Positions 1 through 64,000 of a stretch of 64,000 nucleotides of DNA are shown here, piece after piece. The notes beneath the pieces were generated by a model. The model did no database searches, had not been told where the DNA came from, and saw only the letters and a program-made list of their open reading frames with translations. The translations under genes were made by a program, and so were the position numbers. This DNA is from Chryseobacterium sp. Leaf404 (GTDB lineage: Bacteria > Bacteroidota > Bacteroidia > Flavobacteriales > Weeksellaceae), in contig NZ_LMQM01000010.1 in NCBI RefSeq assembly GCF_001424145.1, positions 801,606 to 865,605 on the forward strand, in the 5' to 3' direction. Position 1 is the stretch's first letter; each line of letters starts with the position of its first letter.

Positions 1-134
1 TGATCACATTTCTATAAAATCTCATCAGAAATTTTTCTTAACTCAGCAAATCTAAAACTTTGCTTACTTTAAAATACTATAAGTTTCATTTTGGAAAGTA
101 GTTTCTTTGAGGAAACTGACTTTACAAAAATTCT

Positions 135-142
135 TATCTTTG
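135..142 (+). promoter_or_regulatory. -7 promoter element of the HxlR gene
   Basis: TATCTTTG matches the Bacteroidota sigma-A -7 consensus TAnnTTTG and lies 15 bases before the ATG at 158. Its position shows that the in-frame TTG at 107 lies upstream of transcription and cannot be the start. Confidence 0.7.
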
Positions 143-157
143 CATCAATCAAGAATT

Positions 158-535
158 ATGAAAAAAACATCAACCGTAAACAACAACGCCATCTGCAAAC
201 ACCGCATGAATGCCATCAAAGACACTGTTGAACTGCTTTCCGGCAAGTGGAAATTTCACATTGTGGGGACGCTTTTGCAGAGTAACAGAATGAGATTTAT
301 GGATCTTCTCCGCGAAGTAGACGGCATCGGGACAAAAATGCTTTCAAAGGAGCTTCAGGATTTGGAGATGAACCATCTAATTACAAGAGAAGTTCTCGAC
401 ACAAAACCCGTAACTGTAGAATACGAAATCACCGAGTTTGGTAAAACCTTGGCTCCGATTATTGATGAAGTGGCGAAGTGGGGGATTAATTACCGGACGA
501 GTTTGTATGGGGAGAAAACCAGTTCTGTAGAATAA
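158..535 (+). CDS. HxlR-family winged-helix transcriptional regulator
   Basis: A 125-residue protein with the HxlR (MarR-like winged helix) layout. It has the core motif GKWKFHIV near residues 29-36, then the recognition region with IGTKMLSKELQDLE, and a wing ending in YEITEFGKTL. A cysteine at residue 13 sits where redox-sensing HxlR members (YodB/HypR type) carry their reactive Cys, so a thiol or oxidant sensor is possible; this is inference. The ATG at 158 was chosen over the TTG at 107 because the -7 box lies between them. No neighbouring target gene is evident, as the next gene has its own promoter and a terminator follows. Confidence 0.88.
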   Translation: MKKTSTVNNNAICKHRMNAIKDTVELLSGKWKFHIVGTLLQSNRMRFMDLLREVDGIGTKMLSKELQDLEMNHLITREVLDTKPVTVEYEITEFGKTLAPIIDEVAKWGINYRTSLYGEKTSSVE

Positions 536-558
536 TTTTTAATAAAAATTTAGATAAT

Positions 559-587
559 AACACGAATTTTTTGATTCGTGTTTTTTT
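559..587 (+). terminator. Rho-independent terminator after the HxlR gene
   Basis: The 9-bp perfect stem AACACGAAT/ATTCGTGTT with a 6-nt loop is followed by a run of T. Confidence 0.85.
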
Positions 588-645
588 GAATCCACCAACT
601 GATTTAAATACCTTTTTGAAAATTAGAAACCAAGGAGAATTAGTT

Positions 646-653
646 TATCTTTG
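646..653 (+). promoter_or_regulatory. -7 promoter element of the DUF1444 gene
   Basis: TATCTTTG fits TAnnTTTG and lies 29 bases before the ATG at 683. Confidence 0.65.
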
Positions 654-682
654 AGTTAATATTAATTTTTATAATTGTATTC

Positions 683-1471
683 ATGAACCAATCTAAAAAT
701 TTGCTTTCAGAAATCGATTTTACAAACTTGTTCAATAAAAATTTAATTTTAAAAGTTAAAGATATTGATATTCTTGAAATCAATCAACTTGAGATTAAAA
801 CGAGAGATACTGAAGGAGAAATATATACTCATTTTTTAAACAATGCATTCGCGGAATATAATTACGAACCGTCGGATCTTGATGAAATAATTGAGAGATA
901 CTCTACAGCTTCTTCAAATTTATATTCCCAAAAAACACCAATTGATACCAATTGTATCATTCCTATTATAAAAGATAAAAGATTTTTTGATGAGTGCTCA
1001 AATCTTTCTGAAGAATTTTCAAGAAGTCATGTTTATGAGATGTACAACTCAGATTTATACATTTTTTATGCAGAAGATAAAGAGGATAGCATTTCCTATT
1101 TAACTACTGAGGATTTGGAAGAGTTAAGTTTAAATATAAAAGATTTACAAAATTTAGCGGTAAATAATTTAGAATCTTTACTTGAAATTGAACGAAGTGG
1201 AGACAGCGGCATTTTTATGCTTCTTGCGGGAGGAAACTATGAATCGAGTCTAATTTTATTCGACATTTGGAACGAAGATAATTTTCCGGTTAATGGAGAA
1301 ATTATTCTTGCAATTCCTTCCAGAGATTTGGTTTTTATTACAGGGAGTAATGAATTAGAAAATATTGAAAAGCTCAAAAACATAATTATCGAAATTAATA
1401 AGGAAGGAGATCATATCGTATCTGATAAGCTTTTCATTTTAAAAGATTCACATTTTCAGGTTTTAAACTAA
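683..1471 (+). CDS. DUF1444 (YtpQ/UPF0354-like) family protein
   Basis: A 262-residue soluble protein without signal peptide. Its arrangement resembles DUF1444: a central IIPIIKDKRF segment, then YLTTEDLEELSLNIKDLQNLAVNNL, then a glycine-rich GGNYESSLILFDIW block and the AIPSRDLVFITGS strand near the C-terminus. The biochemical role of the family is not established. The gene stands alone, with its own promoter, and converges on the deformylase-like gene with only 4 bases between the stops. Confidence 0.8.
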   Translation: MNQSKNLLSEIDFTNLFNKNLILKVKDIDILEINQLEIKTRDTEGEIYTHFLNNAFAEYNYEPSDLDEIIERYSTASSNLYSQKTPIDTNCIIPIIKDKRFFDECSNLSEEFSRSHVYEMYNSDLYIFYAEDKEDSISYLTTEDLEELSLNIKDLQNLAVNNLESLLEIERSGDSGIFMLLAGGNYESSLILFDIWNEDNFPVNGEIILAIPSRDLVFITGSNELENIEKLKNIIIEINKEGDHIVSDKLFILKDSHFQVLN

Positions 1472-1475
1472 GCAG

Positions 1476-2102
1476 TTATTTTTTAGCATCACTCCTCTTA
1501 AACGCATCCACTTTCAAATAAGCATCATTCTTTTCTTTATCATTTTTATCCGAGATTAAAATTCCGAAAAGATGATCGATTTCGTGTTGGAAGATGACGG
1601 CTGTGAAACCTTCAACTATTTCTGTATATTTCTGACCTTTTAAATCAACATATTCCAGCTGGATGACTTTGCTTCGGTAAAACTGACCGTAAAAATCGGG
1701 GATGGAAAGATCGCCCTCGGGACCGAGATTCTGAAGTTCGGATTTCCATGTGATGATGGGATTCAGGAAGTATTCCAACGGTTCGCCTTCTTTGTCGAAG
1801 CGCTGTACCCAGATTACTTTTCTGTTGATACCCACTTGCGGTGCGGCAATGCCTACTCCACCGTCGGTTGACTGAAGTGACGCTTTCATTCTGCTGACCA
1901 AAACCGCTGTATTTTTATCAAGCGGATCGATGTCGGCGGAAATGCTTAGTAATGTTTGATGCTGATGATTTTCTGTCGTCTGATAAATAGGTAAAGCGGT
2001 CGTGATGTCACCTTGATTGATGATTTTCAGTTCATCGGGAGTGAATTTTTGTGCGTTGATAAAACTGATGAGCAGAACGAAAAGCAGAGAGATTTTTTTC
2101 AT
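1476..2102 (-). CDS. Exported peptide-deformylase-like protein with Cys-to-Asp ligand change
   Basis: A 208-residue member of the peptide deformylase fold. Motif I is GVGIAAPQ (residues 82-89) and motif III is HEIDH (173-177), with both metal-binding histidines and the catalytic Glu174. Motif II, normally EGCLS, reads EGDLS: the metal-ligand Cys is Asp131 (codon GAT on the minus strand at 1712-1710). The protein starts with a clear signal peptide (KKISLLFVLLISFINAQ), so it should act in the periplasm or at the surface, where N-formyl removal from nascent chains makes no sense. I infer a diverged metallohydrolase rather than the housekeeping Def. The ATG at 2102 was preferred over the upstream in-frame start at 2123 because the signal peptide begins there. 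Confidence 0.82.
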   Translation of the reverse strand: MKKISLLFVLLISFINAQKFTPDELKIINQGDITTALPIYQTTENHQHQTLLSISADIDPLDKNTAVLVSRMKASLQSTDGGVGIAAPQVGINRKVIWVQRFDKEGEPLEYFLNPIITWKSELQNLGPEGDLSIPDFYGQFYRSKVIQLEYVDLKGQKYTEIVEGFTAVIFQHEIDHLFGILISDKNDKEKNDAYLKVDAFKRSDAKK

Positions 2103-2240
2103 TTTGTTGGAATGTTGCACCAAGATAAAGATGTTTTTATGTTTTGGCTAAAGCCAATGAATTTAGTTGCATTAAAAAAACGGGCTTCCTTCGAAAAGCT
2201 CAGGATGACATGACCGTTTCTGTTGAATATGAAGGATTTT

Positions 2241-2314
2241 ATCTCACGCAGATTCTGCAAACTCAGCAGATCAAATCTGTGCAAATCTGTGTAATCTGTG
2301 CGACATTTCGCTTG
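2241..2314. repeat. Degenerate AATCTGTG short-unit repeat
   Basis: Several 9-11-bp units related to AAATCTGTGC follow one another, with an inverted partner (ACGCAGATT, CAGCAGAT) at the left. It resembles dispersed intergenic repeats often seen in flavobacterial genomes. No coding content is apparent. Confidence 0.5.
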
Positions 2315-2352
2315 GCTCTTTTTACTTTTGCCTTGTCTCTTTTTCAGTAAGT
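2311..2352 (-). repeat. Two 21-bp units of the gene-3'-end repeat
   Basis: CTTG(G/T)CTCTTTTTACTTTT occurs at 2311 and again at 2332, exactly 21 bp apart, and the second unit runs up to the stop codon of the ChaN-like gene (stop at 2344-2346). Related units lie at the 3' ends of the genes at 13027 and 22217, in the same orientation relative to each gene. Confidence 0.75.
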
Positions 2353-3216
2353 TTTCGTCATATCCTCAGGAATAATGAGATTAAAATCTGTCGGAATATA
2401 GTCTTTCTGAGGGATTTTCAATTCTGGATCTTCTGATTCGAAGACAGAGATGACAGCCATTTTCAGGTTTGGATTTTTTTGTTTGATGTACCAGTAAATT
2501 CCGCCAAATTCTTTGCTGTGGTAATTGCCGTTGTAGTGGATGAATGTTTTTCCGGACTGGAAATTTTTTAAAATAGATTCAGCCATCGTTGCATCTTTGA
2601 TGGCTTGTGCTGAGACGAAATTCATCACTTTCATTTCGTCGGCGTGGTCGCCCATCATGGTTTTCATTTCGGGATAGCCCGGCGTTTCGAGAGTTACTTT
2701 AATTGGAAGTTGAGCAATGTAGGTTTTTTCTTTTGCTGATAATTTATTTAAAGATTCAAGACCTTCTTTGGAGGTTTGGGAAGCGTATTTTCTTGGAACA
2801 TTGGTGGCGATGAATTTCAGTTTTCTGTCTTTCGCAAAATCTACCAAAGGTTTGTAATCTGTAGCATAATTGTTCCACAATCTGGAGGAGTCTTTGAATG
2901 TTTTCGCATCAAATTTTCCACTTAAATATTGATCTAACTGAGACTGATTGTCTCTTTCAAACATTTCTGCACCTAAAATCAGTTGTCCGTTCTTCTTTTC
3001 AAATAAGGCTTCGGTAATTTTGAGCTGAAGCCAGTGGTTGATGGAACTGTTGTGGTTTTCGCCAAAGAAAACTATATCGTATTCAGCTAATTCTTTAATC
3101 AGCTTTTCGGTTTTTATTTCTTTTCCTTTTTTGTCGTAGAATTGGTAAGGTTTGAAGCTCTGCGCATTTGCCGAGCACAAAACAGTTAATAAAAGGAATG
3201 CGAATATATTTTTCAT
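2344..3216 (-). CDS. ChaN-family (DUF399) exported protein
   Basis: A 290-residue protein with an N-terminal signal peptide (KNIFAFLLLTVLCSANAQ) and the ChaN/DUF399 signature FGENHNSS at about residues 51-58, followed by HWLQLKI and a second block with GAEMFERD. A later FIHYNGNYHSK region matches the conserved C-terminal histidine segment of the family. ChaN proteins are heme-binding, iron-regulated envelope proteins in some bacteria, so its place beside the heme uptake operon fits a role in heme handling; that link is inference. It is a separate unit from that operon: 680 bases with a repeat array lie between them. Confidence 0.8.
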   Translation of the reverse strand: MKNIFAFLLLTVLCSANAQSFKPYQFYDKKGKEIKTEKLIKELAEYDIVFFGENHNSSINHWLQLKITEALFEKKNGQLILGAEMFERDNQSQLDQYLSGKFDAKTFKDSSRLWNNYATDYKPLVDFAKDRKLKFIATNVPRKYASQTSKEGLESLNKLSAKEKTYIAQLPIKVTLETPGYPEMKTMMGDHADEMKVMNFVSAQAIKDATMAESILKNFQSGKTFIHYNGNYHSKEFGGIYWYIKQKNPNLKMAVISVFESEDPELKIPQKDYIPTDFNLIIPEDMTKTY

Positions 3217-3295
3217 ATTTTCTTTTTTTAATAGTTTAAATACAGATACTGATAATGGTCTTCACAAATTTCATAAATCATTTGGATGAATGATG

Positions 3296-3737
3296 TTTAC
3301 CATTATAAGAATATTGAATGACATTGCAAAAATAGAATTTTCCATCACAAGAATATAGTCTGCCATTGCAAGAATATAGTTTGCAATTATAAAAATATTG
3401 TCCGCCGATGCAAGAATATAGTTTTCCTTCGCAAAAATAGAGTCCGCCAATGCAAGAATATCCTTCGTCATCGAAAGAATAATGTTCACCATCGCGAAAA
3501 TATTATTTGACATTACAACAATATTATTTTGGGAGGCAGGAATATAGTTTTGGGATGCAAAAACATTCTTTTGGGATGCAAGAATATACTTTTAGGAGGC
3601 AGGGATATTCCTTTGGGATAAAAGAATATACTTTTGGGAAGCAAGAATATAATTTTGGGATGCAGTAATATAGTTTTGGGATGCAAGAATATACTTTTAG
3701 GAGGCAAGAATATTCCTTTGGGATGCTACAATATTTC
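3296..3737. repeat. Array of about 21 units with exact 21-bp period
   Basis: AATAT or a one-base variant recurs at 3310, 3331, 3352, 3373, 3394, 3415, 3436 and so on to 3730: 21 positions, each exactly 21 bp apart, without one insertion or deletion. Units are diverged and fall into two sub-families, with GCCATTGCAAG in the left half (about 3296-3515) and GGGATGCAAG in the right half (3530-3735). On the minus strand it reads as two ORFs of 80 and 64 codons with heptad translations such as YILAMAD and SIFLHPK. I regard these as products of the repeat rather than genes. The array fills the gap between the ChaN-like gene and the heme operon's last gene. Confidence 0.92.
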
Positions 3738-3787
3738 TTAGTGAGGATTAATTTAATTTTAAGATGATTTCGCTGAAAAATTGCTTA

Positions 3788-3802
3788 GATCCCTAAGGGA
3801 TG
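3788..3802. repeat. Short palindrome GATCCCTAAGGGATG
   Basis: ATCCCT and AGGGAT are separated by one base, next to ATGACAAA. It resembles a short dispersed intergenic palindrome. Nothing else is recognisable in 3741-3896 apart from a weak GC-rich hairpin (GGCCGCC/GGTCG region, 3850-3875) that may end the heme operon transcript. Confidence 0.4.
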
Positions 3803-3896
3803 ACAAACATAGCGCAAATAGATTTGAAATCAACAACTTTTAAATAAAAAGGCCGCCTTGCGAAAACAAAACGACCCTATCAATTAATCTAACTTT

Positions 3897-4928
3897 TTAG
3901 TAGTTTTCTAAACCCGCTACAAGGTCTTTCCACTCCTGTAGTTCAGGGATTCCCGGTTTTCTTTTTCCGAAGAACTGTACGATGAAATCTCCTTCTTTAT
4001 TGAATACCTCAATTGCTGTTACTTCCCCGTCTTCAGTTGGTTTTTTAACGATCCAGACCTCAGCGATTTTAGTTACATCAAGGTGTAAATTGAAATCAGG
4101 ATCCATCACGTTAAACCATTGCTGGTGCCACATTGTTTTCTTTACTTCTCCGGTGTGGATCTGAATAATCCCTCTGTTTCCAACAAAGATCATGATTGGC
4201 AAGCCCTTTTCAGAAGCTTCTTCCAGCACATTTATCACTTTTGAATTGTCGATCTTCCTGGCATAACCTTCAGGAGCCAGCCTCAAAGCCTGAGTTCTTG
4301 ACACACCGAATTTTCTGGTCATCATGAAGAAATCGTGGGTATCTTTTAATTCTGTCCATGACTTTTGGAAGCCTTCCACATCAATTTCAGCATCTGCTTT
4401 TTCTTCAGCTTTTGGAGCAACAGTTTCAAATTCCAAAGCAACATTTTGATCTTCAGCTTTAAATTTCTCAACAATTGTATCGAAAGCTTCAGCATTGCTG
4501 TCTTTCGTTAAATAGATTTTATGCAGAGCCAAACCGTCTTTTCCGAAAAACTGAAGACTTTTTCTGTCGCCTTCCACTACGCCAAAAGCAGATTTCCAGT
4601 GATTCTGGAAAATTCTCAAGTCGATATCTTCATTCACAAAAAGCTGTGCGTGCGGACTGCTGAAATCTCCATTTTTGTAAACGCCTTTTCTTTCGTGAAC
4701 GCATTCGTCGTTTCTCGTTAAAGCCATTACTTTTCCTAACCGCTCAACTTCAGTTAAGATGTTGGCAAATTCGGGTTTTAAAACGGTAACGCCTTCTCCG
4801 ACGTTGGTTGCCAACAATGCAGCTTCGCTTACGCCTAACTGATCTGCTGCATTTCTAATTCTTAAATGTGGGTTTTCAGCTTTCAGAGATTCCCATTTTT
4901 CTTTTAATTCGTTAACTAAAGTGCTCAT
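3897..4928 (-). CDS. hmuS: Hemin-degrading factor HmuS/HemS
   Basis: A 343-residue cytosolic protein with the two tandem HemS/ChuX-type halves. The first has LKAENPHLRIRNAADQLGVSEAALLAT and the second ELKDTHDFFMMTRKFGVSRTQALRLA. The conserved HERKGVY segment, which carries the family's heme-ligating histidine, lies near residues 79-85, and GEVKKTMWHQQWFNVMDP is in the second half. HmuS proteins accept imported heme and take part in its breakdown or trafficking. It is the last gene of the heme operon, 4 bases from the methyltransferase stop, so it is probably co-transcribed from the promoter at 11.64 kb. Confidence 0.93.
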   Translation of the reverse strand: MSTLVNELKEKWESLKAENPHLRIRNAADQLGVSEAALLATNVGEGVTVLKPEFANILTEVERLGKVMALTRNDECVHERKGVYKNGDFSSPHAQLFVNEDIDLRIFQNHWKSAFGVVEGDRKSLQFFGKDGLALHKIYLTKDSNAEAFDTIVEKFKAEDQNVALEFETVAPKAEEKADAEIDVEGFQKSWTELKDTHDFFMMTRKFGVSRTQALRLAPEGYARKIDNSKVINVLEEASEKGLPIMIFVGNRGIIQIHTGEVKKTMWHQQWFNVMDPDFNLHLDVTKIAEVWIVKKPTEDGEVTAIEVFNKEGDFIVQFFGKRKPGIPELQEWKDLVAGLENY

Positions 4929-4932
4929 TTAT

Positions 4933-5583
4933 TTATTTTTTGATTGTTAAAACTGTGTATAATCTTGTAACGGTTTCGCCGTCTGCTTTACTTTTTACCT
5001 GCTCTTCTTTTTCTGAAATTTTCATTCTTTTGAAATGACTTTTAGAAACCGTTTCTTCCATTTCACCGGAGTTGTAGAGTTTAAAATCATACTGTGTGAA
5101 AGGCAGAGTTTCCATAAAATCACGCTGCCCGAAAGTAAGAACGAAGGTTCCGCTGTCTTTTAAAACTCGGTAAATTTCATTTAAATATTCTACAGGCTGT
5201 TTCCAGAAATAGGCTGTGTTGACGGTAAATATTTTGTCGAAAGTCTGATCTTCGAAAGGCAGTTTCGTTCCTTCATACAATACAAATTCTGCCTGATTTT
5301 TAAATTCATCATTTAATCTTTGGGCTTCATTGTGCATGGTTTCAGAAATATCAATTCCTGTATATTTTAAATCTTTTGCCAGATTTAAAAGGCTTTTTAA
5401 GTGTGCTGCGTTGCCGTGACCGATTTCGAGAATACTTTCTCCATCTTCAATCAAAAGTGTTTCAATGCTATCAACCGTCATTCCGATGTTGGTGGCATTC
5501 ATCATTTCGGCTACTTTCAAACCGGTTTCGCCTTCAGGATTAGCGAGGTTTCGTGCTAAAATTTTTAAATCTTTTTCTTCCAT
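4933..5583 (-). CDS. Class I SAM-dependent methyltransferase in the heme operon
   Basis: A 216-residue protein with a Rossmann methyltransferase core. Motif I ILEIGHGNAAH is near residues 52-62, motif II TGIDIS follows at about 77, and motif IV TVNTAYFWKQP is near 121. The family is that of UbiE/Coq5-like methyltransferases, which does not reveal the substrate. The ATG at 5583 begins one base after the hmuV stop; an in-frame TTG at 5592 would overlap hmuV and is less likely. Its place between the heme ATPase and HmuS suggests a role in heme or iron metabolism, but no function can be named. Confidence 0.85.
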   Translation of the reverse strand: MEEKDLKILARNLANPEGETGLKVAEMMNATNIGMTVDSIETLLIEDGESILEIGHGNAAHLKSLLNLAKDLKYTGIDISETMHNEAQRLNDEFKNQAEFVLYEGTKLPFEDQTFDKIFTVNTAYFWKQPVEYLNEIYRVLKDSGTFVLTFGQRDFMETLPFTQYDFKLYNSGEMEETVSKSHFKRMKISEKEEQVKSKADGETVTRLYTVLTIKK

Positions 5584-5584
5584 A

Positions 5585-6355
5585 TTATCCAAAAATAATC
5601 ATTGGATTGCTGGTGATTGGGTGGTCGCAAATCGTACAGGGAAAATTGTACGCTTCGCTGATATTTTCTGCTGTGAAAACTTCTTCCGGTGTTCCATAAG
5701 CTGCAACTTTTCCGGATTTCATTAATAGAATTTTGTCTGCGTACTGAGCTGCTAAATTTAAATCATGAAGAACAACCACTGCAGAATTTTCGTTTTGAGT
5801 GAAATTTTTAATGATTTCCAAAGCTTTGTACTGATGCTTTACATCCAGATTATTCAAAGGTTCATCCAGAAAAAGAAGTTTTTGAGTGATTTCATTTTGC
5901 AGCTGAGCCAAAACTCTCGACAAATGAACACGCTGTTTTTCGCCGCCGGACAAAGTGTTGTATTCTCTGTCTTTCAAATGATAAACGTCGGTCTGATGCA
6001 TCATTTGGTCTGTTGCCTCAAGATCTTCCTCTTTCGGCTGGGCATCAAAATAGGGATAACGCCCCATTATCACTACATCTATCACTTCCAGAGGAATGTC
6101 GTTTGAATTGTGCTGGGAAAATTTTGCCTTGTGCTTTGATAGCTCGGTAATTTTCCAGTCGGTTATGTTTTTATCTTTAAATAAAATCTGCTGTGCACTC
6201 TTCACTTCATTTGCCAAAACACTCAGAAGGCTCGATTTTCCGGCACCGTTGGGACCGACGATGGCTAAAAATTCGCCAAAGCCCAAAAACACATCCACAT
6301 TATTGAGAATATGAAATTCTTTGTGTTTATAACTGATCTGCTGTGCCTTAATCAT
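5585..6355 (-). CDS. hmuV: Heme ABC transporter ATP-binding protein
   Basis: A 256-residue ABC ATPase with Walker A GPNGAGKS (34-41), Q-loop region FSQHNSND, signature LSGGEKQRV, Walker B KLLFLDEP and the H-switch VVLHDLNLA. It matches FepC/HmuV-type importer ATPases in length. It energises heme passage through HmuU. The start ATG overlaps the hmuU stop by one base (TAATG), which indicates translational coupling. Confidence 0.95.
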   Translation of the reverse strand: MIKAQQISYKHKEFHILNNVDVFLGFGEFLAIVGPNGAGKSSLLSVLANEVKSAQQILFKDKNITDWKITELSKHKAKFSQHNSNDIPLEVIDVVIMGRYPYFDAQPKEEDLEATDQMMHQTDVYHLKDREYNTLSGGEKQRVHLSRVLAQLQNEITQKLLFLDEPLNNLDVKHQYKALEIIKNFTQNENSAVVVLHDLNLAAQYADKILLMKSGKVAAYGTPEEVFTAENISEAYNFPCTICDHPITSNPMIIFG

Positions 6356-7395
6356 TAGATTGACTTTTTAAATTTCATTAAAATGGCGATGAAAATAGGA
6401 CCTCCGATTAACGAAGTTAAAATCCCTATCGGTAATTCTGAAGGTGCAACAATACTTCTGCTTATGGTATCGGCAATTAAGAGCAAAATACTTCCCAAAA
6501 CTGCTGATAGAGGCAGAATGAAAGTATAATTTGATTGGAATAAAAGCCTTAAAATGTAAGGAACAATGAGCCCTACGAAACCGATCGTTCCTGAAAAGGC
6601 AACGCATGTTCCGATCATTAAAGAAGTAATGATGATAATCTGTTTTTTTAATCTTTCCACATTAATTCCCAAATGCTGAGCATCTTTTTCGCCTAAAAGC
6701 ATTGCATTTAAAGCTTTTCCCTGAGGGAGTAAAATAATGTAGGAAACAGTGAGAACAAGAGCGAGAATGATATTTTTCATCCATGTGGCACCAGCAAGAC
6801 TTCCCATATTCCAGAAAGTAAGGTCTCTTAGCTGCTCATCTTTGGAAATATAAATCAGAAATCCGGTAATTGAAAATCCGACTGATGTGATCGCAACACC
6901 GCTCAAAAGCATCATGACAACATTGGTTTTGCCGGCACTTGTAGATATTCTGTATACCAATAACATGGCTCCCAAAGCTCCGAAGAACGCAGCAATTCCT
7001 GTGAGTGAAAACTGAATCATCTCAGGAAGATACTGTCTGAAATATCCTCCTAAAACAATTGCAATTGCTGCAAGCAAAGTAGCTCCCGAAGTTAAACCAA
7101 TTGCCTCGCCCGTTGCCAGAGGATTTTTGAACAGTCCCTGTAAAGTTGTACCTGAAACCGCCAAAAGACTTCCCACTAAAATTGCCATGATAATCCGTGA
7201 TGCCCGAACATCCCAAACCACATATTTATCGCTTAAAGATAGGTCTGAATCGCCTTTTATCACTTTTAATAAAACTTCAAAGGCCGATTTTCCTCCAAAA
7301 TCGTACACCCCAATATTAAGAGACCATACTGCTATCAAGGCAAGCAGTATAGTACTTAGTGTGATGTAAAAATATAGTTTACTTTGCGTTTTCAA
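6355..7395 (-). CDS. hmuU: Heme ABC transporter permease (FecCD family)
   Basis: A 346-residue polytopic membrane protein of the FecCD/BtuC family, with about ten hydrophobic segments and typical motifs ASRIIMAILVGSLLAVSGTTLQGLFKNPLA near residue 65 and GTIGFVGLIVPYILR near residue 270. The only start that preserves the first membrane segment is a TTG at 7395, which overlaps the end of hmuT by 17 bases; no ATG occurs until well inside the conserved region. The weak start and overlap suggest that its translation depends on hmuT. Confidence 0.93.
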   Translation of the reverse strand: MKTQSKLYFYITLSTILLALIAVWSLNIGVYDFGGKSAFEVLLKVIKGDSDLSLSDKYVVWDVRASRIIMAILVGSLLAVSGTTLQGLFKNPLATGEAIGLTSGATLLAAIAIVLGGYFRQYLPEMIQFSLTGIAAFFGALGAMLLVYRISTSAGKTNVVMMLLSGVAITSVGFSITGFLIYISKDEQLRDLTFWNMGSLAGATWMKNIILALVLTVSYIILLPQGKALNAMLLGEKDAQHLGINVERLKKQIIIITSLMIGTCVAFSGTIGFVGLIVPYILRLLFQSNYTFILPLSAVLGSILLLIADTISRSIVAPSELPIGILTSLIGGPIFIAILMKFKKSI

Positions 7396-8257
7396 TTAGA
7401 AGTTTGTTTAATGAAACTGCTGCCTCTCCTAATCTTGGTCCGAAACCTGAGATAAGGCCTCCATCCATGGCAATCACTTTTTTGTTTTTTCCGGCGTTGG
7501 TTTGTGCAACTCCAGGGGCTTTCAAAACACCTTCGATTCCTCCTGAACTTTCCAGTCCGCTTGAGAATAAGAACAATATGTCAGGATTTGCTTTTACTAC
7601 CGCTTCCGGAGTCAGTGGTTTGAAATCTTCAAAATCATTCACTGCATTTTCACCGCCTGCAATTCCGATCAATGCTGCCATCGGTGTGTTTCTACCTGAA
7701 ACCATCATCATATTTCCTCTTGCGTAGATGAAAAGAACTTTTGGTTTTTTAGTCAGCGTCTGAACCTGGGCTAAATCTGAATCAATTTTATCATTTAACT
7801 TCTGATAATCATTATTTCCGATGGCTTTTGCTACGTCAGCGATTAATTTTTTAGTTCCTTCAACGCTATATTCCTGCTTGAAAGTTTCCGTTTTGATACC
7901 TGAAGATTTAATTTTACCCATTAAATCAGGGTTGATGTCTTTGTCTGAAGCTAAAATCAAGGTTGGAGAAACAGCCATAATCGGCTCGATAGTAATTGAT
8001 CTTACGTGACCTAAATTTTCGGCAGAAGTTTTTAAACCTTCCGGATAAGTGCTGGTAACATCAGTTGCAACGATTTCTTTTTCGTGACCCAAAGCGGCAA
8101 CGATTTCTGTAATTCCGCCGTTTAAGGTTATCATTTTATGATTGGTTTTCGGAGCTTCTGCTTTCGCTTCGGTATTGTTTTCAGTTGATTTTGTATCTTC
8201 TTTTTTGCAAGAGTAAACTGCAATAAGCATGGATGCTGCTAATATGAATTTTTTCAT
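7379..8257 (-). CDS. hmuT: Heme/hemin ABC transporter substrate-binding lipoprotein
   Basis: A 292-residue periplasmic binding protein of the TroA/FepB fold with a lipoprotein signal (lipobox AVYSC, Cys17). Motifs include NGGITEIVAALG after the linker, VGVRS-like LGHVRSITIEPIMAVSPTLI, and ALIGIAGGENAVNDFEDFKPLTPEAVVKANPDILFLFSSG, as usual in hemin-binding HmuT. It delivers heme to HmuUV. In Bacteroidota this lipoprotein is probably tethered to the inner membrane. Confidence 0.93.
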   Translation of the reverse strand: MKKFILAASMLIAVYSCKKEDTKSTENNTEAKAEAPKTNHKMITLNGGITEIVAALGHEKEIVATDVTSTYPEGLKTSAENLGHVRSITIEPIMAVSPTLILASDKDINPDLMGKIKSSGIKTETFKQEYSVEGTKKLIADVAKAIGNNDYQKLNDKIDSDLAQVQTLTKKPKVLFIYARGNMMMVSGRNTPMAALIGIAGGENAVNDFEDFKPLTPEAVVKANPDILFLFSSGLESSGGIEGVLKAPGVAQTNAGKNKKVIAMDGGLISGFGPRLGEAAVSLNKLLIENAK

Positions 8258-8310
8258 TTTATCTTATTGTTAGATGTTTGATGAGGGGTGTTGGGTGTTT
8301 AAAAATTGAT

Positions 8311-8367
8311 ATTGAAAACAATTTTTCTTTTCCCCAACCCTAAAGGGGAGGAAAAATTGTTTTCAAT
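8311..8367. repeat. Long hairpin with CCCCAACCCTAAAGGGG core
   Basis: The arms ATTGAAAACAATTTTTC (8311-8327) and its exact complement (8351-8367) form a 17-bp perfect stem around a 23-bp core containing CCCCAACCCTAAAGGGG. The same core, with unrelated arms, appears at 38117-38174 and, in reverse, at 38177-38222. It lies between hmuY and hmuT and could slow RNA decay or attenuate the operon. Confidence 0.88.
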
Positions 8368-8370
8368 CTA

Positions 8371-9471
8371 CTACAAAGGTTTATATTCAAATGAAGGGAA
8401 ACCTCTTTCTCCCGCAAGGCCCTGAGCATCTGCTTTTTCTTTTGTGAGTCTTGTGAATCTGAGCTTAAAATAATATCCGTCTGAATCTTTAATCACGTAA
8501 AACCGGTCTCCATAAATCTGAGCTCCACTCGCGGTACCTCTCCAATTAGAACCAATAACTGTGTGATCGTTAAAGATAAATTTAGCCTGATCTATATCTG
8601 AAGCTTTGAAGCTGTTATAAGCGTCTACACCGGTTGCCGGAGCTGTTACCGTAACTTCGTATGCACCTGTTTTCCCAAGATTATTATTGTTTACGAAATC
8701 TGCATACGCATAACTGCCTGCTCCCGGTATAGTGTTTGTGAAAACTGTAAATGACAGATCCCACTTCTTTTTTTCAGGCTGAATAACGACTTCTTTATTG
8801 TTTTTAAGACTTACAAAACTGTAATTGTAAGCAGTATTTTTTGCCACTGTAAGCTCTTTGTGATTTGTTGCACCAAGCTCAGCATATTTAATCTTATATC
8901 CTTCTCCTGATCTGGTTATCTGAATTTTCATCCAACCTCTGGCATCACCGCTATACGTAACGGCACCCAATGCTACGGGACCATTGTAAATATCTTTTCC
9001 TAAATTAAGAAGATAGATTCCGTTGTCTGCATCCAGAGATTTCACTTCTTCGATGGCTGTGTAACCTGAAGGAAAATCACCTTTCACATCATCAATATAT
9101 GCTTCGTTAGCAGGATTAAAATTAGCTACCTGAACCTGAGTCTGCAGAGAGAGAACACTTGCAGAAGTAACAGCGTCAATATTGGTTGCATTTGGAATTT
9201 TAGCTGCTGCCATCATGATGGATGAATTTAAAACTACTTTGAACTGGCTGCCGGAATAAAATGCAAGATCCCAATCTGTTCTTTTGGTAGAGACAAATTT
9301 ATTTTCGCTCAAATCAAACCAAACCTGATTGGGTTGGGTGGCACCGCCTACGCTTACATTCACCAAATCTCCGTCAATTGGTGCTACAGCAACTATATCT
9401 TCGTTGTCATTGATGCAGGACTGCGAAACAGCGAGAGTTCCCACTAATAATCCAAAAAGTATTTTCTTCAT
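8371..9471 (-). CDS. HmuY-family heme-binding lipoprotein
   Basis: A 366-residue lipoprotein (lipobox VSQSC, Cys19). The N-terminal half shows the HmuY fold signature: VWFDLSENK, then TDWDLAFYSGSQFKVVLNSS near residues 66-85. A second related block KKWDLSFTVFT follows at about residue 235. HmuY proteins bind heme outside the cell and pass it to the cognate TonB receptor, which is encoded directly upstream with 10 bases between. The protein is longer than Porphyromonas HmuY, and the duplicated WDL block may reflect the two sheets of the fold. Confidence 0.9.
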   Translation of the reverse strand: MKKILFGLLVGTLAVSQSCINDNEDIVAVAPIDGDLVNVSVGGATQPNQVWFDLSENKFVSTKRTDWDLAFYSGSQFKVVLNSSIMMAAAKIPNATNIDAVTSASVLSLQTQVQVANFNPANEAYIDDVKGDFPSGYTAIEEVKSLDADNGIYLLNLGKDIYNGPVALGAVTYSGDARGWMKIQITRSGEGYKIKYAELGATNHKELTVAKNTAYNYSFVSLKNNKEVVIQPEKKKWDLSFTVFTNTIPGAGSYAYADFVNNNNLGKTGAYEVTVTAPATGVDAYNSFKASDIDQAKFIFNDHTVIGSNWRGTASGAQIYGDRFYVIKDSDGYYFKLRFTRLTKEKADAQGLAGERGFPSFEYKPL

Positions 9472-9481
9472 TTTCGATATT

Positions 9482-11617
9482 TTAAAAGTTATAATTTAAT
9501 CTGGCAAAGTAGCTTCTGCCATAGAAAAGGTTCTGGTTTCCTGCTGCTGCACTGTGCGCATCACCCTGTATTATCGAGTTTCTCAGACTGCTTACATCAA
9601 ATATATTTTTGATACCGGCAGCAATTTCAAAATGATTATTAAAGAATGGCTGGGAAACCGTAAAGTTTAACATACTGAAACTTCGTACTTCACCGAGTAT
9701 AAATTTTGGAGGTGCAGAAAGATCGATATTTGATTCCTGAACAAACTGTTTTCTTGATCCCGTATATTTATAATAAAGAGCAAACAGAGTATTTGTTTTA
9801 GGCAGCGTATAATTAGCAGCTAAATTGGCTTCTGAATAAAAATTGTAATCGTCTGGTGAGGTGATATTTCCTGCTGTTAACTCCTGAGAAATTCCCATAA
9901 AAGAAACGCCTGCATTCAGAGAGAAATTATTGCGTTTTGCAGTAAATCCACCCCCAAATATCATTGAACTGTATTTGTTGATATTTAGAAAAGTAAAACG
10001 CAGTGGGCTGTTGCTGATAACTACATTTTCAATTCTATCCTGTACATCCAGATACATCCCGGAAAGGGTTACATCAAAATTCCAGGCATTAGAATTTTTC
10101 GTCTTATAATCCCAGAATAACCCTACGGAATATCCTGTTTCAGGTTTTAAATTTGCATTTCCTCTGATGTCGTGATTGGCATCCACTACATAGGTGTATA
10201 ATTCTTCGTAGGTAGGAAATCTGTTTGAAGATCCAAAAACAGCACGAAGATCAGACTTTTCTGAAGTGCTGTATCTGGCAGTTAATGAATAGTTTTGCTG
10301 AGAATCAAATCTGTCGCTCAACGCCAGACGGAATCCCGGTCTTAAAGAGAAGTCGTCTGAAACTTTCCATTCAGCAGAAATAAAATTAGCGTAGCTGAAT
10401 ACAGATCGGTTAACATTATTTATTTCCTGAGGATTGTAGGCTACAGTAGAGCCCGTTGCATAACCACTCGTTCTGTCAAGCTCGTATCCTAACTGAAAAT
10501 TAAATTTTTCACTGTCTAAGAAATTACTGAATAACCCACGGGAATACAGCACCTTAGAGTCATAATACATGCTTTTACTGTCTCTTGTAAGCTCTGTACG
10601 GTTAGGAACATCGTATTTATAATTCTGGCTTTCTCTCTCCTGAGTCTGATAAGAGAAATCTCCCATATAATTGATTCTTCCCAGTTTTGTCTGAACATTC
10701 AACTGATGAATCCATCTTTTTGTGAAATAATCTGTATCGTCTGAAGTGTACGTTTTATTACCTCCGCCCAGAGAAAATTCATTTACAATCTGATTTCGGA
10801 AGTTGATGTTTTCTCTTAGAAAGTTGACCTTATAAAATAATACAGTATTGTTTTTAGAATATCTTACCGCTCCATTCGTAGTTAAAAGATCTTTTGGAAG
10901 CCATTCATAGCCGCGGTTTCCGTCGTTTGCAGGGCTGAAATATTTGTACCCGTTAAATCTTCCTTTATAACCCTGAAAGTCGTTGTGATTGATGTCTGCA
11001 GTTACCGTCCAGTTGGCATTGATTTTATAACCTAAGTTTAAAGACTGAATATGTCTTCCGTTTCCTTTCTTAAACCAATCGTAATCTTTACCCACCGTTT
11101 CTTCCTGAAGAGAAAGGTTTATATTTACTTTTTTACTGTAGCTTTTCTTTGTAATAATATTGATAACACCCGTTACAGCATTATTTCCGTACTCAACTCC
11201 CATTGCACCTTTCACCACTTCGATACGCTCGATATTGTTGACGTTGATTTTGCTTAAATCCATCTGATTTCCACTGCCTCTGTCTGTAACCACCGGGATG
11301 TTATCGATCAGAATTTTTGTGTAAGCACCTCCCAATCCCATGATATTGGCTTGTGAACTTCCGTCACCTGCATCCGGAACAATCTGAATGTTCAGGTTTT
11401 GGTTCAGAACTTCCGCAGCGGTGGTTACTGCCATATTTTTGATCATCTCAGCATCAATTACTTCAACCTTGTAAATTGATTTGTTGATCGACTGCTGCAT
11501 ATATTGTCCGGTAATAACTACTTCATCAATATTTTTTTGAATTACAGAATCTTTCTTTTGCGAATACACGCCCGTAATTGCTGATAATGCCAAAATGGAC
11601 AGCACTTTCTTCTTCAT
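9482..11617 (-). CDS. hmuR: TonB-dependent heme receptor
   Basis: A 711-residue outer membrane receptor. It has a signal peptide (KKKVLSILALSAITGVYSQ), then a TonB-box-like DEVVITGQ at about 31-38, and a plug domain with IMGLGGAYTKILIDNIPVV and IERIEVVKGAMGVEYGNNAVTGVINIITKK. A 22-strand-type barrel follows, ending in the typical aromatic terminus ARLNYNF. It is the first gene of the heme operon and the HmuY gene follows immediately, so heme or hemoprotein is the likely ligand. The symbol rests on this context rather than on specific heme-ligand residues. Confidence 0.9.
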   Translation of the reverse strand: MKKKVLSILALSAITGVYSQKKDSVIQKNIDEVVITGQYMQQSINKSIYKVEVIDAEMIKNMAVTTAAEVLNQNLNIQIVPDAGDGSSQANIMGLGGAYTKILIDNIPVVTDRGSGNQMDLSKINVNNIERIEVVKGAMGVEYGNNAVTGVINIITKKSYSKKVNINLSLQEETVGKDYDWFKKGNGRHIQSLNLGYKINANWTVTADINHNDFQGYKGRFNGYKYFSPANDGNRGYEWLPKDLLTTNGAVRYSKNNTVLFYKVNFLRENINFRNQIVNEFSLGGGNKTYTSDDTDYFTKRWIHQLNVQTKLGRINYMGDFSYQTQERESQNYKYDVPNRTELTRDSKSMYYDSKVLYSRGLFSNFLDSEKFNFQLGYELDRTSGYATGSTVAYNPQEINNVNRSVFSYANFISAEWKVSDDFSLRPGFRLALSDRFDSQQNYSLTARYSTSEKSDLRAVFGSSNRFPTYEELYTYVVDANHDIRGNANLKPETGYSVGLFWDYKTKNSNAWNFDVTLSGMYLDVQDRIENVVISNSPLRFTFLNINKYSSMIFGGGFTAKRNNFSLNAGVSFMGISQELTAGNITSPDDYNFYSEANLAANYTLPKTNTLFALYYKYTGSRKQFVQESNIDLSAPPKFILGEVRSFSMLNFTVSQPFFNNHFEIAAGIKNIFDVSSLRNSIIQGDAHSAAAGNQNLFYGRSYFARLNYNF

Positions 11618-11636
11618 AAAGGTTACAATATTTCAG

Positions 11637-11644
11637 CAAATATA
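11637..11644 (-). promoter_or_regulatory. -7 promoter element of the heme operon
   Basis: On the minus strand TATATTTG matches TAnnTTTG, 19 bases before the receptor ATG. Directly upstream of it (11647-11658) lies ATTCTAAATAAA, the candidate operator. Confidence 0.65.
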
Positions 11645-11646
11645 AG

Positions 11647-11672
11647 TTTATTTAGAATAGATAAAAACAATT
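11647..11672. promoter_or_regulatory. Candidate iron/heme operator, copy 1
   Basis: A 26-bp element beginning TTTATTTAGAA and ending GATAAAAACAATT. It is repeated with 23 of 26 identities at 11850-11875 in front of the divergent gene. It overlaps the -33 to -7 spacer of the heme operon promoter, where a Fur-type repressor would act. The assignment to Fur is inference. Confidence 0.5.
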
Positions 11673-11849
11673 TTTAAAGCAATTTTTATTTTTCATTCAA
11701 TAGTTCAAAATAATCCACTTTTATATTTCACATTTTCAAGAAAAAATTAATATTTAATTTATTGATTTACAATTATTTAAAAAGATAATAAAATTAAAAA
11801 AATAATTCTGATGTAAAGCAAAAACAGAAAACAAGATTTTTATCATATT

Positions 11850-11875
11850 TTTATTTAGAACTGATAAAAATAATT
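11850..11875. promoter_or_regulatory. Candidate iron/heme operator, copy 2
   Basis: The second copy of the 26-bp element, just upstream of the -7 box of the gene at 11913. A related palindrome, TAGAATAATTCTA (11887-11899), sits just after that -7 box. Together they suggest that the two divergent units answer to the same regulator. Confidence 0.5.
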
Positions 11876-11878
11876 AAT

Positions 11879-11886
11879 TACTTTTG
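11879..11886 (+). promoter_or_regulatory. -7 promoter element of the T9SS cargo gene
   Basis: TACTTTTG fits TAnnTTTG and lies 27 bases before the ATG at 11913. The 295-base gap from 11618 holds this promoter, the heme operon promoter and the operator copies; I see no gene in it. Confidence 0.65.
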
Positions 11887-11912
11887 TAGAATAATTCTAA
11901 ATAATAATCGGT

Positions 11913-12746
11913 ATGAAATTGAAACTACTTTTCGCAGCTATTGTTTTCACATCAGCAAATGCAAATGCACAACTGGCCACTTTGAACGAAACATTTGAAA
12001 GTGCTGTTGTTTCTACCCCTGCAAACTACAATAACCTCGTAAATGGATGGACAAAAAAAGTAAATGCACCTTCACCCCATAACATTTATGTAGATCAGTC
12101 GAACGGAAACAAATATGTAAACTTCTACTCGGCTGGTTCACTGGCAGCAGATGTTTTCTTAATCTCTCCACAGATTATGGCACCAGATGGTACCAAACAG
12201 CTCAGCTTTACAGCAACACGTTTAGAGGGATTTGCCACCATGGAGGTAGGATTGGTAGATCACCCGGAAAGCCTGGTTGCCAACAGTGGAGTTCCTGCAT
12301 CTTATCAAGTGCTTCAGACTTATACTTTTACAGGTACAAACACTCCCGTTGTGACACCGTTTACAGTGCCTGCATCGTCTAATCAGTATATTGTATTCAG
12401 ATACCGTAATCCGCAACCGCTCTTTCCAGGATCTACCATGTCTCATGCTGTTTTGTCAATAGACAATGTCATTTACGATACCGCTGGAAATCTCTCTGTA
12501 ACAGAGAAATCAAAAGAAAGCAATGAGATTAGATTTGCTGTAAATTCAGAAAATACCGCGTTACAGTTTTTAGGAAAAGATTCTCCAAAATCTGTAGAAA
12601 TCTATTCTGCCGGCGGACTTAAAGTTGCTGCAGGAACTGTAGATTACAACAGATTCAGCATCAGCACACTTCAAACAGGAGTTTATTACATCCTTATCGA
12701 AACTAAGGACGGTAAAACTCAGAAATCGAAGTTTATCAAAAAATAA
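11913..12746 (+). CDS. Secreted protein with choice-of-anchor-J-like domain and T9SS C-terminal signal
   Basis: A 277-residue protein with a signal peptide (KLKLLFAAIVFTSANANAQ). It continues with a cleaved-adhesin or choice-of-anchor-J-like beta domain (TLNETFESAV...NGWTKK, then DVFLISPQIM and IDNVIYD, residues 20-190). It ends in a type A T9SS sorting domain (SVEIYSAGGLKV...GVYYILIETKDGKTQKSKFIKK, about 205-277). It should be exported by the T9SS to the surface or medium. The promoter region carries operator-like elements in common with the heme operon, so a role in iron or heme capture is plausible but unproven. Confidence 0.85.
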   Translation: MKLKLLFAAIVFTSANANAQLATLNETFESAVVSTPANYNNLVNGWTKKVNAPSPHNIYVDQSNGNKYVNFYSAGSLAADVFLISPQIMAPDGTKQLSFTATRLEGFATMEVGLVDHPESLVANSGVPASYQVLQTYTFTGTNTPVVTPFTVPASSNQYIVFRYRNPQPLFPGSTMSHAVLSIDNVIYDTAGNLSVTEKSKESNEIRFAVNSENTALQFLGKDSPKSVEIYSAGGLKVAAGTVDYNRFSISTLQTGVYYILIETKDGKTQKSKFIKK

Positions 12747-12766
12747 TACTTTCTATTTTTTCTAAT

Positions 12767-12802
12767 AAAAAGGCAGTCTCAGAATTTCTGAAACTGCCTT
12801 TT
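12767..12802 (+). terminator. Terminator after the T9SS cargo gene
   Basis: AAAAGGCAGT pairs with ACTGCCTTTT around an inner TCAGAA/TTCTGA helix, with a bulge. Confidence 0.85.
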
Positions 12803-12821
12803 GTTTTTGAGCGAGGTGTTG

Positions 12822-12933
12822 GATAATTGATGATTGATAATTGATGATTGATGATTGATGACTGATGACTGATGACTGATGACTGATGACTGATGACTGA
12901 TGACTGATGACTGATGACTGATGACTGATGATT
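12822..12933. repeat. 7-bp tandem repeat (GATGACT)n
   Basis: Ten perfect GATGACT copies span 12857-12926. They are flanked by GATGATT variants on both sides and by GATAATT-type units at the left. The length is likely to vary between isolates by slippage. It lies between two converging genes, so it is not positioned to switch expression. Confidence 0.95.
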
Positions 12934-12975
12934 AGCAAAATTACTTTATCAAAAACTATTTCCTCCCACTTTTTC

Positions 12976-13028
12976 CTTGACTCTTTTTACTTTTTACTTG
13001 GTTCTTTTTACTTTTGCCTTGGCTCTTT
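12976..13028 (-). repeat. Three 21-bp units of the gene-3'-end repeat
   Basis: CTTG(A/G)(C/T)TCTTTTTACTTTT recurs at 12976, 12997 and 13018 with exact 21-bp spacing. The last unit contains the stop codon of the monooxygenase gene (13027-13029). This is the same family as at 2311 and 22199. Confidence 0.78.
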
Positions 13029-13317
13029 AATAAATCTTAAACCCTTTGTAAACCTGTGCGGATTCTTCAGATATTTTAGAAGCGTGTTTTCTGAATTCTA
13101 AAAGATGATCTGTCCCGTTGTGATGATTGTGGTGCTGAACCGTTTCCCACAACTCGACGAGGAAAAAAGTTCCTTTGTTTTCGTTATCTTCGATCAGGTC
13201 ATACTGAAGACATCCCTCCTCTTTTCTGGTTTCTCTTACCAAAGTCTGAAACAATTCTACAGCTTCCATCAGATGATTCTCTTTGAATCTGAACAGCGCG
13301 ACAATATGTAAATTCAT
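13027..13317 (-). CDS. ABM-domain (YgiN-like) putative quinol monooxygenase
   Basis: A 96-residue protein of the antibiotic-biosynthesis-monooxygenase fold. It has an HIVALFRFKE first strand, TLVRETRKEEGCLQYDLIED in the middle and FFLVELWETVQHHNHHNGTDHL, typical of small dimeric ABM proteins such as YgiN. Members oxidise quinols or degrade small aromatics, and some relatives (IsdG type) degrade heme. The heme ligand pattern of IsdG is not evident, so I keep the general call. It is a single gene whose stop codon lies inside a 21-bp repeat. Confidence 0.85.
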   Translation of the reverse strand: MNLHIVALFRFKENHLMEAVELFQTLVRETRKEEGCLQYDLIEDNENKGTFFLVELWETVQHHNHHNGTDHLLEFRKHASKISEESAQVYKGFKIY

Positions 13318-13478
13318 GTGTTATTTTTAGGCTGTAAAAGTAGATTAATTTTGATTTTAATTGAAATCAGATTCTGCTAAATTTTTCACAAAAAACACCT
13401 CTCTTATCTCAAATCATTTTTAAAATAAAATTCCAGACCCAATCCCGAAACACGCATCCCGTATCACTTATCCCGAAA

Positions 13479-14363
13479 CTAAAAAATTGATTTAAAAATA
13501 GTAATAGAGCTCATCACAATGACCAATGCTCCAATGATGATAAACATATTTTTCACAGGAAGTCTGGAGGTCAGCATAGCAGAAAAAGGTGCAGTGATAA
13601 TTCCGCCAATTAAAAGTCCGAGAATAATATTCCAGTGCTGAATACCTAGAGTAAAAAAGAACGTTACAGCTGCGGTAATTGTTAAAATAAATTTTGCAAC
13701 CGTAGAACTTCCTACGGCAAATCTTGGGGTGAAAGAATTTTTAATCAAAGTTCCGGTCACCAAAGGTCCCCATCCTCCACCAGCAAACGAATCAATAAAA
13801 CCACCGATGACGCCCAGCCTTGTTAAGTTGGTTTTCTTTTTTAAAGATTTATTTTGCTTAGGCTTAAAAGCATTTGAGAAAATTTTGAAACCTAAATACA
13901 AAGTATAAAAAGCAATAACCGTTTTGGTTATTTTTGAATAATATTCACCTAAATATGTCAGACTTAAAGCTCCGAGAACAGCTCCAATAATAGCAGGAAT
14001 GGCTAGTTTTTTCACTAAACTTTTACTTACATTTTTAAGTTTAATATGGCTGATACTTCCCGCAGCCGTTGTAAAACTTTCAGCAGAATGAATACTTGCA
14101 CTCACAATATGAGGTGGAATTCCTAAGAACATCAGTGTCGTCGTACAAATCACTCCATAACCCATTCCCATTGAGCCCGCGACAACTTCAGCAAAAACTC
14201 CAATCAAAAGCATCCAGTAAAATATATAATTGTCTTTCTCCAAAATAATCTGAAGTTCATCCAAATAACCCAAACTGTAAAGTAAAAAAAAGGCTATAAT
14301 TAAAACCGCAACTGTCACCAAAAGCAAATTAATTCTAAACTGGATTTTCGGAGTAATCACCAT
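13479..14363 (-). CDS. TSUP/TauE-SafE family membrane permease
   Basis: A 294-residue protein with about eight membrane segments and the TSUP hallmark GVFAEVVAGSMGMGYGVICTTTL near residues 56-76, repeated as GGFIDSFAGGGWGPLVTGTLI near 186-206. TSUP proteins carry sulfite, sulfate or sulfonates. Its position as last gene of the sulfate assimilation cluster, 22 bases after cysN, points to sulfate uptake or sulfite export. The direction cannot be read from sequence. Confidence 0.85.
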   Translation of the reverse strand: MVITPKIQFRINLLLVTVAVLIIAFFLLYSLGYLDELQIILEKDNYIFYWMLLIGVFAEVVAGSMGMGYGVICTTTLMFLGIPPHIVSASIHSAESFTTAAGSISHIKLKNVSKSLVKKLAIPAIIGAVLGALSLTYLGEYYSKITKTVIAFYTLYLGFKIFSNAFKPKQNKSLKKKTNLTRLGVIGGFIDSFAGGGWGPLVTGTLIKNSFTPRFAVGSSTVAKFILTITAAVTFFFTLGIQHWNIILGLLIGGIITAPFSAMLTSRLPVKNMFIIIGALVIVMSSITIFKSIF

Positions 14364-14385
14364 ATCATCAAGTGTTTAATTAAAA

Positions 14386-15627
14386 TTACAAAATCATCAC
14401 CGCGCCAACGGTAGAATTGCTCGTTTCATCAATCAGAATCGCATTTCCGGTTGATTTACTGTCTTCAAAACTGTCAAAAACCAAAGGTGAAGCAGTTTTA
14501 AATCTTAATTTTACGACTTCATTCAGCTTAATACTTTCTGCAATCGGAGTTTGCTCTAACGTATTCACATCAATTTTGTATTCGATTTCTTTGATGATGG
14601 CTTTTACCGTTTTACTTTTATGCTGAATGAAATATTTGTTGCCTTCGTTCAGTTCTTTTTTATCAAGCCAGCAGACAATGGCTTCCAGCTCATTTTCAAC
14701 TTTAGGCTGAAGGTCGGTTTTTACTAAGAAATCACCTCTACTAATGTCGATATTATCTTCAATATGAATTACGGCAGGCTGATTGGTAAATACAAAATCT
14801 ACTTCTTTTCCTCCGGTTTCAATTTTTGAAATTTTTGTCTGAATATTTTGCGGAAGAACGGTAATTTCATCTCCTTTTCGATAAATTCCTGAAATCACTT
14901 CTCCTGCATAACCTCTGTAATCATGCAATTCATCCGTTTGCGGACGAATCACATACTGCACCTGAAATCTGGGATTTTCATTGGCCTGATCTTCAAAAAT
15001 TTCAACATTTTCAAGAAAATCTAAAAGAGGTTTGCCTTTGTACCAATCCGTTTTTTCAGATTTTGAAACAATATTATCTCCATGAAAAGCAGAAATCGGA
15101 AAATAACTGACGTTTTCAAGCTTCAGTTTTTTAGCAACTAAATCGTATTGAGCTTTGATATCATTGTAAATTTCTTCAGAATAATTTACCAAATCCATTT
15201 TATTAATGGCAACCACGACATTTTTCATTTTTAATAATGAGGCAATAATCGAGTGCCTTCTTGTCTGCTCAATCACGCCTTGCCTTGCGTCAATCAGAAT
15301 CACCATTAACTGCGAATTGGAAGCTCCCGTGATCATATTTCTGGTGTACTGAATATGTCCTGGTGCGTCGGCAATAATACATTTCCTTTTCGGTGTTGAA
15401 AAATACCGGTAAGCGACATCAATCGTGATTCCCTGTTCTCTTTCAGCTCTCAGACCGTCAGTAAGAATTGCAAGGTCAATTCCGTTTTCGTTTTTATTTT
15501 TGGACTGTTTTTCCAAAGCTTCAAGCTGGTCAATCAGTATATTTTTGCTGTCGTAGAGCAGTCTGCCAATCAAGGTGCTTTTCCCGTCGTCTACACTTCC
15601 TGCGGTGATAAATCTTAGTATGTCCAC
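14386..15627 (-). CDS. cysN: Sulfate adenylyltransferase subunit 1 (GTPase)
   Basis: A 413-residue EF-Tu-like GTPase with P-loop GSVDDGKST (about residues 10-18), switch II DAPGH near 89 and NKMD near 144. Two beta-barrel domains follow. With CysD it makes adenosine 5'-phosphosulfate (APS) from ATP and sulfate, driven by GTP hydrolysis. It is at the usual short CysN length and lacks a fused CysC kinase domain, in keeping with direct reduction of APS by the neighbouring reductase. Confidence 0.95.
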   Translation of the reverse strand: MDILRFITAGSVDDGKSTLIGRLLYDSKNILIDQLEALEKQSKNKNENGIDLAILTDGLRAEREQGITIDVAYRYFSTPKRKCIIADAPGHIQYTRNMITGASNSQLMVILIDARQGVIEQTRRHSIIASLLKMKNVVVAINKMDLVNYSEEIYNDIKAQYDLVAKKLKLENVSYFPISAFHGDNIVSKSEKTDWYKGKPLLDFLENVEIFEDQANENPRFQVQYVIRPQTDELHDYRGYAGEVISGIYRKGDEITVLPQNIQTKISKIETGGKEVDFVFTNQPAVIHIEDNIDISRGDFLVKTDLQPKVENELEAIVCWLDKKELNEGNKYFIQHKSKTVKAIIKEIEYKIDVNTLEQTPIAESIKLNEVVKLRFKTASPLVFDSFEDSKSTGNAILIDETSNSTVGAVMIL

Positions 15628-15667
15628 ATTTATTTTATTAGTAATGAGTAATTGGTAATGGGTAATT

Positions 15668-15685
15668 AGGTTAAGGTTAAGAGTG
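15668..15685. repeat. Short GGTTAA repeat in the cysN-cysD gap
   Basis: AGGTTAAGGTTAAG occurs in a 134-base gap that also has GTAATTGGTAATGGGTAATT and the motif CTTCCAGCTTCCCTC; the latter recurs at 18003. The hexamer is the same as in the array at 40776. No gene is present. Confidence 0.5.
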
Positions 15686-15761
15686 AAAACAAATTTGATT
15701 TTAACATTAATTTTAAAACTTCGCTTTATAAACTTCCAGCTTCCCTCACCCAGCTTACGGC

Positions 15762-16670
15762 TTAAAAATATCCTCCTTTTTTTCTGTCTTCCATTGCTGC
15801 TTCTGTTGCTTTGTCGTCGATTCGGGTTTCGCCACGTTCGGAGATTCTGGACGCGGTGATTTCGCTTAAAACATCATCCAAAGTTTCAGCAGAGCTTTCA
15901 ACGGCGGCAGTACAAGTCATATCACCAACAGTTCTGTAACGTACTTTTTTATTAACAATCGTATCATTTTCATCAATCTGAATAAAATCTGAAACCGCTA
16001 TCAACTGTCCGTCAAACTCAATCACATCACGGTTGTGAGCAAAATAAATGGATGGCAATTGAATATTTTCCTTCTTAATATAATTCCAGACATCCAATTC
16101 AGTCCAGTTTGAAATTGGGAAAACTCTTACATTTTCACCTTTATTGATTCTTCCGTTGTAGATATTCCACAATTCCGGACGCTGTAACTTTGGATCCCAT
16201 TGTCCGAATTCGTCCCGGACAGAAAAAAATCTTTCTTTTGCTCTTGCTTTTTCCTCGTCTCTTCTTGCTCCGCCAATACACGCGTCGAACTGAAATTCTT
16301 CAATCGTATCTAATAAAGTATGCGTCTGCAACCAGTTTCTTGATGCAAATTTTCCTTTGGGTTCGGTTAAATTTTTAGCTTTAATCGTGTCTTCAACTTT
16401 TCTTACAATCAGTTCAGCTCCCAGCCTTTCAGCAAAGTAATCTCTGAACTGCAATGCTTCCGGAAAATTGTGTCCTGTATCAATATGTACAAATGGAAAA
16501 GGAATTTTCATCGGAGCAAAAGCTTTTTTCGCCAAATGAACCAGTGTAATCGAATCTTTACCACCACTGAAAAGCAAGGCTGGTTTTTCAAACTGAGCCG
16601 CAATTTCACGCATAATGTAAATGCTTTCGGCTTCCAATTGTTCGAGATAATTTAATGTATAGTCACTCAT
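15762..16670 (-). CDS. cysD: Sulfate adenylyltransferase subunit 2
   Basis: A 302-residue PP-loop ATP pyrophosphatase domain protein with SGGKDSI near residue 36, HIDTGHNFPEAL, and the conserved C-terminal block beginning RKKGGYF. It adenylates sulfate together with CysN. The start at 16670 (MSDYTLNYLEQLEAESIYIM) matches the usual CysD N-terminus; a 58-codon upstream extension in frame overlaps cysH and is not protein-like. Confidence 0.95.
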   Translation of the reverse strand: MSDYTLNYLEQLEAESIYIMREIAAQFEKPALLFSGGKDSITLVHLAKKAFAPMKIPFPFVHIDTGHNFPEALQFRDYFAERLGAELIVRKVEDTIKAKNLTEPKGKFASRNWLQTHTLLDTIEEFQFDACIGGARRDEEKARAKERFFSVRDEFGQWDPKLQRPELWNIYNGRINKGENVRVFPISNWTELDVWNYIKKENIQLPSIYFAHNRDVIEFDGQLIAVSDFIQIDENDTIVNKKVRYRTVGDMTCTAAVESSAETLDDVLSEITASRISERGETRIDDKATEAAMEDRKKGGYF

Positions 16671-16695
16671 TATGATTTGAAAGATTAAATTTGAA

Positions 16696-17388
16696 TTAAT
16701 TTGAATGCAAACCGCATTCTTTCTGTGAAGTTTCCCACCACCATCTTCCGGCCCGCGGATTTTCGCCTTCTTCAATGGCTCTTGTGCAAGGCTGACAACC
16801 AACGCTGATAAAGCCTTTTTTGTGCAAGGACAATTCCTGAACATTATTTTGTTTTAAATAATCTAAAACATCCTGATAAGTCCAATTGATTAAAGGGTTG
16901 TATTTGTATAAATTTCTTTCATCATCCCACTCCAGAATTGGCATATTTTCCCGGTTTTCTGACTGTTCAGCACGAAGTCCGGTAATCCAGACTTTGGCAT
17001 ATCCCAAAGCACGGTTCAGTGGTTTTACTTTTCGGATAAAACAACATTCTTTTCTGTTTTCTACGGAATGATAGAAAGCGTTGATTCCTTTTTCAACAAC
17101 ATATTTTTCTACATCTGCAGATTCAGGAAAATAAACTTCTGTAGTTTTTTTATAACGTGAATTATTTTTTGAAAGTAAATCGTAGTGCTCATAAAAAAGC
17201 CTTCCCGTATCTAAAGTGAAAACTTTAATCGGCAAATCATTCTTAAAAATAGCGTCGGTAATAACCTGATCTTCCTGACCAAGTGAAGTTGAGAAAACAA
17301 TTCCTTCTGAAATTTTAGACGAAATAAACTGTAATCCGTCTTCTAAAGTGAGCTGCTGTAAGGTGTTTATATCTTCTTTTGAAAACAT
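16696..17388 (-). CDS. cysH: Assimilatory APS reductase (CysH family)
   Basis: A 230-residue PAPS-reductase-family protein with PP-loop remnant FSTSLGQEDQ, DTGRLFYEHY, and the Cys pairs KECCFIRK and GCQPCTR that hold a [4Fe-4S] cluster in APS-reducing enzymes. The C-terminal ECGLH carries the catalytic Cys. The two Cys pairs mark it as an APS reductase rather than a PAPS reductase, which agrees with the missing APS kinase. It yields sulfite. The start ATG at 17388 was preferred over an upstream TTG at 17421. Confidence 0.93.
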   Translation of the reverse strand: MFSKEDINTLQQLTLEDGLQFISSKISEGIVFSTSLGQEDQVITDAIFKNDLPIKVFTLDTGRLFYEHYDLLSKNNSRYKKTTEVYFPESADVEKYVVEKGINAFYHSVENRKECCFIRKVKPLNRALGYAKVWITGLRAEQSENRENMPILEWDDERNLYKYNPLINWTYQDVLDYLKQNNVQELSLHKKGFISVGCQPCTRAIEEGENPRAGRWWWETSQKECGLHSN

Positions 17389-17431
17389 TTTTTCTGTTTG
17401 ATACCAGCAAATATCCAACAAAAATATTATC

Positions 17432-17446
17432 CTACCAAATAAGTAG
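17432..17446. promoter_or_regulatory. Candidate RrF2 operator before cysH
   Basis: CTACcaaataaGTAG is an interrupted palindrome in the 84-base gap between the RrF2 gene and cysH, with possible -7 boxes (TATTTTTG-like) on its cysH side. An RrF2 site here would control the cys genes. No second site is available for comparison. Confidence 0.4.
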
Positions 17447-17472
17447 ACTTTTAAAATTAAATAAAAGACAGA

Positions 17473-17880
17473 TTAATCTTTCAAATCTAATAATGTTTTT
17501 TCCTCCAAAATTTTCAGTGAAGCGTCTCTTACTTCAATTAAAACATCGTGTAAACTGCAGTGATCTTCGTTGCAGTCGGCACATTTTTCATAAAAATTGA
17601 GACTTACACACGGCAGCATTGCAATTGGACCGTTGACAAGCCTGATAATTTTTGCAAGACTTACATTCTGAGGATTTTCTTTAAAAAGATAACCGCCACC
17701 TTTTCCTTTTTTACTGTCGAGGATGTCTGCTTTTTTCAGTTCGAGGAGAATATTTTCCAGAAATTTCAATGGAATTTTCTTGTGATCTGCAATTTCTGAA
17801 ATAAGAATTGGGCCTTCATTTCTCTTTTCCACGAGATATGAAAGTGCCTTAAAAGCATATTGAGATTTTTTTGACAGCAT
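17473..17880 (-). CDS. RrF2-family regulator, probably of sulfate/cysteine genes
   Basis: A 135-residue winged-helix protein with the Rrf2 N-terminus SKKSQYAFKALSYL and the wing region KGKGGGYLFKENP. Three cysteines in LPCVSLNFYEKCADCNEDHC (around residues 92-112) resemble the Fe-S ligand region of IscR-like members. It heads the cys cluster, so by analogy with CymR and other cysteine regulators it probably controls cysHDN. Whether it binds an Fe-S cluster is unknown. Confidence 0.88.
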   Translation of the reverse strand: MLSKKSQYAFKALSYLVEKRNEGPILISEIADHKKIPLKFLENILLELKKADILDSKKGKGGGYLFKENPQNVSLAKIIRLVNGPIAMLPCVSLNFYEKCADCNEDHCSLHDVLIEVRDASLKILEEKTLLDLKD

Positions 17881-17885
17881 TACAG

Positions 17886-17893
17886 CAAAAATA
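17886..17893 (-). promoter_or_regulatory. -7 promoter element of the RrF2 gene
   Basis: Minus-strand TATTTTTG is only 5 bases before the ATG at 17880, which suggests a leaderless or nearly leaderless transcript. Confidence 0.55.
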
Positions 17894-18032
17894 GGAAAAA
17901 AAGTTGGATGTTAGGAGGTGGAAGGTTGAAGATGGGAGCACGAAGCATAAGGGAGCTTAGATTAATCCTGTGAATTTTATTTACAATTATTTTCACTTCA
18001 AGCTTCCAGCTTCCCTCTTCCAGCAAAAATAT

Positions 18033-18040
18033 TATCTTTG
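18033..18040 (+). promoter_or_regulatory. -7 promoter element of the DUF4268 gene
   Basis: TATCTTTG lies 4 bases before the ATG at 18045 and decides the start: the longer reading frame from 17970 would begin upstream of transcription. Confidence 0.7.
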
Positions 18041-18044
18041 TCTC

Positions 18045-18473
18045 ATGTTCAGTAAAGAAGAAGCACAGCAATTAAAGAAAGAATTTTGGACGGCATTCGG
18101 GAAATCATTTCCGCGAAAATGGATTTTGTACAATACCAAAATCAAGGATTTTTCGTTTAAATTTTCCGCCGACAATAAAAAAGCCGAAGTTTCTCTGGAT
18201 ATCGAAATGAAGGATGAAGTTTTCAGAGATGCGTATTACAACAAGATCTGGTCGTTGGAAGACATTCTGAAAGATTTCATCGGCGATTTTCATAAAGAAG
18301 AATTTTACACTCTCGAAAACGGAAAAGTCATCAGCAGAATCTGGGTAGAAAAAGAAGGAGTTTCTGTTTTTAACAAAAATACATGGCAGGAAACCTTCGA
18401 GTTTTTTGTTGAAAAAATGGATGGTTTTGAAAGGTTTTATTATGAGTATGAGGATTTTATAAAGGATGTTTAA
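18045..18473 (+). CDS. DUF4268 domain protein
   Basis: A 142-residue acidic/aromatic soluble protein typical of the stand-alone DUF4268 family of Bacteroidota: FWTAFGKSFPRKWILYNTKIKDFSFKF at the N-terminus and EFFVEKMDGFERFYYEYEDFI at the C-terminus. The family is often found near restriction-modification genes as a domain, but this short solitary form has no known role, and no such genes are nearby. Confidence 0.85.
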   Translation: MFSKEEAQQLKKEFWTAFGKSFPRKWILYNTKIKDFSFKFSADNKKAEVSLDIEMKDEVFRDAYYNKIWSLEDILKDFIGDFHKEEFYTLENGKVISRIWVEKEGVSVFNKNTWQETFEFFVEKMDGFERFYYEYEDFIKDV

Positions 18474-18506
18474 TAGTTAATTTTAAAAAATAAAAGCAAA
18501 ACACAA

Positions 18507-19434
18507 ATGAAAAAACAATTAACAATATTGATTCTGTTGGTATTCAGTTTTCTGTCTGCACAGAATGTATTTAAATCAAAAAAGCAAAATATACTTAGCG
18601 AAGTATTATGCTCATCAAAATGATGATAAGAAAGCCTTGGCTAATTATCTAGAAGCTATTAAAATCAATCCTAAAACTCCAACCAGCTACGAATATCTTA
18701 CCGCTGCCACAATTGCATTTAAGTTAAAAAATAATAAAACTGCAAAAAAATTGCTTGCTCAAAGTATTTCAAACCAGTTAGCTCCTATCGATTTCATTAA
18801 GGAATTTGAAAGTCTTCAACGTTATAAAGATTATGAAGAATTTAAAGATGTTTTAGCTCAATATGACGATTTAGAAAATCAGTATTTCCGTACACTTAAA
18901 AATCCTAAAGCATACATGGAAATTCAAAATCTTATTGCTAAGGATCAACTTGTAAGAGAAAATGATGAGCTTTTCAATAAATTAGCTAGAAAAACCGATT
19001 CAACAAATATCACAGAGCTGATGGAATTAACCAAAAAATATGGTTGGGAAAAACGCGGTTGGGTTTTATTATGGCATCACCGCGGAATTTCTAATGATCG
19101 AAAATTTGTCTGGGATTTTTTTAAGCCTTATCTGGAAAATGCAATTAAAAAAGATAATGTGAATAAAGATTTTTTTGTTGATTTTGAAGAGTTCGACAAG
19201 TCATTTGATGCATATCTAAACAAAGAGAGCAAAGGAGCGATATACACTTTGCGTAGTTTGGGAAATTTAAATGGAAATACAGAATATTATGATATACAAA
19301 ATCTTGATAAAAGAAGGAAATCGGTAGGTTTGCCACCCTTATATTTTGAGTACTTTCTTGACAACAATTCAGAACTTCCAGAAGGTTACGAGTATAATCC
19401 CGAAAATTTACTGAAAGATCTAGAAAATCTATAA
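18507..19434 (+). pseudogene. Secreted TPR-like protein gene with a frameshift after the signal peptide
   Basis: An ATG at 18507 opens a typical signal peptide (ILILLVFSFLSAQ) that runs out of frame and stops at 18623. The rest of the protein continues in another frame from 18565 as an open frame of 289 codons. Deleting one A from CAGAATG at 18561-18567 would join them as Ala-Gln-Met-Tyr-Leu. The body has a TPR-type helix pair (LAKYYAHQNDDKKALANYLEAIKINP). The C-terminal YYDIQNLDKRRKSVGLPPL recalls the end of DUF6624-like proteins. It may be a true mutation or a sequencing error. If only the 18565 frame is translated, the product lacks export. Confidence 0.7.
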
Positions 19435-19457
19435 TTATTATTTTTTTTATAACACAA

Positions 19458-19487
19458 AAAAAGAGAAACCCGCAAGTTTCTCTTTTT
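19458..19487. terminator. Bidirectional terminator between the TPR-like gene and gldG
   Basis: A 12-bp perfect stem AAAAAGAGAAAC/GTTTCTCTTTTT with loop CCGCAA. A or T runs on both sides suit termination from either direction. Confidence 0.88.
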
Positions 19488-19495
19488 CTATATAA

Positions 19496-21163
19496 TTATC
19501 CAAATTTCTTCTTTCTCAGCCAGAAGAATAATCCTCCTAAAAGTCCGATGATTGCTAATGGAAGCAGCAAATTCAGCCACTGCCATTTTGCTTTTTCTTC
19601 TGTGATTCTGTACCTGTCTAGAAGACGCTCTTCGATGTTTCTGTTTCGCAGTTCTATCAGATTGCTGTCATCCAGGAGATAGTCGAGGGCATTTCTGAGG
19701 AACTGCTCGTTTCCGAACTGTTCATCTGTCAGCCTGTCGATTCCAAGCGGTAATGGCTGACCTTTTACAATTTTGTTTCTTGCTAAATCTCCGTCTGCAA
19801 TCACGATCATTTTGTTTTCCGGACTTTCAGATTTAAAATTAGGATAGCCTTTTCTTTCAATTCTTGAAGCGTACGCGGAATTGAATTTACCTTCCAAAGC
19901 CACCGCAAAAATCTTCGGTGTACTTGGTCTTTCCATCTGCCCGAGGCTGTCGACACTCGCAATTTCCTTTAACTCAACATAGTTTGGAACCTGTTTCAGT
20001 AAAGTTCTCTCGCTGGATTCAAAAAGAACCTTTGTTTTAAACTTTTTCCCGCCCAAAGTATCAATCGATGTCGGAAATTCAAATTTTACGGGATTGATAT
20101 TTTTAGTAATCGGATTGTTGTTTTCAGCAATTCCCAAAGGAAAATAAGGCCACGGAAGACTGCTGAACTGCGGGTTTCCATTAATTTCACCCGTAACAAT
20201 TTTCATCAGAGCATACTTTTTAACATCTTTCACCAAAGCCGGATTTAATCTTAAACCATAATTGAAAAAGAAGTCTGTCATATTAATATCTACAGGGAAA
20301 GGCATGAGTTTTTTAGACCTCGTCAGTGTATCCATTTCAGCATTTACAGCATCAATCATCCACAGCGTTTTTCCGCCGTTCATAATGTATTGGTCGAGGA
20401 TCAGCTTTTCGCCGTCTGTAAAGGCTTTCCGTGGTTTGGCGATTACTAAAGCATTCATCTGTTTCAGCATCGGCAGATCTTCCAGTGAAAGTTCTTTTGT
20501 ATTTTTTGGAATAACCGGCCCTGCCTGATAATTTTCATTGGCAATCTGCATGAAACTTTCAAATTCAGACGGACTCAGCTCGTCCTGATTCACCAAAACA
20601 CCAATTTTCTTTCTCTCATCCGTTGCAACAGCTTTGATGTTTGATGCAAGATTATACTCCAGATTTTCTATTGATTTTCTCAACTGATCCTGAGCATTGA
20701 TATTACTCTGGTGTACAATTAAAGGAATCGAAATCCCTCTTCCCTGATACTTTACAACAGCATAAGGATAAACTTCAATCTGCGTAATCTTTCCTTCTTT
20801 TTCGTCCGGAAGAATAGATTTCTGCATTCCCATGGCCATCAGGGTGTCTTCAGGAATTCTGTTTTTAATAGGATCTGTAAACCTGAAATCTACGTTTGAA
20901 TTAATTTTCCTGAACTCTTCCAGCATAAATTTGGTTTCATTCTGAAGCTGTCTGAAACTTGCCGGAAAATCTCCTTCAAGGTAAACTTCCACCATCACAG
21001 GTTTTTTGATGGATTCCAAAACTTTAACGGTGCTGTCTGAAAGCGTGTATCTTTTCTCTTTGGTAAGGTCTAATCTGATACCTGAAAAAGCAAGTACAAT
21101 TACCAACGGCAGAATTACAAAAAGTAAAATTCCGAGGTGCGATTTAAATTCTATCTTCTTCAT
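19496..21163 (-). CDS. gldG: Gliding-motility-associated ABC transporter protein GldG
   Basis: A 555-residue protein with an N-terminal membrane helix (LGILLFVILPLVIVLAFSGI) followed by LTKEKRYTLSDSTVKVL, a large periplasmic domain, and a C-terminal helix (LLLPLAIIGLLGGLFFWL) before KKK. This layout and motif set are those of GldG. GldG forms an ABC complex with GldF and GldA; it is needed for gliding in Flavobacterium but is kept in many non-gliding relatives. It starts 3 bases after gldF, so the two are co-transcribed. Confidence 0.93.
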   Translation of the reverse strand: MKKIEFKSHLGILLFVILPLVIVLAFSGIRLDLTKEKRYTLSDSTVKVLESIKKPVMVEVYLEGDFPASFRQLQNETKFMLEEFRKINSNVDFRFTDPIKNRIPEDTLMAMGMQKSILPDEKEGKITQIEVYPYAVVKYQGRGISIPLIVHQSNINAQDQLRKSIENLEYNLASNIKAVATDERKKIGVLVNQDELSPSEFESFMQIANENYQAGPVIPKNTKELSLEDLPMLKQMNALVIAKPRKAFTDGEKLILDQYIMNGGKTLWMIDAVNAEMDTLTRSKKLMPFPVDINMTDFFFNYGLRLNPALVKDVKKYALMKIVTGEINGNPQFSSLPWPYFPLGIAENNNPITKNINPVKFEFPTSIDTLGGKKFKTKVLFESSERTLLKQVPNYVELKEIASVDSLGQMERPSTPKIFAVALEGKFNSAYASRIERKGYPNFKSESPENKMIVIADGDLARNKIVKGQPLPLGIDRLTDEQFGNEQFLRNALDYLLDDSNLIELRNRNIEERLLDRYRITEEKAKWQWLNLLLPLAIIGLLGGLFFWLRKKKFG

Positions 21164-21166
21164 GTT

Positions 21167-21895
21167 CTACTTCTTTTTGGTGATAAAATAATTAGACAAA
21201 AACAATGTAATTCCGATAATCAAAATAAAGTAGGCAACGTCTTTAAAGTCGATCAAACCTCTTGTAAAACCCAGGAAGTGTTGGTAAAAACCTACATTCT
21301 GAAGAATAAAATCTGCACCTCCTAAAAGTTTATAGCTAGCCAATTGTTCGATTCCGAAATACAAAATGAAAGACATGAAAACCCCCAGTAAATAAGCCAT
21401 AATCTGGTTCTGGGAAATGGATGAGGCCAAAATCCCGACTCCTGCGAAAGCTGCGATCAATATGATTAAACCCAAATAACTTCCCATCGTCATTCCCATA
21501 TCGATATTACCGGTGGGCACGCCTAAAACATAGACTGTATAAAGGTAAATGAGTGAAGGAATTAAACATAAAATCCCGACAACCCAAACCGAAAGAAATT
21601 TTCCTGTAACTAAATCTGATATTTTCAGCGGTTGTGAAAACAGCCAGTTTAATGTTCCGGTTTGCTGCTCCTCAGCAAAAGTCTTCATCGATAATGCCGG
21701 AATAATAAACATTAAAAGCCACGGCACCAAAACGAAATAGCTCTGCAGCGAAGCAGAACCAATGTCGAAAATATTGGAATCATTCTCGAAGAAAAACAGA
21801 AACAGCGTCGTTATCAGACTGAAAGCAGCGATGATAATCCACGCGCTCCAGTTCCCGAAATAACTCCAAAGTTCCTTTTTTAAAATTGCAAACAT
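21167..21895 (-). CDS. gldF: Gliding-motility-associated ABC permease GldF
   Basis: A 242-residue ABC-2 type permease with six hydrophobic segments: KKELWSYFGNWSAWIIIAAF start, FAEEQQTGTLNWLFSQPLKISDLVTGKFLS loop typical of ABC-2 exporters, and YFILIIGITLFLSNYFI end. It pairs with GldG. The ATPase GldA is not in the window, so it must be encoded elsewhere if the complex is complete. Confidence 0.93.
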   Translation of the reverse strand: MFAILKKELWSYFGNWSAWIIIAAFSLITTLFLFFFENDSNIFDIGSASLQSYFVLVPWLLMFIIPALSMKTFAEEQQTGTLNWLFSQPLKISDLVTGKFLSVWVVGILCLIPSLIYLYTVYVLGVPTGNIDMGMTMGSYLGLIILIAAFAGVGILASSISQNQIMAYLLGVFMSFILYFGIEQLASYKLLGGADFILQNVGFYQHFLGFTRGLIDFKDVAYFILIIGITLFLSNYFITKKK

Positions 21896-22030
21896 AAATT
21901 AATTTGATATTTGAGGTTTGATATTTGAGATTATTGCGGCATTACGAGGAATGTGGCATCTCAATTTTAACCATTTTCTTTACTTATTAAATCATCTTCG
22001 ATACTTTTCAGATCGAAAATCAAAATTTTT

Positions 22031-22172
22031 ACTCGCTATTGAGTTTTTTTGATTCAAAATTGAATCCTTTATACTCAAATTTGAATATTTGACAGTGAAC
22101 GTTGAATATTTTTGATTCAAATCTGAATCTATTTTGCTCAAGTTTGAGCCTTTTACATTAAACATTAAGTGT
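22031..22172. repeat. Array of seven 21-bp units, most with a small palindrome
   Basis: Palindrome centres lie at 22037.5, 22058.5, 22079.5, 22100.5, 22121.5, 22142.5 and 22163.5, all exactly 21 bp apart. The arms differ between units but pair within each: ACTC/GAGT, GATTCA/TGAATC, CTCAA/TTTGA, GATTCA/TGAATC, GCTCAA/TTGAGC. The units centred at 22100.5 and 22163.5 are only partly palindromic. A minus-strand ORF with a seven-residue pattern (for example LNQKYST, LNQKNSI) crosses it; I do not think it is a gene. The 321-base gap between gldF and hemJ holds this array and the repeat at 22199. Confidence 0.88.
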
Positions 22173-22198
22173 TTTTGTGTTGTCAGCAAGACTTTCAA

Positions 22199-22243
22199 CT
22201 TGGTTCTTTTTCCTTTTTACTTGTCTCTTTTTCCTTTTCCTTT
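22199..22243 (-). repeat. Gene-3'-end 21-bp repeat overlapping the end of hemJ
   Basis: CTTGGTTCTTTTTCCTTTTT at 22199 and CTTGTCTCTTTTTCC at 22220 are 21 bp apart. The second unit encodes the last residues of HemJ (Gly-Lys-Arg-Asp-Lys) and spans its stop codon at 22217-22219, so the repeat has grown into, or out of, the coding region. Confidence 0.72.
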
Positions 22244-22774
22244 ATTCACCAACTTCACCGTCATCATAATCAAAAATACAAGAACGAAAAATCCGCAGAT
22301 TAATTGCCACCAATATTCGATAACCATTGATTTTAAAATTACTGTGAACACGACCAGAAACAATATAAAAGTGGCTATTTCATTGGCCTGTCTCAGTTTT
22401 ATATTTGCAGTTTCAAGCGTATTTCCGTTGAGGGCTTTTAATTTTAATACTTTTTTCCAGCACCAGAAATGGTAAACAGCCAATCCGATGAGGAATGTTA
22501 ATTTCAAATGAAACCACGGCGTTTTCATTAAATTAAAATTCAAAAAGATCATAACTAAACCGCATACAGTCATGATGACACCAGCCGGAACGGTAATAAT
22601 ATTCCAGAGTCTTCTCGCCATGAAGGTGTATTGTTCTCTGAGAATATTTCTTTTCGTTTCATCAAAGGCATCGGTATCTTTATAGTACACAAAAATTCTG
22701 ACGAGATAAAAAATTCCCGCAAAATAAGAGACCATAAAAATAATGTGCAAAGCCTTGATGATGGTATACAGCAT
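22217..22774 (-). CDS. hemJ: HemJ-type protoporphyrinogen oxidase (UPF0093/CopD family)
   Basis: A 185-residue membrane protein with about five helices. It opens with IKALHIIFMVSYFAGIFYLVRIFVY, which carries the conserved His near residue 10. It also has the WFHLKLTFLIGLAVYHFWCW block and the RQANEI segment of HemJ. HemJ oxidises protoporphyrinogen IX in bacteria lacking HemG and HemY. The charged C-terminal tail after VKLVNKG is encoded by an intergenic-type repeat and probably carries no function. Confidence 0.87.
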   Translation of the reverse strand: MLYTIIKALHIIFMVSYFAGIFYLVRIFVYYKDTDAFDETKRNILREQYTFMARRLWNIITVPAGVIMTVCGLVMIFLNFNLMKTPWFHLKLTFLIGLAVYHFWCWKKVLKLKALNGNTLETANIKLRQANEIATFILFLVVFTVILKSMVIEYWWQLICGFFVLVFLIMMTVKLVNKGKGKRDK

Positions 22775-22868
22775 CGTAAAAATTTGTGGGCAAAGATAAG
22801 TTATTTCAGAAAAAAAGCGAATTTAATCTGAAATCTTTAGGATAAAATAGTAATGATTGAAGAATTTT

Positions 22869-24155
22869 TCAGGTTTCCCAACCACCAACTACTGTAACAA
22901 TATATCCTTTTTTACTTTTCTTTATTAAATAAGTTTTTCCATAAGCAACTTCATCAAATTCTAAAATATAAGTATCTTTCAAATCAAGACATTTAAACAT
23001 CTTACTGTAACGTTGGACAAGTATGTTAAAAGGACTTGTTTTTTGAAATTCCTGATATTCTTTTGATGTTAAAAAAACTACTTTTTCACCATAAGTATTT
23101 ATTCTCAGTAAATTTTCGTCGTCAGTAACAATTATTCTCACTCTTAGCTTATCTACAAAATCTTTCGGCCTAGTAGAAGATTGTTTGTTTAACTCCTCCT
23201 GCTGTTTTTTAATATCATTTTTGAAATTTTCAATATCTACTTCGAAAGCATCTTCCCACGCTTTTTCTGTTTCTAAAAGAGTGTAGTTTCCATAAATAAT
23301 AGCTTCAAAAATTTTAGTAAAATCATTTTCGACGGTAGCATACTTAGGATTTAAATCTTCAGAATCGGAAATCCCATCACGATCAGAATCTTTCGAAAAA
23401 GGATTTGTAAAATAATTCATTATTTCATCCAAATCATTCCATCCATCTTCGTCACTGTCTTTTAAAATTTCTTTTAAATTAATGACTACTAACGCATTAT
23501 TTTTAACCGTTTCATAAACCGGACCGCCACCCGGAAGAGATAACGGCTCTGTCATTCTTACAATATCTGCCTCAATCTGAAAATGATTTTCATCTTTCCA
23601 TAACAGAAAATTTGAATTAGATTTAAAAACAAAATTACTTTCTTTATACAGACCTGTAAAATAATTCTTCCAAGTCTTCCCTTCGTCATTTGAAATTTTC
23701 AAATAATATGCAGGATTGAAAGAATGTTTTAAAACATAGAGAATTCCGATTTTTCTACCAATTTTTCCTGTCTTAATAATTAAAGGCCTTGGTATCTCAT
23801 AATATTTTCTCTGAAAAGCAAGTTTAGAGAGTGAATCTTCTATTTTATAAAATCCAAGTATTGAATCGGGTACTTTATTTAAAATTGCTTTATTGTACTC
23901 CAATTCCAAAGAATCTACAACAGCGTCTATTGAAGCAGGGTTTTTCACTGTTTGCACTTTTATAAAATCGAATCTTTTTTTAAGTGCATTGCTTTTCAAT
24001 TTTGTATTTTCAATAAGTTTTTCCGAAGTTGAGTAGCTTGCCTGAACACTGTCTTCGTATTTAGTCAACAAACTGCATTTACAAGCCGAAGATCTTTGTG
24101 ACTGCGCTGTATTGAAGACGATTAAGAAGGTTATCAAAAACAGTTTTTCAATCAT
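22869..24155 (-). CDS. Exported protein with thrombospondin type 3 calcium-binding repeats
   Basis: A 428-residue protein with a signal peptide (EKLFLITFLIVFNTAQS) and no lipobox; the cysteines after it are in SACKC. Residues about 230-275 contain two calcium-type repeats, DSDEDGWNDLDEIMNYFTNP and DSDRDGISDSEDLNP. The flanking parts, with a WKNYFTG region and a KGYIVTVVGGW C-terminus, match nothing I recognise. I infer a periplasmic or surface protein that binds calcium. It stands alone between hemJ and the kbl gene. Confidence 0.78.
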   Translation of the reverse strand: MIEKLFLITFLIVFNTAQSQRSSACKCSLLTKYEDSVQASYSTSEKLIENTKLKSNALKKRFDFIKVQTVKNPASIDAVVDSLELEYNKAILNKVPDSILGFYKIEDSLSKLAFQRKYYEIPRPLIIKTGKIGRKIGILYVLKHSFNPAYYLKISNDEGKTWKNYFTGLYKESNFVFKSNSNFLLWKDENHFQIEADIVRMTEPLSLPGGGPVYETVKNNALVVINLKEILKDSDEDGWNDLDEIMNYFTNPFSKDSDRDGISDSEDLNPKYATVENDFTKIFEAIIYGNYTLLETEKAWEDAFEVDIENFKNDIKKQQEELNKQSSTRPKDFVDKLRVRIIVTDDENLLRINTYGEKVVFLTSKEYQEFQKTSPFNILVQRYSKMFKCLDLKDTYILEFDEVAYGKTYLIKKSKKGYIVTVVGGWET

Positions 24156-24269
24156 GGTGTTTTTTATTTTTTATAACGATAATTATAGCTTAAATATTTA
24201 AAATCGAAGAAATAAAAAAACGGAATTTCAAAAAAATGAAACTCCGTCAAATATCTTTAAATTAAAAGT

Positions 24270-25466
24270 TTAGGAAATCACTCCCAACTCCTTTCCTACT
24301 TTCTCAAAACCTGCAATTGCTTTATCCAAGTGTTCTCTGGTATGAGCCGCAGAAAGCTGAACTCTGATTCTCGCTTTTCCTTTGGGAACAACGGGATAGA
24401 AGAATCCGATTACGTAAATGCCTTCATCCATCAGCTTTTCAGCCATTTTCTGAGCCAAAGGTGCGTCGTACAGCATCACCGGAACAATCGCAGCATCACC
24501 ATCAGGAATATCAAAACCTTTGGATTTCATTTGAGTTCTGAAATATTCTGCATTTTCCATTACCTTGTCACGAAGCGATGTATCGTCTGAAATCATATCC
24601 AAAACTTTCAAAGCTGCCCCAACAATTCCGGGCGCCAATGAATTTGAGAATAAATACGGTCTCGAACGCTGTCTCAGCATATCGATGATTTCTTTTTTAC
24701 CCGACGTAAATCCACCCAAAGCACCGCCCAAAGCCTTCCCTAAAGTGGATGTAATGATGTCTACTCTACCCATTACTTCATTGGCTTCGTGTGTTCCACG
24801 ACCTGTTTTTCCGATAAAACCTGTTGCATGAGAATCGTCTACCATTACCAGAGCATCGTATTTATCTGCCAAATCGCAAACACCTTTTAAATCAGCAACA
24901 ATTCCGTCCATTGAAAAGACGCCGTCTGTAACGATGATTTTGAATCTGTGATTTTTTTCTGAAGCAGCAATTAATTGAGCTTCCAAATCTTCCATATTAT
25001 TATTTTTATAACGGTATCTCGCTGCTTTGCAAAGACGAACGCCGTCAATAATCGATGCGTGGTTCAATTCATCTGAAATAATCGCATCTTCTTCAGTAAA
25101 AAGTGGTTCGAAAACTCCGCCGTTGGCATCAAAACACGCTGCATACAAAATGGTATCTTCAAGACCTAAAAAGTCAGCAATTTTTTGCTCCAAATGCTTG
25201 TGAATATCCTGAGTTCCGCAGATAAAACGTACAGAAGACATCCCGTAACCGTGAGACTGTATCATTTCCTGAGATGCTTTTATCACATCAGGATTGTTTG
25301 ATAAACCAAGGTAATTGTTGGCACAGAAATTCAGAAGTTTCTTGCCGTTGGCTTCTATTTCGGCACTTTGCTGTGACGTGATGATTCTTTCCTTTTTAAA
25401 AAGACCATCAATTTCGATATTCTGTAATTCGTTCTGTAGGTTTTCAAGATACTTTCTAGAGATCAT
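24270..25466 (-). CDS. kbl: Glycine C-acetyltransferase (2-amino-3-ketobutyrate CoA ligase)
   Basis: A 398-residue PLP enzyme of the alpha-oxoamine synthase family. It shows [10 protein letters not shown] near residue 45, the family's [20 protein letters not shown] with the PLP-contacting Asp-His, and [15 protein letters not shown] carrying the Schiff-base lysine. The C-terminal [19 protein letters not shown] fits Kbl. It cleaves 2-amino-3-ketobutyrate from threonine breakdown into glycine and acetyl-CoA. No threonine dehydrogenase gene is adjacent. Serine palmitoyltransferase-like activity is the main alternative. Confidence 0.9.
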
Positions 25467-25498
25467 TTTTTGATAAATTTTAGGTGTGCTAATTTAAC

Positions 25499-25527
25499 AA
25501 AAAAGACCTCTGTGCGGAAGTCTTTGT
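25499..25527 (-). terminator. Terminator downstream of the broken lipoprotein gene
   Basis: AAAGAC and GTCTTT pair around CTCTGTGCGGAA, with a T run on the minus strand. Confidence 0.6.
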
Positions 25528-25547
25528 AAGTTTAATTTTTCTCTATC

Positions 25548-25941
25548 TTACTTCTGTCTTGTAAAAACAGCTTCTTTAAATGTATTTGCCCGGTTCACAC
25601 ATTTATCATCAACAGATGAAAAATGGATATTTTCTCCCATAATCTCAAAAGTGTAATTTCCTTTTGCACCTACTGCGCAGGGCGGTCCGCCGGAAACCTT
25701 TTCAAAAAAAATATCATTTCCATTTTGAGTCTATTTCATACTTTCAATCATCGCATCTTTTAAATAAGCTTCGCAATGTGTTTTGGTAAATTTCACCACA
25801 ATTTCATTCGGTTCGGGGATATTTGCCATCCCTTTCCAGGAGGTCTCTTCTAAAGATTTTGTTTTTTCGGAATTACAGGAGAGATTGAATCCCAACGACA
25901 GGAAAAAAAGCCGAAATAATTAATAATTTTAAAGTTTTCAT
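25548..25941 (-). pseudogene. Broken small lipoprotein gene (frameshift plus nonsense codon)
   Basis: The minus strand begins ATG AAA ACT TTA AAA TTA TTA at 25941 and runs into a seven-T run (A7 at 25903-25909). With six T the frame would read on as AFFLSLGFNLSC, a proper lipobox, and continue through CNSEKTKSLEETSWKGMANI. A second lesion is an in-frame TAG at 25733-25731 after AMIESMK. Past it the frame reads TQNGNDIFFEKVSGGPPCAV, later CVNRANTFKEAVFTRQK, and stops at 25548. The intact product would be about 130 residues, with three conserved-looking Cys in the mature part. I do not recognise the family. Confidence 0.82.
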
Positions 25942-26046
25942 AGTATTTTTTTTAAAATTAATTGAATAAAAATATAATTAATTTCTTTAAAAAACTATTT
26001 ATAGAAAAATTAAATTATTCCACAGCAAATCATTTGACTTTATAAA

Positions 26047-26724
26047 TTATTGATAATGCTGGAAAATTCCCCGATCGGAAGCCGTCCAGAATGCAGCTTT
26101 TTGTCCGGCAGCTTTCAGGGCATCATTTGACCACGTGTTGCAGGTGTACAGAAAACTGTAAGTTCCTTTTGCATCGTAGAAGGCATCATTATCATCGTAA
26201 ACTGCATCGGTTTTTATAAACATATAATTTCCTTTGGCATCTTTATCGAATTTAGCATCAACAAAATTCACCAAATCCTGATATTGTTTTTCAGAAATCA
26301 TTATTTTTTTGCAGTCGTCTGCTTCTTTCATTTCATTGTAAAAACTGCAGTGCATAGCAGATTCACTCAACCAGAAAGCTGCCTTGAAAGCCGTTGAAGC
26401 TTTAAGGTCTGCCCACGTTGGCGTATCCAGATAAAAACCCTTGTCACCCCATCCTATTCCCACATATTTATAGTCAGTTTTCTTTGATTTCACGTTTTCA
26501 AAACTGATTTTTTCGCTCCAGTCTTTAATATTATTTTTCACAGGCATCACAATATCTGTATGCACGCCGTTGGTGTAGATGTAGATCGGGATATTTTTAG
26601 GATCGTTGGTTTTCTTTTCTGAAATTTCAATGTATGGTAAAAGCCACGCCAACATAGCATAAAGGACAATAATACCTAACAATATTCCTATTACTTTTAA
26701 CAGAATAAAGATCATTTTTTTCAT
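26047..26724 (-). CDS. DUF2459/TIGR02117 family membrane-anchored protein
   Basis: A 225-residue protein with one N-terminal membrane helix (ILLKVIGILLGIIVLYAMLAWLLPYI) and a periplasmic domain bearing the TIGR02117 motifs: YIYTNGVHTDIVMPV, VGIGWGDKGFYLDTP, the conserved AMHCSFYN and the CNTWSNDALKAAGQKAAFWTASDRGIFQHY C-terminus. The conserved His-Thr-Asp, Cys and His residues suggest a papain-like hydrolase fold; the family's function is unknown. Confidence 0.87.
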   Translation of the reverse strand: MKKMIFILLKVIGILLGIIVLYAMLAWLLPYIEISEKKTNDPKNIPIYIYTNGVHTDIVMPVKNNIKDWSEKISFENVKSKKTDYKYVGIGWGDKGFYLDTPTWADLKASTAFKAAFWLSESAMHCSFYNEMKEADDCKKIMISEKQYQDLVNFVDAKFDKDAKGNYMFIKTDAVYDDNDAFYDAKGTYSFLYTCNTWSNDALKAAGQKAAFWTASDRGIFQHYQ

Positions 26725-26820
26725 CTTGAATTATTAATAAAATTTCACAAATAGTTTTACACGAAAAGTTTTGCGAAAAGATGAGAATTTTTTATCTTTA
26801 GAAAACAAATCTCCACAAAT

Positions 26821-26901
26821 ATGCAGAAAAAAAGCAAATCTCAGAAAAAATTTAAGTTAAGAGTGAAAATTGCGCCAAAAAGAAAGCAGACAAGACGCTG
26901 A
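26821..26901 (+). CDS. Possible 26-residue highly basic peptide
   Basis: ATG at 26821 to TGA at 26899 encodes 26 residues, of which 13 are Lys or Arg (it begins MQKKSKSQKKFK and ends PKRKQTRR), with no acidic residue. TATCTTTA, close to the -7 consensus, lies at 26793-26800, and a hairpin follows at 26968. The composition recalls small ribosome-associated or RNA-binding peptides. Such a short frame could also occur by chance in AT-rich DNA. The rest of the 424-base gap shows nothing more. Confidence 0.4.
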   Translation: MQKKSKSQKKFKLRVKIAPKRKQTRR

Positions 26902-26967
26902 TTTTTTTCTTACTTAATTCTTTACCTGGCCAGATAAATTCTTTTTTCTACGTTCTCTGAAAGGGAA

Positions 26968-26993
26968 CTGACAATATCAAAAAATATTGTCAG
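26968..26993. terminator. Hairpin CTGACAATAT/ATATTGTCAG
   Basis: A perfect 10-bp stem with a six-base loop (CAAAAA) precedes a T-rich stretch, in the gap before the gene at 27149. It may end the transcript of the 26-codon ORF. Confidence 0.55.
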
Positions 26994-27132
26994 GAATTTT
27001 AACCCCTTTTATTTTTACACAAAAAACTGTCTTTCAGCAGTTTTCAGGGAATTGTCTCCCTAAAAATCTCCGCAATAATCATTTTTAATATTTTTTTAAT
27101 CTTTAGTTTAAATTCAAAATTAAAGCATTATC

Positions 27133-27140
27133 TACCTTTG
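27133..27140 (+). promoter_or_regulatory. -7 promoter element at the head of the efflux cluster
   Basis: TACCTTTG fits TAnnTTTG and lies 8 bases before the ATG at 27149, so the transcript may be leaderless. Confidence 0.65.
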
Positions 27141-27148
27141 TCCCCGGA

Positions 27149-27607
27149 ATGAAAAGAAGTCTCTACCAATATTTTTTCTTTTTACTGCTTGTGATTCTGG
27201 CTTGCGGAGGCACGGGTTCTCTGCACAGTCGCAAACACGTCGCACAGGCATTTTCCAAAAAAGAGATTCCTACTTTCCGCAGTGCATCTGCAGAAAAAAA
27301 ACAGCATTCCCAACACAATAAATTTGCAGTTCCGCACAGAAGTTCTTCTCAATACACACGAGATTATCCTCAGCAGCAGAACATTTTAGGGGAACCGACA
27401 GACTATGATTCTGAGGAAGAAGATAGTTCTGAAACAGAATCCAATTCCGAACTTTCAAAAATTGCAAAAGCAGATCTGCGGACTGCCATTTTTGCATTTG
27501 TCAATACATTTCACACCAACAAAAGTGCGGTTTACTTTGCACATTCAGATTTTCAAAACTTTCCTGTAGATCCACTGTATATTCAGTACAGCGTTTTCAG
27601 ATTGTGA
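27149..27607 (+). CDS. Small putative lipoprotein upstream of the RND pump
   Basis: A 152-residue protein with a lipoprotein signal (YFFFLLLVILACGG; lipobox ILAC, Cys19). The middle is polar and low-complexity, with SQHNKF, SSSQYTRDY and a strongly acidic DYDSEEEDSSETESNSE stretch (about 84-100). The C-terminal 50 residues look folded (LRTAIFAFVNTFHTNKSAVYFAHSDF). I do not recognise the family. The gene has its own promoter and is 104 bases from the pump's adaptor gene in the same orientation, so they may be co-transcribed. Confidence 0.7.
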   Translation: MKRSLYQYFFFLLLVILACGGTGSLHSRKHVAQAFSKKEIPTFRSASAEKKQHSQHNKFAVPHRSSSQYTRDYPQQQNILGEPTDYDSEEEDSSETESNSELSKIAKADLRTAIFAFVNTFHTNKSAVYFAHSDFQNFPVDPLYIQYSVFRL

Positions 27608-27711
27608 TTTCATGAGTATTTTTTACTAAAACTTTCCTGCACATCAATATCTGGTGTCGCAGAAGTATTCTCAATTTATTTCAAATAATTTACCGTAAAA
27701 AAAACTTACTC

Positions 27712-28803
27712 ATGATAATGGTTAAGAAAAGTCTTATGTATGTAAGCATGTGTCTGTCTTTGGTTTTGGCAAGCTGTCATTCTGAAAAAGAGGAAAAAAC
27801 CGAAGCGACGACCTACAAAATTACAAGTCCTCTCGTACAGGACACACTCATCGATAAAGCCTACGTGGCGCAGATCCGTTCTATCAATCACATCGAGCTT
27901 CGGGCTCAGGAAAAAGGTTATATTCAAAAAGTGTACGTTGACGAAGGTCAGTTTGTACAGAAAGGTCAGATCCTTTTTAAAATTCAGGCAAATCTCTATC
28001 AGGCAGATGTAAGCAAAGCTCAGGCAGAAGCCAGATATTCGCAAATTGAATATCAAAACACTCAAAATCTTGCCGATAAAGATATTGTTGCTCCTCAGGA
28101 AAAGGCAATGGCAAAAGCAAGATACGAAAAAGCTCAGGCAGAAGTTGCCACGATGCAGACGCACCTTCAGTTTACAGAAATCCGTGCTCCGTTCAGCGGA
28201 ATCGTTGGTCGTTTTCACGTGAGAGTAGGAAGTCTTGTCGATGACGGTGATTTGATTACCGAACTTTCAGACAACAGCAAAATGTGGGTTTACTTTAATG
28301 TTCCTGAAGCTGAATATTTAAGCCAGTTGGGAAACAGTAAAAATGGAGAAAAGCTTCACGTAAAACTTCAGATGGCAAATGGTGAAATGTTTCCGCAGGA
28401 AGGAATCGTGGAAACCATCGAATCAGATTTCGACAATGAAACCGGAAATATCGCCTACAGAGCAACATTTTTAAACCCAGAAAAACTCCTGCGTTACGGA
28501 CAGACCGGAAACATCATGATCACCACTCCATTCAAAAATGCGATGTTGATTCCTCAAAAAGCAACTTATGAAGAGCTTGAGAAAAAATACGTGTACGTCA
28601 TCACAAAAGACAACGTTGTAAAAGCCCGTGAAATCAAGGTTGCTGCAGAACTTCCGCATATCTACGTCGTACAGTCCGGATTGCAGAAAGATGACAGAAT
28701 TTTACTGGAAGGTTTGAGAATGGTTTCAGAAAACCAGAAAATCAAAACCCAGTTCATCGCTCCACAGAAAGTATTGTCAAATCTTGATCTGTACGCAGAG
28801 TAA
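27712..28803 (+). CDS. RND efflux membrane fusion (adaptor) lipoprotein
   Basis: A 363-residue HlyD/AcrA-family adaptor with lipobox LVLASC (Cys21). It has a first lipoyl half SINHIELRAQEKGYIQKVYVDEGQFVQKGQILFKI, a helical hairpin rich in QAEARYSQIEYQ, and a second lipoyl half FTEIRAPFSGIVGRFHVRVGSLVDDGDLI. It bridges the inner membrane pump and the outer membrane channel. Translation may start at the ATG at 27712 or at 27718 (ATG ATA ATG). The permease gene follows after 15 bases. Confidence 0.93.
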   Translation: MIMVKKSLMYVSMCLSLVLASCHSEKEEKTEATTYKITSPLVQDTLIDKAYVAQIRSINHIELRAQEKGYIQKVYVDEGQFVQKGQILFKIQANLYQADVSKAQAEARYSQIEYQNTQNLADKDIVAPQEKAMAKARYEKAQAEVATMQTHLQFTEIRAPFSGIVGRFHVRVGSLVDDGDLITELSDNSKMWVYFNVPEAEYLSQLGNSKNGEKLHVKLQMANGEMFPQEGIVETIESDFDNETGNIAYRATFLNPEKLLRYGQTGNIMITTPFKNAMLIPQKATYEELEKKYVYVITKDNVVKAREIKVAAELPHIYVVQSGLQKDDRILLEGLRMVSENQKIKTQFIAPQKVLSNLDLYAE

Positions 28804-28818
28804 CCAAATCAGAAAATC

Positions 28819-31800
28819 ATGTTTAAAAAAATAATACACAGACCGGTATTTGCAATAGTAATATCGGTGATCATCCTCTTTGTAGGTGGTCTTTCTATAA
28901 AACAGCTTCCCACTGAACAGTTTCCGCAGATTGCCCCGACTACCGTTGCTGTAACTATAGCTTATCCAGGTTCAAGTGCTGATGTCTTGGTTAAATCTTC
29001 TTTAATTACCATAGAAAACGCCATCAATGGAGTCCAGGGAATGCGTTATGTAACGAGTGACGCAACAAGTGCCGGTGAAGCTACCGTCAACGTAGTTTTT
29101 GAGCCGGGAACAGATCCCAACCAGGCGGTAGTTTTGGTTAAAACAAGAATTGATCAGGTGATGCCGCTTCTTCCTATTTTGGTACAGAAAGAAGGTGTTG
29201 TGGTAAACCCGATTCAACCAAGTATGTTGATGTATGTGAATCTTTACAGCAAAAACAAAAGCATGGACGAAAAGTTTCTTTACAACTATGCTACAGTCAA
29301 TATTATTCCTGAAATCAACCGTATTCACGGGATTGCAAAATCCCAGATTTTGGGAAGCCGAAGATATGCGATGCGTATCTGGCTTAATCCCGACAGAATG
29401 CGTGCTTATGATATTTCGACGGATGAAGTGATGAAGGCTATTGGCGAACAGAGCATCATCGGACGTCCCGGAAGAATTGGGCAAAGTTCGGGAATTGAAG
29501 CCCAGTCTTTAGAATATGTTCTAACCTACAAAGGTCAGTACAACACTCCTGAACAGTACGAAAACATTATCGTACGAGCCAATTCTGAAGGTGAAAATGT
29601 AAAATTAAAAGACGTTGGAAAAGTTGAGCTGGGAAGTGAATTTTTTGATATTTATTCTAATCTTGACGGTCATCCTTCCGCTTCAATCGTTTTAAAGCAA
29701 AACTACGGAAGTAATGCCAATGACGTTATTAAAGAGGTAAAAGCCAAACTTGAAGAAATGCGTCCGAACTTCCCACCAGGCGTAGATTACAAAGTTTCTT
29801 ACGACGTTTCTCAGTTTCTTGATGCTTCTATTGAGCAGGTTGTTCATACCTTGAGAGATGCATTTATCCTGGTTGCCATCGTGGTTTTCATCTTTTTAGG
29901 TGACTGGAGATCAACTCTGATTCCCATTATCGCCGTGCCGGTTTCATTAATTGGAGCATTCTTTTTCATTCAGTTGTGTGGATTATCAATAAACTTAGTA
30001 ACACTTTTCGCACTGGTTTTAGCCATCGGAATTGTGGTGGATGATGCCATCGTCGTCGTCGAAGCCGTTCACGCGAAAATGGAAGAGAAACATCTCACAC
30101 CGTATCTGGCTGTAAAAGAAGTAATGGGAGAAATTTCGGGAGCGATTATCGCAATTACTGCAGTAATGGTTTCGGTATTCTTACCGATTTCATTTATGAC
30201 AGGACCTGTGGGAACTTTCTACCGTCAGTTTTCAATAACGATGGCGAGCGCAATTGTGATTTCAGCAGTAGTTGCTTTAACGCTTACTCCTGTTCTTGCA
30301 GCAATGATTTTAAAGAATAATCACGGTCAGGAAAAGAAAAAGAATCTCTTCACAAAATTTATAGATTCTTTCAACAGAGGTTTTGATAAACTGACAGGAA
30401 AATACACTTCATTCCTGAGAAAAATTGTGAGCCGAAAAGGACTTACCTGGGGAATTCTTGCCGTTTTCTGTGTTGGAATATTTATCGAAAACAAAACGTT
30501 ACCGGGAGGATTTATCCCAAGCGAAGATCAGGGAACCATTTATGCGATTATCCAGACGCCGCCGGGTTCTACTTTAGAGCAGACCAATAAGGTTTCGAGA
30601 GATTTACAGGCCATCTGTATGAAAGTTGACGGTGTAGAATCTGTTTCTTCACTTGCCGGTTACGAAATTATGACGGAAGGTCGTGGTTCGAATGCCGGAA
30701 CGTGTCTGATCAACCTGAAAACATGGGGCGACCGTGAGCATTCTGTGAAAGAAGTAATGGAAGAAATGGAAGAAAAAACCAAAGGCCTGGGCGCCACTAT
30801 TGAATTCTTTGAACCTCCTGCTGTTCCCGGTTTTGGATCGTCTGGCGGTTTTTCGATGAGACTTTTAGACATGAACAGAACTACAGATTATCAGGATTTT
30901 GATAAAGTTAATAAATCTTTCATTAAAGAACTTAAAAAGAGAAAAGAACTGACCGGAGTTTTCACTTTTTTCGCAGCCAACTATCCGCAATATGAATTGG
31001 TTTTCGATAATAATGCAGCGATGCAGAAAGGCGTTTCTATAGGAAAAGCGATGGAAAACCTGAATATTTTAGTGGGAAGTACCTACGAACAGGGCTTCAT
31101 CAGATTCGGGCAATTCTTCAAAGTTTATGTACAATCCGGGCCGGAATTCAGAAAACTGCCTACAGATATTTTAAATCTTTATGTAAAAAACGACAGAGAC
31201 GAAATGGTTCCCTACTCCGCCTTTATGAGCATGAAAAAAACGCAGGGTCCGAACGAAATCACACGCTACAACATGTACAATTCCGCAGCGATTCGTGGAC
31301 TACCTTCTGATGGTTACACTACCGCAGATGCAATTAAAGCAATCAATGAAGTAGCCGCAAAAAATTTACCTCACGGTTATAAAGTGGCTTGGGAAGGACT
31401 TTCTTTTGACGAAGCTAAAAAAGGAAATGAATCTGTCTACGTCTTTTTAGTCGTTCTGATTTTCGTTTATCTGGTTTTGGCGGCGCAGTACGAAAGTTTT
31501 ATTCTTCCGTTTGCCGTGATTTTATCGCTACCCGTCGGAATTTTCGGTTCCTTCTTTTTACTTAAAGCGATGGGACTTCAGAACGATATTTACGCACAGG
31601 TCGGGCTCATCATGTTGATTGGTCTCCTGGGTAAAAATGCAGTTCTAATCGTAGAATTTGCCGTCCATAAAAGGCAGGAAGGACTATCCATTTTTGAAGC
31701 AGCAATCGAAGGATCGAAAGCACGTTTCAGACCAATTTTAATGACCTCATTTGCATTTATTGCTGGTTTGATTCCCCTAATCTTTGCACACGGAGCGGGA

Positions 31801-31980
31801 GCCATAGGAAATCACACCATCGGAGCATCTGCAATGGGCGGAATGGTTTTCGGAACCGTGCTCGGCGTTGTCATCATTCCTGGATTATACTATATTTTCG
31901 GAAAAATGGCTGATGGCAGAAAGATGATTAAAAATGAAGAATCATTACCTCTAACAGATGATATGATCCATTATGAATAA
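28819..31980 (+). CDS. RND multidrug efflux permease (AcrB/HAE1 family)
   Basis: A 1053-residue inner membrane pump. The N-terminus KKIIHRPVFAIVISVIILFVGGLSIKQLPTEQFPQIAPT is typical of HAE1 RND pumps. The TM4 proton-relay pair appears in ALVLAIGIVVDDAIVVVEAVH (residues about 400-420), followed by large porter loops and the second repeat with GLIMLIGLLGKNAVLIVEFA. The length is that of AcrB. Substrates cannot be read from the sequence. Its stop overlaps the start of the channel gene by 8 bases. Confidence 0.95.
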   Translation: MFKKIIHRPVFAIVISVIILFVGGLSIKQLPTEQFPQIAPTTVAVTIAYPGSSADVLVKSSLITIENAINGVQGMRYVTSDATSAGEATVNVVFEPGTDPNQAVVLVKTRIDQVMPLLPILVQKEGVVVNPIQPSMLMYVNLYSKNKSMDEKFLYNYATVNIIPEINRIHGIAKSQILGSRRYAMRIWLNPDRMRAYDISTDEVMKAIGEQSIIGRPGRIGQSSGIEAQSLEYVLTYKGQYNTPEQYENIIVRANSEGENVKLKDVGKVELGSEFFDIYSNLDGHPSASIVLKQNYGSNANDVIKEVKAKLEEMRPNFPPGVDYKVSYDVSQFLDASIEQVVHTLRDAFILVAIVVFIFLGDWRSTLIPIIAVPVSLIGAFFFIQLCGLSINLVTLFALVLAIGIVVDDAIVVVEAVHAKMEEKHLTPYLAVKEVMGEISGAIIAITAVMVSVFLPISFMTGPVGTFYRQFSITMASAIVISAVVALTLTPVLAAMILKNNHGQEKKKNLFTKFIDSFNRGFDKLTGKYTSFLRKIVSRKGLTWGILAVFCVGIFIENKTLPGGFIPSEDQGTIYAIIQTPPGSTLEQTNKVSRDLQAICMKVDGVESVSSLAGYEIMTEGRGSNAGTCLINLKTWGDREHSVKEVMEEMEEKTKGLGATIEFFEPPAVPGFGSSGGFSMRLLDMNRTTDYQDFDKVNKSFIKELKKRKELTGVFTFFAANYPQYELVFDNNAAMQKGVSIGKAMENLNILVGSTYEQGFIRFGQFFKVYVQSGPEFRKLPTDILNLYVKNDRDEMVPYSAFMSMKKTQGPNEITRYNMYNSAAIRGLPSDGYTTADAIKAINEVAAKNLPHGYKVAWEGLSFDEAKKGNESVYVFLVVLIFVYLVLAAQYESFILPFAVILSLPVGIFGSFFLLKAMGLQNDIYAQVGLIMLIGLLGKNAVLIVEFAVHKRQEGLSIFEAAIEGSKARFRPILMTSFAFIAGLIPLIFAHGAGAIGNHTIGASAMGGMVFGTVLGVVIIPGLYYIFGKMADGRKMIKNEESLPLTDDMIHYE

Positions 31981-33442
31981 GAAAAACATATATAAAAACG
32001 CAGGTCTTGCAGTCCTGATGTTAAGTTTAGCTGCCTGCAAACCGATGGAAGTTGCGAAGCATGTTGAAAACAAAAACGTTCCGGAAAACTTCGGGACAGC
32101 AGTGAGCGACAGCACCAACACCGGAAAACTAAGCTGGAAAGAATATTTCGCTGACGAAAAACTGCAGAGTTTAATTGAAACAGCCTTGCAAAACAATCAG
32201 GAACTGAATATCACTCTTCAGGAAGTGGAAATGTCGAGAAATGAAATCCGTGCGAGAAAAGGAGAATATTTACCTTTTGTTGGCGGAAAAGCCGGAGCTG
32301 GCGTCGACAAAGTGGGTCGCTACACCAACATTGGCGCCATGGAAGCGAATACGGAAATCAGACCCGGAAAAGAAATGCCGGAACCACTTTTTGATTTCGG
32401 AATCGGTGCTTATGCCCATTGGGAAACCGATATTTGGGGTAAACTTCATAATGCAACGAGAGCACAGGTTCAGAAATACCTTTCAACGGTTGAGGGACGA
32501 AATTTTATGGTCACCAATATTATTTCTGAAATCGCCAATTCTTATTACGAACTTTTGGCCCTTGATAATGAATTAAAGATTCTGGAGCAAAATATTAAAA
32601 TTCAGAATGATGCTTTTCGTGTTGTGAAAATTTTAAAACAAAATGCCAGAGGAAACGAGCTTGCCGTAAAAAGATTTGAAGCTCAGGTTTTGAAAACGCA
32701 AAGTATGCAGTTTGAAATCCGTCAGAAAATCACGGAGACTGAAAACAAGATTAATTATCTGGTTGGAAGATTTCCTCAGCATGTAGAGCGTTCTGAAGAT
32801 CAGTTTGATAATCTTGTGCCACAGACTGTTTTTGCAGGAGTTCCATCAGATCTACTGGAAAACAGAGCAGATATCAAACAGGCTGAATTCCAGCTGGCAG
32901 CATCAAAATTTGATGTGAAATCTGCAAAAGCGAGATTTTATCCTTCATTAGATATTACTGCCGGAGTTGGTTTTAATGCTTACAATCCTGCTTATCTGTT
33001 CGATATTAAATCTTTGATTTTTAATCTTGTAGGCGACCTCACTGCACCGATTATTAACAGAAATGCGATAAAAGCGGGTTATGCGAATGCCAATGCGAGA
33101 CAGATCCAGGCAGCATTTGAGTATGAGCAGAAAATACTGAATGCTTATGTGGAAGTAACCAATCAGCTTTCTAATATCAAAAATCTGCAGAGCAGTTATG
33201 AGCTGAAATCTCAGGAAGTGGACGCTTTAACCAAGTCTATTGACATTTCAAATGACCTTTTCAAATACGCAAGAGCCGATTATATGGAAGTTTTACTTAC
33301 CCAAAGAGATGCGCTTGAAGCTAAGTTTGAACTGGTAGAAACTAAAGTTGAACAGCTGAAGGCAACTGTAAATTTATACAGAAGTTTAGGTGGCGGATGG
33401 GATCAGCAACCCGTTCAGAACCCGAACATTATCAAAAGGTAA
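31973..33442 (+). CDS. NodT-family outer membrane efflux lipoprotein
   Basis: A 489-residue TolC-like channel with lipobox SLAAC (Cys22). Two outer-membrane-efflux repeats follow: SWKEYFADEKLQSLIETALQNNQELNI at the start of the first, and DLLENRADIKQAEFQLAASKFDVKSAKARFYPSLDITAG at the second, with coiled-coil helices between. It completes the tripartite pump. The gene overlaps the permease gene by 8 bases, which implies translational coupling. Confidence 0.94.
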   Translation: MNKKNIYKNAGLAVLMLSLAACKPMEVAKHVENKNVPENFGTAVSDSTNTGKLSWKEYFADEKLQSLIETALQNNQELNITLQEVEMSRNEIRARKGEYLPFVGGKAGAGVDKVGRYTNIGAMEANTEIRPGKEMPEPLFDFGIGAYAHWETDIWGKLHNATRAQVQKYLSTVEGRNFMVTNIISEIANSYYELLALDNELKILEQNIKIQNDAFRVVKILKQNARGNELAVKRFEAQVLKTQSMQFEIRQKITETENKINYLVGRFPQHVERSEDQFDNLVPQTVFAGVPSDLLENRADIKQAEFQLAASKFDVKSAKARFYPSLDITAGVGFNAYNPAYLFDIKSLIFNLVGDLTAPIINRNAIKAGYANANARQIQAAFEYEQKILNAYVEVTNQLSNIKNLQSSYELKSQEVDALTKSIDISNDLFKYARADYMEVLLTQRDALEAKFELVETKVEQLKATVNLYRSLGGGWDQQPVQNPNIIKR

Positions 33443-33502
33443 TTTCATCATTATCATTGTTTTTTTTTCGTAGCTGTCCTGATGTATTGGGGCAGCTTTT
33501 TT

Positions 33503-33714
33503 ATGTTCTTTTGTCTTGAAACAAAAGAACCAAAAGTTCAAGACTTGGAAACTGCGGCTAAAATTTCAAATTATTTTCTAAAATTTCCAAACTCGGCCGG
33601 AAACAACGTCTTGAAATCATTAAGAAATATTTTTGCCGCCACTCAAACAGTGGAAATTTCTTAACGAAAATAATTCAAAATTTCTTAACGCCTTCGCTTC
33701 CTATGTCGTTAAAA
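33503..33714 (+). repeat. Dispersed structured element, copy 1
   Basis: This segment runs from TATGTTCTTTTGTCTTGAA to TTCCTATGTCGTT and aligns over its length with 53360-53588. It has the hairpin TTCTTTTGT/ACAAAAGAA, the competing pair GTCTTGAA/TTCAAGAC, the small hairpin CCACT-caaac-AGTGG (33639-33653) and two TTTCTTAACG copies. It fills most of the 396-base gap after the efflux operon. No intact ORF or transposase is present. Confidence 0.85.
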
Positions 33715-33838
33715 CTACGTGAAAAGACTTGAGAATTTGAATCTTATATACTAAACTATATTTACACCTCACTTAAAATTTGCTCGTAAACCCTTAATAA
33801 AACTTAAGAATTTAATGACCTTAATGGTTTAAAATTAT

Positions 33839-34777
33839 TCAAATTGAATTACCATTTAAAAACTCAATATTCCTTTTCAGACCCGCAAATTTTGTACGTT
33901 TTACGGGAGATTTTCTGAAGATTTCAGAGAATAATTCCTGAGTAATTTCCTTCCACTCGCCTTTTTTCAGGTTTTTAAGGAAATCATTCGGTTTAAATTT
34001 AGGCTGACTGTGCGGAGCGGCAAAACGGTTCCACGGACAAACATCCTGACAGACATCGCAGCCAAACATCCAGTCATCCATTTTATCTTTAAAATAATCG
34101 GGGATTTCGTTTTTTAATTCGATAGTCGCATAGGAAATACATTTGCTGCCGTCAATAAGTTTTTCAGAAATAATAGCATCCGTTGGGCACGCATCGATAC
34201 ATTTTCTGCAGCTTCCGCAATGATCGGTGGTTGGATGATCAGATTCAAGTTCGAGATCGCAGATAATTTCAGCTAAAAAGTAAAACGAACCGCTTTGTTT
34301 TGTTATTAAATTCGCATTTTTCCCCACCCAGCCAATTCCTGATTTTCTTGCCCAGCTCCGTTCCAAAACAGGCGCTGAATCTACAAAAACACGAAAAGAA
34401 AATTCACCTATTTGTTCCTGAAGTTCAGCAACCATATCCCTTAAAATTTCCTTGATTACTTCGTGGTAATCTTCAGCATATGCATATTTTGAGATTTTAA
34501 AATTGTCTAAAGTGGAAATTTTTTCTTCAGGAAAATAATTATAAGACAATGAAATAACAGATTTCGCACCCTCCACCAATAATCTCGGATCAAGCCTTTT
34601 GTCGAAATGATTTTCCATGTATTTCATCTCGCCGTGGTAGTTATTTTTGAGCCAGTTTTCGAGTGGTCTGGCTTCCTCTTCAAGAAATTCTGCCTTCGAA
34701 ATGCCACAATCCTGAAAGCCAAAACTTTTTGCTTTGGATTTGATGAGCTGACTGTATTTTTCGGCGTTGGCATTCAT
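33839..34777 (-). CDS. queG: Epoxyqueuosine reductase
   Basis: A 312-residue protein of the QueG family, with [28 protein letters not shown] at the N-terminus, [14 protein letters not shown], and [28 protein letters not shown] around the cobalamin site. Two [4Fe-4S] motifs follow, [16 protein letters not shown] and [11 protein letters not shown]. It performs the last step of queuosine synthesis in tRNA. It lacks the C-terminal HEAT repeats of longer homologues, as is usual for short versions. Confidence 0.95.
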
Positions 34778-34788
34778 TATTTACCTTG

Positions 34789-34796
34789 CAAAACTA
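34789..34796 (-). promoter_or_regulatory. -7 promoter element of queG
   Basis: Minus-strand TAGTTTTG fits TAnnTTTG, 11 bases before the ATG. A divergent TAAATTTG at 34807-34814 serves the rhodanese gene. Confidence 0.55.
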
Positions 34797-34806
34797 AGAT
34801 TATTTT

Positions 34807-34814
34807 ATAAATTT
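34807..34814 (+). promoter_or_regulatory. -7 promoter element of the rhodanese gene
   Basis: TAAATTTG fits TAnnTTTG and lies 72 bases before the ATG at 34887, so a leader of about 65 nt is expected. Confidence 0.5.
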
Positions 34815-34886
34815 GTGTGACTTTGATTTTACATAAATTAAAGCATCCACAAAAATCATTTTATCAACATTAAATATACTAAAATT

Positions 34887-35165
34887 ATGTCATTAGAAGA
34901 AGTAATAAAATCCGGAAACTACGCATTAATAGACGTTCGTGAACCTATGGAACTGGAAATGGACGGAAACATCGAAGGTGCTAAAAATATCCCTTTGGGC
35001 GAAGTGGAAGACAGACAGGATGAAATTCTTTCTATCGAAAAACCGGTCATCCTTTTCTGCAGAAGCGGAAACAGAAGCGGAAAAGCTTTGGAATACCTGA
35101 ATTCTCAGGGTTTGAAAGAAGGTTACAACGGTGGCGGATGGGCTGATTTGAAATCGGCTTTGTAA
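34887..35165 (+). CDS. Single-domain rhodanese-like protein
   Basis: A 92-residue rhodanese domain with ALIDVREPMELEMDGNIEGAKNIPLGEV and the active-site loop FCRSGNRSGKAL (catalytic Cys near residue 59), matching GlpE/PspE-like sulfurtransferases. There is no signal peptide, so it is cytosolic. It should carry persulfide sulfur. It is a single gene followed by terminator-like hairpins. Confidence 0.92.
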   Translation: MSLEEVIKSGNYALIDVREPMELEMDGNIEGAKNIPLGEVEDRQDEILSIEKPVILFCRSGNRSGKALEYLNSQGLKEGYNGGGWADLKSAL

Positions 35166-35171
35166 AAATGT

Positions 35172-35198
35172 AAAGGGAATTGAAAGGTTCCTTTTTTT
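35172..35198 (+). terminator. Terminator after the rhodanese gene
   Basis: AAAGGGAA and TTCCTTT pair with one bulge, followed by seven T. Confidence 0.65.
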
Positions 35199-35216
35199 GT
35201 TTAAAATACCCGCGAT

Positions 35217-35266
35217 AAACCTTGTCAAGATTAATCTACAGACTGATTATAACCTTGACAAGGTTT
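35217..35266. repeat. Hairpin of the AACC-TTG-TCAAG family
   Basis: AAACCTTGTCAAG (35217-35229) pairs perfectly with CTTGACAAGGTTT (35254-35266) over a 24-nt loop. Related hairpins with compensating changes are at 37678 and 41795. Confidence 0.75.
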
Positions 35267-35347
35267 TTTAAAACCATAACTTCTTTTCAATGAAAATCCA
35301 CACAAGTCTGATGAAAATAATCTACAGGGTTCAAAAAAATCATTCCT

Positions 35348-35505
35348 GAAATTTTATTTTTGACTTGTCAATAACAATATTTAAATTCTGTGGTTCTACA
35401 GCTTCCAAACTCAGCTGAACTTCTGCATCGCCAAATCGGTTTAAGGCACTTTTCACAATATAGAACAAAAGCGGATTTATGAAAAAAAACCGCTTTTTAA
35501 GCTTT
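35348..35505 (-). pseudogene. Possible 3' gene remnant
   Basis: On the minus strand an open frame without ATG ends at a TGA at about 35348. It reads INPLLFYIVKSALNRFGDAE, then VQLSLEAVEPQNLNIVIDKS. The composition looks protein-like and faintly recalls the start of a histidine-kinase ATPase domain, but the key motifs are missing. Its 5' part overlaps the hairpin at 35468-35498, and an upstream stop closes the frame. It may be a decayed fragment or chance. Confidence 0.3.
35468..35498 (-). terminator. Terminator of the S9 peptidase gene
   Basis: AAAAGCGG and CCGCTTTT pair around an AT-rich loop just downstream of the peptidase stop at 35509. Confidence 0.65.
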
Positions 35506-35508
35506 TAA

Positions 35509-37503
35509 TTACAAAGTTTCTTTCAGCCAGTCAAAAAATTCTCTCTGCCAAACCAAACCGTTTTGCGGATGAAGTACCCAGTGGTTTTCGTTCGGGAAAT
35601 AGACGAATTTTGATTTTAACCCTCTCAGTTTTGCTGCCTGGAAAGCTTCCTGACCTTGCTCATATCCAACTCTGAAATCAATTCCGCCTTGGAAAATCAT
35701 GATGGGTTTGTTCCATTTATCTACAAAATTGCTTGGATTAAATTCTGTGTAGGCTTTTGGTAAAGGTTTTTCCCACGGAGAGCCTAAATCCCAGTTGGCA
35801 AACCAAAGTTCTTCGGTCGTTAAATACCATGATTTCATATCAAACAATCCGTCGTGAGCAATGAATGTTTTAAATCGGTTATTATGAACTCCTGCCAACA
35901 TAAAAACGCTGTAACCACCGTAACTTGCGCCAACTGCCGCTACTCTATCACCGTCAACATACGGTAAAGTTTTGGCAAAATCTGTCGCTGCCAAATAATC
36001 TCTGATCGGTTGTCCGCCCCAGTCTCTGGAGATTTCTTCGTTCCATTTTGTTCCCCACCCCGGCATTCCGCGGCGGTTTGGTGCTACCACGATGTATCCG
36101 TTGGCTGCCATTAATGCAAAATTCCATCTGGTGCTGAAAAATTGTGTTAATGCTGATTGTGGCCCACCCTGACAATACACTAAAGTTGGATATTTTTTGT
36201 TTGGATCAAAATTCGGCGGGTAATGAAACCATACGCCCATTTCTTTTCCGTCTGTGGTTTTCACCATTTTCAGTTCAGATTTTCCCTGTGCTAATTTTGT
36301 ATAAGTATCTTTATTGGCGTCGGTAATCTGCTTTAATTCTCCGTTTTTAAGGTTGACCGAGAAAATTTCTGACGCGTGATTGATGTCTGTTTTAGAAACT
36401 AAAAGCGAACTCTTCTGGTCTGCAAAAATTTCATTCACATCAAAATCACCTTTAGTAATCTGCTGAACTTTTGAATCTTTAGGATTTAAAGAAAACAACT
36501 GCTTTGTACCTCTGAAAGCCGCTGTAAAATAGATTGATTTTGAATCGCCGCTCCAGAACACATCTCCCGTCACAGATTCGTCCCAGGCTTTTGTAAGGTT
36601 TGATAACTTCCCTGATTTCCAATCCATCATTTTGATATCGTTTTTATCAGCTTCGTAGCCATCTCTCTCCATACTCTGCCAAAGCAAAGATTTTCCGTCC
36701 GGACTGAATTTCGGATTCACATCATATCCTTTATTCGTTTCAGTTAAATTTTTAGTTGTTCCTGAAGCCAAATCGTAGGCAAAAATATCAGTGTTAGTAC
36801 TGGTAGAATATTCTTTACCGCTTTTTGGTTTTGTCACATATAAAAGTTGAGTAGAATCCGGACTGAAAACGAAATCTTCAGCTCCACCGAAAGGTCTTTG
36901 TGGTGAATCCCAGGTTTTTCGTTCCAGCAAATCTTTTGCTGAATCTACAGTTGCAGAAGTATTCACTACAAAAACATGATTGTATTTTCCTTCATTGAAA
37001 TAATCCCAATGCCTGTGATTCAAATCGGTATACACCTGCGCAGTCGTTTTTGGAGTATCGGAATATTTATCTTTTCCCATTAATTTTTCAACCAAAACCT
37101 GTTTGCTGAACGCAATCTTCTTGCCGTCCGGAGAAATAACAATATTGTCCACCTCGCCGATGGTGTAAAATTCTGTCCATGTTTTTCCACTGTCTTTAGA
37201 AAGGGATATTTTGTCACCTTCCTGAGCGTACAAACCGTTTTTATCCCACTGCACGAGTGCTTTTTTACCTAAATCAATTTTGGAAGACTGATTATTTACG
37301 GCATTCAAAAAATAGCTTTCGTTTTTTGTTTTTTCAGTTTTTAAATCGACCTGTCCGACTTTGTACATCAGTGAATTGTGGTCCGGAGAAACTGCCTGAA
37401 CTCCAACTTTCTTTAAAGTCCAGAGAATTTCAGGAGTCATTACTTGTTGTGCATTCATTAAAAGAGGTGCTGCCAAAGCGAGCAGACTGTGTTTTAATTT
37501 CAT
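35509..37503 (-). CDS. Secreted S9-family (prolyl-oligopeptidase-like) peptidase
   Basis: A 664-residue protein with a signal peptide (KLKHSLLALAAPLLMNAQQ). It has a seven-bladed beta-propeller of WD/PD40-type repeats (residues about 40-400) and an alpha/beta-hydrolase domain. The nucleophile elbow is GASYGGY near residue 528, with the acid in FQGGIDFRVGYEQ and the histidine in NENHWV. It resembles dipeptidyl or acylaminoacyl peptidases (DPP V type) that cut short peptides in the periplasm. It is a single gene with its own terminator. Confidence 0.92.
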   Translation of the reverse strand: MKLKHSLLALAAPLLMNAQQVMTPEILWTLKKVGVQAVSPDHNSLMYKVGQVDLKTEKTKNESYFLNAVNNQSSKIDLGKKALVQWDKNGLYAQEGDKISLSKDSGKTWTEFYTIGEVDNIVISPDGKKIAFSKQVLVEKLMGKDKYSDTPKTTAQVYTDLNHRHWDYFNEGKYNHVFVVNTSATVDSAKDLLERKTWDSPQRPFGGAEDFVFSPDSTQLLYVTKPKSGKEYSTSTNTDIFAYDLASGTTKNLTETNKGYDVNPKFSPDGKSLLWQSMERDGYEADKNDIKMMDWKSGKLSNLTKAWDESVTGDVFWSGDSKSIYFTAAFRGTKQLFSLNPKDSKVQQITKGDFDVNEIFADQKSSLLVSKTDINHASEIFSVNLKNGELKQITDANKDTYTKLAQGKSELKMVKTTDGKEMGVWFHYPPNFDPNKKYPTLVYCQGGPQSALTQFFSTRWNFALMAANGYIVVAPNRRGMPGWGTKWNEEISRDWGGQPIRDYLAATDFAKTLPYVDGDRVAAVGASYGGYSVFMLAGVHNNRFKTFIAHDGLFDMKSWYLTTEELWFANWDLGSPWEKPLPKAYTEFNPSNFVDKWNKPIMIFQGGIDFRVGYEQGQEAFQAAKLRGLKSKFVYFPNENHWVLHPQNGLVWQREFFDWLKETL

Positions 37504-37677
37504 AAAAGAATCATTTTAAAAGAATTTCAGAATTTTCATTCATCAATTCATATTAATTTCAAAGAAGGCCAAAGTTAATGTTTAAAATAAAATTGAGCGA
37601 GGAAATTGTGGATTTAGTTTAGTTTGAACATTAATTTCAACCAACCATATTCGCGAATATTACTGACAAATTTAAAA

Positions 37678-37710
37678 AACCCTGCCAGCGTTTTGATCGC
37701 TGGCAGGGTT
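37678..37710. terminator. Strong hairpin terminator between the holin-like and S9 genes
   Basis: The 13-bp perfect stem AACCCTGCCAGCG/CGCTGGCAGGGTT with loop TTTTGAT. Its arm is a variant of the AACC-TTG-TCAAG family seen at 35217 and 41795. It lies just past the end of the minus-strand gene at 37740. Confidence 0.8.
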
Positions 37711-37739
37711 GTATCATATTAGAAATGTATCTAAATTAT

Positions 37740-38084
37740 TTAATCCTTGTCAGCAAACATTGAATTCGCCAAAGATGTAATGATAGAAAGCAAAATACTG
37801 AAAATAAATGCCCACCAAAAGCCATCGACTTTCATGAAATCAATGAAATAATCAGCAACTAAAATAATAATTGCATTAATGACCAAAGCGAAAAATCCGA
37901 GTGTAATAATCGTTAACGGAAGACCGAAAAGACTGAGAATAGGTTTTAAAATTAAGTTTAAAACGCCTAAAACAATGGCAAATATTACCGCCCCGCCAAA
38001 ACCGTCAAAATGCACACCTGATAGCACTTTTGTCAGTAGAAATGCTACGATTGCGGTGATGAAAAGTCGGATGATTATGTTCAT
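37740..38084 (-). CDS. Four-helix membrane protein of the phage-holin-like (PF04020/YvlD) family
   Basis: A 114-residue protein with four membrane segments: IIIRLFITAIVAFLLTKVLSG, AVIFAIVLGVLNLILKPILSLFG, LTIITLGFFALVINAIIILVADYF and FWWAFIFSILLSIITSLANSMF. This is the pattern of the YvlD family, whose members are chromosomal and not part of a lysis cassette. No phage genes are near. The ATG at 38084 was chosen because the in-frame extension to 38129 adds a charged, unrelated stretch that runs towards a repeat. Confidence 0.85.
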   Translation of the reverse strand: MNIIIRLFITAIVAFLLTKVLSGVHFDGFGGAVIFAIVLGVLNLILKPILSLFGLPLTIITLGFFALVINAIIILVADYFIDFMKVDGFWWAFIFSILLSIITSLANSMFADKD

Positions 38085-38116
38085 ATTTTTATGTTTAAAT
38101 TTATTTTCAGTTAGCC

Positions 38117-38174
38117 AAAATTTCATCAAAATTAATTACCCCAACCCTAAAGGGAGTAATTTTGATGAAATTTT
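38117..38174. repeat. CCCCAACCCTAAAGGG hairpin, second copy
   Basis: The arms AAAATTTCATCAAAATTA (38117-38134) and the exact complement (38157-38174) form an 18-bp perfect stem around the core ATTACCCCAACCCTAAAGGG. The arms share nothing with those at 8311. Confidence 0.9.
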
Positions 38175-38176
38175 TT

Positions 38177-38222
38177 AAGATATTTTTCCACCCTTTAGGG
38201 TTGGGGTAAAGAAAAATGTCTT
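38177..38222. repeat. CCCCAACCCTAAAGGG hairpin, third copy (core inverted)
   Basis: AAGATATTTTTC (38177-38188) pairs with GAAAAATGTCTT (38211-38222), with one mismatch (a G in place of A), around CCCTTTAGGGTTGGGGTAA, the reverse complement of the core at 38135. It is 2 bases from the second copy, so two opposite elements sit back to back. Confidence 0.85.
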
Positions 38223-38286
38223 GAAAATTTGTTAAAGATTTTTTTGACAGTCTTAACAAGATTTATTCCAATAGTCTGCTTTAATT

Positions 38287-38709
38287 TTATTTAATTTTCA
38301 TCATCGTAACCAAAGACGTTGCGACATGGCTTTCAGTAGAATCATCTTCATTCACGGTATAAATTTCAGTTCGGATGACACTTATTTTAGTTCCTCCTTT
38401 TACGACAAACGCTTTTGAAACCAACGCATCGCCGATCGCAGGACGAAGATAATTTACTTTCAATTCGACTGTCACCACATAGGCATCTTCGGGATAATGG
38501 CTTACCGCTGCGTAACCAGAAGAAACATCTACCAAAGACGCAATCATTGCACCATTGAACATTCCGGCAGTTCGGGTCATCATTTCCATTTTTGGAATTT
38601 TAATGGAGACGAAATCGGTTTCTACTTCCAGAAGTTCGGCATTGTAGAATTTCAACGTTTCTGAACGGTTGAAACTGTCGGTGATGAGTTTTATTTTTTC
38701 GGGAGTCAT
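38287..38709 (-). CDS. PaaI-family hotdog thioesterase
   Basis: A 140-residue hotdog-fold protein with ETDFVSIKIPKMEMMTRTAGMFNGAMIASLVDVSSGYAAVSH. This carries the GG/NG-x-Asp-type active-site region with the acidic residue in LVDVSSG, followed by VTVELKVNYLRPAIGDALVSKAFVVKGG. Such enzymes hydrolyse acyl-CoA thioesters. The substrate is unknown and there is no pathway context. Confidence 0.87.
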   Translation of the reverse strand: MTPEKIKLITDSFNRSETLKFYNAELLEVETDFVSIKIPKMEMMTRTAGMFNGAMIASLVDVSSGYAAVSHYPEDAYVVTVELKVNYLRPAIGDALVSKAFVVKGGTKISVIRTEIYTVNEDDSTESHVATSLVTMMKIK

Positions 38710-38771
38710 GCTGGGTTGGAGTGTTTGAGTATTAATGCAAATTTCTATAATTTATTTTAAAATAGTTTACT

Positions 38772-38779
38772 TATTTTTG
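38772..38779 (+). promoter_or_regulatory. -7 promoter element of the lipoprotein gene at 38822
   Basis: TATTTTTG fits TAnnTTTG, 42 bases before the ATG. Confidence 0.5.
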
Positions 38780-38821
38780 TTGAATTCCTAAAAATTTGTT
38801 TCACTTGAACCAAAACTTTAA

Positions 38822-39376
38822 ATGAAAAATTTACTTTTATTATTTTCAGTATTCACTTTAATCGGTTGCAAAAAAAATCCAAATAGAATTGAAGAGATGA
38901 ATGCAAATGGTGGTAAGAATTATATTAAAAAACACTTCAAAAATAATTCAAAAGTAAAGTTGGAAGTGTTTGATAAGGAAACAGATTTAGTAATAACTGA
39001 AACTGATTTTAAAGACAGTCTTATCGTAAAACTTATTGAATATTATCCAAATAAAAAACCGAAAATCATTGCTAAAATACTTAAAAATCCAAATGTTTTT
39101 AATGGAGAGTGCTATTTAGAAAATGGAAAAAAGGAAAGCGAAGGTTCATTTTTCTATAATTATAAGAAAGGAGAATTAGTTAGGGTAAGTGATTGGATTT
39201 TTTACAATCCGAATACACAAGAAGCAGATTCAATCTGTAATTATTTCAGTAATGGAGACATTTCTGTTCTCACAAAGGTTGACAGAGTGTCCAGTGACAA
39301 AATAGTGACAATTCAATATTTCAAAATTAAAAATTCTAAAAATTCTAATGAATTGGAAATTGAAAAAGTACAATAA
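38822..39376 (+). CDS. Small lipoprotein of unknown function
   Basis: A 184-residue lipoprotein (KNLLLLFSVFTLIGC; Cys16). The mature part has YYPNKKPKIIAKI, GECYLENGKKESEGSFFYNYKKGELVRVSDWIFYNP and NYFSNGDISVL. These look like degenerate repeats of the MORN/YwqK type (N-G-x-x-x-x-G-x-F/W). I do not recognise a defined family. It has its own promoter and is co-directional with the helicase gene. Confidence 0.75.
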   Translation: MKNLLLLFSVFTLIGCKKNPNRIEEMNANGGKNYIKKHFKNNSKVKLEVFDKETDLVITETDFKDSLIVKLIEYYPNKKPKIIAKILKNPNVFNGECYLENGKKESEGSFFYNYKKGELVRVSDWIFYNPNTQEADSICNYFSNGDISVLTKVDRVSSDKIVTIQYFKIKNSKNSNELEIEKVQ

Positions 39377-39425
39377 CCCACTAAAAAGATAACTGGCGCA
39401 AAATGCAAGCTACAACAAAATCCCC

Positions 39426-39433
39426 TACCTTTG
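39426..39433 (+). promoter_or_regulatory. -7 promoter element of the DEAD-box gene
   Basis: TACCTTTG lies 4 bases before the ATG at 39438, so the message is probably leaderless. Confidence 0.65.
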
Positions 39434-39437
39434 CAAA

Positions 39438-40745
39438 ATGGAATTAGAAGCTATTTACAAAAAACTGCAGATTCAGGATATGAATCAGATGCAGAAATCT
39501 ACATATAAAACTACCGAAAACAATACAGATGTTGTTTTACTTTCGCCTACCGGTTCGGGGAAAACGCTTGCTTTTTTGTTTCCGGTTCTTAGAAATTTGA
39601 AGAAAGAAGCTACGGGAATTCAGGCTGTCATTCTTGTTCCGTCCAGAGAACTGGCTTTGCAGATTGAGCAGGTTTTCAAATCGATGGGTACCGATTTTAA
39701 GGTGACGGTTTGCTACGGCGGTCACGATAAAAAGATTGAAATGAATAATCTAAAAGAAGCTCCTGCTGTATTAATAGGAACTCCCGGTAGAGTTGCATAT
39801 CATCTTAAAAATAAAAACATTGAGGTAAAAACCATTAGAAATCTGGTTTTAGATGAGTTCGATAAAGCTTTGGAATTAGGCTTTCATGAAGATATGGAAT
39901 ACATTATCGAAAACATGTACAATCTTTACCAAAGAATCCTGACTTCAGCAACCTCAATGGATGAAATTCCGAAGTTTACAGGTTTAAAAGATGAAAAAAT
40001 CGTTGATTTCTTAAAATTAGGAGAAAATAAACCTGATATTCAGCTGAGAAAAGTGATGACGCTTTCCGAGGAAAAACTCGAAACTTTATTTCATTTGATC
40101 TGTAAAATCGGAAATAAAAGAACGCTGATTTTCTGTAACCACAGAGAAACCGTTGACCGTATTGCCGATCTGCTTTTGGATAAAGGAATCGCCAGAGAAA
40201 CTTTCCACGGGGGTATGGAACAGGACGAAAGAGAGCGCGCTTTGCTGAAATTCAGAAATGATACGGCGAGAGTTTTAATCACAACCGATTTGGCTGCACG
40301 AGGTTTAGACGTTCCTGAAGTTGAATCAATTGTTCATTACCAGTTACCGACCACAGAAGACGCTTTTATTCACAGAAACGGCCGTACTGCGAGAATGAAT
40401 GCCAAAGGTTTTGCCTATTTGGTGATAACAGAAGATGAAAAATTCCCTTTCATCAGAAAAGATACGCCTGAAGAATCTGTAAAAGAATTTTCTAAAGTTC
40501 CTGCCAATCCGCCATTTCAGACGATATACATCAGCGCCGGAAAAAAAGATAAAGTAAACAAGGTAGATATCGTAGGATATTTACTAAAAAAAGGCGAACT
40601 GCAGAAAGAAGATTTAGGTCTTATTGAAGTGAAAGACACAACGTCTTATGTTGCAGTTTCCAGAACGAAAGTGAGAGATTTGCTTAAAAAATTAAGCACT
40701 GAAAAACTGAAAGGTAAGAAAGTGAAAATGGAGGTGGCTTACTAG
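39438..40745 (+). CDS. DEAD-box-type RNA helicase (DEFD variant)
   Basis: A 435-residue helicase with Q-motif region MNQMQKSTY, motif I SPTGSGKT, Ia PSRELALQ, TPGR, motif II VLDEFDKA, motif III SAT, and RGLDVPEVESIVHYQLP and HRNGRTAR in domain 2. Motif II reads DEFD instead of DEAD. A short C-terminal extension after residue 350 (VDIVGYLLKKGELQKEDLGLIEVKDTTSYVAVSR) resembles the DbpA RNA-binding domain. It probably unwinds rRNA or mRNA structures. Confidence 0.93.
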   Translation: MELEAIYKKLQIQDMNQMQKSTYKTTENNTDVVLLSPTGSGKTLAFLFPVLRNLKKEATGIQAVILVPSRELALQIEQVFKSMGTDFKVTVCYGGHDKKIEMNNLKEAPAVLIGTPGRVAYHLKNKNIEVKTIRNLVLDEFDKALELGFHEDMEYIIENMYNLYQRILTSATSMDEIPKFTGLKDEKIVDFLKLGENKPDIQLRKVMTLSEEKLETLFHLICKIGNKRTLIFCNHRETVDRIADLLLDKGIARETFHGGMEQDERERALLKFRNDTARVLITTDLAARGLDVPEVESIVHYQLPTTEDAFIHRNGRTARMNAKGFAYLVITEDEKFPFIRKDTPEESVKEFSKVPANPPFQTIYISAGKKDKVNKVDIVGYLLKKGELQKEDLGLIEVKDTTSYVAVSRTKVRDLLKKLSTEKLKGKKVKMEVAY

Positions 40746-40753
40746 GTTTAGTC

Positions 40754-40804
40754 TAAGGTTAAGGCTGATTAAAAGAACCTTAACCTTAACCTTAACCTTA
40801 ACCT
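40754..40804. repeat. AACCTT hexamer repeat forming a terminator-like hairpin
   Basis: Almost five tandem AACCTT units (40776-40804) pair with TAAGGTTAAGG at 40754-40764. The array runs up to the stop codon of the SMP-30 gene (40803-40805) and probably ends transcription from both converging genes. Confidence 0.8.
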
Positions 40805-41693
40805 ATTTCATAGCAGATGTTTTTGTAGGCAGAGTATAAACCGATTTTGAAGCTGTAATAAACAGAATATTATTTTTTTCTCCGCCAAAAGTTACGTTCC
40901 CTGTCCAATCTTCAGGAATTTTGATGTGGTGAACTTTTTCTCCCTTGTTATTAAAAACCGTAACGCCATCACCGGTCAGATATAAATTCCCTTGTTTGTC
41001 TAAAGTCATTCCGTCTGAACCTATGTCGCAGAATAATTTCTTTTCAGACAATTTTCCGTCTCCTAAAATATCGTAAACATAGATTTTTCCGGCATCAATA
41101 TCTGAGACGTAAAGTTTCTTCAATTTGACACTTCCAATAATCCCATTGGGTTGTACATAAGTTTCCAGCTTAGAAATTTTTCCGCTTTTATTTCTGTAAT
41201 ATAAATTTTTCTCAGGAATTTCGACTTTGAAGTTTTCCCAGTAATCTCTTTTGTACAAAGGATCTGTAAAATAAATTCCTCCATTTCCATCCAGCCAGAG
41301 ATCGTTTGGACCGTTTAATCGCTTTCCTTCAAAACCTCTGGATAAAACTTGAACAGATTTATCTTTTTTGATTTCCCAGATTTCACCTTCGTTATCTGAA
41401 CAGGTAATTAAATTGTCGTTCTCATCAAAATAAGTTCCGTTGGCACGACCTGTTTTGTCTAAAAAGAGTTCGATTTTGTCTGTTTTCCAGTTCCATACAA
41501 AAATTTTGTCGTTAGGCTGATCCGTGAAATAGACATTTCCTGATTTATCGGCTGCGGGACCTTCGGTGAATTTAAACTGATCTGAAATTAATTTCGGTTC
41601 GGTGTTTTCAAACATAGCATTGTAATTTGTTGATTTGCAACTGAGAAATGCTAAAAACAAACCAATCAAGGCCGCTTTCATTATATTTTTCAT
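40803..41693 (-). CDS. SMP-30/gluconolactonase-family lipoprotein
   Basis: A 296-residue lipoprotein (KAALIGLFLAFLSC) with a six-bladed propeller of the SMP-30 family: FTEGPAADKSGNVYFTDQPNDKI, then LNGPNDLWLDGNGGIYFTDP and LYVSDIDAGKIYVYD. The Glu in TEGP, the Asn in NGPND and the Asp in YVSD correspond to the metal-binding residues. Members hydrolyse sugar lactones such as gluconolactone. The lipoprotein signal places it in the envelope. Confidence 0.9.
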   Translation of the reverse strand: MKNIMKAALIGLFLAFLSCKSTNYNAMFENTEPKLISDQFKFTEGPAADKSGNVYFTDQPNDKIFVWNWKTDKIELFLDKTGRANGTYFDENDNLITCSDNEGEIWEIKKDKSVQVLSRGFEGKRLNGPNDLWLDGNGGIYFTDPLYKRDYWENFKVEIPEKNLYYRNKSGKISKLETYVQPNGIIGSVKLKKLYVSDIDAGKIYVYDILGDGKLSEKKLFCDIGSDGMTLDKQGNLYLTGDGVTVFNNKGEKVHHIKIPEDWTGNVTFGGEKNNILFITASKSVYTLPTKTSAMK

Positions 41694-41748
41694 TCTTCTG
41701 AATTTAAAGTTTACAATTTACGACTTGCGAAGTGGATTAAAAAATAAT

Positions 41749-41756
41749 TACCTTTG
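41749..41756 (+). promoter_or_regulatory. -7 promoter element of the MerR gene
   Basis: TACCTTTG fits TAnnTTTG. Transcription from here puts the hairpin at 41795-41840 into the 5' untranslated leader of the MerR gene. Confidence 0.6.
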
Positions 41757-41794
41757 AAAATTCTGATTCAGGCAAAAGAAGTGTTTCCCTTGAA

Positions 41795-41840
41795 AACTTT
41801 GTCAAAGTTATCAGCATCATGCAGAAACTTTGACAAAGTT
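41795..41840. repeat. Hairpin AACTTTGTCAAAGTT in the MerR gene leader
   Basis: Two 15-bp arms, AACTTTGTCAAAGTT and its complement AACTTTGACAAAGTT, flank a 16-base loop. Each arm is itself nearly palindromic. It belongs to the same family as the hairpins at 35217 and 37678. Confidence 0.78.
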
Positions 41841-41876
41841 GACAACGGCAGGAGCTCAAAAATCAAAATTAAGTTA

Positions 41877-42221
41877 ATGAAGATCAATTTACCAGACAAA
41901 CTCTACTACTCTATTGGCGAAGTCGCCAAGGCTTTTGACGTAAACACTTCATTGATAAGATATTGGGAGCAGGAATTCCCGATTATCAAACCCAAAAAGA
42001 ACAAAAAAGGGAACCGCTATTTTACGCCTGAGGATATTAAAAATCTGCAGATCATTTACCATTTGGTTAAAGAAAAAGGATATACGCTGGATGGAGCAAA
42101 AATCGCACTGACGACCAATTCAAAAATCTCTGAAACCGTCACGCTTATCGACCGTCTGGAATTTGTAAAGGCTGAACTTTTGAAGCTCAAAGACTCTCTT
42201 ACAGAAAAAGACGAAAGCTAA
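41877..42221 (+). CDS. MerR-family transcriptional regulator
   Basis: A 114-residue protein with a MerR-type winged helix (YYSIGEVAKAFDVNTSLIRYWEQEFPIIKPKKNKKGNRYFTPEDIKNLQIIYHLVKEKGYTLDGAKIAL) followed by a short coiled-coil end. There is no ligand-binding domain or metal-binding Cys cluster. The ATG at 41877 was chosen; the longer frame from 41754 would translate the leader hairpin. The HhH gene follows 72 bases on. Confidence 0.88.
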   Translation: MKINLPDKLYYSIGEVAKAFDVNTSLIRYWEQEFPIIKPKKNKKGNRYFTPEDIKNLQIIYHLVKEKGYTLDGAKIALTTNSKISETVTLIDRLEFVKAELLKLKDSLTEKDES

Positions 42222-42293
42222 AATCCTGATATTTCCCGAAAATAAATCATCAGATAATGATTTTCGAATTAAAATAATTCTTAAATTTATTAT

Positions 42294-43586
42294 ATGATGC
42301 GAAAAAACTATTATACAAAGATTACAATTCTTGCAATGCTTCTGGCAATCCTTTCGATGTACAGTAAATACGCCGAAAGTAAGGATGAAAAATTCCCCGA
42401 ACTTAGATTTACGACTGAAACTCCGGAATCAATACCTCTTTCTGAGTTTGATCCAAACGAATTATCAGCGGATCAGTGGCAAAAACTGGGATTTTCTGAG
42501 AAACAGACCGCTACAATTTTAAAGTATAAAGAAATTGTTGGCGGAAGATTTATTTCAAAAGAACAGCTTAAAAAATGTTATTCTATTTCTGAGGAAAAAT
42601 TCAGTGACATTGAACCCTTCATTCAGCTTCCAGAAACCAATAAAGAGGGAAAACTCACCAAATTTGAAAACGGAAGTTTCAACAGGAAAGAGCTGAACAT
42701 TACTGAAAAATTCAATCCTGATCATTATTCTCAATCGAATTGGGAACAAATGGGCTTTTCTGAAAAACAGGCTTCGGCAATTTTAAAATACAAAAATTAT
42801 CTCGGCGGAAGTTTTGTGAGCAAAGAGAAATTCAAAGAATGCTTTATCATCAGCGATGAAAATTATCAGAAACTTGAGCCCTATCTCATTCTTCCGGCAA
42901 AAACTCCCGAAAATTTTGCTAAAAACAGATTTAAGAAAGATACCATTAGAGAAAAAATTAACTACAAACCTTTCAATCCCAACGAACTCGACCGTGCAGG
43001 CTGGGAAAATTTAGGTTTTTCTGAAAAACAGGCGAATGTAATTGTCAATTACCGTGACAGAAATCTCAAAGGCAGTTTCAAAAGTTTGGATGATATTAAA
43101 AACTGTTTCGTCATTAATGAAGATAAATTCAATGAGATGAAACCTTACATCAAGCTTTCTCAGGTAAAAAATGATTCAAAATCTGAAAATTTTAAAGAGA
43201 CCGATTTCACAAAAACAGATTTAAATTCAATTACATTTAAACAACTTCTAGAGTACGGTTTTGATGAAAAAGCAGCCGGTTCGCTTGTCGGTTTTCGAAA
43301 AAAACTTGGCGGATTTGTTACGAAAGAACAAATTCTAGACACTTATAATATTGATAAGGAACTGACTCACAAACTGGTGACTTCAGCACCTCTTGATGTT
43401 TCTAAGGTGCAGAAATACTCACTTGCAGAAGCACCGGAAGAATGGCTGAAAAATCATCCTTATTTTAAATATTCTGCAGATAAGATTATCTATTACCGAA
43501 TAAGCAATCCCGACGACAGGAAAATCTGGAAATTCATCAAAGTGAAACCTGAATATGAAGCGAGGATGAGGCTTTACGTAAAATAA
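42294..43586 (+). CDS. Helix-hairpin-helix repeat protein, membrane anchored
   Basis: A 430-residue protein with one N-terminal hydrophobic segment (ITILAMLLAILSMYSKYAE) and four HhH/ComEA-like repeats of about 75-85 residues. The first three start at FDPNELSADQWQKLGFSEKQ (about 47), FNPDHYSQSNWEQMGFSEKQ (about 140) and FNPNELDRAGWENLGFSEKQ (about 225). The fourth, TDLNSITFKQLLEYGFDEKA, is near 305. ComEA-type HhH domains bind DNA without sequence specificity, so a role in DNA uptake at the envelope is possible. The unit number is larger than in ComEA itself. Confidence 0.85.
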   Translation: MMRKNYYTKITILAMLLAILSMYSKYAESKDEKFPELRFTTETPESIPLSEFDPNELSADQWQKLGFSEKQTATILKYKEIVGGRFISKEQLKKCYSISEEKFSDIEPFIQLPETNKEGKLTKFENGSFNRKELNITEKFNPDHYSQSNWEQMGFSEKQASAILKYKNYLGGSFVSKEKFKECFIISDENYQKLEPYLILPAKTPENFAKNRFKKDTIREKINYKPFNPNELDRAGWENLGFSEKQANVIVNYRDRNLKGSFKSLDDIKNCFVINEDKFNEMKPYIKLSQVKNDSKSENFKETDFTKTDLNSITFKQLLEYGFDEKAAGSLVGFRKKLGGFVTKEQILDTYNIDKELTHKLVTSAPLDVSKVQKYSLAEAPEEWLKNHPYFKYSADKIIYYRISNPDDRKIWKFIKVKPEYEARMRLYVK

Positions 43587-43633
43587 AATTGGCTTTAGAT
43601 TTGATTTCATTTTTCAACTCACAATCAAACAAT

Positions 43634-44068
43634 ATGATTACGAAAATAATTTTATGCTTAGGCATTTTACCTGGTATAGCTTTCTCAATGCCAAGTGACT
43701 TTAAGACAACTTCAAAATATGAAGTTACCACTCAGAAACAGGAGAAAGTACCCAAAACGGTTATTATTAAAACTAAAAAGTTTAAAATAAAAATTGACAA
43801 ACAACCCAATGGAAATTATCTCTATCAATCCTGGGGAGCTAGTACGAAAATATCTGCCAAGCCAGCGATGATTATTTCCGACGGAGATGTCATTCCGGAT
43901 GGATCAGGAGGAAATTATTATTTTGAATTTAATAATAACGGAACACTTTATCAGGTTTGGAGAAATTATCTTACAAGTTCATCTAAAAAAGCACCGTACA
44001 CATTGGTTGTAATAGATAACAACGGTGAAACCATCGTAAGACAGCATGCGCAGGTTGTAAAAAATTAA
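43634..44068 (+). CDS. Small exported protein of unknown function
   Basis: A 144-residue protein with a signal peptide (ITKIILCLGILPGIAFS). The mature part is a basic linker (TTQKQEKVPKTVIIKTKKFKIKID) and a beta-rich domain (GNYLYQSWGASTKISAKPAMIISDGDVIPDGSGGNYYFEFNNNGTLYQVWRNYL). I do not recognise the family. The ATG at 43634 is taken as the start because the hydrophobic signal begins there. A strong terminator follows. Confidence 0.75.
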   Translation: MITKIILCLGILPGIAFSMPSDFKTTSKYEVTTQKQEKVPKTVIIKTKKFKIKIDKQPNGNYLYQSWGASTKISAKPAMIISDGDVIPDGSGGNYYFEFNNNGTLYQVWRNYLTSSSKKAPYTLVVIDNNGETIVRQHAQVVKN

Positions 44069-44086
44069 TTTTAAACAAAATCAAAT

Positions 44087-44118
44087 AATAATTCCTAATT
44101 TCACGATTAGGAATTATT
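44087..44118 (+). terminator. Terminator after the exported protein gene at 43634
   Basis: The 13-bp perfect stem AATAATTCCTAAT/ATTAGGAATTATT is followed by TATTTT. Confidence 0.85.
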
Positions 44119-44135
44119 TATTTTAATCAAATCAA

Positions 44136-45764
44136 ATGAATTTTACATTAAAGGCAAATTTAATAGACATCATTTCCAGGGAAATTTTTCCTGCAGAAAT
44201 ATCTGTGGATAACCGAAGAATAGCTTCAATACAAAGGATTGACGAGCAATTAGACTCGTACATTCTTCCTGGATTCATCGATGCGCACGTTCACATTGAA
44301 AGCAGCATGCTCGTCCCTTCAGAATTTGCCAGAATTGCCGCAAAACACGGTACTGTAGGAACTATTTCTGATCCCCATGAGATTGCCAATGTCTTGGGCG
44401 TTTCGGGTGTTGATTATATGATTGAAAATGCCCGGAAAGTTCCGTTTCATTTTTATTTTGGAGCTCCGTCCTGTGTACCGGCAACGAATTTTGAAACTGC
44501 GGGAGCTGTAATTGATGCTGATGACATTAACAAATTATTGGACAGAAAAGAAATCGTTTACCTGGCTGAAATGATGAATTTCCCTGGGGTAATTTATAAG
44601 GATGAAGAGGTTTTAAAGAAAATAGATTTTGCCAAAAAAAATAACAAACCTATTGACGGTCACGCTCCAGGACTAATGGGTGAAGGTATGAAAACATATT
44701 TCGATGCCGGAATTACTACAGACCACGAATGTTTTGGCCACACCGAAGCTTTGGAGAAACTGAAACATGGTGTAAAAATTATGATCAGGGAAGGCAGTGC
44801 GGCAAAGAATTTTGATACTTTGATTCCACTTTTGAAAGATTATCCCGACCAGATCATGTTTTGCTGTGATGATAAACATCCCGATAATTTAATTGAATCT
44901 CATATCAATGACCATGTAAAACGCGCTTTAGCAGCTGGTCATAACTTATATGATGTACTTCGTGCTGCATCTTACAACGTAATTCAACATTATAATTTAC
45001 CTATTGGCTTATTGCAGGTTGGTGACAATGCAGATTTTATTGAAATTGATAATCTGGAAGATTTTAATATTTTAAAAACCTACATCAAGGGAAAATTGGT
45101 TGCAGAGAACGGACAATCTTTCATTCAGTCTGTTGAAGCTCCGATTGTGAATAATTTCAACTGTAGTGTAAAGCAACCCTCTGATTTTAAAATTAAAACT
45201 CAAGGAGATATAATTCGGGTGATAGAAGCACTTGACGGGCAGTTGATCACGCATGAAATTCACGCACAATCACTTGAGAAAAATGGTTTTGCGGAATCCA
45301 ATATTGAAGAAGATATTCTTAAAATTGCTGTAGTCAACCGATACAGTGATGTTCCTGCAGCCATAGCTTTTATTAAAAATATTGGTTTAAAAAGCGGAGC
45401 TATTGCATCTTGTGTTGCCCACGACTGTCACAATATTGTTGTCGTTGGAACGAATGATGATGACATTTGTAAAGCTGTGAACGCGATCATCGAAGCAAAA
45501 GGGGGAATTTCTTTAGCTACAGAAGCCGAAGAATTGGTCTTAGAATTACCCATTGCAGGAATAATGACTGACCTTCCTGCTGAAGAAGTGGCTGAATTGT
45601 ATATTAAATTGGACAGAAGAGCCAAAGAATTGGGAAGCAAATTGAGAGCACCTTACATGAGTTTGTCTTTCATGGCACTTTTAGTTATCCCTGAACTGAA
45701 ACTTAGTGATAAAGGTTTATTTAATGGTAAAAGTTTTGAGTTTACTGATGTTTTTGTGAAGTAA
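44136..45764 (+). CDS. ade: Adenine deaminase
   Basis: A 542-residue metal-dependent amidohydrolase with PGFIDAHVHIESSMLVPSEFA (metal-binding His pair) near residue 50, SDPHEIANVLG, DGHAPGLMG, GITTDHECFGHTEAL and FCCDDKHPD. The adenine-deaminase C-terminal domain has GGISLATEAEELVLELPIAGIMT. It converts adenine to hypoxanthine and ammonia in purine salvage. The length matches the family; no partner genes are adjacent. Confidence 0.95.
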   Translation: MNFTLKANLIDIISREIFPAEISVDNRRIASIQRIDEQLDSYILPGFIDAHVHIESSMLVPSEFARIAAKHGTVGTISDPHEIANVLGVSGVDYMIENARKVPFHFYFGAPSCVPATNFETAGAVIDADDINKLLDRKEIVYLAEMMNFPGVIYKDEEVLKKIDFAKKNNKPIDGHAPGLMGEGMKTYFDAGITTDHECFGHTEALEKLKHGVKIMIREGSAAKNFDTLIPLLKDYPDQIMFCCDDKHPDNLIESHINDHVKRALAAGHNLYDVLRAASYNVIQHYNLPIGLLQVGDNADFIEIDNLEDFNILKTYIKGKLVAENGQSFIQSVEAPIVNNFNCSVKQPSDFKIKTQGDIIRVIEALDGQLITHEIHAQSLEKNGFAESNIEEDILKIAVVNRYSDVPAAIAFIKNIGLKSGAIASCVAHDCHNIVVVGTNDDDICKAVNAIIEAKGGISLATEAEELVLELPIAGIMTDLPAEEVAELYIKLDRRAKELGSKLRAPYMSLSFMALLVIPELKLSDKGLFNGKSFEFTDVFVK

Positions 45765-45839
45765 AAACTGATTTAGTAAAGTAAATAAAACACACTTACT
45801 CTCATCATACCCAGTTCAATAATAAAAAAATAAGAAATT

Positions 45840-46475
45840 ATGCTAAAGTATTCATCGGTTTTTAAGTATGCGAAATATTGTTTGATTCTATTTTTTACTG
45901 CTTTGATATCATGTAAGCAAAACAAGAAATTGGAAATAATAAAGTCTATTCCAGAAGATGAAATATTATCATTAAAGTATGAAGTTTTAAATCAATTAAT
46001 TAAAGAAGATAGTATTGCTTCACACTTTAATAATTTTGTTTACAGTAAAGGTACACTGCCTGTAACTATTATTAATGATATTGATGAAGAACGACCATTA
46101 GGACTAGACTTAAAATATGATTCGTTATTTAAAGCTGAGGATTCATCTTTTTACAAAACTCAGGAAAAAACTGACTACCGTTTTAAACTTGATTCATCAA
46201 AAATACATTCAAAAATACAATACGTAACAGCTGAAGAACTTTACAACATGAGAAGCAATGGAGTAGAAAAGTTTTGGACGAATTTTAATAAAAGATTTGA
46301 AGGTAAATGTGTGAAAGTATATTCAGTTCCTTTCTTCACGAAGGATAAAACTATTTGTGTAGTTCAAAATTCAACATCATGTGGAATTTTAGCTGCCGAT
46401 GGATCTACTGCTATTTATAAAAAAGTTGACGGAAAATGGATAATCATCCGCTCTTACGACCATTGGGTAAGTTAA
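45840..46475 (+). CDS. Lipoprotein of unknown function
   Basis: A 211-residue protein with a lipoprotein signal (CLILFFTALISC; lipobox LISC). The mature region has no family I recognise. It ends in a compact domain with SVPFFTKDKTICVVQNSTSCGILAADGSTAIYKKVDGKWIIIRSYDHWVS, where two cysteines may form a disulfide. Codon use is AT-rich like its neighbours. Confidence 0.75.
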   Translation: MLKYSSVFKYAKYCLILFFTALISCKQNKKLEIIKSIPEDEILSLKYEVLNQLIKEDSIASHFNNFVYSKGTLPVTIINDIDEERPLGLDLKYDSLFKAEDSSFYKTQEKTDYRFKLDSSKIHSKIQYVTAEELYNMRSNGVEKFWTNFNKRFEGKCVKVYSVPFFTKDKTICVVQNSTSCGILAADGSTAIYKKVDGKWIIIRSYDHWVS

Positions 46476-46499
46476 AAGAATGGTAGGATAAAATATAAA

Positions 46500-46535
46500 A
46501 ATCCATTTCAAAATATTTGAAATGGATTCTTTTTT
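46500..46535. terminator. Bidirectional terminator after the lipoprotein gene
   Basis: The 13-bp perfect stem AATCCATTTCAAA/TTTGAAATGGATT with a 3-base loop and a T run. It sits between converging genes. Confidence 0.88.
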
Positions 46536-46551
46536 GTAATTACTTACAAAC

Positions 46552-47166
46552 TTAATTATTAATATACTTCTCAAAAATTTTAGAAAAATCTTTCTGAGTA
46601 TATCTGTCGAAACTGTTGGTGTTCCAGGCAAAAATATATTCGTTGATTGCCTTTAGTTCCTGACTTTTTGAAACGTTTTCCTGCTTTCCTGAAGCGACAC
46701 TACCGATGGCTTTCAAAATACTGTCATTGGAAAAATTCAACAAAGAATGATTATGATGAACTTCCTGCTGAATCGCCAACAATGCCTTATACAAATCTTT
46801 CAGCTGATCAATCTGACCTTTCGCAACGCTGATCATTAAAGGGACATTCCCGATATTAAATGCAATTTCAGCATCCAAATCGATGGTACCCGCAGTTTGT
46901 AGAGTCACATTCGAGAATGGAAATTGATAGTATTCATATCTTCTCAGAATTCTTTTTCTGTCAATCGCACTTGCACCATCTATATGGATTAAAGCACGGT
47001 TGGTGAAGCAATATTCGTCTCTACGGGATTTAATCAAAAAGAAAATTTTCTCATTATCTTCAGATAGAATATAATCATCAGAATCTACTTTGTCATAATC
47101 CTGAGCGGGAATAATCTTACCAATATCTCCCAGTCCTAAAGCTTCCGCAGCTAATTTTTTAAACAT
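46552..47166 (-). CDS. PH-domain (DUF1696, bPH) protein
   Basis: A 204-residue cytosolic protein. The N-terminal 120 residues form a bacterial pleckstrin-homology domain (KIFFLIKSRRDEYCFTNRALIHIDGASAIDRKRILRRYEYYQFPFSNVTLQTAGTIDLDAEIAF). A helical tail follows (QELKAINEYIFAWNTNSFDRYTQKDFSKIFEKYI). bPH proteins of this type form rings, but their role is unknown. It is a single gene upstream of a convergent pair's terminator. Confidence 0.85.
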   Translation of the reverse strand: MFKKLAAEALGLGDIGKIIPAQDYDKVDSDDYILSEDNEKIFFLIKSRRDEYCFTNRALIHIDGASAIDRKRILRRYEYYQFPFSNVTLQTAGTIDLDAEIAFNIGNVPLMISVAKGQIDQLKDLYKALLAIQQEVHHNHSLLNFSNDSILKAIGSVASGKQENVSKSQELKAINEYIFAWNTNSFDRYTQKDFSKIFEKYINN

Positions 47167-47252
47167 AATTTTATTATAATTTGCAGTTTATTGATGGATA
47201 AAATTAAGAAAATATGTGAAATAAAAGAGAAAAATTGTTTAGGAAAAAACAA

Positions 47253-47276
47253 AAACCACAGACGAATCTGTGGTTT
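47253..47276 (-). terminator. Terminator after lpdA
   Basis: The 10-bp perfect stem AAACCACAGA/TCTGTGGTTT with tetraloop CGAA, downstream of the lpdA stop. Confidence 0.82.
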
Positions 47277-47301
47277 GAATATTTAGAATAAAAATTTCTA
47301 A

Positions 47302-48690
47302 TTAAATGTGAATCACTTCACCATAAGCAGCTGCTGCAGCTTCCATAATCGCTTCAGAAACCGTTGGGTGTGGGTGAATAGATTTGATGATTTCGTGACC
47401 TGTAGTTTCCAGTTTTCTTGCTACAACAGCTTCAGCAACCATATCGGTAACGCCTTCACCAATCATGTGGCAACCTAACCATTCGCCATATTTAGCATCA
47501 AAAATCACTTTGATGAAACCATCTGTATTTCCGTTGGCAGTCGCTTTTCCGCTTGCAGAAAGAGGGAATTTACCAACTTTGATTTCATACCCTTTTTCTT
47601 TAGCCTGCTTTTCAGTAAGACCAACAGAAGCAACTTCAGGGTGACAATAAGTACATCCAGGAATATTGCCGTAGTCGATTTTCTCAACGTGCATTCCCTT
47701 AATTTTTTCTACACAAGTTATCCCTTCGGCAGAAGCAACGTGTGCCAAAGCCTGAGTCGGGATGATATCTCCAATTGCATAATAACCAGGTACTGAAGTT
47801 TCGTACCATTCGTTCACCAAAACTCTTCCTTTATCTGTCTGGATGCCCACTTCTTCAAGACCGATGTTTTCGATGTTGGCAGCGATTCCTACAGCAGATA
47901 ACAATATGTCAGCTTCAAGGGTAATATTTCCTTTTGCTGTTTTTACAGTCGCTTTCACACCATTTCCGCTTGTATCTACGCTTTCAACAGATGCATTGGT
48001 CATAATTTCGATCCCTGTTTTTTTCAAAGATTTCTCTAAGTGTTTTGAGATTTCTTCGTCTTCCACAGGAACGATATTTGGTAAGAATTCAACAACAGTT
48101 ACTTTCGTACCCATTGTGTTATAAAAATCAGCAAACTCAACTCCGATTGCTCCAGAACCTACAACGATCATAGATTTTGGTTGCTCAGGAAGAGACAATG
48201 CCTGTCTATATCCGATTACTTTTTTACCATCCTGTGGAAGGTTTGGCAATTCTCTTGAACGCGCTCCTGTAGCCAAAATAATATTAGTTCCTGTATATTC
48301 AGTTACTTTACCATCTTTATCTGTAACAGAAACTTTTTTACCTTTCTGAACTTTAGCAGTTCCAAGAATTACGTCGATCTTATTCTTTTTCATCAAGAAT
48401 TCGATTCCTTTGCTCATTTTAGAGGCAACACCACGGCTTCTCTGGATCACATTCGGAAATTCAAAACTCGCTTCCACTTTGTTTAAACCATAATCTTCAG
48501 CATGATTGATGTAATGAAAAACCTGAGCAGATTTCAACAAAGCTTTCGTTGGAATACATCCCCAGTTAAGGCAAATTCCTCCTAAATTTTCTTTCTCAAT
48601 AATTGCGGTTTTAAAACCCAATTGTGCCGCTCTGATTGCTGTAACATATCCACCAGGACCACTACCGATGACAATAATATCGTAATTCAT
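47302..48690 (-). CDS. lpdA: Dihydrolipoyl dehydrogenase
   Basis: A 462-residue flavoprotein disulfide reductase with FAD motif VIGSGPGGYVTAIRAAQLG, the redox disulfide GGICLNWGCIPTKAL (residues about 37-51), NAD motif VVGSGAIGVEFADFY and the C-terminal HPHPTVSEAIMEAA with the catalytic His-Glu pair. It reoxidises lipoamide in 2-oxoacid dehydrogenase complexes. The rest of such a complex is not adjacent; a stand-alone lpdA is common in flavobacteria. Confidence 0.95.
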   Translation of the reverse strand: MNYDIIVIGSGPGGYVTAIRAAQLGFKTAIIEKENLGGICLNWGCIPTKALLKSAQVFHYINHAEDYGLNKVEASFEFPNVIQRSRGVASKMSKGIEFLMKKNKIDVILGTAKVQKGKKVSVTDKDGKVTEYTGTNIILATGARSRELPNLPQDGKKVIGYRQALSLPEQPKSMIVVGSGAIGVEFADFYNTMGTKVTVVEFLPNIVPVEDEEISKHLEKSLKKTGIEIMTNASVESVDTSGNGVKATVKTAKGNITLEADILLSAVGIAANIENIGLEEVGIQTDKGRVLVNEWYETSVPGYYAIGDIIPTQALAHVASAEGITCVEKIKGMHVEKIDYGNIPGCTYCHPEVASVGLTEKQAKEKGYEIKVGKFPLSASGKATANGNTDGFIKVIFDAKYGEWLGCHMIGEGVTDMVAEAVVARKLETTGHEIIKSIHPHPTVSEAIMEAAAAAYGEVIHI

Positions 48691-48794
48691 TAGTTTAAAA
48701 TTTTATGCGAATTTACGGAAAAAATATTGAATTTTTAGGTTTCTCAAAACAGTTCTTACAATGCTTTATTATTATGATTTTAATTTATTTAATT

Positions 48795-48828
48795 GAAAAA
48801 AGAGAACACATCTGCATTCTCTTTTTTC
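48795..48828 (-). terminator. Terminator after the small exported protein at 48850
   Basis: The 12-bp perfect stem GAAAAAAGAGAA/TTCTCTTTTTTC with a 10-base loop. Confidence 0.82.
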
Positions 48829-48849
48829 TGTTTTCATTTTAATTAAAAA

Positions 48850-49122
48850 TTATCTAGCCGCTTTGAGTAATTTTTTCTCGTTCTGATATCTCAGATTTAG
48901 AGCTTTTATCTGCTCGGCTTTCATTTTTTTTGTTGCAACCGGATGACTCATAATTAACCGTTTTTCGTTTCTGTAACGCTTATTGAGTTCACTCGCTTTG
49001 CTGTTCGTAAATTGAGTTTTTGAAGGATGCACCGGCGCCGCAGGACGAGGTGGATGTCTCTGTGCTAAAGCTGTAGTAGATAATCCTACGATTAAAAGTG
49101 CTGATATTAAATACTTTTTCAT
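48850..49122 (-). CDS. Small exported basic protein
   Basis: A 90-residue protein with a signal peptide (KKYLISALLIVGLSTTALAQ), a proline/histidine-rich linker (RHPPRPAAPVHPS) and a helical Lys/Arg-rich end. The end carries two related segments, LNKRYRNEKRLIMSHP and LNLRYQNEKKLLKAAR. The duplicated L-N-x-R-Y-x-N-E-K motif suggests a helical hairpin. I do not recognise a family. Confidence 0.78.
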   Translation of the reverse strand: MKKYLISALLIVGLSTTALAQRHPPRPAAPVHPSKTQFTNSKASELNKRYRNEKRLIMSHPVATKKMKAEQIKALNLRYQNEKKLLKAAR

Positions 49123-49254
49123 GACTTTACATTTTAATAATTGAATCTCTTTTAAAGAAAATCAATCGGATTTTAATAGAAGTACTACAGATTTCATACC
49201 ACATTTTAATTACCAAATCTGATTATTTTATCCAAATTAAAATAAGCAGTGAAA

Positions 49255-50565
49255 TTATTTTTTATTGTGTGCCACTCTCCATACAATCCCACTTACATCA
49301 TCAGCAACGAGAATCGAACCGTCTGCGATCTGAAGAACTCCAACAGGTCTTCCGTACACGTCACCTTTCTCTTCATTCGCAATAAATCCGGTTAAAAAAG
49401 GCTGATACGGTCCTGAAGCTTTTCCATTCGCAAAAGGAACAAATGCAACCTGATAACCCACCAACGAGGAACGATTCCAGGATCCGTGCTGTCCGATGAA
49501 GGCACCGTTTTTATATTTTTCAGGAAACTGATTTCCTGTGTAAAAAGTTAAACCTAAAGAAGCAGTGTGTGACCCCAAAGGAACATCCGGAACGATGGTT
49601 TTTGCAACCAAATCAGGTTTTTCACCCTTTCTTCTCGGATCTTCATTTTTACCGAAATAAGCATAAGGCCAGCCATAAAACTGATCGCGTTTTACACTGG
49701 TCAGATAATCAGGAACGAGCTCATCGCCCAATTCGTCTCTTTCATTTACGACCGTCCAAAGCTCTCCGGTGGCAGGATTCCAGCTCATTCCAACAGGATT
49801 TCGCAGTCCCGCTCCGTAGATTTTTTCACCGCTTCCATCAGGATTGACTTCCAAAATATTGGCTCTTCTTACCTCATATTCCATCCCGTTTTCACCAACA
49901 TTGCTTCCGGAACCAACGGAAATATAGATTTTAGACTGATCTTTATTGGCAATTAGATTTCGCGTCCAGTGATTGTTATAACCTCCTGCTGGCAGATCCA
50001 CAATCTTCTTTCCGGCCTGTGTAATTTTCGTATCACCTTCTTTGTAAGGATAAACCCAAAGGCCATCAGTATTGGCGACATAAAATTTATCTTTAATGAT
50101 CAACATTCCGTACGGCTGATTTAAATTATCAAGGAAAACGGAAGATGATTCTGCCACTCCGTCTTTGTTCGCATCTCTGTACAAAATAATGCGGTTGGCC
50201 GATTTTCCACCAACTTCAGCATCGCTTTTTCCGCTGATGTCATTTTTAATTTTTTCGGTTTTTGTTCTTTCAGAGTTGGAAAGTACGACAAAGATATCAC
50301 CGTTTGCAGCCTGAATCATGTTTCTCGGACTTTTAATATTTTCCGCAAAACGAGTTACCGTAAATCCTTCCGGCGCTGTTGGCGTCTTTCCTGCAGGCCA
50401 TCCGATGACGTTGCTGAATTTGTTTTTCGCACCTTTCTCGTCGGGCGCGGGAAGTTTTAAAGTATCTGTTTTGGTCACCACTTCGGTTTCTGAAGTATTC
50501 GGATTTTTCTTTTCCTTACAACTGAAAAACAGCACAGCGACTGCCGGTAGAAGATATTTTTTCAT
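49255..50565 (-). CDS. PQQ-dependent sugar (sorbosone-like) dehydrogenase lipoprotein
   Basis: A 436-residue lipoprotein (YLLPAVAVLFFSC; lipobox FFSC) with a six-bladed propeller of the glucose/sorbosone dehydrogenase family. It shows FAENIKSPRNMIQAANGDIFVVLSN, YISVGSGSNVGENG, GLRNPVGMSWNPATGELWTVVNERDELGDELVPDYLT and FIGQHGSWNRSSLVGYQVAFVPF. It probably oxidises a sugar or aldose in the envelope, using PQQ. The ATG at 50565 was preferred over 50613 since the lipoprotein signal starts there. It follows the GH3 gene by about 110 bases. Confidence 0.87.
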   Translation of the reverse strand: MKKYLLPAVAVLFFSCKEKKNPNTSETEVVTKTDTLKLPAPDEKGAKNKFSNVIGWPAGKTPTAPEGFTVTRFAENIKSPRNMIQAANGDIFVVLSNSERTKTEKIKNDISGKSDAEVGGKSANRIILYRDANKDGVAESSSVFLDNLNQPYGMLIIKDKFYVANTDGLWVYPYKEGDTKITQAGKKIVDLPAGGYNNHWTRNLIANKDQSKIYISVGSGSNVGENGMEYEVRRANILEVNPDGSGEKIYGAGLRNPVGMSWNPATGELWTVVNERDELGDELVPDYLTSVKRDQFYGWPYAYFGKNEDPRRKGEKPDLVAKTIVPDVPLGSHTASLGLTFYTGNQFPEKYKNGAFIGQHGSWNRSSLVGYQVAFVPFANGKASGPYQPFLTGFIANEEKGDVYGRPVGVLQIADGSILVADDVSGIVWRVAHNKK

Positions 50566-50674
50566 AAAATAATGATATGATGTGTTAGAAATATTTTGCC
50601 TCAAAAGTTGCAAAAACCGTTCCCTAAAAAGAAAACGGTTTTGAATTATTCTGATTTTAAGTTCATCTAAGACC

Positions 50675-53338
50675 TTATTCTACCTCGATATTTTGTTTTA
50701 GCGCAAGATTTTTTGATGAATTTCCAACCATAATTCTGTAAGTCCCTTTTTCTACGATCCTGTTCATTTTTTCGTCTAAAAACTGAAGTTCCTTGACCGG
50801 AATTTCGATTAAAACTTCTTTTGTCTCGCCGGATTTTAAATATACTTTTTGAAAACCTTTCAATTCCAGAATCGGTCTGGATACGGATGCCAGCAAATCT
50901 TTCACATACAACTGAACGACTTCACTTCCCGCTTTTGAGCCTGTATTTTTAACTTTAATCTTAGCGATAATGGTTTCATTTTCTTCAAATTTTAATTTGT
51001 TTAAATGCAAATCAGAAATTTCAAATGTCGTATAACTCATTCCAAAACCAAACGGGTACAAGGGCTCGCCACTCAAATCGTGATAATCATTTCCCCGACC
51101 GGTCGGGTGATGATTGTACGTCAAAGGCAACTGCCCCTCTTCGATCGGAAACGTAACCGGCAATTTCCCTGAAGGATTTTCTGCTCCAAAAAGCACTTTT
51201 GCTACTGCATTTCCACCTTCTTCACCAGGATACCAAACATCCAAAATCGCTCCGACCTTATCTTTCCAGTCCGTCGTTTTTATTGCTGAACCACCGATTA
51301 ACACAACTGTTGTCGGTTTATTTAATTTTGAAATTTTATGTATAAATTCTTCCTGATTTCCAGGCAGACTCAATGAAGAACGATCCTGAAATTCACCTTC
51401 ATGAATTCCTGCTGTAACAATGATGTAATCTGCGTTTTGAGCCAGTTTTAATGCTTCATCAAAATCTTTTTGATAGTCATTCAAACCAAAATTCCAAATC
51501 AGTTCGACATTGGCTTCACCTCTGTTTTCATAAAACTCAACGGCGATATCATAGTTGTTACCTTTAACAAAATCAACATCAACGGTTTTAGTTGAATAAC
51601 TCAGCTTTTCCCACTTGTCGATGACTAATTTTCCATTTACATACAATCTGAAACCATCATTTCCTCTTAAACCCAGCTTATATTTTCCTGAATTTGGAGC
51701 TTCCAATTTTCCTGTCCAACGAATGCTGTAATTGTCCGGCTGCAGTTTTTCAGGATTCGGGGAATATAAAGTCCATTTAAAATTTAATTGCTCATCCAGT
51801 TTTTCAAAAGCAGGATTTCCTTTTAAATCAGAATTCGAAAAGTAAATTCCTTTCAAACCTTTTTGATTTTCGGAAGAGAGAGATTCGGACGGAATCGTTT
51901 TAAACCCCTTTAAATTCCAGTCGAAACCTTTAGAATAAATAATTTCAACATTTTTATTTTTAACGAAATCTTTTATTCCGTCCAAAATGCTCACCTTTTT
52001 ATTACCAGGTCCGGAATAACCGCCCAATCTCGCATCTACAGCATCAGTTCCGACAATTAAAATCTTCTTTATATTATCAGAAATAGGGAGTGTCTGATCA
52101 TTATTCTGAAGCAAAACAAAAGATTCAATCGCTGCTTTTTCAGCTATAGGTTTGTGATTTAATTTCTTTAACTTATTTATATTTTTATCTGAAACGTACG
52201 GATTTTCAAACAAACCCAGTTCAAATTTCGCTCTCAAAACTCTCGAAACCGCGTCATCAATTCTCTCTTTCGAAATTCTTCCATCCAAAAAAGGTGGTAT
52301 AAACAATTTATAATGATTGTATTCTGTCTGGAAAATTACGTCAAGACCCGCATTCATTGCCTGTGCCGAAGCATCGTCGTAATCTTTTGCCGTAAAATGA
52401 AGCACATTTGCTCCTCCCACCGCACTGGCATCGCTGATGACAAAGCCTTTAAAATCCCATTCTTTTTTTAATTTTTCGGTCAGTAACCAGTGATTTGCCG
52501 TTGAAGGTCTTCCATCCAGCAAATTATAAGAAGTCATTACAGAACGACTTTTACCTTGATTAAAAGCTTTCTGGAACGGAACCAAATGCGTTTCCTCCAG
52601 ATATCTCTTGCTCCAGTGAATCGGATAAGAATCCCTTCCACCTTCACCAACATTCGCTAAAAAATGTTTGGGAGTAGTAATAATTCCCTGATTTTCAAAT
52701 GAAATGACGAAATTTACGCCCATCACGGAAGTCAGAAACGGATCTTCGCCGTACGTCTCTTCTGTTCTCCCCCACCGAACATCACTTGCCAAATTCACCA
52801 CCGGAGTCAGAATCTGCCGGATTCCTCTCAGTTTTGATTCTTTTGCAATCGCAGTCGAAACTTCTTTCATCAGATCAGAATTGAATGTCGCCGACAAACC
52901 GATCGCTTGTGGAAAAGCGGTCGCTCCTTCCCGCATTAAGCCATGCAAAGCCTCATCAAAAGGAATGATCGGAATTCCCAATCTTGATTCTTCCACAAAA
53001 TATTTCTGGATGGCATTGATTTTTTTCGCCAGTCTTTCCGCATCTTCATTGGCATTGTATTTCAGCAATTGTCCGGCAACTCCGCCGCCCTGATTTCCTG
53101 CACTCACCTGCAATCCGAAAATTCCGTGAGCATATTGACCTTTTGGAACATGATCCAAATCGCCGGGAATCATGAAGCATTGCCAGAATTTTTCTTCCGG
53201 CGTCATGCGTTGCAGCAAATCCTGAACTCGTACTTCTAGCGGTTGTTTTGGATCTTTGTATAATGGTTTTTGAGCGGAAATAAATACCGAACTCAGCAAT
53301 GAAATTGTTAAAATTTTAAATCGAAGTTTAAAACACAT
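50675..53338 (-). CDS. Secreted glycoside hydrolase family 3 with inserted PA14 domain
   Basis: An 887-residue protein with a signal peptide (FKILTISLLSSVFISAQ). Its GH3 N-terminal barrel has VVNLASDVRWGRTEETYGEDP, TTPKHFLANVGEG and the nucleophile Asp303 in FVISDASAVGG. It also has a GH3 C-terminal domain with a PA14 insertion at about 500-640 (WTGKLEAPNSGKYKLGLRGNDGFRLYVNGKLVIDKWEK) and a fibronectin-III-like end. The fold and PA14 insertion fit a beta-glucosidase or related enzyme acting on plant or microbial oligosaccharides. It lies next to a GH29 fucosidase and a sugar dehydrogenase. Confidence 0.92.
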   Translation of the reverse strand: MCFKLRFKILTISLLSSVFISAQKPLYKDPKQPLEVRVQDLLQRMTPEEKFWQCFMIPGDLDHVPKGQYAHGIFGLQVSAGNQGGGVAGQLLKYNANEDAERLAKKINAIQKYFVEESRLGIPIIPFDEALHGLMREGATAFPQAIGLSATFNSDLMKEVSTAIAKESKLRGIRQILTPVVNLASDVRWGRTEETYGEDPFLTSVMGVNFVISFENQGIITTPKHFLANVGEGGRDSYPIHWSKRYLEETHLVPFQKAFNQGKSRSVMTSYNLLDGRPSTANHWLLTEKLKKEWDFKGFVISDASAVGGANVLHFTAKDYDDASAQAMNAGLDVIFQTEYNHYKLFIPPFLDGRISKERIDDAVSRVLRAKFELGLFENPYVSDKNINKLKKLNHKPIAEKAAIESFVLLQNNDQTLPISDNIKKILIVGTDAVDARLGGYSGPGNKKVSILDGIKDFVKNKNVEIIYSKGFDWNLKGFKTIPSESLSSENQKGLKGIYFSNSDLKGNPAFEKLDEQLNFKWTLYSPNPEKLQPDNYSIRWTGKLEAPNSGKYKLGLRGNDGFRLYVNGKLVIDKWEKLSYSTKTVDVDFVKGNNYDIAVEFYENRGEANVELIWNFGLNDYQKDFDEALKLAQNADYIIVTAGIHEGEFQDRSSLSLPGNQEEFIHKISKLNKPTTVVLIGGSAIKTTDWKDKVGAILDVWYPGEEGGNAVAKVLFGAENPSGKLPVTFPIEEGQLPLTYNHHPTGRGNDYHDLSGEPLYPFGFGMSYTTFEISDLHLNKLKFEENETIIAKIKVKNTGSKAGSEVVQLYVKDLLASVSRPILELKGFQKVYLKSGETKEVLIEIPVKELQFLDEKMNRIVEKGTYRIMVGNSSKNLALKQNIEVE

Positions 53339-53359
53339 TTTAGATAATTTTATTTAAAG

Positions 53360-53588
53360 TATGCTCTTTTGTCTTGAAATCGAAGATTCGACGAAGTCAA
53401 ACAAAAGAACCAAAAATTCAAGACTTGGAACTCTCCGCTAAAATTTTGAAATACTTCCTAAAATTTCCAAAACTCGGGCGGGAATAATATTTTTCAATTT
53501 AAGATTAATCTTTGCCGCCACTCGAACAGTGGAAATTTCTTAACGGAAGTTTTTCAAAATTTCTTAACGCTCCGATTTCCTATGTCAT
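53360..53588 (+). repeat. Dispersed structured element, copy 2
   Basis: It aligns with 33503-33714. The hairpin loop carries a 20-base insertion (from ATCGAAGATTCG), while the GTCTTGAA/TTCAAGAC pair, the CCACT-cgaac-AGTGG hairpin (53518-53532) and both TTTCTTAACG repeats are kept. It fills the 271-base gap between the GH29 and GH3 genes. Confidence 0.85.
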
Positions 53589-53609
53589 TTTTAAAGCATT
53601 AATAATCAA

Positions 53610-55052
53610 CTATTTATTTATTTGAATTACAGTTGAATATTTCAATTGAGCTCGTTCTTTTGGTAAAGTAATTTCTATTGAATTACCGGATTTTTTCCAT
53701 TGAATTTTATGTTTTAAACCTAAAACTTTTAAAGATTTTGGTTTAAAATTATCAGGAACTGCAAAGCTTAAAGTTGATGGCGACTGATAGTTTGCTTTTT
53801 CATCCAAATGAAAAACATTCAGTGTTTTACCGTCTTTGCTTTGGGTGTAATAAAAATTCCCGTCGTGGTAAGGTGCGACTGCTCTCGTCGCAAAAACCGC
53901 AGACTGATTATGATCCATCCAACCGGAAATTTCCTTCAATCTTTCATAAACAACCGGATCGTAATCGCCATTCGGTCCGGGCGCAATGTTCATCAGATAG
54001 TTTCCACCTCTTGAAATGATTTTCACTAAAGTTTCAACGATCTTTTGAGACGATTTATAATTGTCATTTGGAACATAGGAAAAGGAATCTCCCATCGTAA
54101 TGCAGCTTTCCCACGGAATCGACAACGTTTTTTCCGGAACGGCCTGTTCAGGCGTCACATAATTTTCCCATTTTCCGGGAACGGTGCGGTCTACAACGAT
54201 AATTCCTGGCTGATTTTGCCTTGCCATCGTTCCGATTTTATCCATGTCAATGTCCTGTTCGACCTTGATGGTTCTCTGCCATTCTACACTTTGGTCGATG
54301 GTGTGAAACGGACGAACCCAGCCTCCATCCAGCCAAAGAATGTCGATTTTACCGTATTTGGAAGTGATTTCGTTAAGCTGATTGAATGTGAAATTTTTAA
54401 AACTGTTCCATCTTTCAGGATATTTTTTGGGGTCATAGTTTACATTCCTGTCTTTTGGTGGAAAATATGGCCACCAGTAATCGTCAGAATGCCAATCGGG
54501 TTTTGAAAAATAGGCTCCGATTTTAAAACCGTCTTTTCTGAAGGTAGTGAAAATTTCCTTCGTCACATCTGCTTTGGGATTTTTTGAAAATGATGTTTTG
54601 GGAGAAGTTATTTTGTAATCAGATTCTTTGGTATCAAACATCGCAAAACCATCGTGGTGCTTGGTTGTAAAAACCACATATTTCATTCCCGCTTTTTTTG
54701 CAGCATCAGCCCATTTCTGTGGATTAAACTGAGTGGGGTTGAAAGTCGTCTGCAGATTTTCGTAGTTTTCTACGTATTCACTGTATGATTTTCCATGTTC
54801 GGGTTTTCTTTTCGTCCAGTCTTCATCTTCCGGACAAAGGCTCCAACTTTCAACAATTCCCCACTGGCTGTACGTTCCCCAGTGCATAAAGAGTCCGAAT
54901 TTTAAATCCTGCCAGTTTTCAAGGTTTTGAATAACAAGCGGATCAGTTGGTTTTTGGTAACCATCTGAAACGTTGTGAGCCTGTGAAAAAAAAGTGGAGG
55001 AAAGTAATAATGATGAGAGAAAAAGAGTTTTCGTTTTTGGTGTGTTGAACAT
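53610..55052 (-). CDS. Secreted alpha-L-fucosidase (GH29)
   Basis: A 480-residue protein with a signal peptide (TKTLFLSSLLLSSTFFSQA). The GH29 barrel shows LKFGLFMHWGTYSQWGIVESWS, KYVVFTTKHHDGFAMFDTK (residues 124-142), and DILWLDGGW with nucleophile Asp242. A small beta domain ends the protein. It cleaves terminal alpha-L-fucose. The spacing of about 270 bases to the GH3 gene, taken up by a repeat element, suggests separate transcription. Confidence 0.93.
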   Translation of the reverse strand: MFNTPKTKTLFLSSLLLSSTFFSQAHNVSDGYQKPTDPLVIQNLENWQDLKFGLFMHWGTYSQWGIVESWSLCPEDEDWTKRKPEHGKSYSEYVENYENLQTTFNPTQFNPQKWADAAKKAGMKYVVFTTKHHDGFAMFDTKESDYKITSPKTSFSKNPKADVTKEIFTTFRKDGFKIGAYFSKPDWHSDDYWWPYFPPKDRNVNYDPKKYPERWNSFKNFTFNQLNEITSKYGKIDILWLDGGWVRPFHTIDQSVEWQRTIKVEQDIDMDKIGTMARQNQPGIIVVDRTVPGKWENYVTPEQAVPEKTLSIPWESCITMGDSFSYVPNDNYKSSQKIVETLVKIISRGGNYLMNIAPGPNGDYDPVVYERLKEISGWMDHNQSAVFATRAVAPYHDGNFYYTQSKDGKTLNVFHLDEKANYQSPSTLSFAVPDNFKPKSLKVLGLKHKIQWKKSGNSIEITLPKERAQLKYSTVIQINK

Positions 55053-55096
55053 TAAGTTTAGTTTTTGCTAAAATAATATTTAACAGGAAATTTTCT

Positions 55097-55217
55097 ACCA
55101 CAAAAGGCACAAAAGTTTTTTGACACACGAGTCACATTAGTTTTAGTTTAAATGATCGACAATATTTTAGAGCACATAAGAGTGAAAATCTGAGATTTTC
55201 TGTGAATGCAAAACAGC
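55097..55217. repeat. About 121-bp direct repeat, copy 1
   Basis: It begins ACCACAAAAGGCACAAAAGT, has TGACACACGAGTCACATTAG in the middle and ends in GAAAATCTGAGATTTTC followed by GCAAAACAGC. The GAAAATCT-g-AGATTTTC hairpin is kept in copy 2. Confidence 0.85.
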
Positions 55218-55249
55218 AGGAAAATCAATAGTGACAATCTAAGATTTTA

Positions 55250-55371
55250 ACCATAAGAGGCGCAAAAGTTTTTTGACACATGAGTCACATTAGTTTTAGT
55301 TAAAATGATTGAGAATATTTCAGAGCACATGAGAGTGAAAATCTGAGATTTTCCCGGAGAGTGCAAACAGC
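55250..55371. repeat. About 121-bp direct repeat, copy 2
   Basis: It is offset by 153 bp from copy 1 and highly similar to it, from ACCATAAGAGGCGCAAAAGT to GCAAACAGC. No ORF is present. The two copies account for most of the 371-base gap before the TIGR01777 gene. Confidence 0.85.
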
Positions 55372-55423
55372 GGTGTTTTAATTCAAACATAATTGTGGGA
55401 AAGGACTAACAACCCTGGTTATA

Positions 55424-56407
55424 TTAAAACGGATTTTTTTTCAGTGAAAAACCCTGTCTTAATTTAAACAGAAATGCCGGATGGGACAAACAGTGCTGTT
55501 TGAATAAAAACGGGTTTATTAAATTATGAAAAGCCGTTTCCACTGTTGGAAAATTGAATGTAAAGCCGCTCCGAATGAGCTTTTCGGGATAAACATTTCT
55601 GCTTTTTAAAAGCAATTCAGTTTCGGTTCCCAAGAAAACTGAAGCGATTTCAAATTGCCAAACCGCTGCGTTTAGACCGAATGGGATTTTCATTTCTTTT
55701 CTCAATTTCCGCATAAATTCTTCGTTGGATATAGGGTTTGGTGCGGTGACATTGATTTTTCCTGAAAGATTTTCGTTTTCAATGATGTAATCAACTGCCC
55801 GGCAAAAATCATCGATATGAATCCAGCTTATATTTTGATTTCCTCTGCCCTGTTTACCGCCTAAGCCAATTTTTGTAATCATTTTTAGTTTGGTGAAAGC
55901 GCCGCCGTAGTTTCCCAAAACAATTGATGTTCGCAATGCTGTTTTTCGGACATTGTCTGTTTGAACTTTAAAAAATTCCGTCTCCCAGCTTTTACAGATA
56001 TTCATTGAAAAATCGTCGCCGATGACACCGTTTTCTTCTGTGTTCAAATGGGTTTCGGAATGGGTGTAAATGGTTGCCGAGCTGGAATTTAACCATACTT
56101 TAGGCTTGTTATGACATTGATGAATGGCCTGTTGAAGCACTTTTGTACTGTCGATTCTTAAGGAATAAATTTCTTTTTTATTGTTTTCCGTATATCTGCA
56201 GTCGACAGATTTCCCTGTAAGATTAATTAAAACATCCGCGTTTTCGAGTGAGTTTTTCCAATCTCCTAATGTTTCAGCATCCCAGTAAATATGATTTTTC
56301 TTTTTAGGATTTCGGGTTAAAATATAGACATCATTTCTTTTGTCTGTAAAGTATTTTTCGAGATTTTGCCCGAGAAATCCGGTTCCGGCGGCGATGATTA
56401 TTTTCAT
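55424..56407 (-). CDS. TIGR01777-family NAD(P)-binding oxidoreductase
   Basis: A 327-residue extended-SDR protein with IIAAGTGFLGQNLEKYFTDKRNDVYILTRNPKK at the N-terminus, DVLINLTGKSVDCRYTENNKKEI, and LRTSIVLGNYGGAFTKLKMITKIGLGGKQGRGNQNISWIHIDDFCRAVDYIIE. These are TIGR01777 (YfcH-like) marks. The last 28 or so residues (FLFKQHCLSHPAFLFKLRQGF) go beyond the usual end of the family and may be translated intergenic sequence after loss of a stop. It may belong to the GbsR-controlled group upstream. Confidence 0.85.
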   Translation of the reverse strand: MKIIIAAGTGFLGQNLEKYFTDKRNDVYILTRNPKKKNHIYWDAETLGDWKNSLENADVLINLTGKSVDCRYTENNKKEIYSLRIDSTKVLQQAIHQCHNKPKVWLNSSSATIYTHSETHLNTEENGVIGDDFSMNICKSWETEFFKVQTDNVRKTALRTSIVLGNYGGAFTKLKMITKIGLGGKQGRGNQNISWIHIDDFCRAVDYIIENENLSGKINVTAPNPISNEEFMRKLRKEMKIPFGLNAAVWQFEIASVFLGTETELLLKSRNVYPEKLIRSGFTFNFPTVETAFHNLINPFLFKQHCLSHPAFLFKLRQGFSLKKNPF

Positions 56408-56458
56408 TTTGATTGTTGGTATATAGTTTATGATTGTTATTTTCTAAATGTTAAATGC

Positions 56459-56530
56459 TTCGACAGGCTCAGCATGACATCGCTGATACTGAATGCTTCG
56501 ACGCTCGCTTTGCTCTCGTTCCTATGACAT
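56459..56530. repeat. CTTCGACAGGCTCAGCATGACA dispersed-type repeat
   Basis: CTTCGACAGGCTCAGCATGA begins at 56459, and ATGCTTCGACGCTCGC follows at about 56491. A related CTTCGAAAAGCTCAGGATGA lies at 2191. Such motifs are frequent short intergenic repeats in Bacteroidota. Confidence 0.55.
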
Positions 56531-56538
56531 TTTACAAA

Positions 56539-56997
56539 TTAAATTTCAATATTTTCTGCAGTGGATTTTATGAGCTTATTTCTTTCCAGCAAAAATTCAG
56601 TCATATAATTTTTGAGGAAAAAATAATTAAATAATTGACCGATAAGTCCAGCGGGAGATTCAAATTCAAGTATATCTGTCATAATTGTGTTTTTACCTTC
56701 TGTTTTAAATAAATGCTGATGTATAAAGGATTTAAATCTTCCTTTCAGCATGACGTCTGTGAATTTAAATGGTTTTTCCATTTCGGTAATTTTTGAGGTG
56801 TGAGTTTGATAAAAACCTAAATGCTTGGCTCTCCAGGTTACAGTTTCTTCCAATTCAATCAAGCCGGATGTGCGGCCGGCAATGGCTTTTTCTCCTGTTT
56901 TGAAAGTTGATTTCTGATGAAGATCAATATCTCTCGACAAATCGAAAACGGTTTTTATATCGGCGTTGATGGTTGTTGTTAAAAGGATTTTTGACAT
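56539..56997 (-). CDS. SRPBCC-family protein
   Basis: A 152-residue START/Bet v1-fold protein with ILLTTTINADIKTVFDLSRDIDLHQKST, LIELEETVTWRAKHLGFYQTHTSKITEMEKPFKFTDVMLKGRFKSFIHQHLF and the C-terminal helix LIGQLFNYFFLKNYMTEFLLERN. It binds a hydrophobic ligand or lipid; the family is often paired with TIGR01777 oxidoreductases, as here. The ATG at 56997 is chosen since the conserved start MSKILLTTTI begins there. Confidence 0.85.
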   Translation of the reverse strand: MSKILLTTTINADIKTVFDLSRDIDLHQKSTFKTGEKAIAGRTSGLIELEETVTWRAKHLGFYQTHTSKITEMEKPFKFTDVMLKGRFKSFIHQHLFKTEGKNTIMTDILEFESPAGLIGQLFNYFFLKNYMTEFLLERNKLIKSTAENIEI

Positions 56998-57072
56998 TTT
57001 TGCATTTTGTTTAAGGACACATGATGAATACAATTGGATCTGATAGGATTACATTCTATACTTTGTTAAGCC

Positions 57073-57085
57073 GTCCCGTTGGGAC
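57073..57085. terminator. Short palindrome GTCCCGTTGGGAC
   Basis: GTCCC and GGGAC pair around GTT, just downstream of the stop of the gene at 57092, with TTTATTTTAG next to it. It could be a weak terminator or a dispersed repeat. Confidence 0.45.
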
Positions 57086-57091
57086 TTTATT

Positions 57092-57904
57092 TTAGTAATT
57101 TAAGTAAATTAAAATTACCAGAACAGTCATTCTGAAAATCATCCAGAAAATTGTTGGAAGAAAATTTAGTTTTAAAACTTCGCATCTTCTTATATGTTCC
57201 AAAAACATGACGAAAACTACAAATCCGAAGTAAATTATTGATGAAACCGGATTTATATTTAAAAATAAAGCCGGCAATAAAAGTAAAGTACCGATGAGGG
57301 AAACGGTCATCAGATTTCCGAGATAGTTCCAGATTTTGTCTTTTAAATAAGATTTTAAAAACAGAGTTTGCCAAAGGATTTGACATAAACAAATTACAAA
57401 TTCCCACCAGAAATTCTGATTTAAATTAAAACCTGATTTGTTTGTAAATACACTTAAAATATAAGAAGAAAAGATGACCACAAATGTGATGTAAAACAAT
57501 CTGTATTTCAAATTAAAATCCGGTACACAGGCTTCTGCTGAACTGTCTTTTGAGGAGGGAATAATCTGTTTTCTGTTGTACGAAACAAAAGAATACAGCT
57601 TTTTGAAAAACCAATATAAAGGTTTTATTCTCGCAATTTTTTCCAATATCGGAAACGAATTCCCAATGATTAACAGCAAACTGTCTAAACCGTAAAAGAC
57701 TTTATTTTTAGTGTGATCGACCAATGCAATTTCGTTTTTTGCGCGGTTGAAATCAAGTAGGTTTCTGTTCTTTAAACTCAGTTCTGTGAAAGCTTCCCTT
57801 CCACTTTCATCTAACATTCCGGATTTGATGAAACCTTTAGAATAGATGTTGCACATTGGGCATTCGTTGTCGTAGATGAGGGTGTGGTTTGCGAGGGTTT
57901 TCAT
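57092..57904 (-). CDS. DCC-type (DUF393) thiol-disulfide oxidoreductase-like membrane protein
   Basis: A 270-residue protein. The N-terminal 110 residues form a DUF393/DCC domain with the motif IYDNECPMCNIYSKGF (Asp-x-x-Cys-x-x-Cys), VDHTKNKVFYGLDSLLLIIGNSFP and FKKLYSFVSYNRKQIIPS. Four or five hydrophobic segments follow (130-270). The DCC domain is related to thioredoxin. The fusion to a membrane part suggests action at the inner membrane. Its start overlaps the stop of the upstream gene at 57904. Confidence 0.82.
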   Translation of the reverse strand: MKTLANHTLIYDNECPMCNIYSKGFIKSGMLDESGREAFTELSLKNRNLLDFNRAKNEIALVDHTKNKVFYGLDSLLLIIGNSFPILEKIARIKPLYWFFKKLYSFVSYNRKQIIPSSKDSSAEACVPDFNLKYRLFYITFVVIFSSYILSVFTNKSGFNLNQNFWWEFVICLCQILWQTLFLKSYLKDKIWNYLGNLMTVSLIGTLLLLPALFLNINPVSSIIYFGFVVFVMFLEHIRRCEVLKLNFLPTIFWMIFRMTVLVILIYLNY

Positions 57905-58269
57905 TATATTTTTTTTGAGGATTGATACAAATCATAAACATAAAAAAAAGAAAGCACAGGGCTGTAGACTAAAGAAATTATCAATACATATCCTAAAAAA
58001 TTTGCTATTCCATACTCATTATTAAGTCCAAAAACTATTAATAAGCTTAACCAAACTGGTAGAATAAAAATTCCATATACAATATAAACTACTGACTTGT
58101 TTTCCTTTTGAAATGCTCTAACTGTAAAACTTAGCAATTGCGGAATACCTACAACGAAATAAAAAAGCATGAATCCAAAGTCGAAAAAGCATCCAATTAC
58201 AGCTGATATAATTCCTGCAATCAGAAAAAAAAGCTGGGTGTAATAATCTAATTTTAATGAGTTATTCAT
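57904..58269 (-). CDS. Four-helix membrane protein of unknown function
   Basis: A 121-residue protein with four membrane segments (LFFLIAGIISAVIGCFFDF, MLFYFVVGIPQLLSFTV, VYIVYGIFILPVWLSLLIVF, FLGYVLIISLVYSPVLSFFYVY). I do not recognise the family. It overlaps the DCC gene by one base, so they are translated together. Upstream lies a GbsR-type palindrome at 58361. Confidence 0.78.
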   Translation of the reverse strand: MNNSLKLDYYTQLFFLIAGIISAVIGCFFDFGFMLFYFVVGIPQLLSFTVRAFQKENKSVVYIVYGIFILPVWLSLLIVFGLNNEYGIANFLGYVLIISLVYSPVLSFFYVYDLYQSSKKI

Positions 58270-58360
58270 AGTAATATGTTTTAAAAAGTTGACTTTTTAT
58301 TTCTTCCGAAATAAAAAATAAGAAATAAATGGATGATTAAATTTTTCATAATTATAATAT

Positions 58361-58378
58361 TTTCAGTAATTTTTGAAA
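58361..58378. promoter_or_regulatory. GbsR-type palindromic operator, copy 1
   Basis: TTTCAGTAATTTTTGAAA, near-palindromic, is followed by TTCTAAATAAAAAAG, which is also found downstream of copy 2. It lies 92 bases upstream of the gene starting at 58269. Confidence 0.7.
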
Positions 58379-58466
58379 TTTAATTCTAAATAAAAAAGAA
58401 TGATTTCAGATTATTCTTTTGGGAAATTCTTTGTTAGGTATAAGCCATAGCTCACGTAAAAAAGAT

Positions 58467-58769
58467 TTAAACAAAACCGCCGACTTGCATAAAGTGCATT
58501 TCAAAATCACCTGTTTCACATAACTTTATCAAAGCAAACAATATTAGAAAAAAAAGGACAACGCCATAAAAATAATAATGGTTAAGTGTGCTTTTAACGA
58601 GTGAAATTCTTATTAAAAAACCCATTACATTAGCTAATCCAAATAAAAGCAGTGATGATAAAAAATCTGTATCCTTATAACTGTGGTAAAAATTTAGGTT
58701 ATAAATCAATCCTCCAAGAGTGATCAGACTTTGGAAAATGGCCTCCAATTTAAAAATTTGAAATCTCAT
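58467..58769 (-). CDS. Small membrane protein of unknown function
   Basis: A 100-residue protein with three to four hydrophobic segments (ITLGGLIYNLNFYHSY, LSSLLLFGLANVMGFLI, YYFYGVVLFFLILFALI). It resembles its 57904 neighbour in size and layout, but the sequences do not align convincingly. Its upstream DNA carries operator copy 2, so it is probably part of the same regulon. Confidence 0.72.
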   Translation of the reverse strand: MRFQIFKLEAIFQSLITLGGLIYNLNFYHSYKDTDFLSSLLLFGLANVMGFLIRISLVKSTLNHYYFYGVVLFFLILFALIKLCETGDFEMHFMQVGGFV

Positions 58770-58795
58770 TTTGTTTAATTTAAATCTTACTATAC

Positions 58796-58813
58796 TTTCA
58801 GTAATTTTTGAAA
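58796..58813. promoter_or_regulatory. GbsR-type palindromic operator, copy 2
   Basis: TTTCAGTAATTTTTGAAA is identical to copy 1 over 18 bases; ACTAAATAAAAAAG follows here too. It lies between the regulator gene and the gene at 58769. Confidence 0.72.
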
Positions 58814-58849
58814 GTTTATACTAAATAAAAAAGGATTTTGAAGTCCTTT

Positions 58850-59353
58850 CTATTTTAACAAGTTGGTAATCTTTCCTACTAGCCAGTGGTCATCGCTTTT
58901 GATGGCAAGATCCATAATATTATTGATTTTACTCGTCACGCTGCTGAAATCGTTCATCAGTTTAATAAACTCTTTAGCTTCCGCTGAGTCGTTGTCTTCG
59001 ATGTTTTTCAGTTCATCTAAAAATGCTACAACCGGCTCAATTTCACGTTTTCTGCGTTCTTTTGTGATTTGTTTAAACAGAAACCAAACATCTTTTTCGG
59101 CAGTAAAATATTCTTTTCTGTCGCCTTTGATGAATTCTTTTTTCACAATTCCCCAGTCCATCAACGCACGGAGATTCATGTTGGCGTTACCTCTCGAAAT
59201 CTCCAGAAGTTCCATCACCTCATCGGTTGAAAGTGGTTTCCCGTTGGCCAAAAGCAAGGCGTGAACCTGTGCCATCGTCCGGTTGATTCCCCAACTCGTT
59301 GCGAATGTTCCCCAGGTCTGAATGTATTTTTCTTTGGCTTCTGAAAGTTTCAT
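58850..59353 (-). CDS. GbsR/MarR-family transcriptional regulator
   Basis: A 167-residue winged-helix protein of the GbsR branch: YIQTWGTFATSWGINRTMAQVHALLLANGKPLSTDEVMELLEISRGNANMNLRALMDWGIVKKEFIKGDRKEYFTAEKD, then a helical C-terminal dimerisation region. GbsR-type proteins are usually repressors of osmolyte or membrane genes. The palindrome overlapping its own -33 region suggests autoregulation, and copies before the two downstream membrane genes suggest that it controls them as well. Confidence 0.9.
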   Translation of the reverse strand: MKLSEAKEKYIQTWGTFATSWGINRTMAQVHALLLANGKPLSTDEVMELLEISRGNANMNLRALMDWGIVKKEFIKGDRKEYFTAEKDVWFLFKQITKERRKREIEPVVAFLDELKNIEDNDSAEAKEFIKLMNDFSSVTSKINNIMDLAIKSDDHWLVGKITNLLK

Positions 59354-59377
59354 TTTGTTTTCTTTAAATTTCTATTA

Positions 59378-59385
59378 CAAATATA
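59378..59385 (-). promoter_or_regulatory. -7 promoter element of the GbsR gene
   Basis: Minus-strand TATATTTG fits TAnnTTTG, with a -33 TTG about 19 bases upstream that lies inside operator copy 3. Confidence 0.65.
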
Positions 59386-59401
59386 ATAATAGTTTTTGAA
59401 T

Positions 59402-59419
59402 TTTCAATAATATTTGAAA
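59402..59419. promoter_or_regulatory. GbsR-type palindromic operator, copy 3
   Basis: TTTCAATAATATTTGAAA matches copies 1 and 2 at 16 of 18 positions and covers the -33 region of the regulator promoter. A further half-site (TTTTCAAATTATTG) follows at 59425. Confidence 0.72.
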
Positions 59420-59465
59420 GTTAATTTTCAAATTATTGATTTTTATTGTTTCAAAAAAAAATATA

Positions 59466-59482
59466 GCGCTCCGATGGAGCGC
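59466..59482. terminator. Hairpin GCGCTCC-gat-GGAGCGC
   Basis: A 7-bp GC-rich perfect stem with a triloop, between the GbsR gene and the end of the macroglobulin gene. It may terminate the latter's transcript. The rest of the 222-base gap shows only the operator and promoter. Confidence 0.6.
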
Positions 59483-59575
59483 CATTTTGTAAAGAATTTT
59501 CCTGCTGCAAAAATATTGTTCAGCTGGAGGAAAGCAAATATGAAAGTTTCAAGATATATTTTTTTTCATATTAAG

Positions 59576-62500
59576 CTAAGGCTCAATCTTAGCCTGAAGT
59601 CCCTGATTCCAAAACTTAGCTTCCGGCATATAATAAAGATAAACATTACTTGCTTTCCCCGTATATTCACCGGCAAATTCTACTTTTAAATCTAAATTTA
59701 TAGTCTTCGTTTCATTCGCATCGAAGTGTTCCCAATACAAAACCAAATAATTATCAAAAATTTCATAGTAAGATACCTGCTTTTTATCAACCATATCTTT
59801 CAACAAAGCATTTTGTAAAGTCAATCCGGCCGGAATTCCGATTTTTGCAGTCGTCATGGGTAAATCTCCGTTGATTTTATTTTTTACGGTGACTGTCATT
59901 CGGTTGGTCTCTCCTACTTTTGAAGTTTGAGATTTCAGTTTTGTTTCTAATATAACAGGAATATCAACGCTTTTCGGCGGTTCTAAAGTGTAGTATTGAT
60001 AATCTAATTTAAAAGGCAGACCTTTTTTACCTGTATATTCCACTTTCAAATCATTGTCTCCTTTTCTGAAAGCCGATGAAAAGCTGATATTTTTGTCTGA
60101 AACAACAGCACCATTTACTTTAATGACCGGTTTTTCAGTTCCAAATAATTTTTCATTTTTGGCAAAGAAACCTGACAGTGATTCCAGAGCAAGAGCAGTT
60201 GCCTGAGTAGAGCCAAATCCGTAATATCCGTTATAATCAATCAATTCATCGGCAACTTCAGCGATTTTCAGCTGATTCGCAGATTCATTTTTCTGTAAAG
60301 CCATGAGGTAAAGGGAAAGCGTTTCGGCATTTGCAGAAATACCTCCCGAACCAGTGAACGTAGTTTTGGTTTTTACATTTTTGGTTGCATACTGCTCGTT
60401 CAGGATTGTAAGTAAAGTGCTGTAATCTTCAGTTTTATCTAAATTTTTCGCCGTATTTGCCATCAATGCCAATTGGTAAGAATCTTTTGTTGCCAGAACT
60501 CTTTTCAGGCTGTAGTCATAGTTTTGAAGCAGTTCATTTTTGTAACCAAGTTTCGATAAAGCATACAAAACATACATATTTCGAGACCATGAATATTCTG
60601 AATAAGAAGTTTTCATTTCATAGCTTTTTCTTACTTCAAACAGGCCGTTTGCACCTTTTTTAGACAAAATAAATGAGCTTAAATTCTGAATTAATTTCGC
60701 ATCAACATTCACATATTTTTTCAGATCTCTGAATTCCAGCAAAGCAAAGGCAGAAAGTGCAACATCAGAATCCGTCGACCCAAAATAAGAGAAACCGCCA
60801 TCTCTATTTTTATAGGAAAGCATTTTCTGATACCCTTTTTTTAAGTTTCTGATCACTTTAGACTCAGTATCAGCATCAATTTTTTTGATTGATTTTAAAT
60901 AATCGAGAATGAAAATATTCGGATAAACTGTTGAAGAAAGCTGTTCAAAACAGCCGTGAGGTTCTCTTTTAAGTCTTTCCAGATCTTCAAACATCTGTAA
61001 AGCAGAATTTTGATACACATAATATGAAGACATAAAACTTCCATTCACATATTCCGGAACATCAATTCTGTAGGTTTCGTTTTTATTGTTGATGATTGAA
61101 AAATAATGTGGAAATCCTTTTTCTTCAACGTTCACTGGCAATATCACTGTTTCTCTGAAATCACCGGATTTTACTGAAAACTGAATATTAGAATGAATCA
61201 GTTTATCGGTTTGCATCGTTACAAACAATCTCCCTGATTCCAAAGGTTTTAACGTGATCAAACTGTCTGTTTTCATCACATTGATATGATTCGGAACAAT
61301 GACGTTCATCGTTAATGTTCTCGTTTCAGACGAATTATTTTTAATCACAACCGGAATCGTCATTTGATCTGTCCGCGTCAGATATTGCGGAATTTTGGCA
61401 TCAATTGAAATCAGACTTTGTGCGGAATAAGTCGTTTCATCTCTTCCAATCAAACCTTTTGCAGATATTCCTTCGGTCATAATTCTGAAAGCAGAATTGG
61501 CATCAGACTGATAAAATTCTATCTGAGCTTTTCCGTTTTTGTCGGTTTCAACGATGGGGTTCCAGTATAAAGCTTCACGGTAATCGTGTCGGTAAGCTGT
61601 GTTGGTGGTTTTGTATTCAGGATAGGCAAAATTACGGCTGTAAGCGTAGTTTTTGAGGCTGTCTCGCGGCACACTTTTGAGAGCATACTGAGAAATTGGG
61701 GTAATATCAAACTTCAAAAGCGCATTCTGATATTTTTTTGAGTTGATAATCACAACTCCAGACATTCCGCTGCTTCCATACACAGAAGTTGCTGCAGCAT
61801 CTTTCAATATTGAAATATCGCTGATATTTTTCGGGTTCAAAGCTTTTAATTCTGCAGAATTCGAAACCACCCCATCAATAATATAAAGAGGTTCATTTTG
61901 ACTTCCAATTGTTGCAGCTCCACGAATAACAATAGATTGTGTAGAAATTCCCGGAGTTGCGGATTCATTAATTCGTATGCCGGATGCCTTTCCCGCCACT
62001 GCAGAAATTATGTTTGAAGAATTTATTTCGTCTGACCAGACAGTTTGAACTGCCGATGTTTGATTTGTTTTTCTGGAAATCGCTCCCACATAAACTACTT
62101 CTTCAATTCTGGTTTCTTTACTGATTGTATCTGCTCTTGCATTTACATACGCTTTATTTTTGATTAATCCTTCAATTCCCTGATTGGCATTTTGAGGTTT
62201 TTCCTTGATCTCTGCCTCTCTGATAATCTCCTCAACGTCAATATTTTTCAGAATTTGTTTTTCTAAAGGATTGAGTTGAAGTTTGTAGGATAAAAATCTT
62301 ATTTTGACTTCTTTTTTTGGTTTCAAAGCTTTTGCAATCACTCTGTTTCCCTCTCCGGCATTAAGGTCTGAGAAGTAAAACAATCCATTGTCTGAGGTGA
62401 TTTGTTTTTTCAGAGATTTTCCGTTGAAAAGATAAACTTCAGCGGCAACAGGCTTTTTATTTTCGTCTTCCACAATTCCGTAGATCGGATTTTTCCTTTC

Positions 62501-64000
62501 CGGAAGATATTTGTATTTGCCTGATTTTTCGACTTCGGGAATGATTTCAAAATACCGGTAACCGTTCGTCAGCATTACCAAATCTAAACTTTTCGTCGCT
62601 TTCTCTTCTTTTTTATCAAAATAAAACTGTGGTCTTTCAATTTTACCTTTCAGTTCAGAATCTATCAAAAGCCATGACTGAATGTGATTTTGCTTGTCAT
62701 CAGCATACGTCCATAATTTATCGTCAACAACGCTTACAGCGAGGTTTGCAGGAATGGGTTGGTCATTTTCGTCAGTTGTTTCAATATTAACCACAGCTTT
62801 TTCTCTCGGCAAATAGTTTTTCTTAACAGGCGTAACTTTCACCTTCATCTGTTTATTTTCATTGGCGAAAACAATTCTTTCAGCCAACGGAATATTATTT
62901 TCTGAAACCGTAAATCTGCAGATCCCAATCGGGAGTTCTTTTTCTGAAATTTCAATTTTATTTAAACCTTTTTTTAAACTTAAATTTTTAGAATAAATCT
63001 CCTTATCACGGAAGTTTCCTGAGATTAAAACGTTTCTTTCTGACGTGGAATTGATGTTTAAACTGATGATCTGATTTTCTTTTTTAAGATTTAAAACAAT
63101 TCCATCATTTTTCGCTGTCGGTAAAGGATAAATTTGATTAATATTTTCCGGGTTTAAAACCTTTGCATAATACGTTTCGCCATTTTTTGGATTTAAATTA
63201 AAGCTTCCCATTCCAAAATTGTAGGCTGAAACTTCCAATATTTTCTGATGATTCTGATTGTAAATTCCCAAAACGGCGTCAACAGGTTTTTCAAATTCGT
63301 CCAAAACTTTAAAGGCAATATTCTGTTCGATTCCGTTGATGAAAGTTCCGCCTTCAGGCATAAATTTTAAATCAAGATCATTCAAAACAATCGGAATATT
63401 TCTTGAAATTGATTCTGTGAAACCATCAAAATCGACCTTAATATTTAACAAAGCATCAGCAGATTTTAAAACATCCGGAAGCTTAAATTTCAGTAAATAT
63501 TTCCCTTCTTTATCGGTAATCAAAGTGCCTTCATTAATTTTTTCACCCTGATGCATTACAGTAAAAGCCGCTTCATAAAAAGGAATCGGAAGATTGCTCA
63601 GACTTCGCATTGAGAAATCAGCCAGAACTTCATCGCCTGCTCCATACCCTTTTTTAGGAAAATCAAGTTTCATTAAAATTCTTGGCGAAACAATTTTCTG
63701 GAGTGTAATTTCTTTTTCAAATACATTTTTTCCGTTTTCATTCTGCATCCAATCGGTGTACGCTCTCAGTTTGTAAATGCCGCCTTTCATATCATTTTCA
63801 AAATAAAAATATCCTTCTGCGTGACCGTTTGTTATTTCGTATTTGTCTTTTTTAACGACCGTTCCACTTGGATCTGTCATTTCAAAATTCACAATCTTGG
63901 ACTGATCTGCCGGAAGCTGGTTTTCAGCCTGAACGACATAAATTTTAAAGTACATTTCCTCACCTGGTTTATAAAAAACGTGATTGGTCTGGATGTACGT
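59576..64000 (-). CDS. Alpha-2-macroglobulin-like protein with internal TonB-plug module (5' end missing)
   Basis: The frame enters the window at 64000 (TYIQTNHVFYKPGEEMYFKI), so the start lies outside; 1474 codons are visible. Numbering from Met at 63955: MG2-type beta domains up to about 480; a carboxypeptidase-regulatory-like domain near 488 (NPIYGIVEDENKKPVAAEVY); a module near 655-740 with KASGIRINESATPG, IVIRGAATIGSQNEPLYIIDG, ISDISILKDAAATSVYGSSG and GVVIINSKK, just as in SusC-type receptor plugs. Then comes an A2M half with a thioester motif PHGCFEQ (Cys1002) and a helical TED-like domain, and a final receptor-binding-like beta domain. It is probably an envelope protease inhibitor. 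The plug module may be structural rather than a receptor. Confidence 0.85.
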   Translation of the reverse strand, partial: TYIQTNHVFYKPGEEMYFKIYVVQAENQLPADQSKIVNFEMTDPSGTVVKKDKYEITNGHAEGYFYFENDMKGGIYKLRAYTDWMQNENGKNVFEKEITLQKIVSPRILMKLDFPKKGYGAGDEVLADFSMRSLSNLPIPFYEAAFTVMHQGEKINEGTLITDKEGKYLLKFKLPDVLKSADALLNIKVDFDGFTESISRNIPIVLNDLDLKFMPEGGTFINGIEQNIAFKVLDEFEKPVDAVLGIYNQNHQKILEVSAYNFGMGSFNLNPKNGETYYAKVLNPENINQIYPLPTAKNDGIVLNLKKENQIISLNINSTSERNVLISGNFRDKEIYSKNLSLKKGLNKIEISEKELPIGICRFTVSENNIPLAERIVFANENKQMKVKVTPVKKNYLPREKAVVNIETTDENDQPIPANLAVSVVDDKLWTYADDKQNHIQSWLLIDSELKGKIERPQFYFDKKEEKATKSLDLVMLTNGYRYFEIIPEVEKSGKYKYLPERKNPIYGIVEDENKKPVAAEVYLFNGKSLKKQITSDNGLFYFSDLNAGEGNRVIAKALKPKKEVKIRFLSYKLQLNPLEKQILKNIDVEEIIREAEIKEKPQNANQGIEGLIKNKAYVNARADTISKETRIEEVVYVGAISRKTNQTSAVQTVWSDEINSSNIISAVAGKASGIRINESATPGISTQSIVIRGAATIGSQNEPLYIIDGVVSNSAELKALNPKNISDISILKDAAATSVYGSSGMSGVVIINSKKYQNALLKFDITPISQYALKSVPRDSLKNYAYSRNFAYPEYKTTNTAYRHDYREALYWNPIVETDKNGKAQIEFYQSDANSAFRIMTEGISAKGLIGRDETTYSAQSLISIDAKIPQYLTRTDQMTIPVVIKNNSSETRTLTMNVIVPNHINVMKTDSLITLKPLESGRLFVTMQTDKLIHSNIQFSVKSGDFRETVILPVNVEEKGFPHYFSIINNKNETYRIDVPEYVNGSFMSSYYVYQNSALQMFEDLERLKREPHGCFEQLSSTVYPNIFILDYLKSIKKIDADTESKVIRNLKKGYQKMLSYKNRDGGFSYFGSTDSDVALSAFALLEFRDLKKYVNVDAKLIQNLSSFILSKKGANGLFEVRKSYEMKTSYSEYSWSRNMYVLYALSKLGYKNELLQNYDYSLKRVLATKDSYQLALMANTAKNLDKTEDYSTLLTILNEQYATKNVKTKTTFTGSGGISANAETLSLYLMALQKNESANQLKIAEVADELIDYNGYYGFGSTQATALALESLSGFFAKNEKLFGTEKPVIKVNGAVVSDKNISFSSAFRKGDNDLKVEYTGKKGLPFKLDYQYYTLEPPKSVDIPVILETKLKSQTSKVGETNRMTVTVKNKINGDLPMTTAKIGIPAGLTLQNALLKDMVDKKQVSYYEIFDNYLVLYWEHFDANETKTINLDLKVEFAGEYTGKASNVYLYYMPEAKFWNQGLQAKIEP

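Follow-up and report, generated by a model that had tools for sequence, protein, structure and literature searches.

The window, that is, the whole stretch of 64,000 nucleotides that was analysed, corresponds to C10:801606-865605 of the Chryseobacterium genome G000 (3.94 Mb in 17 contigs), referred to below as the own genome. It contains three exact copies of a 16-base core, each enclosed in a hairpin. No fourth match was present in the 64-kb window at up to three mismatches. Shuffled windows contained 0.22 cores on average and none of 100 reached three, which bears out the first-pass annotation in its claim that one core is common to three elements. The features are located as follows.

8296..8310, plus strand: TGTTTAAAAATTGAT, by eye like the interior of the terminal repeat in the longer two-hairpin elements of the genome
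8311..8367, no strand: single hairpin around the core, with perfect arms of 17 bp (8311-8327 and 8351-8367)
8332..8347, plus strand: core CCCCAACCCTAAAGGG, exact match
38108..38256, no strand: apparent full extent of the two-hairpin element; its ends (38108-38120 and about 38239-38256) are degenerate and can be aligned with GAGCCTGTTTAAA ... TTTAAACAGGCTC in other copies
38117..38174, no strand: hairpin of stem type B (AAAATTTCATCAAAATTA), with perfect arms of 18 bp (38117-38134 and 38157-38174)
38139..38154, plus strand: core CCCCAACCCTAAAGGG, exact match
about 38168..38230, no strand: hairpin of stem type A (AAATTTTCAAG.CATTTTTC), with arms of about 20 bp that contain three mismatches (paired by hand)
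38191..38206, minus strand: core CCCCAACCCTAAAGGG, exact match, inverted relative to the first core

Hairpins in the window

The hairpins of the window are real. When folded as single-stranded DNA, the stretch 8311-8367 reached a z of -6.1 and 38117-38174 a z of -6.7, and in neither case was any of 200 shuffles equally stable. The third hairpin (38168-38230) folds weakly (z = -1.9; 10 of 200 shuffles equally stable), and it shares part of its left arm with the right arm of the 38117-38174 hairpin. The perfect arms of 17 and 18 bp had been reported correctly and pair over their full length. The third element had been placed at 38177-38222 with arms of 12 bp and one mismatch; it actually extends over about 38168-38230, with arms of about 20 bp and three mismatches. 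As read from aligned copies, the consensus layout is stem - TTTD - CCCCRACCCTAAAGGG - WG - stem, the stems being AT-rich.

The end of the single hairpin lies 3 nt away from the stop codon of a minus-strand open reading frame (8371-9471). The stretch TGTTTAAAAATTGAT directly before it, at 8296-8310, suggests that this hairpin may be a truncated copy of a longer element. Other repeats are also present in the window. An inverted repeat built of CCTTAA units (TAGGTTTAGTCTAAGGTTAAGG ... CCTTAACCTTAACCTTAACCTA) lies at 40743-40805, and two long inverted repeats whose halves are alike (CCTTGTCAAG, CTTTGTCAAAGTT), possibly another repeat family, lie at 35217-35266 and 41787-41848.

A two-hairpin element with MITE-like ends

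The own genome contains eight exact cores in total. A second inverted pair of cores occurs at G000:C14:184426/184478, 52 bp apart as in the window and on the same two stem types. As this inverted pair has the same spacing and stem types, the second and third elements are the halves of one two-hairpin element. They had been described as two adjacent inverted copies, of which the inversion of the cores holds and the count of two copies does not. A search of the own genome with the C14 element returned 81 matching pieces, many of them half copies or matches on the reverse strand. In the better matches, a hairpin of stem A (AAATTTTCAAG.CATTTTTC) and one of stem B (AAATTTCATCAAAATTAA) are inverted relative to each other; in the window element the order is B, then A. 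In some copies (L001), a TGTCGTCCTGAGCTTGTCGAAGGA-like stretch replaces the inner loop.

Several copies look like MITEs, since they are flanked by GAGCCTGTTTAAA and its inverse at a distance of 105-183 bp. In type, these ends look IS5-like. With at most one mismatch, GAGCCTGTTTAAA is found 17 times in forward and 20 times in reverse orientation in the own genome, against 1 + 1 for a reversed control, and by their coordinates sixteen of these matches form eight inverted pairs, 105-183 bp apart. Such terminal inverted repeats bound a number of own-genome copies. The window copy, whose ends are degenerate, aligns end to end with copies lying between GAGCCTGTTTAAA and its inverse. Some elements with these ends have the two hairpins inside, and others have the same ends around a different interior. 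As candidates for a short target duplication, the flanks of the copies by eye read TAA/TAA in some and TTA/TAA in others; the alignment of the 38117 element, with its degenerate ends, gave neither exact boundaries nor a duplication. With its degenerate terminal repeats of the DNA-transposon type, the 38-kb element may have moved by a different transposase, and from these repeats it seems that a DNA transposon also carried some of the hairpin copies.

The whole family could also consist of ordinary MITEs, with an IS5-like transposase acting on the GAGCCTGTTTAAA ends, the hairpins serving as passengers or internal terminators and the neighbourhood of DUF559 genes described below being incidental. 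This explanation draws on the excess of ends over the control, on their eight inverted pairs, on the full-length alignment of the window element with end-bearing copies, and on the copies that hold both hairpins between such ends, although the same ends also enclose another interior. It would account for the terminal inverted repeats and for the length of 105-183 bp of a number of own-genome copies, in which they resemble MITEs with IS5-like ends. We nevertheless consider it rather unlikely, since core hairpins in other genera and beside DUF559 genes are found on quite different stems, the core follows the DUF559 subfamily, and the own-genome listing, judged by coordinates only, holds no inverted pair of ends spaced for a transposase gene.

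A DUF559 gene beside the core in the genus

The distribution of the core is sporadic. With A or G allowed at position five, it was found in 20 of 146 genus genomes and in 5 of the 395 genomes of a phylum-wide sample, the own genome being counted in both; the highest number in a single genus genome was 24 copies (among the matches listed).

In genome G067, a small gene is preceded by a tandem array of alternating hairpins that begins 35 bp from its start codon, and the layout in G115 is the same. At four loci of these two genomes (L341, L347, L353, L354), units of two hairpins, each about 125-170 bp long or longer, stand head to tail, with about nine repeats in L341. DUF559 is a little-studied family of DNA-cutting enzymes, and the product of the own genome at the locus of the small gene belongs to it (PF04480, E 3e-37). 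This protein of 135 aa also matches in sequence PDB 3hrl, solved as an 'Endonuclease-Like Protein' (E 2e-18).

Sixteen genus genomes were chosen for a search of this stand-alone DUF559 (Vsr-like nuclease) subfamily, which is present in 6 of the 11 core-bearing genomes and in none of the 5 core-less ones. In all six genomes with the subfamily, one or more exact cores lie upstream of the DUF559 gene and none downstream; since they all share one locus, they count as a single event for statistics. In a seventh genus genome, G024, a DUF559-like open reading frame adjoins the cores. The other five of the 11 core-bearing genomes searched (G104, G140, G142, G041, G057) are without that subfamily. Among the matches listed, the genomes with the gene have 13, 21, 7, 23, 24 and 22 core copies and those without it 13, 6, 4, 4 and 4 (Mann-Whitney p 0.016, with the six gene loci sharing one locus and so counting as one event).

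None of the 10 loci of a second DUF559 subfamily in the genus has a core nearby. A pairing of this subfamily with a CGTC-like repeat was considered and rejected, the repeat being present in only one of the nine loci parsed (of 10) and absent in the other eight. At G000:C11:262709-263143 (L236, L388), the neighbour of a gene of the second subfamily is an element with terminal repeats, in which two TTCGACAAGCTCAGAGTGACA-like palindromes form an inverted pair.

DUF559 genes and palindromes beyond the genus

Four non-genus genomes of the 395-genome phylum sample have the exact core, namely G299, G508, G199 and G172, the first three of which belong to the same order. All three same-order genomes were searched for DUF559, and each has it beside the core, at these positions.

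G299:C18:44040: DUF559 among five cores
G508:C19:2029: DUF559 next to the core at 1974
G199:C3:8196: DUF559 next to the core at 8084

For a wider comparison, 54 stand-alone DUF559 genes were taken from the same-order sample and from 28 genomes chosen for having cores; left out of this set were at least the stand-alone matches of G362:C6 and G476:C51 and many from the 28 core-bearing genomes. Flanks were scanned over 700 bp, and five loci (L441, L447, L452, L458, L460) over their whole length. The presence of a relaxed core varies with the identity to the own DUF559: it lies nearby in 11 of 12 genes at 52% identity or above, in 4 of 16 at 45-51% and in 3 of 26 below 45%. Divided at 52%, a cut-off set post hoc, the contrast is 11/12 against 7/42 (Fisher 3e-6), and in the order sample alone, with the own gene excluded, 6/7 against 3/26 (Fisher 5e-4). 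Relaxed cores were absent from 611 kb lying more than 1 kb from exact cores. They stand on both sides of the DUF559 gene at L395, L397 and L398 only.

The 42 genes below 52% identity include 28 with another GC-rich palindrome and 7 with neither. Over the whole set, non-core GC hairpins occur in 32 of 54 DUF559 flanks; in two sets of control stretches, 5 of 60 and 10 of 96 have them. In one sampled class, hairpins of the CCCCTCTCC type lie, by eye, beside a number of the DUF559 genes in the 23 loci (of 30) that were read. An exact core near a DUF559 match was found in only 7 of the 28 core-bearing genomes, among 30 loci examined.

DUF559 inserted in frame in host genes

A DUF559 domain inside a long open frame was found at 37 loci, of which 36 were parsed. 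GC-rich hairpins stand on both sides of the domain at 28 of them, on one side at 2 and on neither at 6; the corresponding values for shuffled flanks, in which base composition only was kept, are 0.05, 3.5 and 32.45. Pfam was applied to 34 of the 36 proteins (5 at E<=0.001 and 29 at 1e-15), with L493 and L497 left out and L401 judged by eye. The hosts of these 34 are listed below.

Leucyl-tRNA synthetase (LeuRS): 14, at two positions
Cobalamin methionine synthase (MetH): 8, at two positions
RecG: 4
Type I restriction R subunit (HsdR): 3
UvrD-type helicase: 1
Another class I tRNA synthetase: 1
Type ISP restriction-modification protein: 1
Eco57I-type restriction-modification protein: 1
Histidinol dehydrogenase: 1, with DUF559 as a tail

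In the last of these (L467), DUF559 is fused behind a complete histidinol dehydrogenase and lies between two GC hairpins. The position of the domain in LeuRS differs between L481 and L408/L414/L418, and that in MetH between L471/L473 and L404/L406. These two different positions in each gene suggest that DUF559 entered both repeatedly and independently. No Hint or splicing domain of the kind found in inteins was detected in five host proteins (Pfam, E<=0.001), which showed only host domains, DUF559 and other nuclease families.

Alleles without the insertion were sought for LeuRS. Among 143 matching genus genomes, only two are contiguous across the insertion (G045, the source of the query, and G060), and the other 141 give two matches. 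In ten of these 141 the junction was read: nine run GAQV.F, about eight residues and VFTTRP, and L512 has a short unrelated insert. The in-frame insertion is thus present in some LeuRS alleles and absent from others at one site. In G045 it is bordered by CTCACCCCAACCCTCTCCAAAGGAGAGGGAG on the left and CCCTCTCCTCGGGAGAGGG on the right, and a few host codons are replaced. The palindromes round the in-frame DUF559 domains have CCCCAACCC in common with the core and lack the whole core; they are related to it in plan and are not copies of it. No core was found near the in-frame DUF559 of G060 (L384) or near those from the 28 core-bearing genomes.

Alternatively, the stem-loops might be kept by selection as RNA or DNA signals, such as terminators, mRNA 3' ends or elements controlling DUF559, a protein reading the loop and the stem needing only to pair. 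A fixed loop on stems that change in pairs would be expected of such signals, and the end of the 8311-8367 hairpin 3 nt from a stop codon and the hairpins preceding DUF559 genes fit them as well. Nevertheless, such signals seem an unlikely explanation: no Rfam family matches the hairpins at the gathering score, copies form tandem arrays and are sporadic among relatives, and the related palindromes round DUF559 sit within long reading frames.

Variation and inheritance of the stems

Among the matches listed, 92 stretches from 17 genomes, together with the own-genome loci, yielded 143 distinct copies, of which 142 could be used for counting. Scored over the ten stem bases closest to the core, an arm pairs at 8.97 of 10 positions with its own partner and at 6.18 with the partner arm of a random copy, a value that becomes 5.83 where the left stems differ by four or more; the copies are related by descent, so these counts are not independent trials. 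The 142 copies have 53 distinct stem 8-mers, taken at a fixed spacer, so that a shift of register counts as a new stem. The proposal of the first-pass annotation that arms vary and still match their own partners is thus upheld. Its statement that the arms bear no resemblance to one another is true among the three window stems only, as the stem types of the second and third elements recur in other copies.

Arms conserved between copies, which the first-pass annotation had named as grounds for refuting its view, are therefore found for two of the three window stems (those of the second and third elements), which belong to repeated families. Among 49 genus copies of stem family B, there are 49 one-sided, 22 two-sided matching and 4 two-sided non-matching changes. 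Family A (31 genus copies) has 77, 23 and 15, respectively, with a left and a right consensus that differ at two places and so blur the two-sided counts. The persistence of one-sided changes in both families indicates that the arms are not continually corrected.

In the genome collection, the core was found in at least 112 stretches, and by our own reckoning about 120 would be expected by chance for a 16-mer in 257 billion bases. Raw core counts were therefore rejected as a sign of enrichment, and true copies are told from chance cores by the complementarity of their flanks. Among the matches listed, 69 of 130 copies (57 of 110 loci) have a flank score of 8 or more, compared with 2.7% for swapped flanks, and 48 of 107 copies outside Chryseobacterium-titled records have complementary flanks.

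Orthologous sites had been proposed as a means of seeing which arm pre-existed. For the site at 38117, 25 of 30 loci were parsed, the own locus included. The element with both stems is common to G067 and G093. Of the other 22 relatives parsed, 19 have a shorter spacer (30-120 bp) and no element, and G060, G104 and G115 have a longer spacer of other sequence. In these three (L184, L187, L188), a spacer stretch CTCGGGCGGAA... or its reverse was noticed, apparently inverted between species (by eye). Since the element occurs with its stems in G067 and G093 and is absent in the other relatives, its stems were inherited with it and not taken from the target, and a rebuilding of stems from the target at each insertion was rejected for the 38117 element. 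At the site of 8311, G115 and G104 have a similar, imperfect hairpin and the closest relative, G060, has none.

The mechanism first proposed, in which template switching during insertion of the core makes one arm a copy of the other or of the target, agrees with arms that vary and match their partner and with the 22 matched two-sided changes in one stem family, but is very improbable, because stems recur in many copies and are common to orthologous ones, the site is by eye free of any such arm in the relatives that do not have the 38117 element, and one-sided changes persist.

A proposed pair of nuclease and palindrome

The explanation that we prefer, and regard as moderately probable, is that the dispersed palindromic repeat is the partner of a DUF559 subfamily, which probably recognises its tip, cuts and spreads copies by repair. 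The repeat itself, the covariation of its stems, the subfamily-specific neighbourhood and the in-frame insertions with empty alleles are established by the counts above. From these we infer the recognition of the tip, the cutting, the copying by repair and the movement of miniature copies by DUF559. The nuclease would recognise the palindromic tip (about TTTD-CCCCRACCCTAAAGGG-WG), which would stay fixed while the AT-rich stem was free to change as long as pairing held. A fixed tip on a free stem is to be expected of an enzyme that reads hairpin tips, whether the hairpin is extruded or single-stranded. It would nick or cut DNA there or at the target, and break-and-copy repair would carry the repeat to new places, with or without the DUF559 gene, the gene-less copies being the miniature hairpins of the window. 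The proteins of one DUF559 subfamily would read a single type of palindrome. Across the wider group, DUF559 together with its flanking palindromes has entered reading frames in frame.

Several observations count for this pair. A core adjoins the gene in 6/6 genus genomes with the subfamily and in 3/3 same-order genomes, and it tracks the subfamily (11/12 against 7/42; 0/10 for the second genus subfamily). Non-core GC hairpins are frequent in DUF559 flanks (32/54 against 5/60 and 10/96 in controls), 28/36 in-frame copies are bracketed by GC hairpins, and LeuRS alleles without the insertion exist. The role of DUF559 as the spreader of the hairpins is thus suggested by repeats that often adjoin DUF559 genes in a number of Bacteroidota genomes. 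Counting against the pair are the 5/11 core-bearing genus genomes without the subfamily, the exact core near DUF559 in only 7/28 core-bearing genomes (30 loci examined), and the location of cores upstream only at the six genus loci, which could possibly reflect a regulatory role at that shared locus. The in-frame palindromes have CCCCAACCC and not the whole core, 6/36 are without a GC hairpin, and no core lies near the in-frame DUF559 of G060 or of the 28 core-bearing genomes. The terminal repeats at 38 kb seem to point to another transposase. In PMC12907096, a DUF559 protein of Caulobacter figures as a Vsr-like repair enzyme, so DUF559 need not be a mobility protein.

More tentatively, and with doubt prevailing, DUF559 and its bordering palindromes could be imagined as widespread mobile elements of the Bacteroidota that enter genes in frame and shed hairpins without the gene by the dozen. 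The enzyme would read only the tip, the stem could be any self-complementary sequence, possibly made by snap-back synthesis at insertion, and CGTC-type REPs might be moved by these same enzymes.

With DUF559 beside its own palindrome type, subfamily by subfamily, a candidate enzyme is available for purification and test. Insertions of the in-frame type, as in the genes for aminoacyl-tRNA synthetase, MetH, RecG and restriction proteins, would illustrate how such elements get into important genes and leave them working, and would explain why unrelated proteins contain DUF559 domains.

Relation to known systems

Among the matches listed, the titles and abstract openings of open-licence literature did not describe DUF559 genes bordered by palindromic repeats, and a search by sequence strings gave no relevant title. 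A DUF559 gene has been assigned to the EDxHD homing family in the section on inteins of PMC9403480, and I-Bth0305I, a member of that family, is covered in the review PMC3943268. According to the parts of these sources consulted, such nucleases drive their own gene into alleles lacking it, and the cases described there are linked to phages, group I introns or inteins. The DUF559 domain and the LeuRS alleles with and without insertion (2/143, in the in-frame form only) are points of likeness. In contrast to the EDxHD cases, the gene is here bracketed by palindromic repeats, small gene-less relatives exist, and the five hosts scanned have no splicing domain. Rickettsia palindromic elements, compared here by description, likewise lie in frame in many protein genes; the summary consulted in PMC10969869 gives them about 150 bp and does not mention a nuclease gene.

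Further parallels are the REP systems. Both GTAG and CGTC palindromes are described in PMC3733652, where, in the portion consulted, GTAG-REPs (REPtrons, with RAYT) appear as dispersed palindromes, often in inverted pairs, that border the gene of a cognate DNA enzyme, and CGTC repeats appear without a dedicated transposase. The present system resembles the former in this arrangement. It differs in that the enzyme found beside the palindromes is DUF559, a Vsr-like nuclease, in place of an HUH tyrosine transposase, in that the window hairpins are without GTAG next to their stems, and in that the tip is conserved and the stem free. According to the same portion of PMC3733652, CGTC-REPs are short palindromes found in five phyla, including Bacteroidetes, mostly as head-to-head dimers. 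The window hairpins do not conform to their CGTC (TGTC/CCTC) tag, stem of 8-9 bp and loop of 4-5 nt. Only some other copies, e.g., L001, have TGTCGTCCTGAGCTTGTCGAAGGA in the place of the inner loop, which by eye is CGTC-like.
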